Of a stretch of 64,000 nt of DNA, positions 1 through 64,000 are shown piece after piece (position 1 is the first letter of the stretch; each line of letters opens with the position of its first letter). This stretch comes from Martelella lutilitoris (GTDB taxonomy: Bacteria; Pseudomonadota; Alphaproteobacteria; Rhizobiales; Rhizobiaceae). A model generated the notes under the pieces. The model did not search any database. It was not told the origin of the DNA and saw nothing but the letters and a program-made list of their open reading frames with translations. A program made the position numbers and the translations under genes. Location of the stretch: NCBI RefSeq assembly GCF_005924265.1, contig NZ_VCLB01000002.1:434001-498000 (forward strand). Direction: 5' to 3'.

Positions 1-101
1 GCGCGGGCGCGAGGGCAAGCGTCGTCCGGTGAAAAGCGCTTTTCATCCATGGACGTATGGACACGCCTGGCGGAAGGCGTTGAACGGCGTTTTTCTTGCC
101 G

Positions 102-130
102 CTTGCCAGTCGGCCCAAGCTGGGGTAGAA
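102..130 (+). promoter_or_regulatory. Putative trpL-trpE(G) promoter
   Basis: CTTGCC at 102-107 is separated by 17 bases from GTAGAA at 125-130. The -35 element resembles the CTTGAC-like element common in Rhizobiales; the -10 element is weak. The expected transcription start falls at or next to the A of the trpL ATG at 138. This agrees with the leaderless trpL known in Sinorhizobium. It is inferred from spacing only. A second CTTGCC at 95-100 makes the exact -35 uncertain. I see no gene in bases 1-101. Confidence 0.4.
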
Positions 131-137
131 AAAGCCC

Positions 138-185
138 ATGATGATCACGACGACGACCATTGCTAACTGGTGGTGGGCTCGCTAA
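138..185 (+). CDS. trpL: trp operon leader peptide (TrpL)
   Basis: This is a 15-codon ORF reading MMITTTTIANWWWAR and then TAA. Three consecutive Trp codons near the end are the hallmark of a trp attenuator. The WWWAR ending is what I recall of the rhizobial TrpL peptide. There is no Shine-Dalgarno sequence in front of it, which fits a leaderless start at the transcript 5' end. The terminator hairpin at 223-248 and trpE(G) at 343 follow. In Sinorhizobium the attenuated transcript and the peptide also act in trans (RnTrpL and peTrpL). Whether that holds here is inference. Confidence 0.87.
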   Translation: MMITTTTIANWWWAR

Positions 186-222
186 AGGCGGCCACGATCA
201 CGCATGTCCGGATGATCTGACA

Positions 223-252
223 AAGCCGCCCTCAAACCGAGGCGGCTTTTTT
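223..252 (+). terminator. trp attenuator terminator
   Basis: A perfect 8-bp stem, AAGCCGCC (223-230) with GGCGGCTT (241-248), has a 10-base loop and ends in a run of six T at 247-252. It lies between the Trp-codon leader ORF and trpE(G), where the intrinsic terminator of a trp attenuator belongs. Termination should occur when charged tRNA-Trp lets the ribosome clear the WWW codons. The short transcript of roughly 115 nt would correspond to the RnTrpL sRNA. Confidence 0.82.
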
Positions 253-342
253 CGTATTGTCGCCGCCTTTGCGGGGCTCAACGAATGAGATTGCGAAACG
301 CGCGGAGCGCCGTTTCGCGACACAAAAGGTGGAGCAGGGACA

Positions 343-2550
343 ATGAGCCTTCATGAACGGCCGGATGGCGGGGAAAGCTACGAGACGAAGGGCGGCGTGA
401 CGATTACGCGCACCCGCCGTTTCGTGCCCTATGGCGATTCCGTATCGAGCTATATCGACAGGCTGGACGAGCGTCGCGGCGCGGTCTTTTCGTCCAACTA
501 CGAATATCCGGGCCGCTATACGCGCTGGGACACCGCCGTCATCGATCCGCCGGCCGCCATTTCCTGCAATGGCCGCACCATGTGGATCGAGGCCTTCAAC
601 GGACGCGGCGAGGCCCTGCTTGCGCTCATCCTCCCGGTCGTGGAAGCGCTGGAACCGGTGACGATAACCGGCCGCACGGCCCGCCGGATCGATCTTCAGG
701 TGGCGGAACCCGACCGTCAGTTCACCGAGGAAGAGCGCTCCAAGGCCCCGACCGTCTTCACCGTGCTGCGCGCCATCGTCGATCTCTTCCATTCCGATGA
801 GGATGCGAGCCTCGGGCTCTATGGCGCCTTCGGTTACGACCTTGCCTTCCAGTTCGACGCCGTGAAGCTGAAACTGGAGCGCCCGGCCGACCAGCGCGAC
901 ATGGTGCTATTCCTGCCCGACGAGGTGCTGATGGTCGACAACCACGCCGCCAAGGCCTGGATCGACCGCTATGACTTTGAAAAGGACGGGATTGCAACGG
1001 AGGGCAAGGGCGAGGACATCGCGTCCGATCCGTTCCGCCCCTCCAACAGCCTGCCGCCCCGCAGCGACCACCACAAGGGCGAATATGCCGAACTCGTCAC
1101 CAAGGCGAAGGAAAGCTTCGTGCGCGGCGACCTGTTCGAGGTCGTGCCCGGCCAGCAGTTCATGGAACGCTGCGCCAGCAAGCCCTCGGCGATCTCCAAG
1201 CGGCTGAAGACGACCAACCCGTCGCCCTATTCCTTCTTCATCAATCTCGGCAACCAGGAATATCTGATCGGCGCATCGCCGGAAATGTTCGTGCGCGTGA
1301 CCGGCCGTCGGATCGAGACCTGCCCGATCTCCGGCACGATCAAGCGCGGCGAGGACCCGATTGCGGACAGCCAGCAGATACTCAAGCTGCTGAACTCGCA
1401 GAAGGACGAATCCGAACTGACCATGTGTTCCGATGTCGACCGTAACGACAAGAGCCGGGTCTGCGAGCCGGGCTCGGTCAAGGTCATCGGCCGCCGCCAG
1501 ATCGAGATGTATTCGCGTCTTATCCACACGGTCGACCATATCGAGGGGCGTCTGCGCCCTGACATGGACGCCTTCGATGCGTTTCTCAGCCACGCCTGGG
1601 CGGTGACGGTGACCGGCGCGCCCAAGCTCTGGGCGATGCGCTTCATCGAGAACCATGAGAAGAGCCCGCGCGCCTGGTACGGCGGGGCCATCGGCATGGT
1701 CGGCTTCAATGGCGACATGAATACCGGTCTGACGCTGCGCACGATCCGGGTCAAGAACGGCACGGCGGAAGTGCGCGCCGGGGCGACCCTGCTTTACGAT
1801 TCCGATCCCCATGAGGAAGAAGCGGAGACCGAATTGAAGGCTTCAGCCATGCTTGCGGCCATCCGCGAGGCGGATGCAGAAAAACTTGAACCTGCCGCGC
1901 GGTCGGTGTCGAAGATCGGCGCGGGGCTGAAGATCCTGCTTGTCGATCATGAAGACAGTTTCGTCCACACCCTCGCCAATTATTTCCGCCAGACCGGGGC
2001 GGAGGTTGCGACCGTGCGCTCGCCGGTGGCAGATGAAACCTTCGACCGGATCGCGCCGGACCTCGTTGTCCTGTCGCCGGGACCGGGCATGCCGAAAGAT
2101 TTCGATTGCAAGGAGACGATCAAGAAGGCGCGCAGCCGCAACCTGCCGATCTTTGGCGTCTGCCTCGGCCTGCAGGCGCTGGCGGAAGCCTATGGCGGCA
2201 CATTGCGGCAGCTTGCAGTGCCGATGCACGGCAAGCCGTCGCGGATCCGTATCCTCGAACCGGGGCGTCTTTTCGATGGCCTGCCGAAGGAGATCACCGT
2301 CGGCCGCTATCATTCGATCTTCGCCGATGCGGTGCAACTGCCGAGCGAATTCGCCATCTCGGCGGAGACCGATGACGGCATCGTCATGGGCATCGAGCAC
2401 GCGCATGAGCCGGTTGCCGCCGTGCAGTTCCATCCCGAATCGATCATGACGCTTGGCGGCGATGCCGGCATGCGCATCATCGAGAACGTGGTGGGCAAGC
2501 TGGTAGACCGTTCCGGCGAAGCTCTGGGGAGCAAAAAGGCGGCAGGCTGA
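343..2550 (+). CDS. trpE(G): Anthranilate synthase, fused TrpE-TrpG
   Basis: This enzyme converts chorismate and glutamine to anthranilate, the first step of tryptophan synthesis, in the cytoplasm. The protein has 735 residues. The N-terminal two thirds is the chorismate-binding TrpE component; [11 protein letters not shown] and [12 protein letters not shown] are typical of its active site. From about residue 525 a class I glutamine amidotransferase domain follows ([19 protein letters not shown]), with the nucleophile Cys in FGVCLGLQ and the HPES histidine near the C-terminus. The single-chain fusion is characteristic of rhizobia. The ATG has GGAGCAGGGA in front of it. Expression is expected to follow the upstream attenuator. 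Confidence 0.98.
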
Positions 2551-2643
2551 AGTCTGTCTTGCCATTGTCGCGTAGAGGGGGTAGCAGATCGACAGCGCCG
2601 GACGGCTGATCCGGCCTGTCGTTGAGCAAGACGGGAATTTCCG

Positions 2644-3564
2644 ATGACTGGTGGGCAAGCAAAAGGCGGCGGCGCAGGTCGTACGCGGACACTGGCATTC
2701 TGGACGATACCGCTCTCTCTTCTCGTGCTCGGGATCAAGCTTCTCGCCTGGCATCTGACCGGCTCCGTGGCGCTTCTGTCGGACGCGCTGGAATCGATCG
2801 TCAATGTGGTGGCCGCAATCGCCGCCTTCGTTGCGATCGTCTATGCCGCCAAGCCCGCTGACCACGATCATCAATTCGGCCATCACAAGGCAGAATACAT
2901 CTCCGCTGTCATCGAGGGCGTGGCGATTGTCGTTGCCGCGCTCCTGATCTTCAAGGAAGCCATCGGCGAACTCTTTGACCCGTCCATGCCGACTGATGTC
3001 GGCCTGGGCCTCGGCGTCAACATTTTCGCAAGCCTCGTCAACGGTGTCTGGGCCTATGTGCTGATTTCGGCCGGGCGGTCGATGCGCTCGCCGGCGCTGG
3101 TGGCCGACGGCAAGCACATCCGCACCGACGTCGTCACCTCGGTCGGCGTCGTCATTGGCCTTGGCATTGCGCTTGCGACAGGCTATCCGATCTTCGATCC
3201 GCTGATCGCGCTCGCCGTTGCCGCGCACATCCTCTTTGCCGGCTGGCAGCTGATTGCCGAATCCGTCGGCGGGCTGATGGATGCGGCCCTGACGGGCGAC
3301 GAGGAGGACGCGATCCGCAAGGCGATCCTCGACAATGCCGATGGTTCATCCGACGTCCACGACCTGAAGACCCGCCGCGCGGGCTCCGCCGCCTTCATCG
3401 ATTTTCACCTGGTGGTCAGCGAAGACATGACCGTCGGCGAGGCGCACGATATCTGCGACCGGCTGGAAGGGGCGATCAAGAAGGCAATCCCGGGTTCAAC
3501 GCTTGCCATCCATGTGGAGCCGGAAGGCGTCAAGCCGCACGGGGTGCGGGTGCGGATCGACTGA
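2644..3564 (+). CDS. Cation diffusion facilitator (CDF) family metal exporter
   Basis: This 306-residue inner-membrane protein should exchange divalent metal (Zn, Fe, Co or Mn class) for protons. It has about six N-terminal membrane segments and a C-terminal cytoplasmic domain from about residue 215. The transport site is visible as SDALESI in TM2 and KHIRTD in TM5. It matches FieF/YiiP except that the second TM2 acid is Glu rather than Asp, so metal preference should not be copied from FieF. The HDHQFGHHKAEY loop is His-rich. The gene stands alone 93 bp after trpE(G) and converges on hupE. Confidence 0.93.
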   Translation: MTGGQAKGGGAGRTRTLAFWTIPLSLLVLGIKLLAWHLTGSVALLSDALESIVNVVAAIAAFVAIVYAAKPADHDHQFGHHKAEYISAVIEGVAIVVAALLIFKEAIGELFDPSMPTDVGLGLGVNIFASLVNGVWAYVLISAGRSMRSPALVADGKHIRTDVVTSVGVVIGLGIALATGYPIFDPLIALAVAAHILFAGWQLIAESVGGLMDAALTGDEEDAIRKAILDNADGSSDVHDLKTRRAGSAAFIDFHLVVSEDMTVGEAHDICDRLEGAIKKAIPGSTLAIHVEPEGVKPHGVRVRID

Positions 3565-3572
3565 ACGCAAGA

Positions 3573-3593
3573 CGGCCGGGAAAGACCCGGCCG
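3573..3593. terminator. Hairpin between convergent genes
   Basis: CGGCCGGG (3573-3580) pairs with CCCGGCCG (3586-3593) around a five-base loop, between the ends of the CDF exporter and the HupE-like gene. Neither strand has a clear T run after it, so a bidirectional terminator is only a suggestion from position and stem strength. Confidence 0.35.
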
Positions 3594-3623
3594 CTCGGCA
3601 TTCTGTCCAGCCACTTTGTCGTC

Positions 3624-4211
3624 TCAGCCGGCCATCATCGCAAGGCCGGCAAGAGCTGTGGCAGCACCGAGGAGGCGCGACAGCGTCATGCCGCCGAAAC
3701 GGTTGAGACCGATGCCGAGGCCGACGCCTGCGGCATGCAGAAGCGCTGTGCCGGCCATGAAGCCGAGGCCGAAGGTCATGGCGCCGGCGCCGCCGAGTTC
3801 CGTGCCGTGGGCAAAGCCGTGAAACAGCGCGAACACGGCAACGACAGCGGCCGAAACCGGGGTCGGAACCTTGACCGCAAGCGCCACCAGCAGGCCGAGA
3901 CCAACGACCGAGGCTAGAATGGCCGGCTCGACGAAGGGTAGCGACACGCCGGAAAGCGCCAGTGCAAAGCCGATGCTCATGGTGATGACGAAGGATGCCG
4001 GAACCACGAGCATCGCGCGTCCGCCGATCATCGCAGCCCAGATGCCGACTGCAACCATTGCCAGGATATGATCCGCGCCGAAAAGCGGATGCGAGAAACC
4101 GGCCATGAAGGAGCCGTGCTCGGCGGGATTGAGATGGGCAAAGGCCGGTGCTGCGGCTGCGAGAAGAAGACCGGCGGACAGGCCGGCGCTTTTGGCGATG
4201 CGCTTGAACAT
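3624..4211 (-). CDS. HupE/UreJ family membrane protein
   Basis: This 195-residue protein has a signal-like N-terminus ending near AAPAFAHLNP and about six membrane segments. The family signature HPLFGADHILAM and the second histidine motif FHGFAHG are both present. HupE/UreJ proteins are linked to nickel or cobalt uptake for hydrogenase, urease or cobalamin enzymes. No hydrogenase or urease gene is nearby, and I found no cobalamin riboswitch upstream, so the metal is not decided. It is monocistronic between convergent CDF and tandem AKR genes. Confidence 0.86.
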   Translation of the reverse strand: MFKRIAKSAGLSAGLLLAAAAPAFAHLNPAEHGSFMAGFSHPLFGADHILAMVAVGIWAAMIGGRAMLVVPASFVITMSIGFALALSGVSLPFVEPAILASVVGLGLLVALAVKVPTPVSAAVVAVFALFHGFAHGTELGGAGAMTFGLGFMAGTALLHAAGVGLGIGLNRFGGMTLSRLLGAATALAGLAMMAG

Positions 4212-4323
4212 TGTTCCCTCTTTTGGTGAGTGCGCCAGAGGCGCTGCATGAAATCAACGGGTTCAGACTATCGCCGCCGATTGGCCGGTGTCCACACGGA
4301 AAATGACGTAGCAGGCCGATAAC

Positions 4324-4355
4324 GGAAAGGCCGCCCGGCGAAAGCGGGGCGGCCT
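4324..4355 (-). terminator. Terminator after the aldo/keto reductase gene
   Basis: On the minus strand a perfect 9-bp stem (4355-4347 with 4336-4328, AGGCCGCCC type) is followed by TTTCCGTT. It lies 27 bases beyond the stop codon of the aldo/keto reductase gene. The T tract is short, hence the moderate confidence. Confidence 0.55.
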
Positions 4356-4381
4356 CAGGTTCAGGAAGGTCGGCGCGTCGC

Positions 4382-5422
4382 CTATTTCGGCACGCGCGGC
4401 GGCGAAACGGTCTCGCCGCCGGACTGACGCTCCAGCATCCAGCCGGGATATTCGCGCGGCAGTGCGGAAACGTCGTTGAGACGTTCCATCTCTTCCGCCG
4501 TCAGTTCCACGTCGGTCGCCTCGATATTGTCCTTTAACTGGTCCGTCCGCTTGGCGCCGACGATGACGCTGGTGACGGCGGGCTGGTAGAGCAGCCATGA
4601 AAGCGCGATCTGCGCCACCGAAACGCCCTTGGCTTCGGCGATTTCGCGCATCACGTCGATTGTTGCGAAACCGCGTTCCTTGTCGACCGGCGGGAAATCG
4701 AAATTGACCCGACGGCCCTCGCCGTCAGACTGGTTGTTGCGGTCATATTTGCCCGAGAGGAACCCGCCGGCAAGCGGAGACCAGACCATCAGCCCGACGC
4801 CTTCGGATTTCAGCATCGGTACGATCTCGCGTTCAAGATCCCGGCCGGCTATGGTGTAATAGGCCTGCAGCGACTGGAAGGAGGCGAGCCCCTTGCGCTC
4901 GGAGATGCCGAGCGCCTTGGCAATCTGCCAGGCCGCCCAGTTGGAGACGCCGACATAGCGCACATGGCCGTGGCGCACGAGCGTGTCGAGGGCCTCGAGC
5001 GTTTCCTCGATCGGCGTCGTGTTGTCGAAGCCGTGGAGCTGGTAGAGGTCTATATGGTCGGTCTGAAGCCGAGAAAGGCTGCCCTTCACCTGTTCCATGA
5101 TGTGGTAACGCGACGAGCCGCGGCCGTTCGGCCCTTCACCCATGCCGCCGAACACCTTGGTGGCGATCACCACCTCGTCGCGCGGTATGCCGAGATTCTT
5201 GAGCGCCCGTCCGGTGATCTCCTCCGACAGGCCTTCCGAATAGACATTGGCGGTGTCGATGAAATTGATGCCCGAATCGATCGCGACCTTGACCAGTTCT
5301 TCCGAGGCTCCCTGATCGAGCTCTCCGATCGCGGTCCAGAAGCCCTTGCCGCCGAAGGTCATGGTGCCGAGACAGAGTTCGGACACTTTCAGGCCTGAAT
5401 TCCCAAGTCGGTTGTAACGCAT
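4382..5422 (-). CDS. Aldo/keto reductase
   Basis: This 346-residue NADPH-dependent oxidoreductase has the (beta/alpha)8 AKR fold. The catalytic tetrad can be placed: Asp and Tyr in DTANVYSEG, Lys in VVIATKVFGG, and His in YQLHGFD. Late elements typical of the family (SVIVGAKRTDQLKDN) bind the nucleotide phosphate. It resembles the YajO/Tas-like AKR group, whose physiological substrates are mostly unknown small aldehydes and ketones. It is transcribed alone, with a hairpin after the stop. The start ATG begins MRYNRLGNSGLKVS, a normal family N-terminus. Confidence 0.93.
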   Translation of the reverse strand: MRYNRLGNSGLKVSELCLGTMTFGGKGFWTAIGELDQGASEELVKVAIDSGINFIDTANVYSEGLSEEITGRALKNLGIPRDEVVIATKVFGGMGEGPNGRGSSRYHIMEQVKGSLSRLQTDHIDLYQLHGFDNTTPIEETLEALDTLVRHGHVRYVGVSNWAAWQIAKALGISERKGLASFQSLQAYYTIAGRDLEREIVPMLKSEGVGLMVWSPLAGGFLSGKYDRNNQSDGEGRRVNFDFPPVDKERGFATIDVMREIAEAKGVSVAQIALSWLLYQPAVTSVIVGAKRTDQLKDNIEATDVELTAEEMERLNDVSALPREYPGWMLERQSGGETVSPPRVPK

Positions 5423-5676
5423 GGTCCTGCCTTTTCATTTGATGTGATTGACGGCTTTCCGGTTGCCGGCGTCCGGCTGCGCTTGGGAAAACCGAAGAGA
5501 AATGCGCCGGGCGCAGAGCCCGGATATCGAATTGACCGAACTGACGTGGTGACAGCCCGGCAGCCTTTCAAGGCGGCCGAAAGATTTGCGGGGCGACCGC
5601 AAGGGAAGGGGACATTGTATTGCCGCGACATTCGCATTAAGTCGGGTAGCAGAACATTTACCTCTGGAGATGCCGA

Positions 5677-6258
5677 ATGAGCGACGAAGAAGACGACAAG
5701 AAGACCGAAATGCCCCTGGGCAAGGAAGCCGAAGCCAATCTGTTCAAGTCGCGGTCGATCTTCATCTACGGCCCGATCACGCAGGAACTCGCCCAGCGCG
5801 TCTGCTCGCAGCTCGTGGCCATGGCCGCTGTCTCCGACGAGGACATCCGCGTCTTCGTCAATTCGCCGGGCGGTCACGTGGAATCGGGCGATTCGATCCA
5901 CGACATGATCAAGTTCATCAAGCCAAAGGTGGTCATGATCGGTTCGGGCTGGGTCGCCTCCGCCGGCGCGCTGATCTATGCCGCCGCGCCGAAGGAGCAG
6001 CGAATCTGCCTGCCGAACACGCGCTTCCTGCTGCACCAGCCCTCCGGCGGCACCCGCGGTCCGGCATCCGATATCGAGATCCAGGCCCGCGAGATCATCA
6101 AGATGAACGAGCGCCTGATCAAGATCTTCTCCGACGCCACTGGCCAGCCCTCGGAAAAGATCGCCAAGGATATCGACCGCGACTACTGGCTCTCCGCCCA
6201 GGAGGCGATCGAATACGGCCTCGTGTCGCGGATCGTGACCGCGCAGGACGAGATCTGA
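5677..6258 (+). CDS. ClpP-family ATP-dependent protease proteolytic subunit
   Basis: The protein has 193 residues, close to normal ClpP length without a long propeptide. The Ser of the triad lies in GWVASAGAL, His in LLHQPSGG, and Asp in the DIDRDYWLS segment, so it should be active. It begins with an unusual acidic, charged N-terminus ([12 protein letters not shown]). No clpX, clpA or lon is next to it. This makes it an extra ClpP paralogue of the kind found in rhizobia rather than the main clpPX copy. The partner ATPase is unknown. The ATG has CTGGAGATGCCGA in front of it. Confidence 0.9.
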
Positions 6259-6327
6259 GCGAAAGGGACGCCATTCCGGCGTCGGGCTTTGGTCCGGCGC
6301 ATGATGGACGCCAACCGCGCTCCCAAT

Positions 6328-6444
6328 GCGTCATCCTCGGGCTTGACCCGAGGATCCATGCTGCACGGCAAATGGCAGCAGAATTCTTCCTGAATTCAGT
6401 GACTTGAATCGCCTGGATGCTCGGGTCAAGCCCGAGCATGACGC
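6328..6444. repeat. RIME-like twin-palindrome intergenic element, copy 1
   Basis: This is a 117-bp element made of two palindromes, each built on CTCGGGCTTGACCCGAG or its complement. Its outer 31 bases (6328-6358 and 6414-6444) are near-perfect inverted repeats of each other. The core between them is about 55 bp. The architecture matches rhizobial intergenic mosaic elements (RIME), as I know them. A second copy of exactly the same length lies at 39174-39290. It sits between the ClpP and BenE genes and encodes nothing. Confidence 0.8.
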
Positions 6445-6586
6445 GGGTGGAGGGCAGAATGACCATCAGGGAAACGCGACTGATGGCTAAACCGGAACCC
6501 GAGGGTAACGCGCGGAGAGGGGAAAGGCGGCTGCCTGGAGGCCGGTCCCCTATATACTGCAATGGCTTTCGCAGGTCGGAGGGGAC

Positions 6587-7777
6587 ATGCTCAAGGATTT
6601 TTCGGCGCAAAGCCTGTTCATGGGGCTGCTGGTCGCCTTTGTTGGCTTTGCCAGTTCGTTTTCCGTCGTGCTGCAGGGACTTGAGGGCATCGGCGCAAGT
6701 CCGGCGCAATCGGCCTCCGGGCTCATGGCGCTGTCGATTGTCATGGGTATCGCCGGTATCGTCATCTCTGCCGTCACGCGCATGCCCGTCTCGATTGCCT
6801 GGTCGACGCCGGGGGCGGCGCTGCTTGCGACGGCCGGAACGCTGCCGGGCGGTTTTGCCGAAGCGGTCGGCGCCTTCATCGTCGCCAACCTCCTGATCAT
6901 CGCCGCTGGCCTGCTGAAGCCGGTCGGCCGGGCGATTTCCGCCATTCCCGCGCCGCTCGCAAATGCCATGCTGGCCGGCGTCCTGCTGGCGCTCTGCTTT
7001 GCGCCGGTCGAGGCGGTGAAGTTCGATCCGCTGCTGGGCCTGCCGATCATCATCGCCTTCGTCGTTGCCGGCGCCTTCAACCGGCTTCTTGCCGTGCCGG
7101 CCGCCCTTGGCGCCTTGGTGCTGGTTCTGGTTTTGGGCGTCGATCTTCCTGCCGGCAGCTGGGGCAATGTCTGGCGCGAGGCGGCGCCGTTGCCGGTCTG
7201 GGTCACGCCCGCCTTCAGCCTGCAGGCGACGATCTCCGTGGCGCTTCCGCTGTTCATCGTCACCATGGCCTCGCAGAATATCCCCGGGGTCGCCATCCTT
7301 GCCATCAACGAATACCGTCCTTCGGCCGGCCGGATGTTCTCGCTGACCGGCCTGTTCTCGCTTGTTGCCGCCCCCTTCGGAGGGCACGGCGTCAATCTTG
7401 CCGCGATCACGGCGGCCATGTGCGCGGGGCCGGACGCCCATGCCGACCCGAAACGACGCTACTGGGCCGCGATCGTTGCCGGCATCGGCTATGTGGTCTT
7501 CGGACTGATGAGCGGGCTGGTCGTCGCGCTGGTTTCGCTTGCGCCGCCGATTCTGATCGAGGCGGTTGCGGGCCTTGCCCTGATCGGCGCTTTTGCCGCC
7601 GCCGCCCTTGCCGCCTTCAAGGAGCCGGACGCGCGCGAGGCAGCCGCGATCACCTTCCTGGTTGCCGCCTCCGGCGTCGGCTTTTTCGGCATTTCCGGCG
7701 CTTTCTGGGGGCTGGCGGCGGGGCTCGCCATCACCGGCATCAAAGGTCTGGCGAAGAGAAGGCATGCCGGCGGCTGA
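6587..7777 (+). CDS. benE: BenE family benzoate/H+ symporter-like permease
   Basis: This 396-residue polytopic inner-membrane protein has about 12 hydrophobic segments and few charged residues. The N-terminus (MLKDFSAQSLFMGLLVAFVG), the STPGAALL element and the FGGHGVNLAAITAA stretch are typical of BenE carriers. Family members couple proton entry to benzoate uptake. There are no benzoate catabolic genes here, so the substrate is a family-level guess. ATG at 6587 follows a GGAGGGGAC ribosome-binding site. Confidence 0.88.
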   Translation: MLKDFSAQSLFMGLLVAFVGFASSFSVVLQGLEGIGASPAQSASGLMALSIVMGIAGIVISAVTRMPVSIAWSTPGAALLATAGTLPGGFAEAVGAFIVANLLIIAAGLLKPVGRAISAIPAPLANAMLAGVLLALCFAPVEAVKFDPLLGLPIIIAFVVAGAFNRLLAVPAALGALVLVLVLGVDLPAGSWGNVWREAAPLPVWVTPAFSLQATISVALPLFIVTMASQNIPGVAILAINEYRPSAGRMFSLTGLFSLVAAPFGGHGVNLAAITAAMCAGPDAHADPKRRYWAAIVAGIGYVVFGLMSGLVVALVSLAPPILIEAVAGLALIGAFAAAALAAFKEPDAREAAAITFLVAASGVGFFGISGAFWGLAAGLAITGIKGLAKRRHAGG

Positions 7778-7893
7778 CGCGTTTTTTTGAATTGCAATCG
7801 GCGGCTGTTGCCGCTATGGAAATCGGCATGATTACGTTGAACGCATTTCGGCAGGGCAGGTTTTCGGGTGGCGCAAGCGCCGCCGCCGCCGTC

Positions 7894-7953
7894 ATGCGCG
7901 CGCCAAACTCGCTCCTTCTTCTCGGCCTTAACAGCGGTTGCCGGGTCCTTTGA
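7894..7953 (+). CDS. leuL: Leucine-rich leader peptide of leuA
   Basis: The ORF encodes MRAPNSLLLLGLNSGCRVL and then TGA, with four consecutive Leu codons and six Leu in 19 residues. It lies 134 bp upstream of leuA, which makes 2-isopropylmalate, so it fits a ribosome-mediated leucine attenuator as reported for leuA in alphaproteobacteria. There is no clear Shine-Dalgarno sequence. In-frame ATGs at 7816 and 7828 would give longer leaders with the same C-terminus, so the start is open. Hairpins follow directly from 7954. Confidence 0.72.
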   Translation: MRAPNSLLLLGLNSGCRVL

Positions 7954-7996
7954 GGAGCGCCCGGCGGCCGGAAAGCCGCTTGGCACCAAGCGCTCC
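7954..7996 (+). promoter_or_regulatory. Candidate leuA attenuator hairpin
   Basis: Immediately after the leader stop codon, GGAGCGC (7954-7960) is perfectly complementary to GCGCTCC (7990-7996). Nested inside are a GCGGC/GCCGC hairpin and a CTTGG/CCAAG hairpin, giving a branched structure. The sequence after it (TTCATTCCC) is only mildly T-rich. This may be one arm of an antiterminator/terminator switch rather than a simple terminator. The role is inferred from its position between a Leu leader and leuA. Confidence 0.5.
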
Positions 7997-8087
7997 TTCA
8001 TTCCCGAACAGTTTAAGACAACGAGAATGGCCGAAGCCTGACTGCGCCTCAAAGGCGGCAGAAGGCGGGCCGGATATGAGGACCACA

Positions 8088-9794
8088 ATGGACGCGAAAC
8101 ATTCCACCAATGCCAAGGGCATGCCGCTGGCCGCCACCAAGTACCAGCCCTATCCGCAGATCGATCTTTCCGACCGGCAGTGGCCGGGCAAGCGCATCGA
8201 AAAGGCGCCGATCTGGTGCTCCGTCGACCTGCGCGACGGCAACCAGGCGCTGGTCGATCCCATGGGTCACGACCGCAAGGCGCGCATGTTCCAGCTGTTG
8301 CTGGACATGGGCTTCAAGGAAATCGAGATCGGTTTCCCCTCGGCCTCGCAGACGGATTTCGATTTTGCCCGCTGGTGTGTTGAAAACGGCAATGTCGGCG
8401 AGGACGTCTCGTTGCAGGTGCTGGTGCAGTGCCGTCCGGAACTGATCACCCGCACTTTCGAGGCTTTGGAAGGCGCGCACCGGCCGATCGTGCATTTCTA
8501 CAATTCAACGAGTGAGTTGCAGCGGCGCGTGGTGTTCGGCAAGGATGTCGCCGGCATCAAGCAGATCGCCGTCGATGCGGCCAAGATGATCACCGACATG
8601 GCGGCAAAGGCCGGCGGCGGCTATCGCTTCGAATATTCGCCGGAGAGTTTCACCGGTACGGAGCTGGACGTGGCGCTGGAGGTCTGCAACGCGGTGATCG
8701 CCGAGGTGAAGCCGACGCCGGACAACAAGCTGATCATCAACCTGCCGTCGACCGTCGAGATGTCGATGCCCAACATCTATGCCGACCAGATCGAATGGAT
8801 GTGCCGCAATCTCGACAACCGCGAAAACCTGCTGATCTCGGTCCATCCGCATAATGACCGCGGCACGGGCATTGCCTCTGCCGAAATGGGCCTGCTCGCC
8901 GGCGCCGACCGCGTCGAGGGCACGCTGTTCGGCAATGGCGAGCGCACCGGCAATGTCGATATCGTCACCATGGCGCTGAACATGTTCACGCAAGGGGTTG
9001 ATCCGGAACTCGATTGCTCGGAGATCGAACGGATCAAGGACGTCTACGAATATTCCAACCAGATGACGATCCCTGAGCGCCACCCCTATGTCGGCGAACT
9101 GGTCTACACCGCCTTCTCCGGCTCGCATCAGGATGCGATCAACAAGGGCATGAAGGCGATCCGCGTGGCGAACAAGCCGGTTTGGGAAGTGCCCTATCTG
9201 CCGATCGATCCGCAGGACGTGGGCCGCACCTATGAGGCGATCATCCGCATCAATTCTCAGTCGGGCAAGGGCGGCATCGCCTATATCATGCAGAGCGACT
9301 ACGGCATCAACCTGCCGCGCGGCCTGCAGGTGGCCTTCCGCGAACTGATCCAGAAGATCACCGACGAGGAAGGACGCGAACTGCCGTCGAAGCGCATCTA
9401 TGACGTGTTCATGGAGCACTATGTCGACCAGCCGGACGGCCGGATCAAGTTCGTCGATCACCACACCTATCCGCAAGGCGCGGAAAAGGGCGTGCGCGTT
9501 GTGACGGCCGAGATCACGGACAATGGCGAGAAAAAGCGGATCGACGCAAAGGGCAACGGCCCGGTCGACGGCTTCATCAACGCGCTGTCGGCCTATCTCG
9601 GCATCAAGCTGACGGTCGAGGAATATTCCGAACACTCGCTCCACCATGGCTCGGATGCCAAGGCGATTGCCTATGTCGAGGTGAAGTATGACGGCGGCCG
9701 CATGTTCGGCGCCGGCATCAACACCAATATCGTCGCGGCGTCGCTGGAGGCGATTGTCTCGGCGGCGAACCAAATCCTCGCCGAGCGCGCGTAA
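8088..9794 (+). CDS. leuA: 2-isopropylmalate synthase
   Basis: This enzyme condenses 2-ketoisovalerate with acetyl-CoA, the committed step of leucine synthesis. The 568-residue protein is the long LeuA form. The catalytic barrel holds the metal and substrate motif IWCSVDLRDGNQAL near residue 45 and HPHNDRGTG, and a C-terminal LeuA regulatory domain (leucine feedback) follows. I chose the ATG at 8088 because GAGG at 8078-8081 is well spaced; the in-frame ATG at 8076 would add four residues. The frame stays open upstream to 7938, but that part overlaps the leader and attenuator and is not coding. Confidence 0.97.
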   Translation: MDAKHSTNAKGMPLAATKYQPYPQIDLSDRQWPGKRIEKAPIWCSVDLRDGNQALVDPMGHDRKARMFQLLLDMGFKEIEIGFPSASQTDFDFARWCVENGNVGEDVSLQVLVQCRPELITRTFEALEGAHRPIVHFYNSTSELQRRVVFGKDVAGIKQIAVDAAKMITDMAAKAGGGYRFEYSPESFTGTELDVALEVCNAVIAEVKPTPDNKLIINLPSTVEMSMPNIYADQIEWMCRNLDNRENLLISVHPHNDRGTGIASAEMGLLAGADRVEGTLFGNGERTGNVDIVTMALNMFTQGVDPELDCSEIERIKDVYEYSNQMTIPERHPYVGELVYTAFSGSHQDAINKGMKAIRVANKPVWEVPYLPIDPQDVGRTYEAIIRINSQSGKGGIAYIMQSDYGINLPRGLQVAFRELIQKITDEEGRELPSKRIYDVFMEHYVDQPDGRIKFVDHHTYPQGAEKGVRVVTAEITDNGEKKRIDAKGNGPVDGFINALSAYLGIKLTVEEYSEHSLHHGSDAKAIAYVEVKYDGGRMFGAGINTNIVAASLEAIVSAANQILAERA

Positions 9795-9849
9795 CCGCAT
9801 CATGGCGGCGCCGGCAGGGCTGGCGCCGTCCGTTCCCTCAATTGCAATC

Positions 9850-10458
9850 TTACAGTTTCAGATAGGCCGATTGTGCGAGCGCCGGCATATCGGTGTCCGA
9901 TGACGGGCCGACGATGGCGACAAGCGCGCGTTCGCCCTGCCACCAGGCGACGGTGAGATTGTCGCGGATTGTCTCCTGAACATCGGTGATCTCGTTGTCG
10001 AGCGTCGCCGGGCGCGCGAGGATGAAAACCGAGAGCAGGTCGCCCGCGCTGTTGCGGTAGAACAGCTCCACCCCCGGCGTGCGATCGATCGCGACGATGC
10101 GGGCACCCTCGAATATCCGTGCGCCTTCCTCGAATGTCGGGACGTTCATGTCGAGGCCGGTCGTGCGCTGGACGAGATCGGTGACGGCTGCAGTGTCTTC
10201 CGGCCCGATATCCGTGATCGGCTGGTATTTCCGGCCGAAGATGCGGAAATTGGCGCAGACATCGTCGATCCAGTCGGTCGACTGTTCCAGTGACAGGTCG
10301 ACCGTCTCCGCAGCGCCGGAGCTATCGCGCGACAGGGTCGCGCCGACGGCGATGCCGATGCCGAGAAAGCCGCAGCAGGCCAGGGCCGGAAGCCAGCGTT
10401 TTCTGCGCTTCTTGCCACCTATATTCCCGGACTTGTTGGTTCTGACGGAGATGTCCAT
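9850..10458 (-). CDS. Membrane-anchored protein of unknown function, anti-sigma-factor-like
   Basis: This 202-residue protein has a basic cytoplasmic start (KKRRKRWLPALACC), one membrane segment at about residues 22-42 and a soluble, probably periplasmic domain. The domain pattern (GARIFEGARIVAIDRTPGVELFYRNSAG, then WWQGERALVAIVG; broken here only for description) recalls the C-terminal part of transmembrane anti-sigma factors in rhizobia. The zinc-binding anti-sigma domain is missing and no sigma gene is adjacent, so function is unassigned. It is transcribed away from the TetR gene and runs toward the leuA end. Confidence 0.7.
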   Translation of the reverse strand: MDISVRTNKSGNIGGKKRRKRWLPALACCGFLGIGIAVGATLSRDSSGAAETVDLSLEQSTDWIDDVCANFRIFGRKYQPITDIGPEDTAAVTDLVQRTTGLDMNVPTFEEGARIFEGARIVAIDRTPGVELFYRNSAGDLLSVFILARPATLDNEITDVQETIRDNLTVAWWQGERALVAIVGPSSDTDMPALAQSAYLKL

Positions 10459-10791
10459 CGCTTCCTTGAAAATGAGAATGGTTTGACCGGATCCGGTCCT
10501 TGACGTCTGACAGCGCGAAGTTCGCGCGGGATATTGCCCCTTGTAAGGGCCGGAAACAAGGGGTTGGGTTCACTTTGTCGAACCAAGACTGAACCGACTC
10601 CGAACCGGCTTATTCGGGCATGATCATGGTCGGATCGCATTCTGGTCTCGCTGAGGAGAAATTGGGGCAGAAATGTGGCTGGAGCAGAACGGGGCCTTGC
10701 GGAATGGATCAATCAAGTGAACAATAGCGTTGAAGAAGAATAACGAAAACCGGGCGGCTCACCGCCCAACCGAGGGCAAATCAAACAGGTC
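10459..10791. other. Divergent intergenic region with inverted repeats
   Basis: This 333-bp gap lies between the divergent anti-sigma-like and TetR genes and has no convincing ORF. It contains two clear inverted repeats: GCGCGAA-G-TTCGCGC at 10513-10527, and CCCCTTGT (10537-10544) with ACAAGGGG (10556-10563) around an 11-base spacer. Either could be an operator or a transcript hairpin for the minus-strand gene. I did not identify promoters with confidence. Confidence 0.5.
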
Positions 10792-11454
10792 ATGACTGAT
10801 AATCTGCAGGGAGCCGCAGCCACGCGTCAGGCGATCATTTCGACCGCTTTGCGCCTGTTCGCTGAATTTGGTTACAATGCCGTCTCGACACGCAAGATCG
10901 CAGAGCGTTCCGGCGCCAATATCGGCAGCATCGCCTATCATTTCGGCGGCAAGCCTGGACTGCTGATCGCCTGCGCGCATTATGTGATCGAGGCGATTTC
11001 GGAGCGGCTCGGAAGCGATGTTCTCCAGCCGGTTCCTGATGAGGTTGCGCCCGAAGCCGCGCGCGAGGAACTTCTCGAGATCGCGCTTCGCATGGTGACG
11101 CCGATCAAGGGGCGAAGTGACGCCGATGCGATTTCCGCCTTCATGATGCGCTTTATCACCCAGCGCAGCGAAGCCTTCGACCTGCTCTACGCGCAGGTTA
11201 CAGAGCCGCTGCACACCCATATCGCTCAGTTGCTCGGCCGCGCGAGCGGACGGGACCCGGACGCCGAGGAGACCAGGGTGCTCAGCTTCGCCATCATGGG
11301 GCAATCGATGTATTTCCGGATCTGTCCGGATGCCGTGAAGAATGCCATGGGCTGGAACGGTCTTGGCGGCGGCGAATGCGCGAAGGTGGGGACAGCGCTG
11401 TCCTTGAGCATCAACGGGTTGATTGACGCCTATTCCGCCGCAGGCTCGGCATAG
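10792..11454 (+). CDS. TetR/AcrR family regulator, CecR (YbiH)-like
   Basis: This 220-residue protein has an N-terminal TetR helix-turn-helix (AALRLFAEFGYNAVSTRKIA-type, GANIGSIAYHFGGK). The C-terminal domain resembles CecR/DUF1956 regulators, which control membrane or efflux genes in enterobacteria. The target here is not shown. The upstream 333-bp gap carries palindromes that could be its operator. The gene end overlaps the convergent metallophosphoesterase gene by 25 bp. The start codon follows a weak AGG-type ribosome-binding site. Confidence 0.88.
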   Translation: MTDNLQGAAATRQAIISTALRLFAEFGYNAVSTRKIAERSGANIGSIAYHFGGKPGLLIACAHYVIEAISERLGSDVLQPVPDEVAPEAAREELLEIALRMVTPIKGRSDADAISAFMMRFITQRSEAFDLLYAQVTEPLHTHIAQLLGRASGRDPDAEETRVLSFAIMGQSMYFRICPDAVKNAMGWNGLGGGECAKVGTALSLSINGLIDAYSAAGSA

Positions 11455-12359
11455 GAATAGGCGAATTCGGCTTCGGGTTCGATCAAACCGCTTGCAGCAT
11501 CAAGCGCGTGCCGTTGGCAGTGCATTTCCCATTTTCCCGGCTTGCCTCTGACCGTGATCATGTTGAACGCCGATGGCGGCTTCTTGCCACCGGTGCCCTG
11601 TCCGGCGGCGGCAATGCCGATCACCGGCGTCTTGCCGTAGGGCGTTTCGATAAAGCTGACCGTGTTGAGATGAGTGTGTCCGTGCAGCACGAGCTCGCAG
11701 CCGCCTGTCGAAAGGGCCGCACGGAAGCGCCTTATGCCGAGCAGCCTCTTGTGTCTGGCGGCGGCGTCGCGCACTGGCGGATGATGGATCATCACGATGC
11801 GGAACAACCCATCCTCGCCGGCCTGGCGCAATAGTTCGGCCGTGGCTCTCGCCTGCTTCTTTCCGAACGTGCCGATCGCCATGAAGGGCGGCGAGGCGAT
11901 GGCCGATGAACATCCGATGATCGCCACCGGCCCGCGCCGCCGCAGATAGGGGAAGGTCAGCGCATCCGACGTCTCGCTGAGCGGCCGCTCCGCATCCCCT
12001 TGCATGTAATCGTGCCAGGCCTTGGAGACCTTGGCGTAAGCCCCGCCGACATAGGCATCATGATTGCCGGGCACCAGAGAAACGTCCTTAGCCGGGCCGA
12101 CGCTCTTCAGCCATTCGGCGGCGTTCTCGATTTCCTTGGTCGTCGCAAGATTGACGAGGTCTCCGGTGATCGCAAGGTGGTCCGGCGCTTCGTCGGCTAT
12201 CGCCAGAAGCAGGTTTTCAAGCGTGTTCTTGCCCAGATGCTTGCGGCGGTTGCGGTGCCAGTTCAGGAAACCGGTAATGCGCTTGGAGACCAGCTCGCGC
12301 GGCGAGAGCTGCGGCAGCGGACCAAGGTGAATGTCTGAAATATGTGCAAGCTTGAACAT
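11430..12359 (-). CDS. Metallophosphoesterase (calcineurin-like)
   Basis: This 309-residue protein has all five dinuclear-metal motifs in order: SDIHLG, TGDLVN, PGNHD, IHHPP and HGHTHLN. It belongs to the bacterial calcineurin-like phosphoesterases, of which the cyclic nucleotide phosphodiesterase CpdA is the best-known relative. The substrate cannot be read from sequence. There is no signal peptide, so it should be cytosolic. Its stop lies inside the last 25 bp of the convergent TetR gene. Confidence 0.9.
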   Translation of the reverse strand: MFKLAHISDIHLGPLPQLSPRELVSKRITGFLNWHRNRRKHLGKNTLENLLLAIADEAPDHLAITGDLVNLATTKEIENAAEWLKSVGPAKDVSLVPGNHDAYVGGAYAKVSKAWHDYMQGDAERPLSETSDALTFPYLRRRGPVAIIGCSSAIASPPFMAIGTFGKKQARATAELLRQAGEDGLFRIVMIHHPPVRDAAARHKRLLGIRRFRAALSTGGCELVLHGHTHLNTVSFIETPYGKTPVIGIAAAGQGTGGKKPPSAFNMITVRGKPGKWEMHCQRHALDAASGLIEPEAEFAYSYAEPAAE

Positions 12360-12418
12360 GGAAAACTCATAGACGGCGAGGGCGCGCGTCGCAAGCGGGC
12401 GCGCCCCTTTGTCTGCCG

Positions 12419-13396
12419 TCAGCCCCTGTCTCGTCCGTGCGGCGCGTCGAGATCGAGAATCGGCCCTTCGGGCACGATGCCCGTCGGATTGATGTTCTTG
12501 TGAGAGCCGTAATAGTGGCGCTTGATGTGGTCGAAATTGACCGTCTCGGCGATGCCCTCCATCTGGTAGAGTTCCCGCAGATAGCCTGACAGGTTGGGAT
12601 AGTCAGCGATGCGCTTCAGGTTGCACTTGAAGTGACCGACATAGACCGGGTCGAAACGCACCATCGTGGTGAACAGGCGCCAGTCGGCTTCCGTCAGAGC
12701 GTCGCCGACGAGATAGCGGTTTTCGCCGAGCCGTTTCTCCAGCATTTCGAGCGTTTCGAACAGCTTCTGCACATGCTCCGAATAGGCCTCCTGCGTCGTG
12801 GCGAAGCCGGATTTGTAGACGCCGTTATTGACCGTGTCGTAGACGATGGCGTTGATGTCATCGATCTCGCCGCGGAGTTTGTCCGGGTAGAAATCGAGGT
12901 CGTTGCCGGTCAGGTGGTCGAAGGCGGAATTGAACATCCGGATGATTTCGGCGGACTCGTTGGAAACGATGGTCTCGCGCTTCTTGTCCCATACGACGGG
13001 AACGGTCACGCGGCCGGTATATTTCGGATCGGCCTTTGTATAGACCTGCCAGAGGTAGTCAGCGCCGTTGATCGGGTCATCGGTGCCGCCGTCGCGGTTT
13101 TTGAATTCCCAGCCGTTCTCCAGCATCAGGGGATCAACGACCGAGACGTCAATGAAATCCTCGAGCCCCTTGAGCTTGCGGAAGATCAGGGTGCGGTGCG
13201 CCCAGGGGCAGGCATAGGCGACGTAAAGGTGGTAGCGGCCTTTTTCGGCTTCAAAGCCGCCTTCGCCGTCCGGGCCGGCAGAGCCGTCGGCGGTGATCCA
13301 GTTTCTGAATTGCGAGCTTTCGCGCTTGAAATGGCCCTTGGATTTCTTCGTGTCGTACCAGACGTCCTTCCAGACGCCGTCTTCCAGCATGCCCAT
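12419..13396 (-). CDS. yqjG: Glutathionyl-hydroquinone reductase (YqjG/ECM4-type glutathione transferase)
   Basis: This 325-residue protein is a Xi-class glutathione S-transferase that reduces glutathionyl-hydroquinones. The catalytic Cys lies in the thioredoxin-fold motif YACPWAHRT near residue 63, and the helical C-terminal domain carries family features such as GENRYLVGDALTEADWRLF (19 residues, near residue 235). Length and both domains are complete. The gene is alone. A GC-rich hairpin (12380-12406) follows the stop but has no T run. The start ATG has a GGAGC ribosome-binding site. Confidence 0.94.
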   Translation of the reverse strand: MGMLEDGVWKDVWYDTKKSKGHFKRESSQFRNWITADGSAGPDGEGGFEAEKGRYHLYVAYACPWAHRTLIFRKLKGLEDFIDVSVVDPLMLENGWEFKNRDGGTDDPINGADYLWQVYTKADPKYTGRVTVPVVWDKKRETIVSNESAEIIRMFNSAFDHLTGNDLDFYPDKLRGEIDDINAIVYDTVNNGVYKSGFATTQEAYSEHVQKLFETLEMLEKRLGENRYLVGDALTEADWRLFTTMVRFDPVYVGHFKCNLKRIADYPNLSGYLRELYQMEGIAETVNFDHIKRHYYGSHKNINPTGIVPEGPILDLDAPHGRDRG

Positions 13397-13667
13397 CGGA
13401 TGCTCCTTTCATTCCTCTCTTTGTCCTTTACATACGGCCCGGATAAAGCTTTGCCAGTGCTGAAACGTTTGACACTGTGTTCCGGGTCAACGGAAATTTC
13501 GCTTTTGCGGTCCGCGTGCTGGACGGGGCTGCGTTTTCCTGCTAGTGGCGAACGACCCACAAACTGGAATTTGTCATGCGGATCCTGCGACGACGCTGAT
13601 TGAAGATCGAGAACCGGAGAACCCCTCCGGCGGCTTTCATTTGCGTAATTCCGACAGGCTCAAAATC

Positions 13668-14168
13668 ATGACAAGCGAACTGTGCTACCTCCCCGAAGAG
13701 GTTTCCCACGAAAACGCCATCGAAGAGATCAACGACGAGGCTTTCGGGCCCGGGCGTTTCGCGCGCACGGCAAGCCGCATCCGCGAGCAGGGCCCGCATG
13801 ATCGCGCGCTGTCCTTCGTCTGCCTGGATGGACGCGCAGTGATTGCCTCGGTGCGGTTGACCCCGGTCTGGGCCGGCAAGGCCGCCGGCCACATGCTCGG
13901 CCCGCTCGCCGTCCGCCCCTCCCACAAGAACCGGGGCATCGGCCGCAATCTGGTGCGCATTGCCGTCGAAGCCGCCGCAGGGGCCGGCTCCGAGGTGGTG
14001 ATCCTGATCGGCGATGCGCCTTATTACGGGCCGCTCGGCTTTCGTCCCATCGTGCCGCCGACCCTGCTTCTGCCTGGCCCGGTCGATCCGAAGCGCATCC
14101 TCGCCGATCCGCTGGTGGACGGCGTGGAGGCGCGGCTCGTCGGCATGATGCGGTTCAGGGCCGATTAG
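13668..14168 (+). CDS. GNAT family N-acetyltransferase
   Basis: This 166-residue protein has the acetyl-CoA binding signature VRPSHKNRGIGRNLVRIA (motif A, near residue 85) and the late YYGPLGF motif typical of YhbS-like acetyltransferases. The acceptor is unknown. I used the ATG at 13668. The frame is open to 13545 but the extra 41 residues look non-homologous and lie in promoter-like space upstream of the divergent reductase gene. The gene ends just before an interspersed repeat. Confidence 0.88.
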   Translation: MTSELCYLPEEVSHENAIEEINDEAFGPGRFARTASRIREQGPHDRALSFVCLDGRAVIASVRLTPVWAGKAAGHMLGPLAVRPSHKNRGIGRNLVRIAVEAAAGAGSEVVILIGDAPYYGPLGFRPIVPPTLLLPGPVDPKRILADPLVDGVEARLVGMMRFRAD

Positions 14169-14173
14169 GGCGC

Positions 14174-14263
14174 CGGGCGAAAAAGTGGAATCCGGTTTTT
14201 AGATAACCCGATGCGTAAAGCAAAAAGCTCTATTACCGGGCGGTTCAGTTTGGCCGCCCGGTG
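14174..14263. repeat. Interspersed intergenic repeat, copy A
   Basis: A stretch AAGTGGAATCCGGTTTTT, then ATAACCCGATGCGTAAAGCA, then a CCGGGCGG hairpin (14236-14263) matches copy B at 48745-48829 base for base over most of its length. It lies between two converging genes. Its terminal hairpin (ACCGGGCGG with CCGCCCGGT) could also terminate transcription of the minus-strand operon ending at 14271. The motif is of a type widespread in Rhizobiales intergenic space, as I recall. Confidence 0.7.
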
Positions 14264-14270
14264 GTCCAGT

Positions 14271-16346
14271 TCAGGGTTTTGTTCGCCCCTCGCGCCACCA
14301 GGTGGCCGAAATCAGCGCCAGCAACGCGGCAAGACCGAGCAGCCCGTTGAAGAGCGGCAGCGAACGGATGCTTTCAAGCCGCGTGTCAGACGTTGCGACG
14401 ATCGGCATGAAACTGTCATTGCCGGCCCTGAGCGGCCCGGATGTCACCCTGACAGGCGGCATGCCGTCGGCGATCCGTTGCACCAGCCCGTGGCTTTCGT
14501 TGGCAAGCGGCTGAAGGCTCTCGGTGGTCGAGATCATTGCCTTGAACTCCGGCGCATCGGGATCGCCGATATTGACGAGCCGGGTGAGGTCGCCGTTTTC
14601 GATCGAAAACAGGCCCATTTCGTTCACCGACGCCGAGCCGCGGAAAAGGCCGGGCTCAACCTCATCAAGCGGAACGGTCAACGATCGCCCGGATGGCGTG
14701 CTGACGGTCGCTTCGCGCGGGGCGTCGCCCATGGTCTGGCGGGTAATCTCCAGCCGTTCGCCGTCGGTCGTCGCCGTCAGCGCCTCTTCCTCCAGCGCCG
14801 GTTCCTGCATCAGCCAGTGGGCGATGCGCCGGTAGAGCGGCACGTAAGGTCCGCCGCCTTCGAAGCCGCGCGCCCACAGCCAGCCCTGGTCGGAGAGGAA
14901 TTCGGCGACCCGGCCCTGGCCTTCGCGCGAGAGCACCAGAAGCGGCGCGCCGTCTGCCGTCATCACCGTCTCGCCGCGCGCGTCGCCGACCGGGATGGAG
15001 CGGAACCAGCGGCCCCAGGCCGGCGGATCTTCCGTGCCGCCCGGCAGATCGCGGGTCACGGGATGCATCTCCCCCGTCGGCGAGATGTCCGGATAGAACC
15101 CGCCTTCTGACAGCTCGCCGGTCGGGATTGCCGGCAGCACGGCGGAAAGCGGCGTCACGGCGATCGATTCCGGACCAGCGATCTCAGGGCCCGCGGCCAC
15201 CAGCAGCGCGCCGCCATTCAGCACATATTGCGCGATATTGTCATAATAGAGCAGCGGCAGGACGCCGCGGTTCTGGTAACGGTCGAAGATGATCAGGTCG
15301 AAATCGTCGATCTTGTCGATGAACAATTCCCGCGTCGGAAAGGCGATCAGCGACAATTCGTTGATCGGTGTGCCGTCCTGCTTTTCCGGCGGGCGCAGAA
15401 TGGTGAAGTGGACGAGATCGACGGACGGATCGGATTTCAACAGGTTGCGCCAGGTTCGCTCGCCCGAATGCGGCGATCCGGAGACGAGCAGCACGCGCAG
15501 GTTCTCGCGAATCCCCTCGACAATCTGGACCGCGCGGTTGTTCACTTGCGTCAGTTCGCCGGGCACCGGATCGACGGATAGTTCGAGAATGTTCTCGCCG
15601 CCAGTGTCGAGGTCGAAGACGTAGCGGGTCGAGATGTCCGGCGCGACCATCATCTGCGCGACGATGGCGCCGTTGAGTCTTGCCGTCACCATCGCCGGTC
15701 CCGCGCCGCCCTCCGCCTCGCTGACCGGTCCGTCATTGACCACGGTGAACTCCACCGGCAGGCTTTCGCCGACAAGGCCGAAACGCGGCGCCTCGTTGAT
15801 CTCGATCCGGCGGTCATATTCTTCCGCCGTCCCGGTCACCAGCGCATTGACGGGAATGCCGGCGGGAAGGGCGGAAGCATCCTCCGGAATGTCGTGGATC
15901 TGGCCGTCGGTGATGAAGAAGGCGGCACCCATCCGGCTCGGCGGCACGTCGCGCACGGCATCGGCAAGCGCCTGAAAAGCCAACGTCTCGGCGCGTCCGT
16001 TTTCATTCGCGGTCGCGACCTCAACGATGCGGGGTTCAAGCGTCGGGTCCTCGGCGAGCCGCGCTTGAAGCCGTTCGAGCGCGGCATCGGTCTGGCCGGC
16101 GCGGTCTTCGGAAAGCTGGCTCTGGGAGCGGTCGACCACGATCGGCACGATGGTGGAAAGCGGCGAGCGCTCCTCGCGGCTAATGGTCGGGTTGGCGATC
16201 GCCGCAAGCAGAAGGAGCCCGGCCGCCGCGCGCAGCGTCGTGCCGCGCATGCGGGTCAGGTAGCCGAGCGCCATCAGCGCGAGAATGGCGGCAAGGGCGG
16301 CGAAGAGCGCCGTCAGAGGCAAGAGCGGGGTGAAAGTCAGGTCCAT
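14271..16346 (-). CDS. Large membrane protein of the MoxR-DUF58-DUF4159 operon
   Basis: This 691-residue protein has two hydrophobic segments near the N-terminus (about 8-30 and 38-55), a vWA-like region (IVPIVVDRSQSQLSEDRAG near residue 70), a class I glutamine-amidotransferase-like fold further on (GGALLVAAGPE) and a C-terminal membrane anchor near residues 667-685. It is a conserved last member of alphaproteobacterial MoxR-type operons. Its start overlaps the stop of the gene before it by one base (TGATG), so translation is coupled. Function is unproven; envelope quality control or assembly is the usual suggestion. Confidence 0.82.
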   Translation of the reverse strand: MDLTFTPLLPLTALFAALAAILALMALGYLTRMRGTTLRAAAGLLLLAAIANPTISREERSPLSTIVPIVVDRSQSQLSEDRAGQTDAALERLQARLAEDPTLEPRIVEVATANENGRAETLAFQALADAVRDVPPSRMGAAFFITDGQIHDIPEDASALPAGIPVNALVTGTAEEYDRRIEINEAPRFGLVGESLPVEFTVVNDGPVSEAEGGAGPAMVTARLNGAIVAQMMVAPDISTRYVFDLDTGGENILELSVDPVPGELTQVNNRAVQIVEGIRENLRVLLVSGSPHSGERTWRNLLKSDPSVDLVHFTILRPPEKQDGTPINELSLIAFPTRELFIDKIDDFDLIIFDRYQNRGVLPLLYYDNIAQYVLNGGALLVAAGPEIAGPESIAVTPLSAVLPAIPTGELSEGGFYPDISPTGEMHPVTRDLPGGTEDPPAWGRWFRSIPVGDARGETVMTADGAPLLVLSREGQGRVAEFLSDQGWLWARGFEGGGPYVPLYRRIAHWLMQEPALEEEALTATTDGERLEITRQTMGDAPREATVSTPSGRSLTVPLDEVEPGLFRGSASVNEMGLFSIENGDLTRLVNIGDPDAPEFKAMISTTESLQPLANESHGLVQRIADGMPPVRVTSGPLRAGNDSFMPIVATSDTRLESIRSLPLFNGLLGLAALLALISATWWREGRTKP

Positions 16347-19138
16347 TACTGTCCCAGCCTTTCCAGAAGTGCTGGAACATGAACCTGGTCGGCCTTGTAA
16401 TTGCCGGTCAGCATGTACATCACGATGTTGACGCCGGTGCGATAGGCGAACTGGCGCTGTAGCGGGCTTTCGGGCACGGTCGGCAGCATCGGTGTCATAT
16501 CCGGATTGGTGGCCCAGGCGCCGGCGAAATCATTGCCGGTGATAATGATCGGCGAGACGCCGTCACCGCCGCTCGTCACCATGTCGGCGCTCGCTCCCGA
16601 ACGGGCCTCGACCCAGAGCGGCGAACCGTCATAACGGCCGGGGAAATCGGAAAGCAGATAGAAGGAGCGCGTCAGCACATGGCCCTCGGGCACGGGCTCC
16701 AGGGGCGGTACGTCGATATTGTCGAGGATCGCCCTCAGCCGCGCCGTATTGGCGCTAACGGCGGCCTGGCCGAGCGGCGAATACTGATCGCGCGTATCAA
16801 ACAGCACCGTGCCGCCATTGCGCATATAGGCTTCGATGCCGGCAATCGTCTGCTGCGACGGCATCGGCGCGGAGGCCGAGATCGGCCAGTAGATCAAAGG
16901 ATAGAAGGCCAGCTCGTCTTCCGCCGGGTCGACGCCGACCGGATCGCCCGGCTCCAGCGCGGTGCGGTATGAAATGTAGTCGGAAAGCCCCTTCAGCCCG
17001 CGCTCCGAGATGCGGTCGACCTCGTCCTCGCCGGTGACGACATAGGCGAGATGGGTCTCGTAGAGCAGATCGGTGATTTCCGCATCGCTCATCTGGGCGC
17101 GGGCCGTGCCGGCAAGGCCGGGCGCAAAGGGCATGGTTGCGGCAAGAAACACCGCGAGGACAAAGGGCAAGGCTGAGCGTCGTGCCTTCAGGTTTGAGAA
17201 TGCGCCGTTCATCGCCAGCATGATGAAGCCGTCGGCGATCAGGAGCAACATGGCCGCCGCAAGCAGCCAGGGCTTGAGGCTAAAGGCGCGGGTCTCGCCG
17301 ATCGGCTGCAGACGGCTCCCCTCAAGCGCCGAGACGTCAAGCGGAGACAGCGCGTCCTGCGGTCCGAAGAGATTGACAGCGGTGAAGCCATCGGACGATC
17401 CATAAAGGCCGGGCGGGTTTTCCGGCGTGGCGATCAACGGTCCGCCGGCATCGGCAAGCGGGCTTGCGCCGCTCACATCGGTGGAAAGCGTGCCGTTGGC
17501 GACAAGCAGGCGGTAGGGGGCGAGAAGGCGCGCCGCCCCGCCGTCGGCGTCAACGGCCTGGCTTGCCCGGGAGAGATTGACGATCCGCCGCAGCATTTCG
17601 ACGAAATAGCCGGAAATCGGCAGGTTCGACCAGTTGGGATCGGCCGACGTATGGAACAGCACCAGCCGCCCTTCACCGGAGACGCTTTCGGTGACCAACG
17701 GCGTGCCGTCCTGGAGGCTCGCCCAGGTATGGTCGGACAGGTCCGGCGCCGGTTCGGCCAGAACCTGGCGGGATACGGTGATGTCGTCCGGCACGGGCAG
17801 GCCGTAGAACGGACTTTCCTGCGGGAAGGGCGCGAGGTTTTGCGGCTCGCTCCAGCTCATCGCCCCGCCAAAGGCGCGCGCGCCGGAGCGTAGCCGCACC
17901 GGCAGCAGCGTGTCATCCTCCTCCGAGGACGCAAGACGCGGTCCGGCAAAGCGAATCAGAGTGCCGCCGCCCTCCACCCACTGCTGAAGCAGCGCATGGA
18001 CATCCTCGCCAAGCGTCCCGACATCGCTCAGGATCACCACGGAAGGATTCTGCTCGATCAGCGCGTCGAGCTGTTCGGGCAGCGTGGCGGCGTCGCTCGA
18101 AATCAGGTCGGCATAGGGTGACAGCGCCTGGCGCAGGTAATAGGCGGCCGATAGCAGCGGCTGTGCTTCGTTTGCCGGGCTTCCCGAGACCAGCGCCACG
18201 CGGCGGCGCTTGAACCCGTCATCGAGAAGATGAACCGCGCCGGCATTGGACGCGCCGTCGATCGCGATGCGGGCAAAGTCATTGCGCACCTCGAAGGGCG
18301 CGCGGATCTCGGCGGTCGCCGCCTTCGTCCCGGCTTCGAAGAGTAGCGGGCCGGTCGCGATCACGCGTCCCTGCAGGTCATAGGCATTGACGGAAAGTTC
18401 CGCGCGCGGCCCGGTCTCAGCGCGCACGGCCGTGATCCTGCTTGCTGCAGCGCCATTGTCGATCGCGGTGAGGGCGGCGGGAAGGGCGCGGTTTGCGCGC
18501 ATCACCAGAAGGTCGTCCGCGCCGGTGCTGTTCAGCACGTCGAAAGCGGCCCGGTCATCCGGTCCCGACAATCCGTCGGCAAGGAAGGCAATGGTGCCGG
18601 GCGTCTTTCCGTCCAGAGCCTCGACAAGCGCCGTAGCTGCGGGCAGCCGGTCGGGGCGGGCGGCCTGCGGTTCGGCGGCGGCAAGCCTCTGGCGCGCTTC
18701 ATTTGCCGAGACCGGTCGCGGATCGCCGGACTTGTCGGCGGTGAAGGCGAGAGCTACGGGCAGGTCTGCGCGGCCCGCAGCCTCGATCAGCGCATCGGCC
18801 GCCGCCGCGCGCGCCTCCCAGTCCTCGGCGCTTACCCAGCCATTGTCGATCAGGAGCGCCAGCGGTCCGCCGGCCGAAAGCGTGGTGCGATCCGGATTGA
18901 TCACCGGATTGGCGATGGCGAGGATGACGAACGTGGCCAGAGCCATCCTCAGCAGCGTCAGCCACCACGGGCTCTTGGCCGGCGTCTCGTCGCGCCTTGC
19001 CAGTCTGAGCAGGATGGCGAGCGGCGGAAACACCTCGCGGCGCGGGCGCGGCGGCGTCAGCTTGAGGAGCCACCAGATCGCCGGCAGGACGACGAGGGCC
19101 GCAAGTACGAACGGGCTCAGGAATTCAAAGCCGCCCAT
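16346..19138 (-). CDS. BatA/DUF4159 domain membrane protein
   Basis: This 930-residue protein opens with the BatA-type N-terminal membrane domain (MGGFEFLSPFVLAALVVLPA) with a second segment at about 62-80. It then has a vWA-like region, two further membrane segments at about 640-690 and a C-terminal DUF4159 domain (residues 700-925, with FDTRDQYSP). DUF4159 has a class I amidotransferase-like fold without an obvious nucleophile. It is joined to both neighbours by one-base TGATG overlaps. The operon suggests a chaperone-like complex at the inner membrane driven by the MoxR ATPase. Confidence 0.87.
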   Translation of the reverse strand: MGGFEFLSPFVLAALVVLPAIWWLLKLTPPRPRREVFPPLAILLRLARRDETPAKSPWWLTLLRMALATFVILAIANPVINPDRTTLSAGGPLALLIDNGWVSAEDWEARAAAADALIEAAGRADLPVALAFTADKSGDPRPVSANEARQRLAAAEPQAARPDRLPAATALVEALDGKTPGTIAFLADGLSGPDDRAAFDVLNSTGADDLLVMRANRALPAALTAIDNGAAASRITAVRAETGPRAELSVNAYDLQGRVIATGPLLFEAGTKAATAEIRAPFEVRNDFARIAIDGASNAGAVHLLDDGFKRRRVALVSGSPANEAQPLLSAAYYLRQALSPYADLISSDAATLPEQLDALIEQNPSVVILSDVGTLGEDVHALLQQWVEGGGTLIRFAGPRLASSEEDDTLLPVRLRSGARAFGGAMSWSEPQNLAPFPQESPFYGLPVPDDITVSRQVLAEPAPDLSDHTWASLQDGTPLVTESVSGEGRLVLFHTSADPNWSNLPISGYFVEMLRRIVNLSRASQAVDADGGAARLLAPYRLLVANGTLSTDVSGASPLADAGGPLIATPENPPGLYGSSDGFTAVNLFGPQDALSPLDVSALEGSRLQPIGETRAFSLKPWLLAAAMLLLIADGFIMLAMNGAFSNLKARRSALPFVLAVFLAATMPFAPGLAGTARAQMSDAEITDLLYETHLAYVVTGEDEVDRISERGLKGLSDYISYRTALEPGDPVGVDPAEDELAFYPLIYWPISASAPMPSQQTIAGIEAYMRNGGTVLFDTRDQYSPLGQAAVSANTARLRAILDNIDVPPLEPVPEGHVLTRSFYLLSDFPGRYDGSPLWVEARSGASADMVTSGGDGVSPIIITGNDFAGAWATNPDMTPMLPTVPESPLQRQFAYRTGVNIVMYMLTGNYKADQVHVPALLERLGQ

Positions 19139-20046
19139 CAGCGCTGTCCCCCGCTGATGCCGGAAAGGCGCATATGCAGCGCCGTCAACGCTTCGGAGGC
19201 AGGCCTGTCGGTATGGTGGGTGAAAAAGCTCCAGCCGGAACGCCGGGCCGTCTGCGAAATCAGGTCGCGGCGGGCGAGATACTGCTCCAGATAGGCCTCC
19301 CGCAGGCTCTCGGCTCGGCCGAGCGTGAGTTCCCGGCCCGTTTCCGGATCGGCAAAGGCGGTGCGACCGTTATAGGGAAAATTCTCCTCAGCCGGGTCGG
19401 CCACTTCCACAAGGTGCGCCTTCAGCCCGCGTTCGGAAAGCGGGGCGATCTTTGAAAACAGCGCTTCCGGATCATCGAGGAAATCGCCGATGACGATGAG
19501 TTCGGAGGGGCCGCGCATCATCTGCGTATCCGGAAGGACCGCAGGGATTTCGGTTGCCGCGGCCAGGTGATGGGCGAGTTTTTCGGCGCCGTTGCGGCTG
19601 GCCACCGGCTCCATCAGTCCGGGATAGCCGACCCGCTCGCCCGAGCGCAGCAGGGTTTCGGCAATGGCCAGCAGCAGCACGAGGGCGCGGTGTTCCTTGG
19701 AAACCGGGGCCGCTTCGGAGCGGAACTGCATGGACGGCGAAAGGTCGGCGAAGAGCCAGACGGTATGCGCCGCCTCCCATTCCATGTCCCGCACATAGGT
19801 GTGGTCGTCGCGGGCCGAACGTCGCCAGTCGATCCGCATCAGCGATTCGCCCGGCGCGTAGGGACGGAACTGCCAGAAATTCTCGCCCGGTCCCCGTCGT
19901 CTGCGTCCGTGCCAGCCGGCAATCACCGTGTTGGCGATCCGGCGCGCCTCGATCAGGCAGTCGGGCAGAAGGCTTGCGCGCCGCTTGCCTTCGGCGAGGG
20001 CAGAATTGCGGGCGGTTGGCGGTGTCGTTTGTCCGATCGGGGCCAA
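19138..20046 (-). CDS. DUF58 domain-containing protein
   Basis: This protein of about 302 residues carries the DUF58 signature region (FWQFRPYAPGESLMRIDWRR near residue 60) and a vWA-like fold with a MIDAS-like element (LFADLSPSMQF). DUF58 proteins pair with MoxR ATPases. I propose the TTG at 20046, which gives MAPIGQ at the N-terminus and leaves 13 bp after moxR. The in-frame ATG at 20130 would add a Pro/Ser-rich stretch encoded inside the moxR end and looks wrong. The stop overlaps the next start by one base. Confidence 0.88.
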   Translation of the reverse strand: MAPIGQTTPPTARNSALAEGKRRASLLPDCLIEARRIANTVIAGWHGRRRRGPGENFWQFRPYAPGESLMRIDWRRSARDDHTYVRDMEWEAAHTVWLFADLSPSMQFRSEAAPVSKEHRALVLLLAIAETLLRSGERVGYPGLMEPVASRNGAEKLAHHLAAATEIPAVLPDTQMMRGPSELIVIGDFLDDPEALFSKIAPLSERGLKAHLVEVADPAEENFPYNGRTAFADPETGRELTLGRAESLREAYLEQYLARRDLISQTARRSGWSFFTHHTDRPASEALTALHMRLSGISGGQR

Positions 20047-20059
20047 GGGCGGCTGCCTG

Positions 20060-21061
20060 TCAGTTGAAGTCGCGCTTTGCGATGGTGGCGATGACGTCGG
20101 TGACGGTGATGCCTTCGGCGCGGGCGGCAAAGGTCAGCGCCATGCGGTGCTGGAGCACCGGCGCGGCAAGCGCCTTCACGTCGTCCACCGAGGGCGCGAG
20201 CCGGCCCTGATAGAGTGCGCGGGCGCGCGCCGTCAGCATCAACGCCTGGCCGGCGCGGGGGCCCGGCCCCCAGGCCACATTGCGGTCGGTTTCCTCAAAC
20301 CCTTCGCCGGGGCGGGCTGCGCGAACCAGGTCAAGAATGGCTTCGAGCACGCTCTCGCTGACCGGCATCTTGCGGATCAGCGACTGGATCTCCATCAGCC
20401 GTTCGCCGGTAATGACAGGGCTTGCGGTTTCCTCCGCGGCGCCCGTCGTCTCGAGCAGAATGCGCCGTTCCGAGGCGATGTCGGGATAGCCGACATTGAC
20501 CTGCAGCAGGAAGCGGTCAAGCTGGGCTTCGGGCAGGGGGTAGGTGCCTTCCTGCTCCAGCGGGTTCTGGGTGGCGAGCACATGGAAGGGGCGCGGCAAG
20601 TCGTAATGCTGGCCGGCAATGGTGACGGAATATTCCTGCATGGATTGCAAAAGCGCCGACTGGGTGCGCGGCGAGGCGCGGTTGATCTCGTCGGCCATCA
20701 GCAATTGCGCGAAGACCGGGCCCTTGATGAAACGGAAGGAGCGGCGTCCGGTCTCGCTTTCCTCCAGCACTTCGGAGCCGAGAATATCCGACGGCATCAG
20801 GTCGGGCGTGAACTGGATGCGGTTGCCCGCAAGGCCGAGAACGGTGCCGAGCGTGGTCACCAGCTTGGTCTTGGCAAGCCCCGGCACGCCGACGAGCAGC
20901 GCATGCCCGCCGGAAAGCACGGCCAGAAGCACGCTTTCCACGACATTTTCCTGACCATAGATGACCTTGGAGACTTCGGCCTTCACCTTCTGGATGTCGT
21001 CAAGCGCCCTTTCGGCCTCTGCCACGATTGCTTCAGTCGTATTCGTGTCAGTCGCATCCAT
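20060..21061 (-). CDS. moxR: MoxR family AAA ATPase
   Basis: This 333-residue AAA+ ATPase has Walker A (GVPGLAKTKL, a known MoxR variant of GxxGxGK), Walker B (LLMADEINR), and sensor motifs (ATQNPLEQEGTYPLPEAQLD, 20 residues). It heads the operon with DUF58, BatA/DUF4159 and a membrane protein. MoxR systems act as chaperones for metal insertion or complex assembly and in stress tolerance. The start at 21061 has GGAG eight bases upstream. ATG at 21067 is possible but too close to it. The frame runs on to 21337 without support. Confidence 0.93.
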   Translation of the reverse strand: MDATDTNTTEAIVAEAERALDDIQKVKAEVSKVIYGQENVVESVLLAVLSGGHALLVGVPGLAKTKLVTTLGTVLGLAGNRIQFTPDLMPSDILGSEVLEESETGRRSFRFIKGPVFAQLLMADEINRASPRTQSALLQSMQEYSVTIAGQHYDLPRPFHVLATQNPLEQEGTYPLPEAQLDRFLLQVNVGYPDIASERRILLETTGAAEETASPVITGERLMEIQSLIRKMPVSESVLEAILDLVRAARPGEGFEETDRNVAWGPGPRAGQALMLTARARALYQGRLAPSVDDVKALAAPVLQHRMALTFAARAEGITVTDVIATIAKRDFN

Positions 21062-21216
21062 GCACATGTCTCCGCGGCCTCGGGCCAGTTCGGGGTTTCC
21101 GGGCGGTTGCCGGTTCGTCATTCGAAAAGGATAATCACCTGCTGGCGGCTGACAAGCCGGTTTGGAATGACTATTTCGAGAGCGAACAATATTCGACCCG
21201 AAACTGGGACGGAAAG

Positions 21217-21831
21217 ATGACGGACGGGACACAACCATCGACGGGAGGCGCTTCGGGCCTGGCTTCGGCGATCGCGCGCCAGCTTGAGGGCGGGGGAAAG
21301 CGCGCGCCCGCGCCGGTGGAAAAATGGGATCCGCCATTTTGCGGCGACCTCGACATGGAAATCCGCCGCGACGGCACCTGGTTCTACCAAGGGACGCCGA
21401 TCGGCCGGGCGGCGCTCGCGCATCTGTTCTCGACGGTCTTGCGCAAGGACGACGATGGCGAGACCTATCTGGTGACGCCGGTCGAGAAGGTTCGCATCCG
21501 CGTCGAGGACGCCCCCTTTGTCGCCGTCACGATGACGGTCTCGGGCAAGGGTGAGGAACAACTTCTGTCGGTGCGTACAAATATGGGCGATGTCGTGGAA
21601 ATCGGCGCCGGGCACCCGCTGCGCTTCAACGTTTCCGGCGAGAATGCGGAGCTGAAGCCCTATGTCCGGGTCAGAGGGCGGTTGGAGGCGCTGTTTTCGC
21701 GCGCGCTCACCTATGACCTTGTGGCGCTTGGCGAGGAGGTCGAGATCGACGGTCGGGCGATGTTTGCGGTTCGCTCCGCGGGAGCGCTTTTCCCGGTGAT
21801 GGAAATGGCGAAGCTGGAGAAGGCACTGTGA
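21217..21831 (+). CDS. DUF1285 domain-containing protein
   Basis: This 204-residue protein is made almost wholly of a DUF1285 domain (CGDLDMEIRRDGTWFYQGTP, 20 residues, near residue 43). The function is unknown. The family has a two-subdomain fold with a possible ligand pocket. It is the first gene of a three-gene operon; its stop overlaps the Nudix start (GTGA). The ATG at 21217 follows GGGACGGAAAG. The frame extends to 21028, but that part crosses the divergent moxR promoter region. Confidence 0.9.
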   Translation: MTDGTQPSTGGASGLASAIARQLEGGGKRAPAPVEKWDPPFCGDLDMEIRRDGTWFYQGTPIGRAALAHLFSTVLRKDDDGETYLVTPVEKVRIRVEDAPFVAVTMTVSGKGEEQLLSVRTNMGDVVEIGAGHPLRFNVSGENAELKPYVRVRGRLEALFSRALTYDLVALGEEVEIDGRAMFAVRSAGALFPVMEMAKLEKAL

Positions 21832-22466
21832 ACGCATCAGCCCACCACTTCGCTGCGGCGAGCTTCCGCCAGCGTGCCCTCAGGCAGCGCGGCAAGCCCC
21901 TGGAACATGCCTGGCGCGATCATGGCGACCACGCGCTCAACCCGGATCTCTTCGCCTATTACGAAGATCTCGACATGCGTTCGGCTGCCGTGCTGGTTCC
22001 GGTTGTCGACTATGGCGACGAGGCGCGGGTGATCTTCACCCGCCGGACCACGAAGCTCAGAAAGCATTCCGGCCAGATCGCCTTCCCGGGCGGCTCGATC
22101 GATCCGGAAGACCGTTCGCCGGAGGATGCGGCGCTGCGCGAATGCGAGGAGGAAATCGGCCTTGACCGCCATTTCGTCCAGCCGGTCGCGCGCCTGCCGG
22201 ATTACCTCGCCGGGACCGGTTTCAGGATCACGCCGATCCTGTCGGTCGTGCGGCCGGGTTTTTCGCTCACGGCCAACCCGGATGAGGTGGATCACATCTT
22301 CGAAGTGCCGCTCGGCTTCATCATGGACCCGGCCAATCACGAGCATCGCAGCGGCGTGCTCGGCGGCAGGACGCGGCACTACTACGAGATCAATTACGGC
22401 GATCACCGGATCTGGGGCATTACCGCCGGCATCGTCAGGACAATTTATGAAAGGCTTTATGCGTGA
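21828..22466 (+). CDS. Nudix hydrolase, CoA pyrophosphatase type (NudL-like)
   Basis: This 212-residue protein has a complete Nudix box, G(x5)E(x7)REVxEExG type, seen as GGSIDPEDRSPEDAALRECE followed by EEIGL. It is preceded by RKHSGQIAFPGG, typical of the CoA diphosphatase group. It should split CoA or related nucleotides to phosphopantetheine and 3',5'-ADP. It starts with GTG at 21828, overlapping the DUF1285 stop by four bases, and its own stop overlaps the next start in the same way. The arrangement implies coupled translation. Confidence 0.92.
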   Translation: MNASAHHFAAASFRQRALRQRGKPLEHAWRDHGDHALNPDLFAYYEDLDMRSAAVLVPVVDYGDEARVIFTRRTTKLRKHSGQIAFPGGSIDPEDRSPEDAALRECEEEIGLDRHFVQPVARLPDYLAGTGFRITPILSVVRPGFSLTANPDEVDHIFEVPLGFIMDPANHEHRSGVLGGRTRHYYEINYGDHRIWGITAGIVRTIYERLYA

Positions 22467-23728
22467 AGACGGTCAGCGACGATCCATGGTTTCAGGAACA
22501 CCGGCTTCAGAAGGTTCTGGACGCGCTCAACGGCGATGGCGGCGAAACGCGCGTTGTCGGTGGCGCGGTGCGCAACGCGCTGATGGGCATGGCCGTCGGT
22601 GATATCGACATGGCGAGCACGCTTGTGCCGGAGGATGTGACCGCGCGGGCGAAGAAAGCCGGAATGAAGCCGGTGCCGACAGGTATCGACCATGGCACGG
22701 TGACGGTTGTGTGCGAGGGCAAGCCCTTCGAAGTCACGACGCTGCGCGCGGACGTTGAAACCTTCGGACGACATGCCACGGTGCGGTTCGGAACCGACTG
22801 GGCCGAGGATGCTGAACGCCGCGACCTGACGATCAACGCGCTTTATGCCGACAGGGACGGCAGTGTGATCGACCTCGTGGGAGGCCTTGCCGATATCGAG
22901 ACCCGCACCGTCCGCTTCATCGGCGAGGCGGACACCCGGATCACCGAGGACTATCTCAGGATCCTGCGTTTCTTCCGTTTCTTTGCCTGGTATGGCGGCG
23001 GCAGGCCCGATGCGGCCGGGTTGAAGGCAAGCGTGCGCCACCGCGACGGGCTGAAGTCGCTTTCGGCCGAACGGGTGTGGGCGGAAACGAAGAAGCTGCT
23101 CGCCGCCGATGATCCCTCGCGCGCCTTGTTGTGGATGCGCCAGACGGGCGTTTTGACAATCGTCTTGCCGGAAACCGAGAAGTGGGGGATCGACGCGGTT
23201 GCGGGGTTGATCGACGCAGAGACGCATTTCGGCTGGACGCCGGATCCGCTCTTGAGGCTTGCCGCGATCGTGCCGCCTTATGACGTGCGGCTAAAGGAAA
23301 TGGCCGAACGGCTGAAATTTTCCAATGCCGAACGTGACCTGATGCTCTCCTTCGCTTCTGCGCCCGTCATCACGGCCTCGACCTTGGCGGCGCAGTTGCG
23401 CCGGCTGATTTATACGCATGGAAAGCAGGGTCTTCTGATGCGACTGAAGCTCTCGCTTGCCGGTGCACGGACGAGGGCGGCAGGCGGCGATGCCGACGCA
23501 ATCGCCGAGGCGGCGGGTTACGTGCGCCTGGTCGAAGTTGCCGAGAGCTGGGAAAAACCGGAGATGCCGGTTTCCGGCGGCGATATCGTCAAGGCCGGCG
23601 TTCCGGCGGGCCCCGAGGTGGGGCGAATTCTGGCAAGCCTGGAAAGGCAATGGGTGGAAAGCGATTTCGAACTGAACCGGGCAGCACTCGCCGCCCGGAT
23701 TGATGCGTTGATGAAAGGTCAGGGCTGA
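22463..23728 (+). CDS. cca: CCA tRNA nucleotidyltransferase
   Basis: This 421-residue protein adds or repairs the 3' CCA end of tRNAs. The class II nucleotidyltransferase head is clear: RVVGGAVRNALMGMAVGDID (20 residues, near residue 30) with the catalytic DxD, followed by RRDLTINAL and EDYLRILRFFRFFA. A C-terminal RNA-binding helical part follows. It begins with GTG at 22463, overlapping the Nudix stop by four bases. Its co-transcription with a Nudix and a DUF1285 gene is common in Rhizobiales. Confidence 0.95.
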   Translation: MKTVSDDPWFQEHRLQKVLDALNGDGGETRVVGGAVRNALMGMAVGDIDMASTLVPEDVTARAKKAGMKPVPTGIDHGTVTVVCEGKPFEVTTLRADVETFGRHATVRFGTDWAEDAERRDLTINALYADRDGSVIDLVGGLADIETRTVRFIGEADTRITEDYLRILRFFRFFAWYGGGRPDAAGLKASVRHRDGLKSLSAERVWAETKKLLAADDPSRALLWMRQTGVLTIVLPETEKWGIDAVAGLIDAETHFGWTPDPLLRLAAIVPPYDVRLKEMAERLKFSNAERDLMLSFASAPVITASTLAAQLRRLIYTHGKQGLLMRLKLSLAGARTRAAGGDADAIAEAAGYVRLVEVAESWEKPEMPVSGGDIVKAGVPAGPEVGRILASLERQWVESDFELNRAALAARIDALMKGQG

Positions 23729-23732
23729 GCCC

Positions 23733-23915
23733 TCAGGCCTTTTCCTCGTCCTTGATCCGCGCCTTGATGTTGTCGATCATGCTTTCGCGGATCGTGGTCT
23801 CGCCATGGGTCGTGCGCAGATGCTCGACGGAGCGGCGGACAACTTCGGCTTCGTCTTCTGCGCTGGTGTGCCAGGGGCAACCGGGCACGAGCGTTCCGCA
23901 ATCAAAACGTTTCAT
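23733..23915 (-). CDS. DUF1059 family small protein
   Basis: This 60-residue protein opens MKRFDCGTLVPGCPWHTSAE, matching small DUF1059 proteins. They have conserved Cys (CGTLVPGC) and a WHT motif that could bind a metal. The rest is one helical, acidic domain. The family function is unknown. It ends five bases after the convergent cca stop. An AGGAGGAA ribosome-binding site precedes the ATG. Confidence 0.88.
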   Translation of the reverse strand: MKRFDCGTLVPGCPWHTSAEDEAEVVRRSVEHLRTTHGETTIRESMIDNIKARIKDEEKA

Positions 23916-24154
23916 GTTTTCCTCCTTTGTTTTCCGTCTTCAGGTCAAACGCCGGCAGGGATGATTTGTTCGCAATAAACCGGCGCGGGAGACGGCTTTT
24001 TTCAACTGGCTTTATCGCCAGAGACCGATTGCCGGCCCGGCGGCAGGACGCGCCGGGCGGTCGTGATCGGAGAAACCGGACCTGCCGACGCGGAAATGCT
24101 GTCCGCAGCCGGTCGAACAGAGCCTCGCCATGAGGGCGGGCCTGGTTTTGAACC

Positions 24155-24325
24155 TCAGTGCTGGGCCCAGGTTTCAAACACCGCAGAGGATTCGCACGGA
24201 CGACCGTGCTGGTAAGCCATCTCGGCGGCGTATTTGCTGTCATCGGTGCCTGCGACCTTTTCGGGTCCGGGCTTGTAATCTTTCCGTGCAGCCTTGGATT
24301 CGGTGGTCTTGACTTTGTCTGCCAT
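24155..24325 (-). CDS. Small hydrophilic protein of unknown function
   Basis: This 56-codon ORF begins MADKVKTTESKAARKDYKPG and ends ETWAQH. It is Lys-rich at the start and acidic later, with one Cys and no membrane segment. The ATG at 24325 has GGAGCGGGCAA upstream, a good ribosome-binding site, and codon use favours G/C at third positions. It lies between the DUF1059 gene and hemF on the same strand. I do not recognise the family. The low-complexity, charged character is like small stress-associated rhizobial proteins. This is inference. Confidence 0.6.
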   Translation of the reverse strand: MADKVKTTESKAARKDYKPGPEKVAGTDDSKYAAEMAYQHGRPCESSAVFETWAQH

Positions 24326-24356
24326 TTGCCCGCTCCTCTCGGACTGGTTTCAGGGG

Positions 24357-24392
24357 GGTAAAGTCTACTTCCGACTTGGTTAGTAGACCCCC
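24357..24392 (-). terminator. Hairpin after hemF
   Basis: GTCTACT (24363-24369) and AGTAGAC (24382-24388) pair perfectly around a 12-base loop, and flanking G and C runs can extend the stem. The hairpin sits 60 bp beyond the hemF stop and 38 bp before the 56-codon gene. On the minus strand it is followed by TTTACCCCCC, so it is a weak terminator or an attenuator-like hairpin for the small gene. Confidence 0.4.
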
Positions 24393-24449
24393 TTTTTGCA
24401 ATGCAAACAAGGCCGTTATTTGAATAAAAATTAACTATAACGATTTAGA

Positions 24450-25361
24450 TTAAGGCCATCTTGTGACGGGCGGCAGTGACGACAGGATTGCCTCGATATT
24501 GCCGCCGGTTTTCAGCCCGAAAACGGTGCCTCTATCATAGAGCAGATTGAACTCCACATAGCGTCCGCGACGGATCAGCTGCTCGTCGCGGTCGGCTGAT
24601 GTCCACTCATGGTTGAAATTGGAGCGCACCAGCCGCGGGTAGACAAGGTTGAAAGCGCGGCCGACATCCTGAACGAACCTGAAATCGGCATCCATGCCGC
24701 CCTTTTCGTCGGGCGAATGCTGCCAGTCGAAAAAGATGCCGCCCACTCCGCGCGGTTCCTTGCGGTGGGGCAGGTAGAAATAGTCATCGCACCATTTCTT
24801 CATCCTGTGGTAGTCGACGATGGCCTGGTGCCGGTTGCAGGCAATCTCCATGGCGCGGTGAAAGAGGATTGTGTCCGGGTCTTCCTGGCGGCGTCGCCGG
24901 CCGAGCACCGGTGTAAGGTCTGCGCCGCCGCCGAACCACCAGCTTCCGGTGACGATCATGCGCGTGTTCATGTGCACGGCCGGAACGTTCGGGTTGACGG
25001 GATGGGCGATCAGCGAGATGCCGCTTGCCCAGTAGCGTCCGTTCTCCTCCGCGCCCGGCATGTTCTTCGCCATCTCCTCGGAAAACTCGCCCTCGACCGT
25101 CGAGGTATGGACGCCGACCTTCTCGAACACGCGGCCGTGCATGACCGACATGCGACCGCCGCCCTCGCCGTTTTCACGGGTCCAGTCCTTGGCCTCGAAC
25201 CGGCCGGGCTCTAGGTCGCTCAACGGCCCCGTCAGTTCCTTTTCCAGGGTCTCGAAGCTAGAACAGATCGTGTCGCGCAGGCTCTCGAACCAGGCCCGTG
25301 CCGTGCTTTTCCTGGCCTCGATATCCTCCGGCAGACCAACAGGCAGTTTCGGCCGTTCCAT
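24450..25361 (-). CDS. hemF: Oxygen-dependent coproporphyrinogen III oxidase
   Basis: This 303-residue enzyme decarboxylates coproporphyrinogen III to protoporphyrinogen IX in haem synthesis, using oxygen. The family signatures [42 protein letters not shown] (19 residues) and [15 protein letters not shown] are all present. I chose ATG at 25361 because GGAG lies eight bases upstream. The open frame to 25529 has no homology-like extension. It is monocistronic and divergent from a small unknown gene. Confidence 0.97.
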
Positions 25362-25469
25362 GTGATGCGCTCCGCTTGAAATGCATGCGCCCGGTTTGCC
25401 GGGCTTTTGATTTGACTCGCAAATTCGATGTGAAAACCTTATCTTCTTTACAAGGTGAAGGATAGCGGG

Positions 25470-25715
25470 ATGCCCAATCTTCCAAAGCCGCCGTCCATGG
25501 ACGGGCTGAAAAAGCGGATTAGGGAACACCGCCGCAATGACGGCGGGTTCGTGCGCGAGCGCTATTGCCTGTCGCGCGACGAGGCCCGCGCCAAGGCGCG
25601 CGAGTGGTTCGACAGCTACCCCAAGGCCGCCTACTGGACCGAGGTCGAAAGCTGGCGCGTCGTAAGCGGTGACCGGATCGAATTCACCATGCGCCGGCTG
25701 TCTTCCGCCGACTGA
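25470..25715 (+). CDS. Conserved hypothetical protein
   Basis: This 81-residue basic protein begins [20 protein letters not shown] and has a charged helical middle ([20 protein letters not shown]) and a short C-terminal strand region. No catalytic motif is visible. ATG at 25470 is preceded by GAAGG at an eight-base distance. The in-frame GTG at 25455 would add five residues but lacks a site. It is divergent from hemF and ends seven bases before the convergent trmL stop. I recognise no named family. Confidence 0.7.
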
Positions 25716-25721
25716 GCGAAT

Positions 25722-26192
25722 TTACGAGAGATTGGCGAGCCCGCCTGTCTGCCGCAGCGCTTCCCCCGCCATCATGCCGACGGAGACGGCGAGATTGATC
25801 GAGCGCTCGCCCTTGACCATCGGGATGCGGACGCGATGGTCGGCGCTTTCGTGCACCAGGTCCGGAACGCCCGCGCTTTCGCGGCCGAACAGCAGGATGT
25901 CGTCTGCCTCAAACGAAAATGCGGTATAGGCGAGGCTCGCCTTGGTGGAGGCGAGCACCACGCGCCTGCCGCTTTCCTGCCGCCAGGCGTCGAAGGCCTC
26001 CCAGTCGACATGACGCGTCATCACCGCCTTGGCGATATAGTCCATGCCCGCCCGTTTCAGGTTCCTGTCGGACAGCGCAAAACCCGCCGGCTCGATGATG
26101 TCGACGGCCAGCCCGAGGCAGGCTGCAAGCCTGAGGATCGTGCCGGTATTGCCGGCGATATCCGGCTGGTAAAGGGCGATGCGCATGGTCAT
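25722..26192 (-). CDS. trmL: tRNA (cytidine(34)-2'-O)-methyltransferase
   Basis: This 156-residue SPOUT methyltransferase has a trefoil knot. Motifs are the N-terminal IALYQPDIAGNTGTILRLAA (20 residues), the middle LLFGRESAGVPD and the C-terminal SINLAVSVGMMAGEALRQ. It methylates the wobble ribose of tRNA-Leu isoacceptors. ATG at 26192 has GGAG five bases upstream. The internal ATG at 26186, giving MRIALYQ, is also possible. Confidence 0.95.
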   Translation of the reverse strand: MTMRIALYQPDIAGNTGTILRLAACLGLAVDIIEPAGFALSDRNLKRAGMDYIAKAVMTRHVDWEAFDAWRQESGRRVVLASTKASLAYTAFSFEADDILLFGRESAGVPDLVHESADHRVRIPMVKGERSINLAVSVGMMAGEALRQTGGLANLS

Positions 26193-26240
26193 GGGCGCTC
26201 CATACGCTTTGATGCACCGCCGCTCAAGCCCCGGCGGCCG

Positions 26241-27632
26241 TCAGATGACGCCGAGGAGCCGCCACCAGAGGAAGTCGAGCGGTACGAGAATGAAGGCGGT
26301 GATCAGTGCCAGAGGAAACAGGATCTTCATCATGTTGCCGACCGGCTGTTCGGTGACCTGCATGCCGACCATCAGCGGCGCCGACTGATAGGGAAACAGG
26401 ATGGTCGAGAAACCGATCACCTGCGTCATCAGCACGGCCGTCAGCGAAAGGCCGGTCAGCGCGGAGAGTTCCGAGGCCATCGGCGTCAGCACCGCCGGCA
26501 CGCCCGACAGGATCGAGATGATGCCGACCACGAAGCCCATCAGTGAGAGTGACAGGAAATTGACGAAGTCGCGCCCGGGGCTGAGCGGCAGGACATGTTC
26601 CATGCCATGGGCAATGACGATGCCGAGACCGGTCGCGTTGACCACGGCGCCGACGGCGAGGAAGCCGGCGATGAACAGGAAGACGCCGAAATTGACGTTC
26701 TTGTCGAAGTCCTCCGGCCCCACGGGACCAAGGCCCGGCATCAAAAGCGCGATCGAGGCGCAGATGCCGATCCAGGCCGGGTTGATGCCGTGGAATGTAT
26801 CCGTCATCCAGAAGGCGAGCGTGGCGACAAGCACCGCGATGACATACCACTGCCGCCAGACGAGCGGCGTGGCGAGCGCGCTTTCCTTCTCCTCGCTTGC
26901 GAGCGGACGGGGCGTGTCAGGGAAGAAACGCAGGATCAGGGCGATGATGATCAGGCCCTTGATCAGACCCAGGATCGGAAAATGCAGGGCCATGTACTGG
27001 GCGTAGGTAAGGTCGACGCCGTAGATCGTCTGCGCCGCGCCGGCGAGGACGAGATTGGGGATATTTGACGGCAGCAGGGCAAAGCCCGGCATATGGCAGG
27101 CGAACACCGTGGCGAGCGAAACCGCCGCCCGCCCGCTGGTGCCTTCGGAAAAACCGAGCTTTTCGGCAAGCGCCAGCGCGATCGGCCAGAGCAGGAAGAA
27201 CCGTCCGAGCGAGGACGGCATGACGAAGACGAGGACGATGGCGACGGCGAAGATGCCGACGATCAGCAGGGTGAAACTGTGCGAGAGCCTGGCGGTGAGG
27301 GCCGAGCCGATGCGTTCGCTGAGCCCCGCCTTGCGCACGCCGGCGGCGATCAGAAAACCGGTGAATATCAGCCACATCGCAGAAGAGTGAAATCCGGAGA
27401 ACACCACATCGGGCGGTGCCAGCCTCAGCAGCAGAGCCACGGCGATGAAGATCAGGCTGGCGAGATAGGCGGGCACCAGAGATGTCGCCCACAGGCTGAG
27501 CGTTACCAGCACGAGGCCGAGCGTGCGCGCCTGATCGTCTGTCATCATTGTCTGCGGATAAAGGGCGAGCACGAGCGCGAATGCGGCAAGGCCGGCGACG
27601 ATGATCTTCTTGTATTTCAGCATGGAGTTCAA
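26241..27632 (-). CDS. DASS/SLC13 family anion symporter
   Basis: This 463-residue inner-membrane protein has about 12 membrane segments. Features of the divalent anion:Na+ symporter family include TGFLIAAGVRKAGLSERIGS (20 residues, near residue 95) and the later SNIPNLVLAGAA and FPYQSAPLMVGMQ stretches that form the SNT/SxT-like substrate sites. Expected substrates are C4-dicarboxylates, sulfate or related anions; the sequence does not decide. A divergent AraC regulator starts 64 bp away and probably controls it. Confidence 0.86.
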   Translation of the reverse strand: MNSMLKYKKIIVAGLAAFALVLALYPQTMMTDDQARTLGLVLVTLSLWATSLVPAYLASLIFIAVALLLRLAPPDVVFSGFHSSAMWLIFTGFLIAAGVRKAGLSERIGSALTARLSHSFTLLIVGIFAVAIVLVFVMPSSLGRFFLLWPIALALAEKLGFSEGTSGRAAVSLATVFACHMPGFALLPSNIPNLVLAGAAQTIYGVDLTYAQYMALHFPILGLIKGLIIIALILRFFPDTPRPLASEEKESALATPLVWRQWYVIAVLVATLAFWMTDTFHGINPAWIGICASIALLMPGLGPVGPEDFDKNVNFGVFLFIAGFLAVGAVVNATGLGIVIAHGMEHVLPLSPGRDFVNFLSLSLMGFVVGIISILSGVPAVLTPMASELSALTGLSLTAVLMTQVIGFSTILFPYQSAPLMVGMQVTEQPVGNMMKILFPLALITAFILVPLDFLWWRLLGVI

Positions 27633-27696
27633 TCAGCGGTGTTGGAAACTGGCAGTCGTCATATTAAGGGTAGGAAGATCATTACGGAACAGCTAT

Positions 27697-28518
27697 ATGA
27701 TGCCAAACGATATCGAAATTACGCCATCCGTCATGCCGGAAGACGGGCCGGGCTGGATCATTGATGCCGAACGGCCGGTGACGGTGCGGGCGCAGCGCTG
27801 GCGGGCCGGCGAGGTTGGCCGCGCCGCCCATGCTCACCCGCGCGGCCAGCTCGTATGGGCGGAAGAGGGCATTCTCAGGGTGCATTCATGCGGCGCTCAC
27901 TGGCTGGCGCCAACCAGCCATGCGGTCTGGATCCCCGGCGAAGTCGTCCATGCCGTGGTCATGGAAACCGATGTTTCGACCTGTTTCATCTATATCGACC
28001 CTTCGGTGACGGACCTTCGCGGCAGGCATTGCGAGGTGCTCTACATGACGCCGCTAATGCGCCAGCTTCTCCTCAGGTTCCGCGCGCTCGGCCTCTCGGG
28101 TAACAGGGACCGGCTTTCGCGGTTGTCCGGCGTCATCATCGACGAACTCGCCGTTCTGCCGACGGCGCCGCTCAGCCTGCCCGCGGGAAGCGACCCGCGC
28201 CTTGTGCGGGTGACGAACCGGCTTTTGGAGCAGCCCGACGACCGCGCCAAACTGGAGGAACTGGCGCGCTTTGCCGGTTCCGGCGCCCGGACGCTGGAGC
28301 GTCTCTTCAAGCGAGAAACGGGACTGAGCTTTTCCGAATGGCGCAACCGGCTGCGCCTGATGGAGGCCGTCAATCACCTCAGCCACGGCAAGAGCAGCGT
28401 CGAGATCGCCAGCCTGCTCGGCTATCGCAGCGCCAGCGCCTTTGTCGCCGCCTTCAGGCGCAATTTCGGCGTTCCGCCGCAATCCTATCTGAAGGCGGGT
28501 TCGGCCGATGGCGACTGA
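27697..28518 (+). CDS. AraC family transcriptional regulator with cupin sensor domain
   Basis: This 273-residue protein has an N-terminal cupin-like domain (AAHAHPRGQLVWAEEGILRV, 20 residues) for a small ligand. The C-terminal AraC tandem helix-turn-helix follows (LARFAGSGARTLERLFKRET, then VEIASLLGYRSASAFVAAFR). It is divergent from the anion symporter with only a short shared promoter region, so that transporter is the likely target. ATG at 27697 is chosen; upstream codons overlap the symporter start. Its end overlaps the convergent FUSC gene by 34 bp. Confidence 0.9.
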   Translation: MMPNDIEITPSVMPEDGPGWIIDAERPVTVRAQRWRAGEVGRAAHAHPRGQLVWAEEGILRVHSCGAHWLAPTSHAVWIPGEVVHAVVMETDVSTCFIYIDPSVTDLRGRHCEVLYMTPLMRQLLLRFRALGLSGNRDRLSRLSGVIIDELAVLPTAPLSLPAGSDPRLVRVTNRLLEQPDDRAKLEELARFAGSGARTLERLFKRETGLSFSEWRNRLRLMEAVNHLSHGKSSVEIASLLGYRSASAFVAAFRRNFGVPPQSYLKAGSADGD

Positions 28519-30485
28519 GCAGCCCTCCGTCCCGGACGTCGTTTGAGATAGGCTCGGATCCAGGCGATTTCGGCCTCGACATCGCCGAAGCGGTCATCCT
28601 TTTCGCGTCCGCCGGTTGCCGTCCCCGTCTGGATGCCGCCGGCGATGGCTGAGAGCGCCTGTTCAGCTCTGAGCGCGCGGTCCTGATCGGGCGGCGGATC
28701 CCCGAGCCTGCGGCCCTCGGCATAAACGGTGATGGCATCGGAAAGCCGTTCGGCACCGGCGACGGCGGGAAACCAGGCGGCCGCCTCGCGTCCGGCCGGC
28801 GGCGGCTCTGCTACGAGACGTCCGAGCACGGTGCGCAGGTCAGACAGCGCCCGCGAGGCGGAAAAGGCGCAATCGGTGAGCGTCTGACGCATCTTCGCAA
28901 GCCCGGCATCATCTTCGGGCTTCGCCGCGGTGGCCGCCGCAAGATAGGCCCCAACCTTCTCCATGGCTTGCGAGAACGCCTTTGCGAGGCTTTCCTCCTG
29001 CGAACGCGGCCAGATCAGGTAGCCGAACACGAGCGCGATGGCGGACCCTGCAAGCGTATCGGTGACGCGCTGGATGTCGTAGCTTGCGACCGGACCAGAG
29101 GCCACCATGTCGATCATCAGCAGGATGACGGGGGTCAGGAAGGTCACCATCACCGCGTAGCTTCGCAGGCCGGCAAAGGGAATGATGGCGCAAAGAAGCA
29201 TGATGGCGGGAATGAAGGCGATGCCGCGCGGCAGAAGGGCGGCGACAGCAAGCGCTATGGCCACGCCGACGAGCGTGCCGAGGCTGCGGTGGATGGCGCG
29301 CAGGAAGACCGAGCCGAAATCCGGCTTGAGCACGATCGCCACGGTCATTGGCAGCCAGTAGGAATGATCGCCGGGGATCAAGCGGCCAACGGCGACGGCA
29401 AGCCCCATGCAAAGCGAAAGCTTCAGGGCGGAGATCACCACCTCTCGGCCAAGAACCAGTCGACGCGCGAGGCGCGTTGCAGGACTTGTCGAGAACACGG
29501 TTTCCTTCGCACCATTCGCCTGGCTGTCCTCGATCTGCTCCGGGCTTGCGGAGGAAGGCCACATGGCGGCGGCGAGGCGGTCTGCGATGCGCATGGCTTC
29601 GCCGGCTTCCTCTTCGGTTGCGCCCGCTTGCGGCGGTTCCTTCGCGCGCGTCATGTAGGCGCGGGCCAACGCATCGAGCTTCTGCGCCGCCGGCAGGAGC
29701 CGGGCGTCTCCGCGGGCGGCGACGATGGCCATGGATAGCTGATTGACCAGCGAAAGCACGGCCGCTGTCTTCAGCACGTAGCGGGTGCGGGCGCGCCCGT
29801 GGCTGCGCTTTTCGATCAGCGTCGCATAGGCGGTCTTCGTCGCATCCGCCAGCGCGCGGCGCGCGGTGATCATGCGCAGCCGGTTTTCATGCGTCGGCGT
29901 CTGGCCGACCGCCTGCGAGGCGCGGGCAAGGTCCGCTAGCATGCCGACAATATCGGACAGCATGCGCCGTTCGGGCCGGTCACGCTCGAACAGGGCGCCG
30001 ATACCGAGCATCAGCGCCACAAATCCCGCGCCGGAGAGAAAACAGACAAACACCATCCATGACGGCACGGCCGATGGCGCATGGGCATTGACCACGGCCA
30101 GCACCAGCATGTTGAGCGCGCCGGTGGAAAAGGCCGCGCCATAACCGCTGATGAGGCCGGAGATCAGCCCGATCAGCATCAAAAGCGCGATCGTCGCCAG
30201 CCCATGGCCGCCGACCTCCGGCCCGATCAGGCAGCCGGTCGCGCCGATCAGCGCGGAAATCCCAAGCTGGCGGAACCGCTCGCGGTAAGGGTCGAGTCGC
30301 ACGGTGACGGCAGCGAGGAAGCCGCCAAGCGCCATATAGAGCATCGGGCCCTGATGGCCAGTCAGTTCACCGATCAGCAGCGGCACGCCGGTGCCGAGTG
30401 ACAGGCGAATCGCATGCCGCCACGGCCGGTAGGGCGTCGGCTTCAGCAGCGCGAGATTGTGAAGCCAGTCGTTTCTGCGCGACAC
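28485..30485 (-). CDS. FUSC family inner-membrane exporter-like protein
   Basis: This 666-residue protein has two blocks of about five to six membrane segments (N-terminal from residue about 15, and again from about 345), each followed by a cytoplasmic helical part. This is the duplicated FUSC (fusaric acid resistance/AaeB, YccC) layout. Motifs include WRHAIRLSLGTGVPLLIGEL and SYWLPMTVAIVLKPDFGSVF (20 residues), the latter a family landmark. It probably exports aromatic acids or similar compounds. I propose GTG at 30485, with AGAGGA at a suitable distance. The frame remains open to 30722 without support. Confidence 0.88.
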   Translation of the reverse strand: MSRRNDWLHNLALLKPTPYRPWRHAIRLSLGTGVPLLIGELTGHQGPMLYMALGGFLAAVTVRLDPYRERFRQLGISALIGATGCLIGPEVGGHGLATIALLMLIGLISGLISGYGAAFSTGALNMLVLAVVNAHAPSAVPSWMVFVCFLSGAGFVALMLGIGALFERDRPERRMLSDIVGMLADLARASQAVGQTPTHENRLRMITARRALADATKTAYATLIEKRSHGRARTRYVLKTAAVLSLVNQLSMAIVAARGDARLLPAAQKLDALARAYMTRAKEPPQAGATEEEAGEAMRIADRLAAAMWPSSASPEQIEDSQANGAKETVFSTSPATRLARRLVLGREVVISALKLSLCMGLAVAVGRLIPGDHSYWLPMTVAIVLKPDFGSVFLRAIHRSLGTLVGVAIALAVAALLPRGIAFIPAIMLLCAIIPFAGLRSYAVMVTFLTPVILLMIDMVASGPVASYDIQRVTDTLAGSAIALVFGYLIWPRSQEESLAKAFSQAMEKVGAYLAAATAAKPEDDAGLAKMRQTLTDCAFSASRALSDLRTVLGRLVAEPPPAGREAAAWFPAVAGAERLSDAITVYAEGRRLGDPPPDQDRALRAEQALSAIAGGIQTGTATGGREKDDRFGDVEAEIAWIRAYLKRRPGRRAAQSPSAEPAFR

Positions 30486-30708
30486 CTGGTTCCTCTCCGA
30501 AGTCTGTTGCCCAGCCCTTCTAGCATGTCTTGCGCCAGGCAGCGCAAGGCTGCAATGCACCTGCAGAACGCTTCGGGCCGCGACCAAGCGTTGCCGAGAG
30601 GCAACATATTCGGGTGAAATGTCCTTTTTGCAGGCAATGTCTGTGGCCACGCCGAAGCGGAGGGGGTATAAGGCCTTCGTTTTCTCTAACTGGCGAAAGG
30701 AGCATGGC

Positions 30709-30765
30709 ATGATGAACATCACTGGCTTTGTAATGCTCCGCGTTCCACCGCGCCTTTACGTGTGA
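30709..30765 (+). CDS. Candidate leader peptide of the ABC exporter gene
   Basis: An 18-codon ORF reads MMNITGFVMLRVPPRLYV and then TGA. AAGGAG at 30697-30702 lies six bases before the ATG, a better ribosome-binding site than most genes here have. It ends 144 bp before an ABC half-transporter. The ending LRVPPRLYV holds a Pro-Pro pair flanked by Arg, the sort of sequence at which ribosomes pause. I do not recognise it from the literature. Translation and a regulatory role are inference. Confidence 0.6.
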   Translation: MMNITGFVMLRVPPRLYV

Positions 30766-30832
30766 CCTTTCACACCTCCTTCTTCTTTCCTATTTAATCA
30801 TCCGAATTAACGCGACCGCGCAGACCGGTCGC
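30760..30832 (+). promoter_or_regulatory. Hairpins and anti-ribosome-binding-site stretch after the leader
   Basis: GTGTGA (30760-30765, containing the leader stop codon) pairs with TCACAC (30770-30775) around CCTT. It runs directly into CACCTCCTT (30773-30781), a textbook anti-Shine-Dalgarno sequence. That stretch could pair with the leader site AAGGAG (30697-30702) or with GGGAGG (30889-30894) just ahead of the ABC gene. A second hairpin, GCGACCG (30812-30818) with CGGTCGC (30826-30832), follows. The pairing alternatives are inferred from complementarity only. Confidence 0.5.
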
Positions 30833-30909
30833 TGTTCCAGTCCCGGATCCGCCCATGCGGACATGTTGCGCCTTTGACAGGAACAACCGGGAGGCATTGG
30901 AGTCCGATC

Positions 30910-32766
30910 ATGTTTCGCTGGTTTGAAAACCGCCTCAATCCCTATCCCGTGGAAGAGCCCACGGCGCCCCCCACGGGGCTGATTCCCTTCCTGTGGCACT
31001 ATTCGAAGCCTGCCGCGCCCTATCTGGCGTTGATGGCCTTCATTGCGGCGCTGGTCGCCTTCGGGGAAGTCTATCTGTTCCGCTTCCTCGGCGATATCGT
31101 CGACTGGCTGTCGACGGCCAACCGCGAGACCTTCCTTGCGGACGAGGGCTGGCGGCTTGCCTTCATGGGCGCTTTGGTCCTGGTTCTGTTGCCCGGGCTG
31201 ACGATCTTCTCCTCGCTGCTCATCCATCAGGTGCTTCTGGGCAACTTGCCGATGATCAGCCGCTGGCAGATGCATCGCTATGTGCTGCGCCACTCGATGA
31301 ATTTCTTCGCCAATGAGTTTGCGGGCCGGGTCTCGCAGAAGGTCATGCAGACCTCGCTGGCGATCCGCGAGACGGTGATGAAGGCGCTGGACATGTTCGT
31401 CTACGTCATCACCTATTTCGTTTCGATGATCTTCATCGTCGCGGCGGCCGACAGGCGTCTCGTCATTCCGCTCCTGGTGTGGATCGTGGTTTATGCCGCG
31501 CTGCTCTGGTACTTCATTCCGCGTCTGCGCAAGATTTCGGCGGATCAGGCCGATGCGCGCTCGCTGATGACGGGCCGGGTGGTCGACAGCTACACCAATA
31601 TCGCCACCGTCAAGCTGTTTTCGCACGCCGGCCGCGAGGAGCTGTTCGCGCGCGAGGGCATGGACGGCTTCCTGGAAACGGTCTACCGCCAGATGCGGCG
31701 GGTGACCCAGTTCCAGGCGCTGGTCTACATCAACAACGCGGTTGCGCTCTTCGCCGTGGCGGCGCTTGCAATCCGCTTCTGGCTGGAAAGCAGCATCACC
31801 GTCGGCGCGATTGCCCTGACCCTCGGTCTCGTCATGCGCATCGGCGGCATGTCGCAGTGGATCATGTGGGAGGTCACGGGCCTCTTCGAAAATATCGGCA
31901 CGGTTTATGACGGCATGTCGATGATGGCGAAGAAGCACGAGCTGGTCGATGCCGATGACGCAAGGCCACTTGTCGTCAACAAGGGCGAGATCGTCTACGA
32001 CGACATCTCCTTCCACTATGGCAAGGAGGGCGGCGTGATCTCCGGCCTGTCGCTGACCATCAGGCCTGGCGAAAAGGTCGGTCTGGTCGGCCGCTCCGGC
32101 GCCGGCAAGACGACGATGATGAACCTCCTGCTGCGCTTCTTCGATCTGGAAGGCGGCAGGATCACCATCGACGGCCAGGACGTCTCGAAGGTGACGCAGG
32201 ACAGCCTGCGCTCGATGATCGGCGTGGTGACGCAAGATACCTCCCTGCTGCACCGTTCGATCCGCGACAACATCGCCTACAGCCGTCCGGGCGCGACCGA
32301 CGAGGACGTGATTGCCGCGGCCAAGCGGGCGAACGCCTGGGACTTCATCGAGGGCCTTTCCGACATGCAGGGCCGCACCGGCCTTGACGCCCATGTCGGC
32401 GAGCGCGGGGTGAAGCTTTCCGGCGGTCAGCGCCAGCGCATCGCGATTGCCCGCGTGTTCCTGAAGGACGCGCCGATCCTGGTGCTGGACGAGGCGACCT
32501 CGGCGCTCGACTCCGAAGTCGAGGCGGCCATCCAGGAAAGCCTGTTCGGGCTGATGGAAGGCAAGACCGTGATCGCGATCGCCCACCGGCTTTCGACGCT
32601 GACCGAGATGGACCGCCTTGTCGTCCTCGACAGGGGCGAGATCATCGAGACGGGATCGCATCGCGAACTCGTCGAGACTGGCGGCGTCTATGCCGTTCTC
32701 TGGAAGCGCCAGTCCGGCGGTTTCCTTGCCGAAGACGACACGGTGGCCGGAGAGGCTGCTGAGTGA
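30910..32766 (+). CDS. ABC exporter half-transporter (fused membrane and ATPase domains)
   Basis: This 618-residue protein has an N-terminal six-helix exporter domain (about 30-330) and a C-terminal ATPase. The ATPase has Walker A (GRSGAGKTT), Q-loop (VTQDTSLLH), signature (LSGGQRQRIAIARVF), Walker B with its catalytic Glu (ILVLDEATSALDSE) and the H-loop (IAHRLSTL), all intact. It resembles MsbA/LmrA-type multidrug or lipid exporters and pairs with the similar gene at 33615. ATG at 30910 has GGAG seven bases upstream. The frame opens at a TTG at 30874 without a better site. It may be controlled by the leader ORF at 30709. Confidence 0.92.
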   Translation: MFRWFENRLNPYPVEEPTAPPTGLIPFLWHYSKPAAPYLALMAFIAALVAFGEVYLFRFLGDIVDWLSTANRETFLADEGWRLAFMGALVLVLLPGLTIFSSLLIHQVLLGNLPMISRWQMHRYVLRHSMNFFANEFAGRVSQKVMQTSLAIRETVMKALDMFVYVITYFVSMIFIVAAADRRLVIPLLVWIVVYAALLWYFIPRLRKISADQADARSLMTGRVVDSYTNIATVKLFSHAGREELFAREGMDGFLETVYRQMRRVTQFQALVYINNAVALFAVAALAIRFWLESSITVGAIALTLGLVMRIGGMSQWIMWEVTGLFENIGTVYDGMSMMAKKHELVDADDARPLVVNKGEIVYDDISFHYGKEGGVISGLSLTIRPGEKVGLVGRSGAGKTTMMNLLLRFFDLEGGRITIDGQDVSKVTQDSLRSMIGVVTQDTSLLHRSIRDNIAYSRPGATDEDVIAAAKRANAWDFIEGLSDMQGRTGLDAHVGERGVKLSGGQRQRIAIARVFLKDAPILVLDEATSALDSEVEAAIQESLFGLMEGKTVIAIAHRLSTLTEMDRLVVLDRGEIIETGSHRELVETGGVYAVLWKRQSGGFLAEDDTVAGEAAE

Positions 32767-32864
32767 AAATGGACGGGCCCGCCGAAAGGTGGGCCCGTTT
32801 CGGCTTTGGGGCAGGTTTTGCGACGCTGTCTCTTGCCCGAGCCCGCAGGACAATGCTGGATGAC

Positions 32865-33007
32865 GCAAGCGCTTTCCGTGTAGCCCTGGATCCCGGCTCA
32901 AGGCCGGGATGACGGAGGATCGGGAGAGAAAGCAACCAGACAGGCACGCTTTCTTTTTTCTCAGCCTCTCCTCTCCCGTCATCCCGGCCTTGAGCCGGGA
33001 TCCAGGG
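32865..33007. repeat. Palindromic repeat pair, left of the GIY-YIG remnant
   Basis: A 51-bp unit (32865-32915) ends in the palindrome GGATCCCGGCTCAAGGCCGG and then GATGACGG. It recurs in direct orientation at 33348-33398. A second palindrome (32976-33007) is the reverse complement of 32884-32915 over 32 bp, so the two form a large inverted repeat. The sequence family is the GTCATCCCGGCCTTGAGCC type common in alphaproteobacteria. It lies between the two ABC genes and encodes nothing. Confidence 0.8.
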
Positions 33008-33031
33008 CCATGCGGGGAAACCTCGCCGTGA

Positions 33032-33316
33032 TCACAACAGATGGTCGGAAATGTCACGCCATTGGGGATTGCTCGTTTCGATCAGTTGCAGCTTCCATGC
33101 CCGGGGCCACTTCTTGATCGTTTTCTCGCTGCTGATTGCATCGGTCACGAGTTCATGCTCTTCGAACCAGACCAGCGTTTTGACGCCTTAACGCTGCGTG
33201 AAACCGGGCGTCAGGCCATGCTGATGCTCATCGAGGCGGCGCGCGAGGTCGCTGGTCACGCCGGTGTAGAGTGTGCCGTTCGGTTTGGAGGCGAGGATGT
33301 AGACATAGCCTTTCAT
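33032..33316 (-). pseudogene. GIY-YIG nuclease-like gene with an internal stop
   Basis: The reading frame from ATG at 33316 gives MKGYVYILASKPNGTLYTGV and continues with a UPF0213-type GIY-YIG domain to FTQR. It then meets TAA at 33188-33190. The same frame continues after the stop as GVKTLVWFEEHELVTDAI and KKWPRAWKLQLIE to TGA at 33032, for a full length of 95 codons. Family members have Tyr (TAT or TAC) where TAA stands, so one base change explains the break. Single-domain GIY-YIG proteins are endonuclease-like with unclear roles. The unit is flanked by direct repeats. Confidence 0.82.
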
Positions 33317-33347
33317 GTCGGGATGTTCTGATGAGGAGTCCAAATAG

Positions 33348-33484
33348 GCAAGCGCTTTCCATGTGGCCCTGGATCCCGGCTCAAGGCCGGGATGACGGAT
33401 AAGGTTGGTCGGTGAGTAAACGGATAACGCTCCTGTTCCTCTAATACCCTCTCCCGTCACCCCGGCCTTGAGGCGGGGTGCAGG
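33348..33484. repeat. Palindromic repeat pair, right of the GIY-YIG remnant
   Basis: Bases 33348-33398 repeat 32865-32915 in the same orientation with few changes. A degenerate inverted copy (33454-33484, GTCACCCCGGCCTTGAGGCG) lies 56 bp further on. With the left pair this brackets the GIY-YIG remnant symmetrically. The remaining bases up to the second ABC gene at 33615 hold no ORF and no obvious ribosome-binding site. Confidence 0.78.
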
Positions 33485-33614
33485 TGCAGTGCGGGAAGAC
33501 TTTGTTGCAGTTGAATCGGTCCCTGCCACGTGGAAAGGCGGCCAGGCTGTCCACTCTCTTTTGATCAAACGATAATTGGCGCGCCTGCCGAATCCCTGTA
33601 TCTCTCTTCCCATC

Positions 33615-35483
33615 ATGATATTTCAGCGCATTGCAGAATTGTTCGAGCGGTGGATTGATCCGCTGGCCGACCATACGCCTGAGCGGCCGCCGGAGAAGCT
33701 TGTACCGTTTCTCTGGTATTTCCTGCGTCAGGCGAAGTGGCCGTTCTTCGCCATGCTCATCGTCGGCGGTGGCGTGGCGATCATGGAATCGGCCGCCTTC
33801 TGGTTCATGGGCGTGCTGATCGACATTCTCGATGGCACCCCGCGTGAGGCGGGCTGGTCGGGGCTGATGGCCGAATATGGCTGGGTGCTGATCGGCATGG
33901 CCTTTGCCATGGTGGTCGTCCGCGTCGGGCTGACCACGCTGCAGATGTTGATCGAGGAACAGACGATCGTTCCCGGATTCAACAATCTGGTGCGCTGGCA
34001 GTCGTACCGCTATGTGGCGCGGCAATCGCTCGATTTCTTCCAGAACGATTTTGCCGGACGGATCGTCACCAAGGTGACGGCGGCCGGCCAGTCCATCGGC
34101 GACCTGATGTCGTCGCTCCTGCAGGTCGTCTGGTTCATGGCGATCTACGCGATCTCGACCATGGCGCTGGTTGCCGCCCTCGACTGGCGGCTTGCGGCGC
34201 TGATTGCGCTGTGGATCGCGATCTTCGCCGTCCTGGCGCGGTTTTTCGTGCCGCGCATCCGCGAAAACGCCCGGGAACTGGCGGAAGCCAATTCGATGAT
34301 GTCGGGCCGGATGGTCGATTCGTTCTCGAATATCCTGACCCTCAAGCTTTTCGGCAGCGACGAGGGCAATGATGGCTATATGCGCGGCGGTTTCGAGCGG
34401 CTGATCGCGCGCGTTAAAGCCTTCACCCGGCTGATCACCGGGGTCAGGGCCTCTCTCAGCCTGTTATCGGGCGTGATGATCACGGCGATTGCAGCGCTTT
34501 CCGTGCATCTGTGGTTTTCAAGCGATATCTCCTCGGGCGATGTCGCCTTCACGCTCGGCCTGTCGCTTCGCCTTTCCATGCTGCTCGGCCGGCTGATGAT
34601 GCAGCTAAACGGCATCATGCGGGCGATTGGCACCATCCAGAATTCCGCCGAACTGATCGCGCAGCCGATCGGCCTGGTCGACAAGCCGGACGCCGTGCCG
34701 CTCGTGCTGCGCAATCCGGCCATCCGCTTCGACAATGTCAGCTTCGGCTATGACGGCGGCAAGGGTGTGATCCGCGACTTTTCGCTTGATGTGCGCGCCG
34801 GCGAGAAGGTCGGCATTGTCGGGCGATCGGGCGCCGGAAAATCCACGCTCGTCAACCTGCTGTTGCGGTTTTATGATGTCGATGGCGGCCGTATCCTGAT
34901 CGACGGCCAGAACATTGCCGATGTGACGCAGGAAAGCCTGCGGGCGGGGATCGGCATGGTCACCCAGGATACCGGCCTGCTGCATCGCCCGATCCGCGAT
35001 AATATCCGTTTCGGCAATGAAGATGCCGGCGACGACATGTTGTGGGAGGCGGTCGAGCGGGCGGAAGCAGACAGTTTCATTGCCGATCTGGCCGATCTGC
35101 GCGGGCGCAAGGGACTGGACGCCTATGTCGGCGAGCGCGGGGTGAAGCTTTCCGGCGGCCAGCGCCAGCGCATCGCGATTTCGCGGGTGATGCTGAAGGA
35201 CGCGCCGATCCTCGTACTCGACGAGGCGACCTCGGCGCTCGATTCGGAGGTCGAGGCCGCGATCCAGGCCAATCTGATGAAGCTGATGGAGGGCAAGACC
35301 GTGCTCGCCATCGCCCACCGCCTGTCGACAATCGCTGCACTGGACCGGCTGATCGTGATGGACAAGGGCCGGATCGTCGAGGAAGGCACCCATGAGGCGC
35401 TGATCGAAAAGGGCGGGCTCTACGCCTCGCTCTGGGCCCGACAGTCCGGTGGTTTCCTGCCCGAGCTCGACGACGGAGAGTAG
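33615..35483 (+). CDS. ABC exporter half-transporter, second gene
   Basis: This 622-residue protein has the same layout as its neighbour: a six-helix exporter domain, then an ATPase with Walker A (GRSGAGKST), signature (LSGGQRQRIAISRVM), Walker B (ILVLDEATSALDSE) and H-loop (IAHRLSTI). The two ATPase regions are nearly identical in places, so they arose by duplication and may form a heterodimer. The repeat-rich 848-bp gap between them is unusual for partner genes and may reflect later insertion. ATG at 33615 has no good ribosome-binding site, so start confidence is lower than gene confidence. Confidence 0.9.
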   Translation: MIFQRIAELFERWIDPLADHTPERPPEKLVPFLWYFLRQAKWPFFAMLIVGGGVAIMESAAFWFMGVLIDILDGTPREAGWSGLMAEYGWVLIGMAFAMVVVRVGLTTLQMLIEEQTIVPGFNNLVRWQSYRYVARQSLDFFQNDFAGRIVTKVTAAGQSIGDLMSSLLQVVWFMAIYAISTMALVAALDWRLAALIALWIAIFAVLARFFVPRIRENARELAEANSMMSGRMVDSFSNILTLKLFGSDEGNDGYMRGGFERLIARVKAFTRLITGVRASLSLLSGVMITAIAALSVHLWFSSDISSGDVAFTLGLSLRLSMLLGRLMMQLNGIMRAIGTIQNSAELIAQPIGLVDKPDAVPLVLRNPAIRFDNVSFGYDGGKGVIRDFSLDVRAGEKVGIVGRSGAGKSTLVNLLLRFYDVDGGRILIDGQNIADVTQESLRAGIGMVTQDTGLLHRPIRDNIRFGNEDAGDDMLWEAVERAEADSFIADLADLRGRKGLDAYVGERGVKLSGGQRQRIAISRVMLKDAPILVLDEATSALDSEVEAAIQANLMKLMEGKTVLAIAHRLSTIAALDRLIVMDKGRIVEEGTHEALIEKGGLYASLWARQSGGFLPELDDGE

Positions 35484-35710
35484 GCGTTTTCCGGTTTCGC
35501 GGTTGCAGCACGGCAAGGGGGCGGGCCGGCCGTTTCCGCTCGGTTCATCGGCGATAACCATTGCCTGTGATTGAAATCGGTCAAACACTGGACATCCTGA
35601 ATAATCATGCATAAAACTTGGCGATCATATGAACGTTGCCCAGGCGCTTTCGTTACGGCGAAGGAGGGACGTCACCGCAGGCAACGGCATCAGCTGATGG
35701 AGGGATAGCG

Positions 35711-36289
35711 GTGCAAGACGAGACTGTTTCGACGGATCATTCCGGCGAACCGACCCGGCGCGATTTTCTGTATCTGACAACCGGCGTGGCCGCTGCGGTG
35801 GGGGCGGCTGCGGTCGCCTGGCCGTTCATCGACCAGATGCGGCCGGATGCCTCGACGCTGGCCCTTTCGACCGTCGAAGTGGACGTTTCCAGCCTCGAGC
35901 CCGGAATGTCGCTGACGGTGAAGTGGCGCGGCAAGCCGGTTTTCATCCGCAACCGCACGGAGCGCGAGATCGAAGAGGCAAAGGAGGTGCCGCTCTCCGA
36001 TCTCAAGGATCCGGAAGCGCGCAACGAGAACCTGCCGGCCGGATCTCCGGCGACGGACGTCGACCGGTCTGCGGGCGAATCCAAGGAAAACTGGATCGTG
36101 ATGATCGGGTCATGCACCCATCTCGGCTGTATTCCGCTCGGCCAGGCCGGCGATTTCGGCGGGTGGTTCTGTCCCTGCCATGGTTCGCACTACGACACAG
36201 CGGGCCGCATTCGCAAGGGCCCCGCGCCGCAGAACCTTGCCATTCCGCTATACGAATTTACGTCCGACACTGTGATCAGGATCGGTTGA
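35711..36289 (+). CDS. petA: Ubiquinol-cytochrome c reductase Rieske iron-sulfur subunit
   Basis: This 192-residue subunit passes electrons from ubiquinol to cytochrome c1 in complex III. A twin-arginine signal-anchor ([20 protein letters not shown], 20 residues) holds it in the inner membrane with the head in the periplasm. The 2Fe-2S ligands are in CTHLGC and CPCHGSHYD, and both disulfide Cys are present. GTG at 35711 is chosen because GGAGGG sits just upstream. It is the first gene of petABC, with 16 bp to petB. Confidence 0.97.
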
Positions 36290-36305
36290 GGGGAGAGACT
36301 GAATC

Positions 36306-37583
36306 ATGAGTGGACACTCGAGCTATGTGCCGAAGAATGGCGTGTCGAAATGGGTGGATGCGCGACTGCCGCTGCCCCGCATGCTTTATGACAGCTTCGT
36401 TTCCTATCCCGTACCGCGCAATCTGAACTACGCCTATACGTTCGGCGCCATGCTTTCGGTCATGCTGCTGGTGCAGATCGTGACCGGCATCGTGCTGGCC
36501 ATGCACTATACGTCTTCCACTTCCGCCGCCTTCCTGTCGGTCGAGAAGATCATGCGGGATGTGAATTACGGCTGGATGCTGCGCTACATGCATGCAAACG
36601 GCGCGTCGTTCTTCTTCATCGCCGTCTATCTGCATATCGCCCGCGGGCTTTACTACGGTTCCTACAAGGCGCCGCGCGAAATCCTCTGGATGCTTGGCGT
36701 GGTCATCTACCTGTTGATGATGGCGACCGGCTTCATGGGCTATGTGCTTCCCTGGGGACAGATGTCGTTCTGGGGCGCAACGGTGATCACCGGCTTCTTC
36801 ACCGCCTTTCCGCTGGTCGGCGACTGGGTCCAGCAGCTCCTCCTCGGCGGCTTTGCCGTCGGCGAGCCGACACTGCAGCGCTTCTTTGCGCTGCACTATC
36901 TGCTGCCCTTCATGATTGCCGGCGTCGTGGTTCTGCACATCTGGGCGCTGCATGTGACCGGGCAGACCAACCCGACGGGGGTCGAGGTCAAGCAGAAGAG
37001 CGACACCGTGCCCTTCACGCCCTATGCGACGCTGAAGGACGCCTTCGGGGTGACGATCTTCCTGATCGCCTATGTCTGGTTCATCTTCTACATGCCGAAC
37101 TTCCTCGGCCATCCGGACAACTACATTCCGGCCGATTCGATGAAGACGCCGGCCCATATCGTGCCGGAATGGTATTACCTGCCCTTCTACGCGATGCTGA
37201 GGGCGATCACCTTCGACATCGGACCGATCGATTCGAAGCTCGGCGGCGTGCTGGTGATGTTCGGTTCGATCATCATCCTGTTCTTCCTGCCCTGGCTGGA
37301 TACGTCCAAGGTCCGTTCGGCCGCCTACCGGCCCTGGTTCAAACTGTTCTTCTGGCTGTTCGTCGCCAATGCGGTGATGCTCGGCTGGCTGGGCTCTCAG
37401 CCCGCCGAAGGCACGTTCGTGGTCATGTCGCAGCTTGGAACGCTTTATTATTTCGGATTTTTCCTGGTGATCATGCCGGTTCTGGGACTGATCGAAACAC
37501 CGAGCCGGGTACCGAATTCGATCACCGAAGCGGTTCTCGAGAAGGAGGCCCTTCGCAAGAAGCCGGCCGAGAGCAACGGTTGA
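36306..37583 (+). CDS. petB: Cytochrome b of the bc1 complex
   Basis: This 425-residue protein is the full-length alphaproteobacterial cytochrome b, with about eight membrane helices carrying haems bL and bH and the two quinone sites. The Qo-site PEWY motif ([15 protein letters not shown]) is present, as are paired His residues in TM2 and TM4 for haem ligation. It is co-transcribed with petA and petC, 23 bp before petC. It acts in the inner membrane, and proton translocation by the Q cycle depends on it. Confidence 0.98.
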
Positions 37584-37606
37584 TGCGTGGCGAGAGGGGA
37601 AAAACC

Positions 37607-38464
37607 ATGAAAAAGCTTATCGCCACGGTTCTGTTTTCGGCGCTTCTTTCGCCCTTCTGTCTTTCCGCTGCCGTCGCAGCGGAAGAGGGGGAGGGCGGTG
37701 GTACGCCGCATTATCCGCTGGAACATCCTGAGGAGATGGACTGGAGTTTCGCCGGTCCTCTCGGCACCTATGATCGCGGCCAGCTGCAGCGCGGGCTGAA
37801 GGTCTACAAACAAGTCTGCTCGGCCTGTCACTCGCTCGATCTGGTGGCGTTCCGCACGCTTTCCGACCTTGGCTATTCGGAGGAACAGGTGAAGGCCTTC
37901 GCCGCCGAATACGAGATCGAGGCCGGTCCCGACAATGACGGCAACATGTATATGCGGCCGGGCATTCCGTCGGACTATTTCCCGGCGCCGTTCGAAAATC
38001 CCGAACAGGCTGCGGCGTCCAACAATGGCGCGGCCCCGCCGGATCTGTCGCTGATGGCGAAAGCCCGCGGCATAACGCGCGGCTTCCCGACTTTCGTCTT
38101 CGACATCTTCACCCAGTATCAGGAAGGCGGGCCGGATTATATCCACGCGCTGCTTACCGGTTATGAAGAGCCGCCGGAAGGCGTCGAGATCCCGGCGGGC
38201 ACATACTACAATCCCTATTTCGCCAACGCCGCCTCGCTCGCCATGGCGCCGCCGCTTTCCGACGGGATCGTCTCTTATGACGACGGTGCGCCGGAGACGG
38301 TAGACCAGTATTCGCGCGATATCGCCGCCTTCCTGATGTGGACGGCGGAACCGAAGCTCGAAGACCGAAAGCAGACCGGCCTCGTGGTCATGGTCTTCCT
38401 CGTGATTCTGGCGGTTCTGGTTTTCCTCACGAAAAAATCGGTCTATGCCCGTAAGCACGATTGA
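37607..38464 (+). CDS. petC: Cytochrome c1
   Basis: This 285-residue protein has a cleavable signal peptide (MKKLIATVLFSALLSPFCLS to about residue 25), the c-type haem site VCSACHSLD near residue 70, a periplasmic domain, and a C-terminal anchor (LVVMVFLVILAVLVFLTKK). The distal Met ligand should be in the later ANAASLAMAPPL segment. It completes petABC. ATG at 37607 follows GAGAGGGGA. A strong terminator comes after it. Confidence 0.97.
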   Translation: MKKLIATVLFSALLSPFCLSAAVAAEEGEGGGTPHYPLEHPEEMDWSFAGPLGTYDRGQLQRGLKVYKQVCSACHSLDLVAFRTLSDLGYSEEQVKAFAAEYEIEAGPDNDGNMYMRPGIPSDYFPAPFENPEQAAASNNGAAPPDLSLMAKARGITRGFPTFVFDIFTQYQEGGPDYIHALLTGYEEPPEGVEIPAGTYYNPYFANAASLAMAPPLSDGIVSYDDGAPETVDQYSRDIAAFLMWTAEPKLEDRKQTGLVVMVFLVILAVLVFLTKKSVYARKHD

Positions 38465-38490
38465 TTTTTCACCTCGGGACGTGAACAAGG

Positions 38491-38514
38491 AAAGGCGGCC
38501 GAGGCCGCCTTTTT
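38491..38514 (+). terminator. petABC terminator
   Basis: The stem GGCGGC (38494-38499) with GCCGCC (38504-38509) is extended by three A-T pairs, has a CGAG loop, and is followed by TTTTT. It lies 26 bp after the petC stop and is a classical intrinsic terminator. Confidence 0.88.
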
Positions 38515-38569
38515 AGTGGGCGACCCGGGCGTATGCCTGGAATGAAGACCAAATGAAGGACGTCAAGAG

Positions 38570-39109
38570 ATGAGTGCCAATCCTGAATTGCTCAATGCCA
38601 TTCGCTCGATTCCGGATTATCCGAAGCCTGGCATCATCTTCCGCGACATCACCACGCTTCTGGGCGATGCGCGCGCCTTTCGTCGCGCCGTCGATGAACT
38701 GGTGCAGCCCTATGTCGGCATGAAGATCGACAAGATCGCCGGCATCGAGGCGCGCGGCTTTATTCTGGGCGGCGCATTGGCGCACCAGTTGTCCGCCGGC
38801 TTCGTGCCGATCCGCAAAAAGGGCAAGTTGCCCGACAAGACCGTCTCCATGACCTATTCGCTTGAATATGGCGAGGACGAGATGGAAATGCATGTCGACG
38901 CCGTCAAGCCGGGCGAGAAGGTCATTCTGGTCGACGACCTGATCGCCACCGGCGGCACGGCGGAAGGCGCGGTCAAGCTCTTGAGACAGATCGGCGCCGA
39001 GATCGTCTCGGCCTGTTTCATCATCGACCTGAAGGACCTGCCCGGCCGCAAGAAGCTCGAGGCCATGGGCGTCGAAGTTCGCTCGCTGGTGCAGTATGAG
39101 GGCCATTGA
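38570..39109 (+). CDS. apt: Adenine phosphoribosyltransferase
   Basis: This 179-residue purine-salvage enzyme converts adenine and PRPP to AMP. It has the PRPP-binding motif ([17 protein letters not shown]) and the N-terminal ADFPKPGI-type loop, here [16 protein letters not shown]. It is in the cytoplasm. ATG at 38570 follows AAGGACGTCAAG. The gene is alone, bounded by the petABC terminator and a twin-palindrome element. Confidence 0.97.
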
Positions 39110-39173
39110 GGCCTCAGACTGCTGACGAACCCTTGAAAATGCAAGCTGATACCGGCGTAGGCCTTCCCAAGGG

Positions 39174-39290
39174 AGTCATGCTCGGACTTGATCCGAGCAT
39201 CCTGGCGACTTGAGCCATTGAGTTGACAAAGACTTGTTGCGAGTTCTTGCCAGGCGGCCTGGATTCTCGGATCAAGTCCGAGCATGACGC
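39174..39290. repeat. RIME-like twin-palindrome intergenic element, copy 2
   Basis: This 117-bp element has the outline of the copy at 6328-6444: GTCATGCTCGGACTTGATCC, then an inner spacer, then the inverted palindrome ending in GCATGACGC. The palindrome arms match copy 1 with GAC/GTC changes that compensate on both sides. The core spacer differs. It lies between the convergent apt and glutathione peroxidase genes and has no ORF. Confidence 0.8.
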
Positions 39291-39349
39291 CGAGTGTGAG
39301 GATAAATTTGTCAACACGCTGAGGCCATAGAGGCCTTCCTCCTGGAGCA

Positions 39350-39841
39350 TTACTCTGCGCCAACAGCCAGCGCGTCGTTGATGTCGTCCTGAAGGTCCTC
39401 GGGCTTGATGGTTGGCGCGAACCGCCTGATCGGCTCGCCATCGCGGCCGACCAGGAATTTGGTGAAGTTCCACTTGATGATGCCGGAGCCGAGAAAGCCC
39501 GGTCGCTCCTTCTTCAGATATTTGAACAGCGGGTGGGCGTCGTCGCCGTTGACGTCAACCTTGGCGAACATCGGAAAGTCGATGTCGTACTGGGTCTTGC
39601 AGAAATAGTCGATTTCGTCCTCGTCCCCCGGCTCCTGCCCGCCGAACTGGTTGCAGGGAAAGCCGAGCACGGCAAAGGCCTGCTCGCGATATTTCCGGTA
39701 AAGGTCCTCCAGCCCCTCATATTGCGGCGTGAAACCGCACTGGCTCGCCGTGTTGACGATCAGGAGCACATGGCCCTTGTACCGGGAAAGATCGACGGTC
39801 GTGCCGTCGATGCTCTTGGCTGAGAAATCGTAGATGGTCAT
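39350..39841 (-). CDS. Glutathione peroxidase family protein
   Basis: This 163-residue thiol peroxidase reduces hydroperoxides. The peroxidatic Cys lies in VNTASQCGFTPQY near residue 36. The Gln (FPCNQFGGQEPG) and Trp/Asn (KWNFTKFLV) of the catalytic set are present. The Cys in FPCNQF is a candidate resolving residue, so thioredoxin could serve as reductant, as is typical of bacterial homologues. It is likely cytoplasmic (no signal peptide). It starts at ATG 39841, facing away from ychF. Confidence 0.95.
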   Translation of the reverse strand: MTIYDFSAKSIDGTTVDLSRYKGHVLLIVNTASQCGFTPQYEGLEDLYRKYREQAFAVLGFPCNQFGGQEPGDEDEIDYFCKTQYDIDFPMFAKVDVNGDDAHPLFKYLKKERPGFLGSGIIKWNFTKFLVGRDGEPIRRFAPTIKPEDLQDDINDALAVGAE

Positions 39842-39905
39842 GTGCTGTTCGCCCGGCTGTTGCTATCGTTGAAGATAGGTGGGGCAGGGGAGCGCGCTCT
39901 TCAAG

Positions 39906-39941
39906 CAAAAAAGAAAGGCCGGTTCGCGAGCGACCGACCTT
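39906..39941 (-). terminator. ychF terminator
   Basis: On the minus strand AAGGTCGGT (39941-39933) pairs with ACCGGCCTT (39923-39915), one pair being a wobble, and is followed by TCTTTTTTGC. It begins 26 bp after the ychF stop, a convincing intrinsic terminator. Confidence 0.85.
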
Positions 39942-39966
39942 ACCGATGGACTTGATGTCTTTTCGC

Positions 39967-41070
39967 CTACGTATTGAACCGGAAGTGGATGACGTCACCG
40001 TCCTGGACCACATATTCCTTGCCTTCGTCGCGGGCCTTGCCGGCTTCCTTGGCGCCGGTCTCGCCCTTGTAGGCGATGAAGTCGTCATAGGCGATGGTGA
40101 AGGCGCGGATGAAGCCGCGTTCGAAATCGGTATGGATCACGCCGGCCGCCGCAGGCGCCTTGGTGCCGCGGCGGATGGTCCAGGCGCGCGTCTCCTTCGG
40201 GCCGACGGTGAAATAGGTGATCAGGTCCAGAAGCTCGTAGCCGGCGCGGATCAGCCGGTCGAGGCCCGCTTCCTCAAGACCCATTTCGGAGAGGAACATT
40301 TCCGCTTCCTCGGCATCGAGCTGGGCGACTTCCGCCTCGATCGCCGCCGAGATGATGACCGTGCCGGCGGACTGCTCGGCGGCCATGGCCGCGACCTTTT
40401 CGGTCTCGGCATTGCCCTTCGATGCATCGCCCTCGGCGACATTGCAGACGTAAAGCACCGGCTTCGAGGTCAGAAGATTCAGGCCCTTGAGGATCTTGAT
40501 GTCTTCCGGATCAAGCTCATTCAAGAGCGAGCGCACCGGCTTGCCGTCCTGAAGCAGTTTCAGCGAGGCTTCCATGACCGGCAGCAGGGTCTGCGCCTCC
40601 TTGTCCTTGCCGGTCGCGCGCTTGCGGGTCTGGTCGACGCGGCGCTCCAGGCTCTCCAGGTCGGCGAGCATCAGTTCGGTTTCGATCGTGTCGGCATCGG
40701 CCACCGGGTCGATCCGCCCCTCGACATGGGTGATGTCGTCATCCTCGAAGCAGCGCAGCACATGCACCACAGCGTCGACCTCGCGGATATTGGCGAGGAA
40801 CTGGTTGCCGAGACCCTCGCCCTTGGAGGCGCCGCGCACCAGGCCCGCAATGTCGACGAAGGAGATGCGGGTCGGGATGATTTCCTTCGATCCGGCGATC
40901 CCGGCAAGTTCTGCCATGCGCGGGTCCGGCACGGCGACCTCGCCGGTATTGGGCTCGATCGTGCAGAAGGGATAATTAGCGGCCTGAGCTGCGGCGGTCT
41001 TGGTCAGCGCGTTGAAGAGGGTCGACTTGCCGACATTGGGCAGGCCGACAATTCCGCATTTGAAGCCCAT
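39967..41070 (-). CDS. ychF: Redox-regulated ATPase YchF (Obg-like)
   Basis: This 367-residue P-loop protein has G1 ([15 protein letters not shown]), G3 ([11 protein letters not shown]) and a NKxE-type G4 altered toward ATP, as in YchF/OLA1. A coiled-coil insert and a C-terminal TGS domain ([20 protein letters not shown], 20 residues) follow. It associates with ribosomes and affects oxidative stress responses. ATG at 41070 is followed by [12 protein letters not shown], the normal family start. It shares this region with clpS and pth as is usual in Rhizobiales. Confidence 0.97.
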
Positions 41071-41306
41071 GGGGATATCCTGCTTAAAAATTCGTTTCCT
41101 GGCCCGTGGCTATGGGCGATGAAGGCGTCTGAGGTCAAGGCCTCATCGCCAATGAGCGGCTTTTCTGGCGGGCGCTCTTGCGAAAAACGGGCCGAGGGCG
41201 CAAAATAGGCCTATTGCGGTTTGTCAGTTTCTGACGCAAACAGTGCGCCTTGCGCCGGCCGCGCATTCTTCATTTTCGAACGCTGAAAAGAAGGGACGGG
41301 TCGGCC

Positions 41307-41618
41307 ATGAGCGACACGGGCTCGGATACGAAACGCAAGACATCGACCAGGCTGAAGGTGGCGAAGCCGCGCCTTTACAAGGTCATCCTCGTGAATGACG
41401 ACTTCACCCCGCGCGAATTCGTGCTGGTCATCCTCAAGGCCGTCTTCCGCATGAGCGAGGAGCAGGGTTACAACGTGATGATGACCGCCCACCAGAAAGG
41501 CAAATGCGTCGTCGCGGTCTATAGCCGCGACATTGCCGAGACCAAGGCCCAGGAAGCGATCGATCTGGCGAAGCAGGCGGGCTTCCCGCTGATGTTCATC
41601 ACCGAGCCGGAGAACTGA
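41307..41618 (+). CDS. clpS: ATP-dependent Clp protease adaptor ClpS
   Basis: This 103-residue protein recognises N-degron substrates and delivers them to ClpA. The core KVILVNDDFTPREFVLVILK (20 residues), VMMTAHQKGKCVVAVYSRDI and the Met/Asp/His pocket are visible. No clpA is adjacent, so this is probably the second ClpS copy known in Rhizobiales (ClpS2 type); this is inferred from context. ATG at 41307 was chosen over the open frame to 41250. It converges with pth, leaving 20 bp. Confidence 0.93.
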   Translation: MSDTGSDTKRKTSTRLKVAKPRLYKVILVNDDFTPREFVLVILKAVFRMSEEQGYNVMMTAHQKGKCVVAVYSRDIAETKAQEAIDLAKQAGFPLMFITEPEN

Positions 41619-41638
41619 GCCGCCGGCGACTTGCCGGG

Positions 41639-42352
41639 TCAGTCCTTCTTCTGTCCGAACATCTTTTTCAGCATGTCCGCCATCGGGCCGCTTTCGGGCA
41701 TTTTCTGCTGTCCGCGCTGGCGCGCCTTGTGGATGTGGGACTGGGCCTTGGGCTTGGTCGCAGGCTTCGGCGCGGGGTTTCCTGTGCCTCCGCCGGTGAT
41801 CGCGATCTTGTTCATGAACTGCGAATCCTCGCCGCGCACCAGAAGTTCTGCGTTTTTGGCAATCCCTTCGAGAAGCGGCTCCAGCCACGCGCTGTCCGCC
41901 TTGGCGAAATTGCCGAGCACATGGCCGTGGACGCGGGCCTTGTCGCCTGGATGGCCGATCCCGAGGCGCAGGCGCCGGTAGTCCTTGCCGCAATGGGCGT
42001 CGATCGACTTGATGCCGTTATGCCCGCCCGAGCCGCCCCCGGTCTTGATCCTGGCCTTGCCGGGCATCAGGTCCAGTTCGTCGTAGATCACCAGAAGGTC
42101 GGCGACGGAAAGCTTGTAGAAGCGCAGCGCCTCGCCGACGCTCTCGCCGGACAGGTTCATGAAGGTCTGCGGCTTGATCAGCAACACCTTTTCGCCGGCA
42201 AGACTGCCCTCCGAAATCAGCCCCTTGAACTTTGCGGACCAGGGCGAGAACCCGTTCTTTTCGGCGATCGCATCAACGGCCATGAAGCCGATATTGTGGC
42301 GGTTGGCGGCATATTGCCCGCCCGGATTGCCGAGACCCGCGATGATGAACAT
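41639..42352 (-). CDS. pth: Peptidyl-tRNA hydrolase
   Basis: This 237-residue enzyme releases tRNA from stalled peptidyl-tRNA. The catalytic His lies in [11 protein letters not shown] near residue 20, with the N-terminal [17 protein letters not shown] and the later [12 protein letters not shown]. The core is about 190 residues and is followed by a basic, Pro-rich tail of about 45 residues (ending MFGQKKD), which longer Rhizobiales Pth proteins also have. The neighbourhood with rplY, ychF and the diguanylate gene is typical, although rplY is not directly next to it here. Confidence 0.96.
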
Positions 42353-42427
42353 GATCTGCCGTCCTTTTCGAAAATCGGCCCTGTTCCAACGTGTTTGCGT
42401 GCCGATGTCAATATGCGTGCGGAAGGC

Positions 42428-44689
42428 TCAGACGCGCTTTAGCGCCTCTTCGAGCGGAAGCGGTCGCGAGAACAGATAGCCCTGGCCATAGGCCACGCCG
42501 ATGGCGCGCACCTGCTCGGCCTGCAGCGCGTCCTCCACCCCTTCGGCGACCATGGTGCAGTCCATGTTGCGGGCGATCGCGACGATGCCTTCGATCAGCC
42601 TGCGGCTGCGGGCGGCAAGGGCCGGATCGGCGTTGGTGAGCCCCTTGGTAAAGGTTTGGTCGATCTTGATCGTGTCCACATGGAAACGTGTGAGATAGGC
42701 AAGCGAGGAGTAGCCGGTACCGAAGTCATCTAGCGCGATCCTGCAACCCATCTCCTTCAGCATGCGCAGGCTGTCGGAGATCCGCTGGTTGTCCTCCATG
42801 AAGACGGCCTCGGTGATTTCGACGGTCAGGCGGTTGGCATTAATACCGTATGCTTTGAGCTCGTCGGCCATGAAGGCGACCTTCTCGGGCGTCATTTGCA
42901 CCGGAGACAGGTTGACGGCGATGTGGAGCCGGTCGTCGCCGCGCGCTCGGCTGAGGGCGCAAAGCCCTGACAAGGCCTTGGAAAACAATTGCCGGCCGGC
43001 GTGATTGATCCATTTCGTCTCTTCGGCCACGGCAATGAATTCGCCGGGCGGGATCAGTCCCTTCTCGGGATGGTTCAGCCGCATCAGCGCCTCGAAGCCG
43101 ATGATCTGGCCGCTTCGAAGACAGGTGATCGGCTGGAAGCTCGGTTCGAACAGGTTCTCCTCTATGCCGCGCAGGATGTCGGCTTCCGTTTCCGTCCGCT
43201 TCTTCCTGCTTGCAAGCATTTGCGGCTCGAATTGCCTTATGCCGTTGCCGCCTTCCGCCTTGCGCGAGGTTGCAGCGATGGCAGCGAAACGGATGAGGTC
43301 CTCGTTGTCGGCCGCATCATCCGGAAAACAGGCAATGCCGATACTGACCGTCACGGAAATGGCGGCCGGACCGATCTGGAATGGCTCGGCGGTGGCGCGC
43401 AGAAGCGTGCGGGCGATCGACCACGCCGCCGCCCTCGCATCCGTTCCGGCCACCGCAACCGCGAATTCATCGCCGCCGAGACGGGCGGAAATTGAAGCCT
43501 TGCTCAGCGCAGGTCCGCAGCGCTTGACGAAGGCACGCAGCAACTCCTCGGCGGCTGCGTAACCGTGGTGATCGCCGACAGCCTTGAAGCGGTCGAGATC
43601 GACGACCATGCAGGCGGTCCGGCTATCGGATCCGGCGTCGGCGATAAGATCAGCCAGCATTTTCTCAAAGCCGACCCGGTTTACGAGGCCGGTCAGATAG
43701 TCGGAAAATTCGGCCGCGATTTCCCCTCCGGCCCTGCCGGTCATTTCGGAAATATCCTGGATCAGCACAAGCGTGAACGCTTCCCCTTCCGGGGTGAAGA
43801 CGGCGGTCGCTGCAAACCAGATATCGGAAACCGTGCCGTCGGCGAGCAGGAACCGAAGCGTTCCTCTCTGGGGTCTCTGCTCCTGGCGCATGTCCGCGAG
43901 GCGCTTGCCGATCATTTCCCGATCCGGGTCGGCGATGAGTTCAGCAACGTCCTTGCCGATCACCTCGTCGCGGCGATAGCCGCTCTTTGCGAGCCAGGCC
44001 TTGCTCACATCGACCAGTTGCCCCTCGTCGGAGATGAGGCTGGCCATCTGGGTTTCGCTCTCGAAGAGGTGGCCGAACGATTGAGATGTGTCCTGCGGCG
44101 TCGACCATGTGCTGCCTTGTCGCGACCTGTCGTTGGCGTTTCCCGGAGCGCTTTCCGGCTCTGCCTCCGGTTGCGCGGCGCCCGGCACCAGCGAGCGGCG
44201 AAGCCGCCAGATGCCCCACAGCGGAAAGCCGACGGCCAGCAGCGCTGCCAGAGACATCAACCAGAATCCGATGCCGTTTTCCGTCTTGTTTGCAAAATGG
44301 ATACGGAAACGGCCGATCTGTTCGGCGCCGTCATCAAAGCCTGCGACAAGCGGACGGGTGAGGGATGCAAGGCGCGCGTCAAGCCGTCCGTCTTCCAGCG
44401 TCAGGTCGAGCGAACCTGCCCGATCGCTGATCACGAGCTTCTCGATTTCCGGCGTATTCTCGAGCGCGGTTGCAATTGTCTCGATCGTCGCATGGTCGGC
44501 GGCAACTATGGAAACGGCCGGCGCCGGCGCGCTGATCTCGGCAAGCTGGGCAATATGGCGGGTGACCCGCAGACGGTCCGTCTCGATGTTCCAAAGCGAA
44601 TAAAGGGATACCGCCAGCAAGACCAAGCCGGAAAGGCAGGCGCCGGAAAGGGCGATCAGAAGGTCTTTGTGGGAGCGCAGTCTGACCAT
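42428..44689 (-). CDS. PAS-GGDEF-EAL domain cyclic-di-GMP protein
   Basis: This 753-residue inner-membrane protein has a first segment at about 10-28, a periplasmic stretch and a second segment at about 148-166. A PAS domain (residues 210-320), a GGDEF domain with an intact ARLGGDEF motif and an EAL domain with intact active-site motifs (GFEALMRL, DDFGTGYSSLAYL, MVAEGVE) follow. It may synthesise or hydrolyse cyclic-di-GMP, or switch between the two. It sits between pth and rplY on the same strand with 74 bp to pth. Confidence 0.93.
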   Translation of the reverse strand: MVRLRSHKDLLIALSGACLSGLVLLAVSLYSLWNIETDRLRVTRHIAQLAEISAPAPAVSIVAADHATIETIATALENTPEIEKLVISDRAGSLDLTLEDGRLDARLASLTRPLVAGFDDGAEQIGRFRIHFANKTENGIGFWLMSLAALLAVGFPLWGIWRLRRSLVPGAAQPEAEPESAPGNANDRSRQGSTWSTPQDTSQSFGHLFESETQMASLISDEGQLVDVSKAWLAKSGYRRDEVIGKDVAELIADPDREMIGKRLADMRQEQRPQRGTLRFLLADGTVSDIWFAATAVFTPEGEAFTLVLIQDISEMTGRAGGEIAAEFSDYLTGLVNRVGFEKMLADLIADAGSDSRTACMVVDLDRFKAVGDHHGYAAAEELLRAFVKRCGPALSKASISARLGGDEFAVAVAGTDARAAAWSIARTLLRATAEPFQIGPAAISVTVSIGIACFPDDAADNEDLIRFAAIAATSRKAEGGNGIRQFEPQMLASRKKRTETEADILRGIEENLFEPSFQPITCLRSGQIIGFEALMRLNHPEKGLIPPGEFIAVAEETKWINHAGRQLFSKALSGLCALSRARGDDRLHIAVNLSPVQMTPEKVAFMADELKAYGINANRLTVEITEAVFMEDNQRISDSLRMLKEMGCRIALDDFGTGYSSLAYLTRFHVDTIKIDQTFTKGLTNADPALAARSRRLIEGIVAIARNMDCTMVAEGVEDALQAEQVRAIGVAYGQGYLFSRPLPLEEALKRV

Positions 44690-44706
44690 GTCTATGTACG
44701 TGGTCC

Positions 44707-44761
44707 CTTCTCCACGCTCAGTTTCGCTACTGTGAATGATCCCGCCAGGGTCGTGGAGAAG
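44707..44761. other. Inverted repeat upstream of the GGDEF-EAL gene
   Basis: CTTCTCCACG (44707-44716) and CGTGGAGAAG (44752-44761) are perfect inverted repeats around 35 bases. They begin 18 bp before the start codon at 44689, so they could be a regulator site or a 5' untranslated hairpin that sequesters the start. No match to a known operator is recognised. Confidence 0.4.
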
Positions 44762-44904
44762 CGTAAGTTTCGGCTTTCGAATAGCATGCCCTCTTTTTAG
44801 CGGAGCTGCAATAAGAAACCCCTAACGAACCGGGTTCGGTGAACGGAATTGAACAGCAAGCGGCCGTTGATATTCCGCTCTGCAACTTCCGCTGGCCTTG
44901 TTGC

Positions 44905-44936
44905 AAACAACAAAGCCGCGGACAAATCCGCGGCTT
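44905..44936 (-). terminator. rplY terminator
   Basis: A perfect 9-bp stem, AAGCCGCGG with CCGCGGCTT (44913-44921 and 44928-44936), has a six-base loop. On the minus strand it is followed by TGTTGTTTGC. It is 30 bp past the rplY stop, so it terminates rplY. Confidence 0.8.
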
Positions 44937-44966
44937 CGGTATCTTTTGGCTTGGCCTGCCGGAAGC

Positions 44967-45608
44967 TTATTCTTCCGAAGCCTCGCCCTCGGTCTCGGCT
45001 GCCTCTTCCGCCTCGGCTTCGTCCTGTTCGGACTTCAGGCCGGCCGGCGCTGCAATCGTTGCGATGGTGAAGTCGCGGTCGGTGATGACCGGGGTAACCT
45101 TCGCGGGCAGGTCAACGGCGGAGATGTGGATCGACTCGCCGACATTGACGGACGAAAGATCAACCGTGATGCTGTCGGGGATGGCGTTTGCCGGGCAGTG
45201 GAACTCGACCTCGTGACGGACGATGTTCAGGACGCCGCCCTTCTTGATGCCGGGGCACTTGTCTTCATTGATGAAGTGAACCGGAACGGCAACGGTGACG
45301 GTGCTCTTTTCGGAGATCCGCAGGAAGTCGACATGCATGACGAAGTCGCGGACCGGGTCGAGCTGGTAGTCCTTCGGCAGGACCATGTACTTGTCCTTGC
45401 CGACTTCGATCGTGAAGGTCGTGGTCATGAAGCCACCGTCGAAGATGCGCTTGGTCACTTCCTTGCGGGAGACCGCGATCGATACCGGGGCTTTCTTGTC
45501 GCCGTAGATGACGGCGGGCACCAGACCGTTGCGGCGCAGTTCGCGGGAGGACCCCTTACCGACCCGTTCGCGCGCTTCGGCCGTGAGCAGAGAGCTTTTG
45601 TCGCTCAT
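44967..45608 (-). CDS. rplY: 50S ribosomal protein L25, long CTC form
   Basis: This 213-residue protein binds 5S rRNA in the large subunit. The N-terminal L25 domain is clear ([20 protein letters not shown], 20 residues), with the CTC-type C-terminal domain ([20 protein letters not shown]). It ends in a very acidic, disordered tail (about the last 25 residues, mostly Glu, Ala and Asp). A promoter with good spacing lies at 45722-45750 and a terminator follows the gene. Confidence 0.97.
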
Positions 45609-45721
45609 GGCATTTCCTTTCAGGTTATATGGAGCGTTGTGCCGGCAGCCTTTCTGCCGCCAAAACGGAGGGACAAACCCTCATTCGCGCTGCCTCCAAG
45701 GGTGTCTGCGCGAACGCGCTG

Positions 45722-45750
45722 GCTATATAGGAGGTGTCGCCAAAAGGCAA
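45722..45750 (-). promoter_or_regulatory. Putative rplY promoter
   Basis: On the minus strand TTGCCT (45750-45745) is followed after 17 bases by TATAGC (45727-45722), within a CTATATAG context. This matches the rhizobial CTTGAC...CTATAT type. It would give a start near 45714 and a 5' untranslated region of about 106 bases. Confidence 0.45.
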
Positions 45751-45888
45751 GTGCGGAGCGCGCCGGACCGAAGATTGGGCGCATGGGCTCGCTTTGGCCG
45801 GCGTTTTTTGCTGTTCCGGCCTAATCCAAAAGGTTACTAATACGCGTAGTGATGCTTTTTGCCAGGGAAACTCGCTCGAGAGGACCGT

Positions 45889-47967
45889 GTGGACGCGCTT
45901 ATATCATGTCTTGCTGCCGGGCACACTAACCGCTCGATTGCGGCCGCTCTGTTCATCGCCATCGTGGGGTCCTATCTGGCGATAAGCATCGTCGGCCGCG
46001 TTCGCGCCCTGCCGCTGGCCCACTCCTGGATGTGGCTGATCCTGGCCGGCATCATCGGCGGTATGACCATCTGGTGCACGCATTTTGCCGCGATGCTCGG
46101 CTACAGGCTGGAGCTGCCGCACACCTTTGACCCGGTCCTGACCTTCCTTTCACTCGGATCTGCGATCGTCACCACGACGCTCGGCATGCTGATCGTCTGC
46201 AGCGGCGGCAAATCGCTGCTGGTTGAAGCCGGCGGCGTGGTCTTCGGGCTGGGCATCGTGCTGATGCATTTCATCGGCATGGCCGGCTTCAATGTCCCCG
46301 GACATTTCGTCTGGTCCACGGATTTTGTCGTGACCTCGCTCGTTCTGGGGGCGGTCATCGGCCTAATCTCCAGTTCCGCTGCCAACCGTATTCCCGGGCG
46401 GTGGAACATGGCGCTGGCCACCGTTCTGGTGGTTCTGGCGATTTTCGCCGTCCACATGGTCAGCCTTGCCGGCCTCACGGTCGTCCCCGACGGCACCATC
46501 CTGATGCCCGACAGCGGCTTGCAGCCGCAGACCATGACCTTCTTCACCGCGCAGGCGGCGGGCGTGGTGATCGTGCTCGGTCTCGGACTGCTGATGCTTG
46601 ATGCAAAGAACCGCGAAATGGTCTCTTCGCAACTCCACCGCGCCAGCGCCCATGACGCGCTCACCGGGCTGCCGAACCGGCGTGCGCTGATCGAGGAATT
46701 GCAGCGGACGCTGGAGCAGGGCCGAAGCGATACGGCCTTTGCGCTCGGTTTCCTCGATATCAGTGGCTTCAAGGAAATCAATGTCGTGCACGGCAATGCC
46801 GCCGGCGACTATATTCTCGGAACCATCGCCCAGAAGATCATTGGAGTTCTGCCGGCCGATGCCTTCGTCGCGCGCGCCGGAAATGACGAGTTCGCGGTCC
46901 TGCTGCGCGGCTACCGGTATCGTCAGGATGTGTTGAAGATCTGCCGCCGGGTGATGAGCGAGATCGCGCAGCCCATCGAGTGGCAGGGCAAGAGGATCGA
47001 AATCGTCTTGCATGGCGGCTGCGCGCTCTCTCCGGGCGATGGCCGGATTGCCGATGAACTCGTGGCCAGGGTCGATGCCGCGCTCCAGCGGTCCAAGCGC
47101 GGCACGGCCGGGGCGCTTGCCTTCTACGATGAGGACCTGGACCATGGCGAGCGACAGATGAACGCCCTGGCGCTCGACATGCGTCGCGCGCTGGAGGACG
47201 GCGAGTTTCGGCTGTTCTACCAGCAGCAGCATCTGACGAATGATCGTTCGATCTTCGGTTTCGAGGTTCTGCTGCGCTGGTTTCACAAGGATCGCGGGCT
47301 GATCCCGCCTGACGATTTCATTCCTCTGGCCGAGAGGACCGGGTTCATCACCACGCTCGGAGAATGGGTGCTGCGCCAGGCCTGCGCGGACGCCGCCCGC
47401 TGGAAACAGCCTTACCAAGTCGGGGTCAATGTCGCCCCCCAGCAGCTCGCCGACCTGCATTTTCCCGAAAAGGTGGCCGATATCCTCCGCGAGACCGGAT
47501 TTCCGGCAAACCGTCTGGAACTTGAATTTACCGAAAGCGGCATTGTCGAGAATGTCTATCGGGCCCACGAGACCTTCGCACGATTGAGGGCGCTTGGCGT
47601 CAAGATCGCCATGGATGATTTCGGTACGGGCTATTCGTCGCTGGCGACGCTGCAGCAGTTTCCCTTCAACAAGATCAAGATCGACCGGTCCTTCGTCTCC
47701 GGATTACCGGACGACGCGCTGTCAGCGGCGATCGTCCGCTCCACCGTCATCATCTCCAAAAGCCTTGGCTTGCGCGTGCTCGCCGAAGGGGTGGAAACCG
47801 AAGAACAGCTGGAATTCCTGCGGCGCGAAGGCTGTACGCGCGCCCAGGGGTACTACTTCGGCAAGCCGAAGCCGCGCGACGAGATCGAAATCATCGTCAA
47901 TGACGACGGCGTCTTCGGCGCGCCGGAAACCGAAGCCGGGCAGGCAAAGGCGAAGAACACCATCTGA
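45889..47967 (+). CDS. MHYT-GGDEF-EAL domain protein
   Basis: This 692-residue protein has an N-terminal seven-helix MHYT sensor domain, with three repeated His-containing motifs (WCTHFAAML, VLMHFIGMA, FAVHMVSLA) that are proposed to bind copper, CO or NO. A GGDEF domain has the key motif as RAGNDEF, not GGDEF. The EAL domain has EVL in the first motif but keeps DDFGTGYSSLATL and AEGVE. It is therefore likely a cyclic-di-GMP phosphodiesterase rather than a synthase. GTG at 45889 has GAGAGGA upstream. Confidence 0.9.
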   Translation: MDALISCLAAGHTNRSIAAALFIAIVGSYLAISIVGRVRALPLAHSWMWLILAGIIGGMTIWCTHFAAMLGYRLELPHTFDPVLTFLSLGSAIVTTTLGMLIVCSGGKSLLVEAGGVVFGLGIVLMHFIGMAGFNVPGHFVWSTDFVVTSLVLGAVIGLISSSAANRIPGRWNMALATVLVVLAIFAVHMVSLAGLTVVPDGTILMPDSGLQPQTMTFFTAQAAGVVIVLGLGLLMLDAKNREMVSSQLHRASAHDALTGLPNRRALIEELQRTLEQGRSDTAFALGFLDISGFKEINVVHGNAAGDYILGTIAQKIIGVLPADAFVARAGNDEFAVLLRGYRYRQDVLKICRRVMSEIAQPIEWQGKRIEIVLHGGCALSPGDGRIADELVARVDAALQRSKRGTAGALAFYDEDLDHGERQMNALALDMRRALEDGEFRLFYQQQHLTNDRSIFGFEVLLRWFHKDRGLIPPDDFIPLAERTGFITTLGEWVLRQACADAARWKQPYQVGVNVAPQQLADLHFPEKVADILRETGFPANRLELEFTESGIVENVYRAHETFARLRALGVKIAMDDFGTGYSSLATLQQFPFNKIKIDRSFVSGLPDDALSAAIVRSTVIISKSLGLRVLAEGVETEEQLEFLRREGCTRAQGYYFGKPKPRDEIEIIVNDDGVFGAPETEAGQAKAKNTI

Positions 47968-48086
47968 CGGCGGTGAGCCCAAAAGCCTGCTCGGTTGCGG
48001 CGCCTGCTACGGTTGGCGGGAGGTGAGGCTTTCCTCAAGACATGCCCCTGCCTATGCTTGTTCCAACGGGATCGAAGGAGGGAACA

Positions 48087-48470
48087 ATGACGCTCGGGGT
48101 CAAGGAGGCGCTGGATGCCTTTCAGGCGCAGAACAATGCTGCCGACAAGTTGTGGGCCTATTTTTCCGCCGTCAGCCTGGCCGTGGCTGGTTATGTCATC
48201 TCATACAGCAGCGGCGATGGCTTCAGCACGGCCCGTATTCTTGCCATTGCCGGCGCCTACGCAATCTTCTGCGTCAACAACAACATGGCGCTCGGCGCGG
48301 CGCAAAGCCTGCTGGTGAGCCTCGCCCAGGCGGCGCGCGACAGCGGCGGCGCCGGCGGGGTGCCGCTGGATATCAGGGTGCTGAGCTGCCGGGCCGTGCG
48401 TTGGGGGCAAGCCCTGATGGCCTGCGCCGTGATCATCGGCACACTGATCTTCGGTCGTGTCTTCGGCTAG
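48087..48470 (+). CDS. Small inner-membrane protein of unknown function
   Basis: This 127-residue protein has a short soluble start (MTLGVKEALDAFQAQNNAAD) and three hydrophobic stretches at about 24-41, 47-67 and 104-125. I recognise no family. The excellent ribosome-binding site GAAGGAGGGAACA supports the ATG at 48087. The stop codon TAG is part of the terminal inverted repeat of the element starting at 48467, so the original C-terminus may have been longer. It is alone between the MHYT gene and the element. Confidence 0.7.
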   Translation: MTLGVKEALDAFQAQNNAADKLWAYFSAVSLAVAGYVISYSSGDGFSTARILAIAGAYAIFCVNNNMALGAAQSLLVSLAQAARDSGGAGGVPLDIRVLSCRAVRWGQALMACAVIIGTLIFGRVFG

Positions 48471-48741
48471 AGCGCTTCAGACCGAAATGGAATCCGTTCT
48501 GTTTGCCCAAACCGGACATTCCACGCGAAGAAGCCCGCGCGGCATAGCCATAGCTATATCGAAGGGCTTCGACAAAGTGGAAGGCCGGTTTCGGCAAACC
48601 CGCAAGGGCGGCATGAATTTGCGCCATTACCGGCGACCTTCGGCTTGGACATAGCTACGGCTATGCCTTGCGCCAAAGCCCTTGGTTCTGGCGCAAATTC
48701 CTTGCCGCAGAACGATTCCATTTCGGTCTGAAGCGCTCTAG
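48467..48741. mobile_element. MITE-like element with long terminal inverted repeats
   Basis: Bases 48467-48501 and 48708-48741 are inverted repeats with 34 of 35 positions matching and a single inserted C. They begin CTAGAGCGCTTCAGACC and end inside GGAATC-GTTCTG. A second, inner pair is visible (GGCATAGCCATAGCTAT near 48542 and ATAGCTACGGCTATGCC near 48652). The 275-bp element has no transposase and no convincing ORF. The CTAG ends could be part of a CTAG target duplication. Function as a mobile element is inferred from structure. Confidence 0.6.
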
Positions 48742-48744
48742 AGA

Positions 48745-48829
48745 ATCGGGAGAACAAGTGGAACCCGGTTTTTCCATAACCCGATTGCGTAAAACAAAGA
48801 GATGAATCACCGCCCGGTGATCCAGAACG
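48745..48829. repeat. Interspersed intergenic repeat, copy B
   Basis: This copy matches copy A at 14174-14263 in AAGTGGAACCCGGTTTTT, ATAACCCGATTGCGTAAAAC and the CACCGCCCGGTG hairpin. It starts directly after the MITE-like element, with ATCGGG (48746-48751) complementary to CCCGAT (48780-48785), and ends at the prs stop codon. Confidence 0.7.
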
Positions 48830-49762
48830 CTAGTCGAAAAGGCTCGAGACGGAGGATTCGTGGCTCGTCCTGTTGATCGCCTCGCCGATCAGCGCCGCCG
48901 TCGAAATCACGCGGATATTGCTGGCGGCAACCATTTCCCCGCGCGGCTGGATCGAGTCGGTGATCACCAGTTCCTCAAGCTTCGAGGAGCCGATGCGCTG
49001 GGCGGCGGCGCCGGAGAGGACGCCGTGGGTGATGTAGGCGGTCACCGAGAGCGCGCCATTGTTCAAAAGCGCTTCGGCGGCGTTGCAGAGCGTGCCGCCG
49101 GAATCGACGATATCGTCGATCAGGATGCACTCCTTGCCATCGACCTCGCCGATGATGTTCATCACCTCGGATTCGCCCGGACGTTCGCGCCGCTTGTCGA
49201 CGATGGCGAGAAGACAGTCGAGCCGTTTGGCGAGCGCGCGGGCGCGCACAACGCCGCCGACATCGGGCGAAACCACCATGACGTTTTCGAGATTGCGCCG
49301 CGCCTTGATGTCGCGGGCCAGGATCGGCAGGGCATATAGATTGTCTGTCGGAATGTCGAAGAAGCCCTGGATCTGGCCGGCATGAAGATCAAGCGTCATC
49401 ACGCGGTTGGCGCCGGCCTGGGTGATCAGGTTGGCGACGAGCTTGGCCGAGATCGGGGTGCGCGGGCCGGGCTTGCGGTCTTGCCTGGCATAGCCGAAAT
49501 AGGGAAGGACCGCCGTGATGCGCCGCGCCGAGGAGCGCCGGAACGCATCGATCATGATCAGCAGTTCCATCAGGTGGTCATTGGTCGGAAAAGACGTCGA
49601 CTGGACGACGAAAACGTCCTCGCCGCGCACGTTTTCCTGGATTTCCACGAAGATTTCCTGATCGGCGAACCGTCTGACGCTCGCCTTGCCCATCGGGACA
49701 TTGAGATAATTGCAGATCGCTTCGGCAAGCTGTCGATTGGAATTGCCCGCGAAAACCTTCAT
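48830..49762 (-). CDS. prs: Ribose-phosphate pyrophosphokinase
   Basis: This 310-residue enzyme makes PRPP from ribose 5-phosphate and ATP for nucleotide, histidine and tryptophan synthesis. The flexible loop and PRPP site ([20 protein letters not shown], 20 residues) and the [20 protein letters not shown] segment are intact. Expected length and start ([16 protein letters not shown]) agree with class I PRPP synthetases. The open frame continues to 49873 but adds low-complexity residues with no support. Confidence 0.97.
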
Positions 49763-49900
49763 GTCATACCGCCCGTTGCGTCTTCCTGCCCGCTTTTTAA
49801 CCGGCTTGCCGGTGATTGCAAGGCGGTTGTTACGGTCTTGTGACGGTTTCAACCGACTTTCCCGTTTTTGCATCGGCCGCAGACCGGTGCGCCGATGGCC

Positions 49901-50749
49901 TTACCCCTGACTGTCGAGCCAGGCGAGGAGGCCCCCGACGGATTTCTGGCCGACATCGGCCATCATGTCAGGCGTCACCGCGTCCCAGGGATCGGCGCCG
50001 GAAAAGCCGCCTTTCGGCGCGGCTTCGCTGCCCTGGATGCGGTGCAGACGCAGGCCGTCCGTCCCGATGACGTCCCAGACATAGACGACGGAGACGTGTC
50101 CGTCCTCGTTGATGACCGAGAAATAGCCCTTGAGCGAGAGGTCGGCCGTCGTCTCGCCCGTCGGCACGATGGTGAGGCCTGCCGCCCGCACGCTGTCGCC
50201 GAGCCGGGCCGAAAGCGGCTCGAGCTTGTCGGACGGCGCGCCGATGATCGGCAGGAAGCGGACGGACTGGACGGCGGCCAGCGCTGCGGTCTGCTGCGGA
50301 GCGGCCGGTTCGGATGCCGCGGGGGCGGCGGCGGCCTGCCGCTGGGCGGCAGTAGCCGGGCTTTGGGCTGGTGCGGCCGTGATCTGGCGGGCAGCGCTTG
50401 CCGGTGCAGATGTCGCCTGTACCGGGGCCGTTGCGGCGGGCTGGTCAAGCTGTTCCGCCTGCTGGCCGAAAGTCGATGGCGCGCGGCCTCGTCCGGGCGT
50501 GGCGTCAAGCGTGGTGGCGGCGGCGGACGCTGTCGTCTGGCTGCCATAGGATGGCGCAGCCGGGGCGGCAAGATTTTGGCGGGCGACGTTTCCCTGCGGC
50601 GCGGCGGCGACCGGCGGCGGGGACTGCGTCGTCTGATAGGCTGGCGCGTTGACAGGCGCGGGCGGCGTTGACGACACCGTCATCACGTCGCTGGCGGAGC
50701 AGGCGGCAAGCAGGCCCGCAGCAATGAAAATGCTTGCCATCCGCATCAT
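49901..50749 (-). CDS. Putative lipoprotein of unknown function
   Basis: This 282-residue protein has a lipobox (IAAGLLAACSAS), with the Cys near residue 17, so it should be processed by Lgt and Lsp and anchored to a membrane. Residues about 25-150 are a Pro/Ala/Gln-rich disordered linker. The C-terminal 120 residues form a folded domain (PSDKLEPLSARLGDSVRAAG, then ETTADLSLKGYFS). It lies in the prs-M24-pgeF-lgt neighbourhood, 82 bp after the M24 gene. I do not recognise the domain. Confidence 0.82.
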   Translation of the reverse strand: MMRMASIFIAAGLLAACSASDVMTVSSTPPAPVNAPAYQTTQSPPPVAAAPQGNVARQNLAAPAAPSYGSQTTASAAATTLDATPGRGRAPSTFGQQAEQLDQPAATAPVQATSAPASAARQITAAPAQSPATAAQRQAAAAPAASEPAAPQQTAALAAVQSVRFLPIIGAPSDKLEPLSARLGDSVRAAGLTIVPTGETTADLSLKGYFSVINEDGHVSVVYVWDVIGTDGLRLHRIQGSEAAPKGGFSGADPWDAVTPDMMADVGQKSVGGLLAWLDSQG

Positions 50750-50831
50750 CTGACCACGCCCTTTCCGTTGAAAATACTTGCGATTTTCGGGAGAGGGCGC
50801 AGCCTTGTCAAACGCTCGCGGCGATCATGCT

Positions 50832-51983
50832 TTATTTTGTGTAAAGGTCGAGGCTGAGCCGGGAAAGCGGTTTGGGGTCGCCCTCGCCGGTCAGGTAGGT
50901 CCGGCCGAGGGTCATCGCCGTTCCGCTGTCTGAATCCATGATGATGATGTGCACGAACAGCGACATGGAGGGCAGGATCGGGTTCGGGTTTCCGGCATGG
51001 AACATCTGGTGCTCCATCCAGGACGGCGCGAACCGCGCGCCGAGCGAATAGCCGCAGGCATTCAGCCGATGGCGCGACAGGCCGCGGGCATCCATGATCT
51101 CCGCATGCTTGTCGAAGATATCGCCGAAACTGTGGCCCGGCCGCAGCAATTGTTCGATTGCCTCGAGCGCCGCTTTCGCCGCGCCGAACAGCGCGTGGTG
51201 GCGGTCGCTTGGCTCGCCGATCACCAGCGTGCGCATGGCCGCGACGTGATACTGTCCGGATACGCCGGCCCATTCGAGCGTCAACTGGTCGTTTTCCGAG
51301 AGCTTGCGCCGGCCCGATTTGGCGCGGCACAAAAGCGCGCTCTCGCCCGAGCCGATGACGAAGTTGTTGGCCGGATAGTCGCCGCCGCCGGCAAGCACCG
51401 CGCCCTGCATGGCCGCAAGGATTTCCGCCTCGTCGGCGCCGGGCTTGATCAGCGGCAGGGCCGCGTCAAAGGCATCGTCGCACAGCGTTGCGGCCTTCTC
51501 GATGAAGGTGATTTCGGCCGGGCTCTTGATCAGGCGCAGATTGGAGACGAGGTAGGAGGCATCTTCAAGCTGGCAGAAGGTCGAGAGCTGCTGGTCGAGC
51601 AGATGGGCGGAGCGCCCGGTCATGCCGTGGGTATCGTATTCGACGCCGATGCGGCAGCCGAGCAGGTCGAGATCGGCGAGCATTTCCTTCAGGTCGCGGC
51701 TCGGGTCCGTCTGACCGCGATCGACCCAGATGCGGATATCGGAGATATTGGAGGTCTGGCGCGCCTGGCGAACATCGGCCGAGCGGGTTAAAAGCGTCAT
51801 CTTGCCGTCAGCCGTCACCGCAAGGCATTGGAAGAAGACGAAACCGAACGTGTCGTAGCCCGTCAGCCAGTACATGCTCTCCTGCGCGAACAGAAGCACG
51901 GCATCGAGCTTCTTGGCTGCCATCGCGCTCTTCAGCCGTGCCAGCCTGTCGGCATATTCCTCGTTGTCAAAGATCAGCGCCAT
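50832..51983 (-). CDS. M24 peptidase-fold (pita-bread) protein, non-canonical active site
   Basis: This 383-residue protein has the N-terminal creatinase/prolidase domain and the C-terminal pita-bread fold. The five metal ligands of ordinary M24 aminopeptidases are not found: the usual DxG...SDxTRT appears as LEWAGVSGQYHVAAMRT, GHGIG-type as GYSLGARFAPSW, and the EPG position is FVHIII. Such proteins resemble creatinase and ectoine-hydrolase groups, which hydrolyse without metal. A substrate is not assigned. ATG at 51983 has GGGGAG upstream; the frame is open to 52010. Confidence 0.86.
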   Translation of the reverse strand: MALIFDNEEYADRLARLKSAMAAKKLDAVLLFAQESMYWLTGYDTFGFVFFQCLAVTADGKMTLLTRSADVRQARQTSNISDIRIWVDRGQTDPSRDLKEMLADLDLLGCRIGVEYDTHGMTGRSAHLLDQQLSTFCQLEDASYLVSNLRLIKSPAEITFIEKAATLCDDAFDAALPLIKPGADEAEILAAMQGAVLAGGGDYPANNFVIGSGESALLCRAKSGRRKLSENDQLTLEWAGVSGQYHVAAMRTLVIGEPSDRHHALFGAAKAALEAIEQLLRPGHSFGDIFDKHAEIMDARGLSRHRLNACGYSLGARFAPSWMEHQMFHAGNPNPILPSMSLFVHIIIMDSDSGTAMTLGRTYLTGEGDPKPLSRLSLDLYTK

Positions 51984-52028
51984 ATCTGTCTCCCCGGGCG
52001 TGCTGGGCACGCGATTGACGTTTCGGGC

Positions 52029-52847
52029 TTATGAAGCCGCTATCGAGATCGCCGAGATCTGGCGGCCGTAATCCGGCTCGCCGCGATGGGTTGAACGGCG
52101 ATAGGAAAAGAAGTCCTGCTCGTTCTCATAGGTGCATTGGCCCATGATGTCGTGCGCAATACCCGCACGGTCAAGCCGGAGGCCGATGAAGCCAGCGAGA
52201 TCGAACAGGGCGTGGCCTTCCTTTCCGGAAGGCGAAAAGAAGCGGGAAAAGACCTTGTCTTCCTCGGTGAAGCGAGCGACGAATTCCGGCCCGACCTCGT
52301 AGGCGCGCCTTCCGATTGACGGCCCAAGGCATGCGCCGATCGCCTCGCGGCGCGCGCCGAGCTTCATCATCGCCGCAAGGGTTGCCTCGAGAACGCCGCC
52401 GAGCGCGCCGCGCCAGCCCGCATGGGCGGCGCCGATGACGCCGGCAGTCGGATCGGCAAACAGAACCGGGCCGCAATCGGCAGTCAGCACGCCAAGGACG
52501 AGGCCCGGCGTTTTCGTCACCAGGGCGTCGGCGCGCGGCCGCTCGCCGGCAAACGGTGCGTCCACGGCAATCGCGTCGGCCGAATGGCACTGATGGAGAT
52601 TGACGAGACGGGAGACGTCTTCACCGAACCAGCCGGCGACGCGCGCGCGGTTTTCCGCAACGTCTTCGGGCCGGTCGTCGGAGCCTGCACCGCAGTTAAG
52701 GCTCTCGTAAATGCCGGAGGAAACGCCGCCCCGGCGTGTGAAGAAGCCGTGACGTAACGCCGTTCCGGCAAGCCGCGCGGATAGCAGCGGGCTTTGGACC
52801 GGGGCAAGGGCGTCGTCGCTCTCGGCTCTCTGGCCGGACTGGGGCAT
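52029..52847 (-). CDS. pgeF: Peptidoglycan editing factor PgeF (YfiH family)
   Basis: This 272-residue protein belongs to the multicopper-polyphenol-oxidase-like YfiH family. Later work describes a zinc-dependent purine nucleoside phosphorylase and editing activity that removes misincorporated residues from peptidoglycan precursors. The metal and active-site set is visible as NLHQCHS, LTADCGPVL and AAHAGWRG. It is in an apparent operon, lgt then midA-like then pgeF then the M24 gene, with 54 and 45 bp gaps. ATG at 52847 is used. Confidence 0.93.
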   Translation of the reverse strand: MPQSGQRAESDDALAPVQSPLLSARLAGTALRHGFFTRRGGVSSGIYESLNCGAGSDDRPEDVAENRARVAGWFGEDVSRLVNLHQCHSADAIAVDAPFAGERPRADALVTKTPGLVLGVLTADCGPVLFADPTAGVIGAAHAGWRGALGGVLEATLAAMMKLGARREAIGACLGPSIGRRAYEVGPEFVARFTEEDKVFSRFFSPSGKEGHALFDLAGFIGLRLDRAGIAHDIMGQCTYENEQDFFSYRRSTHRGEPDYGRQISAISIAAS

Positions 52848-52901
52848 GGTGTTATCCTGTCTCGCCTTTTGGCGGATGGTGGTGCGCGCGAAGCGTATTT
52901 G

Positions 52902-54002
52902 TCAATCCTCGCCGTCAAAGGGAGTGAGCGGCAAGGCTTGGTGAGTAATGCACAATACCTTGAAAAGGTTGCCCATTTCATTCTCCCCCTCGCCGGCAAG
53001 CCGGCGGGCGGCCGCGACGATCTGCTGCTGGGTGGCGAGATCCTTGCCCCGACCGAGGGCGGAGGCGCGGGGCCCGAGCCCGAGCCCGGCGAGAAAAGCG
53101 CCCTGCATCATCATCTTGTGGACATGAAGCCCTTCCTGAAGCGCGGCTGCGGCGAGAGCGGCAAAATCCACATGGCTCGTCAGGTCCGCCTCACCCGGAT
53201 GAGCAAGCGGCGGATCGAAAGCGTGGTTGCGGATTGCCTGCAGCGTATCGCCGAAACCGCTTTCGAGGTGGCCGTAATCAATGATCAGCGCGCTGCCGCC
53301 GGTTCCCTTCAACCGCTCGGCGAGCCGCGCCATCAACGCTTCGCGCGCTGGCGCGGTCTCGAAGATTGCACCGTCGGGCTGTGCCTGCCAGGCCGGCGGA
53401 AGGGAGGCCGGATCGAGCTTTGCCGGCGATACGCCGAAGCAAAGTGCGCCGTCATCGTCGAGCGTGACCACGCGCTCGAACAGACCTGAATGCGCCTTGA
53501 CGAACTGGCGCGTGGCGATGGCATCGAAAAGCTCATTGGCGACGAACAGGGTGAAGCCTTCCCGCGCTTCGGCAAGGTCATCGACCCAGCCGATCTTTCC
53601 GCAGTGCCGCGCAAGCGTCTCGGCCTGGCGCGCCCGCAGGGCAGGGCTCGTCTCCATGAGGACGACGGAAAGCCCGGAATAGAACTCCGGCGTGAGCTTC
53701 GAGATGACATTCAGGATGTCCGCCATCATCGTGCCGCGACCCGGTCCGCCCTCAATCAGCACTGTTTCCGGCGGGCAGCCGTGGCGCTGCCAGGCCTGGA
53801 CCAGGAAAATGCCGATGAGTTCACCGAAGAGCTGGGAAATTTCCGGCGCCGTGGTGAAATCGCCGGCGCGCCCCAGCGGGTCGCGGGTGATGTAGTAGCC
53901 ATGTTCGGGATCGGCCAGACACAGGTTGAAATAGGTGCTGACCGGCATCGGTCCGCCGGTCTCGATCATCGCCCGGATCTTTTCGCCAAGCGGGGTGGTC
54001 AC
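52902..54002 (-). CDS. SAM-dependent methyltransferase, MidA/NDUFAF7 family
   Basis: This 366-residue protein has the MidA-type methyltransferase fold. Motif I reads LIEGGPGRGTMMADI near residue 82, followed by VLMETSPALRARQ and FVANELFDAI. Eukaryotic relatives methylate an arginine of complex I. The bacterial target is unproven. Its first codon overlaps the lgt stop by four bases (ATGA), so it is translated together with lgt. Confidence 0.93.
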   Translation of the reverse strand: MTTPLGEKIRAMIETGGPMPVSTYFNLCLADPEHGYYITRDPLGRAGDFTTAPEISQLFGELIGIFLVQAWQRHGCPPETVLIEGGPGRGTMMADILNVISKLTPEFYSGLSVVLMETSPALRARQAETLARHCGKIGWVDDLAEAREGFTLFVANELFDAIATRQFVKAHSGLFERVVTLDDDGALCFGVSPAKLDPASLPPAWQAQPDGAIFETAPAREALMARLAERLKGTGGSALIIDYGHLESGFGDTLQAIRNHAFDPPLAHPGEADLTSHVDFAALAAAALQEGLHVHKMMMQGAFLAGLGLGPRASALGRGKDLATQQQIVAAARRLAGEGENEMGNLFKVLCITHQALPLTPFDGED

Positions 54003-54859
54003 GACGGTTTTTCCGCGCCGTTGCGCCTTGCCATGCGGCCGGAATTCCAGATGCCCCAGAGGCCGATGAGCAGCATCGGCGTGGACAGCACCATGCCCAT
54101 GGTCAGCCAGCCGCCGAAAAGATAACCAAGCTGCGGGTCCGGCTCGCGGAAGAATTCGACGAAAATGCGGGACAAGGCGTAAAGGCAGATGAACAGGCTG
54201 GCCGTCAGGCCCGGACGTTTCAGCGTGCGGAAGGCCTGAGTCGCGACAAACAGGATGATGAGCGTCACAAGGCCTTCCAGGCCTGCCTCATAGAGCTGGC
54301 TCGGGTGGCGCGGCAGCGGGCCGGCGCCTGGGAAGACCATGGCCCAGGGCACGTCGCTTGCCCGTCCCCAGAGTTCGGCATTGATGAAATTGGCGATCCG
54401 GCCGAAAAACAGGCCGACCGGCGTTACCGTCGCGATCAGATCGAGCAGCGACCAGGTCCTGATGCCATGCTTGCGCGAGAAGGCGATCATCACCGCGATC
54501 ATGCCGATCAGGCCGCCATGGAAGGACATACCGCCGTCCCAGACCTTGAAGATCGTCAGCGGATGGGAAAGGAAGAAGCCGGGGGCGTAAAACAGCGCAT
54601 AGCCAAGCCTGCCGCCGATGATGATGCCCAGCACCGACCAGGTGATGAAGTCGTCGAGCCGCGTCAGCGTCATCGGCTGCCTGTCGCCGGGCCAGAGTTC
54701 CTCGTTCTTCAACAGCCAGCGGGCATAGAGCCAGCCGAGCAAGATGCCCGCGACATAGGCTAGTCCGTACCAGTGGACCTGCAGTGGGCCGAGGCGAACC
54801 GCCACCGGATCGATGGCGGGGAAGGGCATGGCGGCAAGCATGATATGGTCTGGCAGCAA
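53999..54859 (-). CDS. lgt: Prolipoprotein diacylglyceryl transferase
   Basis: This inner-membrane enzyme transfers diacylglycerol from phosphatidylglycerol to the Cys of lipoprotein precursors. It has about 286 residues with seven membrane segments. The Lgt signature (GRIANFINAELWGRASDVPW, 20 residues), WYGLAYVAGILLGW and the HPSQLYEA region are intact. I propose TTG at 54859 because GAGGA lies nine bases upstream and it restores LLPDHI before FPAIDP. ATG at 54841 lacks a site. It begins the operon toward midA and pgeF. Confidence 0.95.
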   Translation of the reverse strand: MLPDHIMLAAMPFPAIDPVAVRLGPLQVHWYGLAYVAGILLGWLYARWLLKNEELWPGDRQPMTLTRLDDFITWSVLGIIIGGRLGYALFYAPGFFLSHPLTIFKVWDGGMSFHGGLIGMIAVMIAFSRKHGIRTWSLLDLIATVTPVGLFFGRIANFINAELWGRASDVPWAMVFPGAGPLPRHPSQLYEAGLEGLVTLIILFVATQAFRTLKRPGLTASLFICLYALSRIFVEFFREPDPQLGYLFGGWLTMGMVLSTPMLLIGLWGIWNSGRMARRNGAEKPS

Positions 54860-55043
54860 GGCGTGGTTTCCTCTATGATCGGCGGGAAGATGGCGACATA
54901 ATCCCGTCCGGTCAAGCTGGACCGGCTCGGGGGCGCGTGCACATTCGCAGCGATCGGACTTGCACCTTCGGGCGAGGCCCACTACTTCCAGGGGAAAGCA
55001 CCGGCAGGCGGTGCGTTCCGGCATTTTCCAAGGAGATACCGAC

Positions 55044-55307
55044 ATGACATCCGGCACCACGCGCATCCTCGATGATCTGGCCAAACTGATGACCGATGCC
55101 GCGGGCTCGGTTCAAAGCGCCGGCAAGGATCTCGAAACGGCGGTCAAGGCGCAGGTCGAACGCTGGCTGAACAGCATGGACGTCGTGCAGCGCGAGGAGT
55201 TCGACGCTGTGCGCGACATGGCGATCAAGGCCCGCGACGAGAATGACGCGCTTCGCGCCCGCATTGACGCGCTCGAGGCAAAGCTGAACGAGAAGGCCGG
55301 GGAATAG
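55044..55307 (+). CDS. ubiK: Ubiquinone biosynthesis accessory factor UbiK family
   Basis: This 87-residue protein has a Pro-free N-terminal helix (MTSGTTRILDDLAKLMTDAA) and a C-terminal coiled coil (RARIDALEAKLNEKAGE). This is the BMFP layout of UbiK, which assists the Ubi complex in aerobic ubiquinone synthesis. ATG at 55044 follows AAGGAGATACCGAC, an excellent ribosome-binding site. It is divergent from lgt and followed by a strong terminator. Confidence 0.88.
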   Translation: MTSGTTRILDDLAKLMTDAAGSVQSAGKDLETAVKAQVERWLNSMDVVQREEFDAVRDMAIKARDENDALRARIDALEAKLNEKAGE

Positions 55308-55348
55308 CCAGGCTTTTCCACGCTCTCGACTGACAGAAAATCGGAAGA

Positions 55349-55376
55349 GCAGGCCCCGCGATGGCCTGCTTTTTTT
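55349..55376 (+). terminator. ubiK terminator
   Basis: GCAGGCC (55349-55355) pairs with GGCCTGC (55363-55369), has a seven-base loop and is followed by seven T. It lies 41 bp after the ubiK stop and is a strong intrinsic terminator. Confidence 0.9.
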
Positions 55377-55714
55377 GTGAATTAGGCCAGCGCTGTCATC
55401 TGCCCTGGTCGCGCCGATGTCCGAAAACGGTGTTTGCGCACCCTTCCTGCACGTTCCCCCCAAAAAAAATCCAGCCTGTGGACATGGTTAAAAAAGGCAA
55501 TTCACTGAATCATTTAGGTCTTGCCCCTGAATCAAATTCACAACGCGAAAGCGGCGGATGACGGCAAAGCCGCGGTCTGGGGGCTGGCGTTGGCCAATGC
55601 GCGTTATACACTGATTTTAATAGATGATTCGAAATTAAACCCGGTGGGTGCATCGCGGGGAGGCTGGCCGAGTGATGGCCGGAACCGGAAGCGATCGACC
55701 GGAAAAGGTGGTTC
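55377..55714. other. Gene-free interval upstream of the YbjN gene
   Basis: These 338 bp are richer in A/T than the surroundings (CCCCCCAAAAAAAATCC at about 55456, GATTTTAATAGATGATTCG at about 55612). They probably hold the promoter of the YbjN-proC-csaA group. I see no ORF with a ribosome-binding site and no tRNA. Confidence 0.5.
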
Positions 55715-56215
55715 ATGGGTCTTGGTCTTTTGGAAATTGAACGTCTGAACAATCCGGTCGACATGATCGAATTCGTGGCCTCCACGAATGACTGGAGTTT
55801 CGAGCGTTCGGGCGAGGACGAGATCGCGATGACGGTCGGCGGCCGTTGGGCCGACTATCACGTCTCCTTCTCGTGGATGAGCCAGCATGAGGCGCTGCAC
55901 CTTGCCTGCGCCTTCGACTTGCGCGTGCCCGACCACCGGGCAACGGAGCTCGTGCGCCTGCTCTCAAGGGTCAATTCCCAGGTTCTGATGGGCCATTTCG
56001 ATTTCTGGCCGCATGAGAACGTGGTGGTCTTCCGCCATTCGCTGCTTCTGGCGGGCGGCGCGGAGCCGACCAACCAGCAGGTCGAGGGCACGCTTTCCAA
56101 CGGGCTTGATGCGTGCGAGAATTACTTCCAGGCCTTCCAGTTCGTCGTCTGGTCCGGCATGTCTGCCGAAGACGCGATGAAGGCGGTGATGTTCGAAACG
56201 GTTGGAGAGGCCTGA
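55715..56215 (+). CDS. YbjN domain-containing protein
   Basis: This 166-residue protein has a type III secretion chaperone-like fold of the YbjN family. The region SFSWMSQHEALHLACAFDLR (20 residues) and FRHSLLLAGGAEPTNQQVEG are conserved in alphaproteobacterial versions. YbjN in E. coli affects stress and motility; the mechanism is open. Its stop lies one base before the proC start, so the two are co-transcribed. ATG at 55715 follows GGAAAAGGTGGTTC. Confidence 0.9.
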   Translation: MGLGLLEIERLNNPVDMIEFVASTNDWSFERSGEDEIAMTVGGRWADYHVSFSWMSQHEALHLACAFDLRVPDHRATELVRLLSRVNSQVLMGHFDFWPHENVVVFRHSLLLAGGAEPTNQQVEGTLSNGLDACENYFQAFQFVVWSGMSAEDAMKAVMFETVGEA

Positions 56216-56216
56216 A

Positions 56217-57038
56217 ATGGCGGATCTCGGCGAGATCGAAGAACTGGTGCTGGTCGGCGCCGGCAATATGGGCGGGGCGATGCTGTCGGGCTGGGTCGCA
56301 GGCGGCGTGCGCCGCGAGGCGATCACGGTGATCGATCCAAACCCTTCCAACAGCATCAAAAGCCTTCTGGATCGCAGCGGCATCCGCCATCATGTGGCGC
56401 CGCCGGACAACATCAAGGCCAAAATACTGGTTCTCGCCGTCAAGCCGCAGGTCATGTATGCCGTGCTCGACACGCTGGCCCCGGTGATCGATGAGAACAC
56501 GCTTGTCATCTCGGTCGCCGCCGGCAAGACGCTCACCTATTTCGAGGAGCGGCTCGGAAAGCTGGCGATGATCCGCACCATTCCCAACACGCCCTCCATG
56601 GTCGGTCGCGGCGTCATTGGCGCCTTTGCCAATGGCCTCGTCACCGAGGTCGGACGCGAAAAGGCGGACACGCTTCTTTCAGCCGTCGGTCAGGTCGAGT
56701 GGGTGGAAAAGGAAGCCGATATCGACGCCGTCACGGCGATTTCGGGCAGTGGTCCGGCCTATGCCTTCTATCTGGTCGAGTGCATGGCCGAGGCCGGCCG
56801 CAAGCTCGGGCTCGACGAAGAGCTTGCGATGCGGCTTGCGCGCGGAACGGTGATCGGCGCGGGTGCGCTGATGGACGGCTCGAAGGATGACGCCGGCACG
56901 TTGCGCAAGAATGTCACGTCGCCCGGCGGCACGACGGCGGCAGCGCTCGAACAGCTGATGGCCGAGGACGGCCTGCAGCCGGTCTTTGACCGGGCGCTGG
57001 AAGCCGCCTGCAACCGATCACGCGAACTGGCAGGCTGA
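56217..57038 (+). CDS. proC: Pyrroline-5-carboxylate reductase
   Basis: This 273-residue enzyme makes proline from pyrroline-5-carboxylate with NAD(P)H. The Rossmann start (LVLVGAGNMGGAMLSGWVAG, 20 residues), the signature SGSGPAYAFYLVECMAEAG and the C-terminal VTSPGGTTAAALEQL are intact. ATG at 56217 is preceded by GGAGAGGCC; a TTG at 56202 in the same frame is inside the YbjN gene. It is followed without a gap by csaA. Confidence 0.97.
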   Translation: MADLGEIEELVLVGAGNMGGAMLSGWVAGGVRREAITVIDPNPSNSIKSLLDRSGIRHHVAPPDNIKAKILVLAVKPQVMYAVLDTLAPVIDENTLVISVAAGKTLTYFEERLGKLAMIRTIPNTPSMVGRGVIGAFANGLVTEVGREKADTLLSAVGQVEWVEKEADIDAVTAISGSGPAYAFYLVECMAEAGRKLGLDEELAMRLARGTVIGAGALMDGSKDDAGTLRKNVTSPGGTTAAALEQLMAEDGLQPVFDRALEAACNRSRELAG

Positions 57039-57380
57039 ATGACAGACGAGATTACCTTTGACGATTTCCTGAAGGTCGATATCCGTGCCGGAACGATCAT
57101 CGAGGCGGAGACCTTTCCGCAGGCCCGCAAGCCGGCTTACAAGCTGAAGATCGATTTCGGCGCTGACATTGGCGTAAAAAAATCCTCCGCTCAGATCACC
57201 GTGCATTATACCCCGGAAAGCCTCGTCGGACGGCAGGTGATGGCGGTGGTCAATTTCCCGCCGCGTCAGATCGGGCCCTTCCGCTCGGAAGTGCTGACGC
57301 TGGGCATGGCCGACGCTAATGGCGACATCGTGCTGGCGGCAATCGACAAGCCGGTCGAAAACGGCGCGAAGCTTCACTGA
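57039..57380 (+). CDS. csaA: tRNA-binding protein CsaA
   Basis: This 113-residue protein is a single OB-fold related to the C-terminal tRNA-binding domain of methionyl-tRNA synthetase. Motifs are the N-terminal FDDFLKVDIRAGTIIEAETF (20 residues) and KKSSAQITVHYTPESLVGRQ. It binds tRNA and has chaperone-like activity in Bacillus. It starts on the base after the proC stop, so translation is coupled. It ends five bases before the convergent histidine kinase stop. Confidence 0.94.
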   Translation: MTDEITFDDFLKVDIRAGTIIEAETFPQARKPAYKLKIDFGADIGVKKSSAQITVHYTPESLVGRQVMAVVNFPPRQIGPFRSEVLTLGMADANGDIVLAAIDKPVENGAKLH

Positions 57381-57385
57381 ACAAT

Positions 57386-58825
57386 TCAGCACGGAATGTG
57401 GATGGTTGCCCTGAGCCCGCCGAGCGGGCTTTCCGAGAGCACCACATTGCCGCCGTGTCCGCGCGCGATGTCGCGGGCAATGGCAAGGCCAAGGCCGGTG
57501 CCGGAAGAATCGAGGTTGCGGGCATTGTCGAGCCTCAGGAACGGCTTGAACACTTCCTCGCGCATGTCCGGGGCAATGCCCGGCCCATCGTCGTCAAAGG
57601 AGATCGTCAGCCATTTATCGCCGTGCTCGGCGGTGATTTCGAGCCGGTTTGCGTGGCGCTTGGCGTTTGAAGCCAGGTTGGCGACGAGCCGCGCGAAAGC
57701 GTTGGGCCGCACGGTCACCGCATCATCGCCGACGATGACGTAGTCCAGCGACTTTCCGGACAGTTCGAAATCCTCCTGCTGGCGCTTGAACAGGGCAGTA
57801 AGGCTTGCCGTGCCGGTGGTTTCCTCGGCATCGCCGCGGGCAAAGTCGATATAGCCCTCCAGCATTTTCTGCATCTCCTCGATATCCTGGTTGAGCGCCT
57901 CGACCTCGGGACTGTCGCCGATCAGGGCAAGCTGCAGCTTGAACCGCGTCAGAATGGTGCGCAGGTCGTGGCTGACGCCGTTCAGCATGGTGGTGCGCTG
58001 CTCGATCTGCCGCTCAATGCGCTCGCGCATGAGGATGAAGGCAAGGCCGGCGCGGCGGATCTCGATGGCGCCGCGCGGGGTGAAGGGGCGCGAGGAACGG
58101 TGCCCCTTGCCGAAGTCATCCGCCGCCTGGGTGAGCCTGAGGATCGGCCGGATCTGGCCGCGCAGGAACAGCGTGGCAATGCCGATCAGCACCAGCGAGG
58201 TGCCGACCATCCACAGAATGAAGATATGCGTGTTCGACGCATAGGTCATCGAGCGGCGGGCGAAGATCCGCAATATGCCGTCATCGAGCTTGATGCGGAT
58301 TTCGACGAAGCGCGAATCGCCGAGCGTGTCGATCCAGAAGGGGCGGCCGATCTTGGCCGAGATCAGCTCCGCCAGAACCTGGTCCAGAAGGCCGAAAAAG
58401 GGTTTCGGCAGGGGCGGCGGCAGCTTGCCGCCGGGCTCGATGGCGACCCTCAGCCCCATGTCGCGCGCGGCGATGGACACGATCTCGTCCTCATAGTCCG
58501 GATCTGTCGTGTCGATCAGGTCGATGATGGCGGCGATATCACCGGTCACCGCGTCGGCAAGGCGATGGGTGACCATCTGCCAGTGTCGCTCCATGAACAC
58601 CGTCGCGACGACGGCCTGAAGCAGCAGCATCGGGATGATGATGATCAGCAGCGAGCGGGCAAAGAGCCCGCGGGGCAGGCGGTGATGCGTCCAGCGGGCC
58701 ACGGTCTTGTAGGCGTAGTAGAGATGCCTGAGCCCCGGCAGCCGGACCACGGCGCGAAACGCAGCGTGCAGGCTGTCGGCCACTTTCTCACAGGCCTCTT
58801 TCAGGCTTTGGCTGAGCTGTCTCAA
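57386..58825 (-). CDS. Sensor histidine kinase, EnvZ-like
   Basis: This 479-residue inner-membrane kinase has membrane segments at about 57-77 and 205-225 with a periplasmic loop, a HAMP linker, an H-box (GVSHDLRTILTRFKLQ, His near residue 295), an N-box (LASNAKRHANRLEITA) and G-boxes (DDGPGIAP, GTGLGLAIARD). It lies six bases after the response regulator gene, so it is its partner. The stimulus is unknown. Confidence 0.93.
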   Translation of the reverse strand: MRQLSQSLKEACEKVADSLHAAFRAVVRLPGLRHLYYAYKTVARWTHHRLPRGLFARSLLIIIIPMLLLQAVVATVFMERHWQMVTHRLADAVTGDIAAIIDLIDTTDPDYEDEIVSIAARDMGLRVAIEPGGKLPPPLPKPFFGLLDQVLAELISAKIGRPFWIDTLGDSRFVEIRIKLDDGILRIFARRSMTYASNTHIFILWMVGTSLVLIGIATLFLRGQIRPILRLTQAADDFGKGHRSSRPFTPRGAIEIRRAGLAFILMRERIERQIEQRTTMLNGVSHDLRTILTRFKLQLALIGDSPEVEALNQDIEEMQKMLEGYIDFARGDAEETTGTASLTALFKRQQEDFELSGKSLDYVIVGDDAVTVRPNAFARLVANLASNAKRHANRLEITAEHGDKWLTISFDDDGPGIAPDMREEVFKPFLRLDNARNLDSSGTGLGLAIARDIARGHGGNVVLSESPLGGLRATIHIPC

Positions 58826-58831
58826 GGCCCG

Positions 58832-59527
58832 TTATTCCCGGTTCAGACGATAGCCGATGCCGCGCACCGTCTGCAGGTAGCGCGGGTTCGCCGGATCACT
58901 CTCGATCTTGCGCCGCAGTCGGTTGATCTGCACGTCGATCGTGCGCTCGTTGATCTCGGCGTCTGAGCTGACGAGATCATAGCGCGCGACGGTCTCGCCG
59001 GCCTTTTGCGCCAGCATCGACATGATGTCCTGCTCCCGCTCGGTGAGCCGGATCGGCGTTGCGCCCTTCTTCAACTCGCGGCGGGCGAGCGAGAACGTGT
59101 AGGGGCCGAACATGATCTGCTCGATCGCCGGCGTCTTCGGCGCCTGGGCGCGGCGCAGGATATTGCTGATCCTCAGCAGAAGCTCGCGCGGCTCGAAGGG
59201 CTTGGGGAGATAGTCGTCCGCGCCGGCCTCGAGGCCTTCGATGCGGGCGTCCGCCTCGGCCCTGGCGGTCAAGAGCAGTACCGGGATCGGGCGGACCTTG
59301 CTCAGGTCGCGGGTCAGCGACACGCCGTCCTCGCCCGGCATCATCACGTCGAGCACCAAAAGGTCGAAATCGAGGCCCTCGAGCTTGCGCCGCGCCTCGG
59401 CCGCATCTCCGGCAGTCGAGACCCGATAGCCCTGTTCGCCGAGATAGCGCTTCAGAAGCGTGCGGATGCGGGTGTCGTCGTCGACGATCAGAAGGTGGGG
59501 CGCGTCGTCTGCGATATCCCTGGTCAT
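58832..59527 (-). CDS. OmpR-family response regulator, PetR-like
   Basis: This 231-residue protein has a receiver domain with phospho-acceptor Asp in LLVLDVMMPGEDG, Lys in DDYLPKPFEPREL and acidic residues in LLIVDDDTRI. An OmpR-type winged helix follows (INERTIDVQINRLRRKIESD, 20 residues). It resembles PetR of Rhodobacter, found near petABC, and is preceded by a MarR gene as petP precedes petR. The start overlaps the MarR stop by four bases, and the kinase follows after six. A role in respiratory regulation is inference. Confidence 0.92.
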   Translation of the reverse strand: MTRDIADDAPHLLIVDDDTRIRTLLKRYLGEQGYRVSTAGDAAEARRKLEGLDFDLLVLDVMMPGEDGVSLTRDLSKVRPIPVLLLTARAEADARIEGLEAGADDYLPKPFEPRELLLRISNILRRAQAPKTPAIEQIMFGPYTFSLARRELKKGATPIRLTEREQDIMSMLAQKAGETVARYDLVSSDAEINERTIDVQINRLRRKIESDPANPRYLQTVRGIGYRLNRE

Positions 59528-60078
59528 GGGTTTTCTCCGTCATGGGCGGAGAGCAGGGCGCCGCACAGCGCCGCGGGGTCGTCATTGCACATCCGCGCTA
59601 GGAAGGCCTTCACGCAACTGCGGGCGTTGCCGTCGAGGCCGCCAAAGGCTTTCTCGATGCGTTCGAGCTGTGGCGCGAGTAGTTCCTGGCGCAGGCTCTC
59701 GCCTTTCTCCGACAGGAACAGCCGGCGCTGGCGGCGATCGTCCGGCCCCGTCGTCTGGCGCACATAGCCGGCATCGATCAGTTGCTTGAGAACCCGGGCA
59801 AGGCTCTGTTTGGTAATGCTGAGCGTCTCCAGCAGGTCGGCAACGCTCATGCCCGGCCGGCTGCCGACGAAATGGACCACGCGGTGATGGGCCCGCCCAA
59901 AACCGATCTCGTCGAGAATTGCGTCCGGATCGGAGATGAAATCGCGGTAGGCGAAGAACAGGAGCTCGACAATCTCGAACGCCGCCTCGCCGTCATTGCG
60001 GGCGGGCTCGGCCGGATCCTCTCTTCTTATCGCTTCGCTCTTCGGCACGGAGCCTTGCGTCCTTTCGCCGTTTTGCAT
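59524..60078 (-). CDS. MarR family regulator, PetP-like
   Basis: This 184-residue protein has a MarR winged helix: recognition region MSVADLLETLSITKQSLARV (20 residues) and wing GYVRQTTGPDDRRQRRLFLS. PetP in Rhodobacter is a MarR homologue next to petR and is needed for bc1 expression; the same gene pair here suggests the same lineage. It heads the MarR-regulator-kinase operon and is divergent from the hydrolase gene at 60205. Confidence 0.9.
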   Translation of the reverse strand: MQNGERTQGSVPKSEAIRREDPAEPARNDGEAAFEIVELLFFAYRDFISDPDAILDEIGFGRAHHRVVHFVGSRPGMSVADLLETLSITKQSLARVLKQLIDAGYVRQTTGPDDRRQRRLFLSEKGESLRQELLAPQLERIEKAFGGLDGNARSCVKAFLARMCNDDPAALCGALLSAHDGENP

Positions 60079-60204
60079 TTCCCGGCGGCTTGGGGTTTTG
60101 CAATCAAATCAAGTCTGACATAGGTGTTGCAATAGGTTTAGTGCGGTTCACCGCGAAATGGAAGACGCGGCGGACGATCGGCAAACGGGAGAGACATTCA
60201 GACC

Positions 60205-60852
60205 ATGGCACAGCTTCAGGCCGGGATCATTCCCGTCACCCCCTTGCAGCAGAACTGCACCGTGCTGTTCGATCTGGAAAGCCGCGAAGGCGTGCTGGTC
60301 GATCCGGGCGGCGATGCGGAGGTGATCATCCAGACGGTCGAGGAAAACGGCATCAAGCTGCAGGCGATCTGGCTGACTCACGGCCATCTCGACCATGCCG
60401 GCGGTGCGATGGAGATGAAGGAACAGCTCGGGCTTGAGATCATCGGCCCACACGAAGACGACAAGCCGATCCTCGAGACGATCGAGCAGAGCGCGGAGCG
60501 TTTCGGCATGACCGGCATGGTCCGCAACGCCTATCCCGACCGGTTCCTGAGCGAGGGCGAGGTGCTCAGCTTCGGCGAGCATGAATTCGAGGTGTTCCAC
60601 ACGCCCGGCCATTCGCCGGGCCATGTGATCTTCTTCAACCGCCGCCAGAAATTCGCCCATGTCGGCGATGTGCTGTTTCACGGTTCGATCGGCCGCACCG
60701 ACCTTCCGGGCGGCGATCATCAGACCCTCCTGAATTCAATCCGGAACAAGCTTCTGCCGCTCGGCGATGATGTCGGCTTCATCTGCGGCCACGGCCCCGG
60801 CGGGCGCATCGGCGAGGAACGGCGCACCAATCCGTTCATTCAGGGGCTTTGA
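60205..60852 (+). CDS. Metallo-beta-lactamase fold hydrolase (glyoxalase II-like)
   Basis: This 215-residue protein has the metal motif THGHLDHAGG near residue 58, further His at TPGHSPGH, and the terminal FICGHGPGG. It is of the YcbL/glyoxalase II-like group of small hydrolases. It may cleave thioesters such as S-lactoylglutathione, but the substrate is not fixed by sequence. It ends ten bases before the convergent purN stop. Confidence 0.92.
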   Translation: MAQLQAGIIPVTPLQQNCTVLFDLESREGVLVDPGGDAEVIIQTVEENGIKLQAIWLTHGHLDHAGGAMEMKEQLGLEIIGPHEDDKPILETIEQSAERFGMTGMVRNAYPDRFLSEGEVLSFGEHEFEVFHTPGHSPGHVIFFNRRQKFAHVGDVLFHGSIGRTDLPGGDHQTLLNSIRNKLLPLGDDVGFICGHGPGGRIGEERRTNPFIQGL

Positions 60853-60861
60853 GAGGGCCTG

Positions 60862-61512
60862 CTAGCCTGAAACGATCGTCTGATCCGTTTCGAAACCGGC
60901 GTCATCGGAAAAGACGGCTTCGCCCGCCTCCATCCGCACACCGCCTTCGGCGAGCCGACGCAGAGCCGCCGGATAAAGCCGATGCTCGACGGTCAGGATG
61001 CGGGCGGCGAGGCTTTCCGCGTCGTCTCCCGGCAGGACCGGGACGGCGGCCTGTCCGATGATCGGGCCTTCATCCATGCCTTCGGTGACGAAGTGGACCG
61101 TGCAGCCAGCAAGCCGCATGCCGGCGTCGATGGCGCGCTGGTGGGTGTTGAGGCCCGGAAAAAGCGGCAACAGCGAGGGGTGGATATTGATGATCCTGCC
61201 CTCATAGGCGCGGATGAAATCGGCCGAGAGCAACCGCATGAATCCGGCAAGGCAGATGAAATCCGGTTTCACCTCGGCGAGCAGGTCCAGCATGGCCCGC
61301 TCATGCGCGGCCTTGCTGTCGTAATCCTTGCGGGCGAGGGCATGGGCCGGAATGCCGAGCGTGCGGGCCTTTTCCAGCCCTTTCGCGTCCGGCTTGTCGG
61401 AGATCACGGCGACGATCTCGGCGGGAAAGTCATCCGCTTGCGCCGCCTCTGAGAGCCGCACCATGTTCGAGCCGCTTCCCGAGATGAAAACGGCGACGCG
61501 CTTCTTCGTCAT
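60862..61512 (-). CDS. purN: Phosphoribosylglycinamide formyltransferase
   Basis: This 216-residue enzyme transfers formyl from 10-formyl-THF to GAR in purine synthesis. The catalytic set is visible: Asn-His-Asp as [13 protein letters not shown] and the later [16 protein letters not shown]. The start ATG overlaps the purM stop by four bases, so purM and purN are coupled. Length is normal. Confidence 0.97.
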
Positions 61513-62600
61513 AGGTTGATCATGCCCTGGTAGACCGTTCCCGCCATGTCTTCGCCGCGGGCAATGATGCGGCCGAGGGCAAAGGCTGTCTCGCCCTCGC
61601 GCGTCAGAACCTCGAGAACGGCATCCATATCCTCAGCCTTGCACACGCCGATCATGCCGACGCCGCAGTTGAAGGTGCGCATCATTTCCGCAGGCGCGAC
61701 GCCGCCGGCGCGCGCCAGCCAGGAGAAGACGGACGGCACGGTGATTGCTTCGAGGTCGATCTCGGCCGACAAGGTTTTCGGCAGGACGCGCGGAATGTTT
61801 TCCGGGAAACCGCCGCCGGTGATATGGGCCAACGCCTTGACGGCGCCCGTCTCGCGGATGGCGGCGAGAAGCGGCTTTACATAGATGCGGGTCGGCTCAA
61901 GCAGCGCTTCGCCGAGCGTCTTGCCCGGCGCGAAGGGGGCCGGAGCCTGCCAGCCGAGACCGTTCATCTCTGCAACGCGGCGGACCAGTGAAAAACCGTT
62001 GGAATGCACGCCGGACGAGGCAAGGCCGAAGATCACATCGCCTTCCTCGAGGTTTGCCGCCGGCAGAAGCCCGCCGCGTTCGGCTGCCCCAACGGCGAAA
62101 CCGGCGAGATCGTAGTCGCCCTTGGCATACATGCCCGGCATTTCCGCTGTCTCGCCGCCGATCAGCGCGCAGCCGGCCTGACGGCAGCCCTCGGCGATGC
62201 CCTCGACGATGGTGGCGCCCTCCTCCGGGTCGAGCGCGCCGGTGGCGAAATAATCGAGGAAGAACAGCGGCTCCGCGCCCTGGACCACCAGATCGTTGAC
62301 GCACATGGCGACCAGATCGATGCCGACCGTGTCATGCTTGGCCGCCTCGATGGCGATCTTCAGCTTGGTGCCGACGCCGTCATTGGCGGCGACCAGAACG
62401 GGATCGGTAAAACCGGCGGCCTTCAGGTCGAACAACCCGCCAAAGCCGCCGATCTCGCTGTCGGCGCCGGGCCGGCGCGTCGATTTCACGGCTGGCTTGA
62501 TCTTCTCGACCAGAAGATTGCCCGCATCGATATCGACGCCGGCATCGGAATAGGTCAGTCCGTTCTTGCGGGTTTCGCTCATCTTACGGGTGTCGCTCAT
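61509..62600 (-). CDS. purM: Phosphoribosylformylglycinamidine cyclo-ligase
   Basis: This enzyme forms the imidazole ring (AIR) from FGAM with ATP. It has about 363 residues with the PurM N- and C-terminal domains. [13 protein letters not shown] starts the core, with [32 protein letters not shown] (20 residues) and [17 protein letters not shown] chose ATG at 62600, which has GAGGA eight bases upstream. A later ATG at 62582 (MSETRKNGL) is possible, and the open frame to 62660 is not supported. It is the first gene of the purMN pair. Confidence 0.96.
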
Positions 62601-62939
62601 GGGGCCAGTCCTCATGCCAATTCGAAACGAGGGCATTGCACGGGTCGTTGCCCGATGCAAGCGGCTAGGCCGGGCGCCCTTTGGGATATCGACAATAAAG
62701 CCAGTTGTTGAAGTCCGAAATCAAGCTTTTCGGGGCGTCTTGCCTCAGTGGATATCGGGGAGGGGACTGTTTCCCCCCATTCTTCGGCCTTGACGCTGCA
62801 GCCGCAATGCCCAACAAACAAAGCGCGCCGGTAATCCCTGAATTGTCCGAGACAGGGTTCCGGCCGGACGAGGTTTGATCAACAGGAACGGCAATCGCTT
62901 TTTCGACGACCGAGCATTGCCTGCGACGGAGTGTGGTGA
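62601..62939. other. Gene-free divergent interval
   Basis: These 339 bp lie between purM and the divergent permease gene and should hold both promoters. A G/C-run inverted pair is visible (GGGGAGGGGACTGTTTCCCC at about 62758). I see no ORF with a ribosome-binding site and no purine-riboswitch-like sequence, although none would be expected in this group. Confidence 0.45.
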
Positions 62940-64000
62940 ATGACGAGACGCATCAGCGGCGCAGGCCTTCGAAGACAGGTCATTTTCTGGCTCCTGTTCG
63001 CCGCCTTCGTGGCGCTCTTTCTTTATGTGTTCCGCAGCATTCTCTTGCCCTTCGTGGCGGGCATGGCGCTTGCCTATTTCCTTGATCCGGTCGCCGACCG
63101 GCTGGAAAAGATCGGCATGAACCGGCTGTGGGCAACAACCACGATCATGCTGACCTTCCTGATCGTCGTCATCGCGGTCCTGCTGCTCATCATTCCGCTT
63201 CTGGTTTCGCAGGCCTCCGAGGTGGTCCAGCAATTCCCGAAATATATCGCTGCGCTGGAGCACTATGTACAGACGACGCAATTGAGCAAGCTGGTGGATT
63301 GGGCGAACGGCCAGCTGACCGATCTCAGCGAAAATGTCGGGAAGATGCTGTCAGGCGGCGCCTCCATCGCCGGCTCGCTGTTCGGCAGCATCTGGAGCTC
63401 GTCGATGGCCGTCGTCAACGTCGTCTCCTTCGTGGTGCTGGCGCCGGTGATCGCCTTTTACCTCCTGCTCGACTGGGACCGGATGGTCGCCAAGGTCGAC
63501 CAGTGGATTCCGCGCGGCCAGGTCGACGACGTGCGCTATCTCGCCCGCGAGATCAACAGCGTGATTTCGGGCTTCGTGCGCGGGCAGGGCTCACTCTGCC
63601 TGATCCTCGGCGTCTATTATGCCGTGGCGCTCAGCCTTGCCGGGCTCAATTTTGGCGCGCTGATCGGGCTTTTCGCCGGTTTCGTCAGCTTCATTCCCTA
63701 TCTTGGCTCCACATCCGGCCTCGTGTTGTCCATGGGGGTTGCCATGTTCCAGTTCTGGCCGGATTTCTGGATGATCGCGCTGGTCTTCGGCATCTATCTG
63801 TTCGGCCAGTTCCTGGAAGGCAACATCCTGCAGCCGAAACTTGTCGGCGGCAGCGTGCGGCTTCATCCGGTCTGGCTGATGTTTGCCCTGTTTGCCTTCA
63901 GCGTGCTGTTCGGCTTTGTCGGCCTGCTCGTTGCCGTGCCGGTGGCCGCCGCCGTCGGCGTGCTGGTGCGCTTTGCCATCGACCGCTATCTCACCAGCGA
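62940..64000 (+). CDS. AI-2E family permease (PerM-like), cut by window end
   Basis: The frame from ATG at 62940 (MTRRISGAGLRRQVIFWLLF) runs open to the last base, 353 codons, so the C-terminus is missing. It has about eight membrane segments in the AI-2E/PerM layout, with the SFIPYLGSTSGLVLSMG and GQFLEGNILQPKLVGGSVRL (20 residues) signatures. Substrates differ in this family (autoinducer-2 or Na+/H+ exchange). The order purN-purM-permease is the usual rhizobial one. CGGAG lies eight bases before the ATG. Confidence 0.9.
   Translation, partial: MTRRISGAGLRRQVIFWLLFAAFVALFLYVFRSILLPFVAGMALAYFLDPVADRLEKIGMNRLWATTTIMLTFLIVVIAVLLLIIPLLVSQASEVVQQFPKYIAALEHYVQTTQLSKLVDWANGQLTDLSENVGKMLSGGASIAGSLFGSIWSSSMAVVNVVSFVVLAPVIAFYLLLDWDRMVAKVDQWIPRGQVDDVRYLAREINSVISGFVRGQGSLCLILGVYYAVALSLAGLNFGALIGLFAGFVSFIPYLGSTSGLVLSMGVAMFQFWPDFWMIALVFGIYLFGQFLEGNILQPKLVGGSVRLHPVWLMFALFAFSVLFGFVGLLVAVPVAAAVGVLVRFAIDRYLTS

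Follow-up and report, generated by a model that had tools for sequence, protein, structure and literature searches.

Comparison of the leader of an ABC exporter operon in Martelella lutilitoris with the corresponding regions of its relatives points to a conserved short upstream open reading frame (uORF), which is very probably translated and embedded in RNA structure kept by selection. As indicated by the compared sequences, the uORF is conserved, the pairing of its Shine-Dalgarno (SD) sequence with an anti-SD stretch of its own codons is selected, a segment in front of the uORF (A) is complementary to a segment behind it (D), the stop codon adjoins D, and the whole arrangement is dedicated to the exporter operon. 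We tentatively propose, at slightly less than even confidence, that this leader is a translation-sensing and probably Rho-dependent uORF attenuator, which would switch the exporter on when translation of the uORF falters.

The leader and its exporter operon

The window, i.e., the whole stretch of 64,000 nucleotides analysed here, carries on its forward strand a gene for an ABC exporter half-transporter (30910..32766), the presumed target of the leader, which was recognised by Pfam (ABC_tran 2.6e-32, ABC_membrane 9.1e-13), NCBIfam and PDB matches. A second ABC half-transporter, identified by Pfam and NCBIfam on the same strand (33612..35483), is its probable heterodimer partner. In NCBIfam both half-transporters matched the broad exporter superfamily only and stayed below the cut-offs of the best 25 families listed for each, and the best 60 of the 588 PDB matches of the first were mostly eukaryotic ABCB proteins. 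A FUSC-family gene on the opposite strand points away from the leader. Downstream of the two half-transporter genes, at 35636-38464, the translations suggest by eye the genes of ubiquinol-cytochrome c reductase (those for the Rieske protein, cytochrome b and cytochrome c1). Palindromic repeats lie between the half-transporter genes at about 32865-33026 and at 33368-33484, with sub-threshold Rfam matches to plant microRNA families; they are probably rhizobial intergenic repeats.

The initial annotation had described an 18-codon ORF with its SD sequence, a hairpin holding the stop codon and a gap of 144 nt before the exporter, and all of these are present in the sequence. The leader ORF (MMNITGFVMLRVPPRLYV-stop; 30709..30765, forward strand), read from the sequence and from relatives, runs from the ATG at 30709 to the TGA at 30763-30765, 144 nt ahead of the exporter ATG at 30910. 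By sequence reading, AAAGGAG at 30696-30702 is its ribosome-binding site; sequence, fold and relatives place its SD (GGAGCAT) at 30699..30705 of the forward strand, where it forms the 5' arm of an SD/anti-SD helix. The stop codon lies inside a forward-strand hairpin at 30760..30775, seen in the sequence, in the terminator scan and across the genus, which consists of six base pairs with no mismatch (GTGTGA-CCTT-TCACAC, CCTT being the loop) and would not be remarkable by itself. The whole leader of the window folds with a z of -1.84, and 9 of 200 shuffles were equally good.

Upstream of the leader promoter, an inverted repeat on the forward strand (GTTGCC-GAGA-GGCAAC, 30590..30605) is a possible operator. 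Of 55 non-redundant leaders, 39 carry an operator-like dyad when at most 3 mismatches are allowed, compared with 17 on average in shuffled sequences, and in 31 of those 39 it lies 107-131 nt 5' of the uORF. The dyads of many relatives, often reading TGTGCC-N5-GGCAAC, stand at a similar distance from the uORF and form a candidate operator. A -10-like element, TATAAG, is located at 30667..30672 on the forward strand and recurs as a loose pattern in 28 of the 55 relatives, while a sigma-70 consensus scan of the window found no promoter. The transcript would start near 30679-30681, about 30 nt 5' of the uORF. In the minimum free energy (MFE) fold of the window, the 5' end of the leader (30688-30698) can also form an 11-position pairing with codons at the very start of the exporter (30913-30923), which was seen by eye in close congeners as well; tested over the near group defined below (A against exporter codons), this pairing stayed below the threshold and was rejected.

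Conservation of the leader across the family

Exporter orthologues at E <= 1e-150 were found in 145 of 151 genomes of the family, taken from its named relatives as Rhizobiaceae in the broad sense. The 600 nt upstream were read for 110 orthologues, one of which (L066) was incomplete, leaving a base of 109. An SD-bearing uORF was picked by hand in 66 of these 109, so that counts from this set are not blind. The uORFs fall into a near group, to which the window belongs, with the uORF roughly 100-240 nt ahead of the exporter, and a far group, in which it is more distant and often separated from the exporter by a small ORF some 85-130 codons long. These intervening ORFs (L097, L099, L123, L128 and others) are varied and by eye fall into two types or more, one marked by LSAAFRAALG with a GHK/GHR end and the other by RPHRGMLPDVD; their products are possibly exported or associated with the exporter.

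Two covariance models were trained, R1 on 15 near leaders including that of the window and R2 on 14 far leaders. In 79 loci that had not been used for its training, R2 found 37 matches (E <= 3.1e-4), which come from 31 genomes; 15 of these genomes had no hand-picked uORF in the 600 nt read, and 2 belong to a set of 20 that are more distant. These held-out matches are less biased than the hand picks, although models trained on uORF leaders still favour similar spacing. R1 matched 16 non-training loci at E < 0.01, and seven of these belong to the genus of the window. Among the 77 of 80 named loci that were scanned, 51 were matched by R1 and/or R2 at E <= 0.05, all upstream of the exporter, in Rhizobium, Sinorhizobium, Ensifer, Agrobacterium, Ciceribacter, Hoeflea, Mesorhizobium, Aminobacter, Nitratireductor, Chelativorans and others. 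The leader was not found by R1/R2 in the loci of Devosia, Hyphomonas, Marinicaulis, Parvularculaceae, Phyllobacterium, Vibrio and Psychromonas, and no uORF of this kind was recognised in the 600 nt upstream of six family orthologues of 67-70% identity (L042, L044, L049, L050, L052, L053). The entries of four exporter orthologues of 61-63% identity (L280, L281, L286, L266) bear the names Vibrio, Psychromonas and Bacillus subtilis, pointing to gene transfer or to wrong labels; none of the four loci gave a leader match.

Whole-genome scans placed significant matches only ahead of the exporter operon, in all 20 genomes that had one, and no significant copy away from the exporter appeared in 23 distinct genomes, the remaining matches having E values of 0.12-0.92. 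Since the scans score only preselected candidates (at most 92-150 per genome, 25 in the order search), weak copies may escape them, and R1 missed G089 and G021, both with hand-picked uORFs. The leader was single except in G068 and G163, which carry a tandem pair. Tandem leaders ahead of one exporter were located at L186:399-511 and 987-1111 (+) and at L185:100-224 and 697-809 (-), with a small ORF of a different type after the first copy. The order-wide R2 search matched 7 of 150 genomes at E <= 0.1: three in one genus (E 1e-7, 1e-7 and 0.003), of which one was examined at the exporter, and four weak ones (E 0.017-0.07).

The proposal that a leader ORF with alternative RNA structure precedes the exporter is supported far beyond the genus of the window, and the uORF layout recurs across the family, contrary to the lack of frame conservation upstream of orthologues that had been named as grounds for abandoning it. 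Rfam gave no match in the window at the gathering threshold and, at E up to 5, ten matches in the loci of 30 relatives, all under gathering scores and none at the leader. In the parts of the open-licence PMC literature that were consulted we found no description of this leader; supplementary tables, e.g., those of S. meliloti ribosome profiling (PMC10117765), may list the ORF.

Conservation within the genus and the role of the peptide

A nucleotide search of 41 genomes matched the leader interval in 9 of 12 congeners (E <= 8.4e-5), which together with the genome of the window make ten genus genomes read, the three congeners without such a match being left out. The block TGAYCWTTCACAC is found in all ten, and by eye a pairing of the SD with codons 9-11 of at least 5 bp is possible in each, with variants such as GGAGCAT:ATGCTCC in the window, GGAGCAT:GTGCTCC in L002-L004 and GAGGCATC:GATGCTTC in L008. 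Among the 13 genus genomes, R1 recovered 10 at E <= 1e-4 and was weaker in G012 (0.15, the leader being visible in L007) and G008 (0.85), with no match in G005. In the genome of the window it marked a single site, the window leader, at E 3e-9, this leader being part of the R1 training set.

The initial annotation had suggested a ribosome held at Arg-Val-Pro-Pro-Arg and recommended aligning the interval across orthologues, where a conserved peptide ending would support it. Within the genus the peptide ending favours the suggestion, as [R/H]VPP occurs in 9 of 10 uORFs with synonymous changes, L007 being the exception; in other genera it goes against it, with [R/H]VPP in none of 64 hand-picked uORFs and VPP without Arg in two named loci, L230 and L250. 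A genus-evolved arrest at Arg-Val-Pro-Pro, either similar to RAPP or drug-dependent as in erm leaders, would account for the pattern within the genus, and RxPP with Gly, Ala, Ser or Pro at x is found among arrest-inducing sequences (PMC12992588). However, Val is absent from the x residues given there (PMC12992588), the motif is missing from L007, a congener, and from the other genera compared, all of which retain the leader, and the partner strand CACCTCCTT is not conserved. We therefore consider peptide-specific stalling improbable, and the held ribosome, as originally described, is not supported by the comparison: the motif is bound to the genus and the leader persists without it.

The uORF peptides differ widely between genera and range from 12 to 28 residues, sharing traits such as a start of the type M-D/N and an Arg-Leu-Pro, the latter because the anti-SD codons entail those residues. 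An Arg-x-Pro-Pro core of the RAPP kind travelling with the leader was not found, RVPP being confined to the genus of the window, nor was a conserved arrest peptide of the erm type across genera; inspection of the listed uORFs by eye gave no common run of codons for one amino acid as in trpL-type attenuators. While peptides vary among genera and the RNA features persist, pN/pS was 0.52 over 16 close pairs, some with common members. Such a value would suggest some mild constraint on the peptide, in keeping with translation and unneeded by a pure RNA model. It could also be read in favour of a small protein acting by itself, e.g., on the exporter, but peptides that are barely alike between genera and so variable in length make this explanation highly unlikely.

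Pairing of the Shine-Dalgarno sequence with codons of the uORF

In the window, the anti-SD ATGCTCC in codons 9-11 of the uORF (30733..30739, forward strand) forms 7 bp with 30699-30705 in both the MFE and the centroid fold, and in relatives the SD of the uORF is complementary to its own codons 8-11. Over 55 non-redundant near uORFs the SD/anti-SD energy was -13.8 kcal/mol versus -12.4 kcal/mol for synonymous recodings (Wilcoxon p = 1e-6), although only 17 of the 55 leaders rank in the best tenth of their own recodings. Leucine at codons 8-11 is encoded by CTC/CTT in 46 of 52 cases, compared with 1002 of 2567 Leu codons in the exporter genes, where CTG makes up 1396 of the 2567. The synonymous-recoding result and the Leu-codon bias together argue for selection on the RNA and not on the peptide alone. 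Shuffled sequences fold less well than the 55 leaders (mean z -1.39, t-test p 6e-13), in which the SD is paired with a probability of 0.92 in silico.

When cognate SD/anti-SD pairs were tested against mismatched ones, the result was positive for the redundant leaders (z -3.2, 4 of 5000) and negative for the non-redundant near set and for the far set (z -0.4, -1.0), because both arms hardly vary. The predicted pairing of the ribosome-binding site with early codons of the uORF that it serves is a property of the duf1127-1 type of leader compared below.

Rhizobia use RNA thermometers in which the SD is paired, and the SD sequestered in silico is what would be expected if the hairpin melted with temperature or bound a metabolite, with the uORF merely reporting the change. 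Against such a thermometer or ligand riboswitch stand the Rfam results, without a match in the window at gathering or at the leader of the 30 relatives; moreover, the sequestered SD serves an 18-codon ORF, and the adjacency of the stop codon to D suggests that translation matters. This explanation appears a shade less probable still than stalling on a specific peptide.

The predicted A:D helix around the uORF

Segment A (GAAAGG, 30695..30700) can pair with segment D (CCTTTC, 30766..30771), both on the forward strand, A being identified by cognate pairing tests over relatives and D, in relatives, by its complementarity to A and its position immediately 3' of the stop codon. Over 60 leaders the cognate A x D energy was -11.6 kcal/mol and the mismatched one -8.9 kcal/mol (z -8.9, 0 of 5000 permutations as good). 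The complementarity also held in the non-redundant sets, both near (55 leaders, z -5.0, 0/2000) and far (28 leaders, z -4.3, 1/2000). Of 55 segment pairs in the near set, the two passing z -2.5 were A x D and a hairpin 25-75 nt before the exporter, whereas two of 36 segment pairs in the far set reached a z of +3 in the opposite direction. Because the permutation tests take related leaders as independent, and because of these two far pairs, the z values are nominal and too sharp. The register of A:D varies by subtype (CGCGAACCG:CGGTTCGCG, AACGCC:GGCGTT, AACACC:GGTGTT), as expected from repeated compensation. In the window itself A:D scores weakly, with only 6 bp (GAAAGG:CCTTTC) and 2 nt shared with the SD, and in its genus the stop-codon hairpin occupies the place of A:D.

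The stop codon stands directly before D in 27 of the 31 parsed held-out R2 matches, whose uORFs range from 14 to 26 codons (33 of the 37 matches were passed to a script, and the sequence after the stop was judged by eye). The exceptions are L169, L172, L067 and L082, and L174 and L194 remained unparsed. This adjacency, combined with a nearly free peptide, argues for a ribosome that both translates and terminates as the relevant one and not for one stalled on a particular peptide.

Another structure had been put forward as the switch strand in the initial annotation, namely CACCTCCTT at 30773-30781, pairing either with the ribosome-binding site of the leader or with GGGAGG at 30889-30894 ahead of the exporter. 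It had to be discarded, not being conserved even within the genus: CACCTCCTT is intact in 2 of 10 genus genomes and GGGAGG is present in 5 of 10. In the 55 near leaders no cognate pairing between a leader segment and the exporter ribosome-binding region passes z -2.5, and the sequestration of the ribosome-binding site of the regulated gene that marks erm-type leaders was accordingly not found in this set. The lack of pairing above threshold weakly favours transcriptional control.

Leaders of the far subgroup have, 50-59 nt downstream of D (CGGCGG...), a conserved segment E (CCGCCG, 22 of 28) whose sequence complements that of D (z -2.7, 12/2000), and a hairpin follows E (z -4.6, 0/2000). Both observations suit a switch made of RNA structure alone, in which D would bind A as long as the uORF stays idle and shift to E upon translation, the D:E pairing exposing or hiding the next ribosome-binding site with no part for Rho. 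The near subgroup of the window, on the other hand, has neither D x downstream pairing nor pairing of the exporter ribosome-binding site at z -2.5 in its 55 leaders. A moving D is unlikely, while it carries clearly more weight than any of the other alternatives to a Rho-dependent attenuator.

Sequence elements after the stop codon

Directly behind the stop codon the window has a C/U-rich segment of 38 nt with zero G (30766..30803, forward strand), a possible Rho-utilisation segment. Relatives show a moderate enrichment of a G-poor stretch after the uORF (28 of 55 versus 17.8 expected), and their excess of C over G is modest on average. By analogy with the duf1127-1 leader compared below, termination here is probably Rho-dependent.

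The simple terminator scan of the window gave two terminator-like sites against 0.8 expected, and the terminator candidate of the window is one weak 6-bp site, the hairpin at 30760-30775. A classical attenuator, in which this hairpin of the genus with its pyrimidine tail would act as a weak terminator or as a pause site for RNA polymerase, draws on the fact that the hairpin passes the scan and is kept in 10 of 10 genus genomes, and on the terminator-like sites found after the uORF in 8 of 55 leaders, compared with 1 to 6 in ten shuffles. The hairpin has only three G-C pairs, however, with CTCCTTCTTC as its tail, and 47 of the 55 leaders lack such a site; with an excess as slight as 8 of 55, intrinsic termination would not apply to the leaders in general, though a minority may use it. 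We regard this mechanism as very improbable.

Proposed mechanism

The reading that we tentatively prefer, a translation-sensing attenuator probably working through Rho, would operate as follows. When untranslated, the leader RNA would close, the SD of the uORF pairing with codons 9-11 and, in many relatives, A pairing with D around the uORF. During normal translation ribosomes would hold both helices open, and the terminating ribosome would occupy D, since the stop codon adjoins it. The translated state most likely leaves 30766-30803 open to Rho, and transcription would end before the exporter. If initiation or elongation on the uORF fails, owing to a ribosome-targeting antibiotic or to a shortage of ribosomes, the fold or a stuck ribosome would mask these elements and RNA polymerase would read into the exporter genes. 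The part of Rho, the ON/OFF direction, the inducer and the substrate of the exporter are what we infer from the comparisons.

There is, in our estimate, an even chance that the leader represents a dedicated, family-wide RNA element of Rhizobiaceae whose sensor is the ribosome on an arbitrary short ORF, with its stop codon abutting the switch strand. If so, this strand would otherwise close a helix round the whole ORF and the peptide content would be nearly free. The translation capacity of the cell would then set the expression of an ABC exporter operon and, in some genera, of extra small proteins, and the exporter would gain a testable class of inducers. The comparative signature, an SD pairing with codons of its own ORF and a stop codon abutting the switch strand, offers a way to find more leaders of this sort, which searches for conserved peptides miss.

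Comparison with known leaders

Translation attenuators of the erm type need a defined arrest peptide and a sequestered ribosome-binding site of the gene itself. The leader described here resembles them in combining a leader ORF with alternative pairing and differs in that neither an arrest peptide nor sequestration of the exporter ribosome-binding site is seen as conserved. The likeness to the RAPP-type leaders ApdP/ApdA is limited to the genus of the window, where Arg-x-Pro-Pro lies near the C terminus of the leader peptide; unlike there, x is Val, outside the reported residues, and the known RAPP cases precede genes of protein localisation (PMC12992588, PMC10951233).

The bmrB-bmrCD system of Bacillus subtilis likewise places a uORF before a heterodimeric ABC exporter, senses the state of translation and is induced by antibiotics (PMC4191407). 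The bmrB uORF, however, has 53 codons with an intrinsic terminator inside, which is not seen in most of the present leaders, and loss of its translation lowers expression (PMC4191407).

The closest parallel is offered by the duf1127-1 leader of S. meliloti 2011, with a uORF whose ribosome-binding site is predicted to pair with early codons, derepression both by synonymous changes and by removal of the start codon, a decisive role for the RNA and not the peptide, and induction by tetracycline and chloramphenicol (PMC12218461). An intrinsic terminator was not found there and Rho was proposed, a C-rich element lying immediately behind the stop codon (PMC12218461). Both leaders occur in the same family and belong to short transcript leaders, with a ribosome-binding site complementary to codons of its own ORF; the window also shares a segment of C over G after the stop. 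The one printed duf1127-1 fragment, allowing up to 4 substitutions, was not found in 20 DUF1127 loci. The duf1127-1 uORF comprises about 30 codons as estimated from the printed positions, pairs through codons 3-10 and precedes a DUF1127 gene, whereas here codons 8-11 of about 18 are involved, an ABC exporter lies downstream and an additional A:D helix surrounds the uORF. If the proposed mechanism holds, the attenuator put forward for one gene of S. meliloti would be part of a wider strategy of the family, applied here to the control of an exporter.
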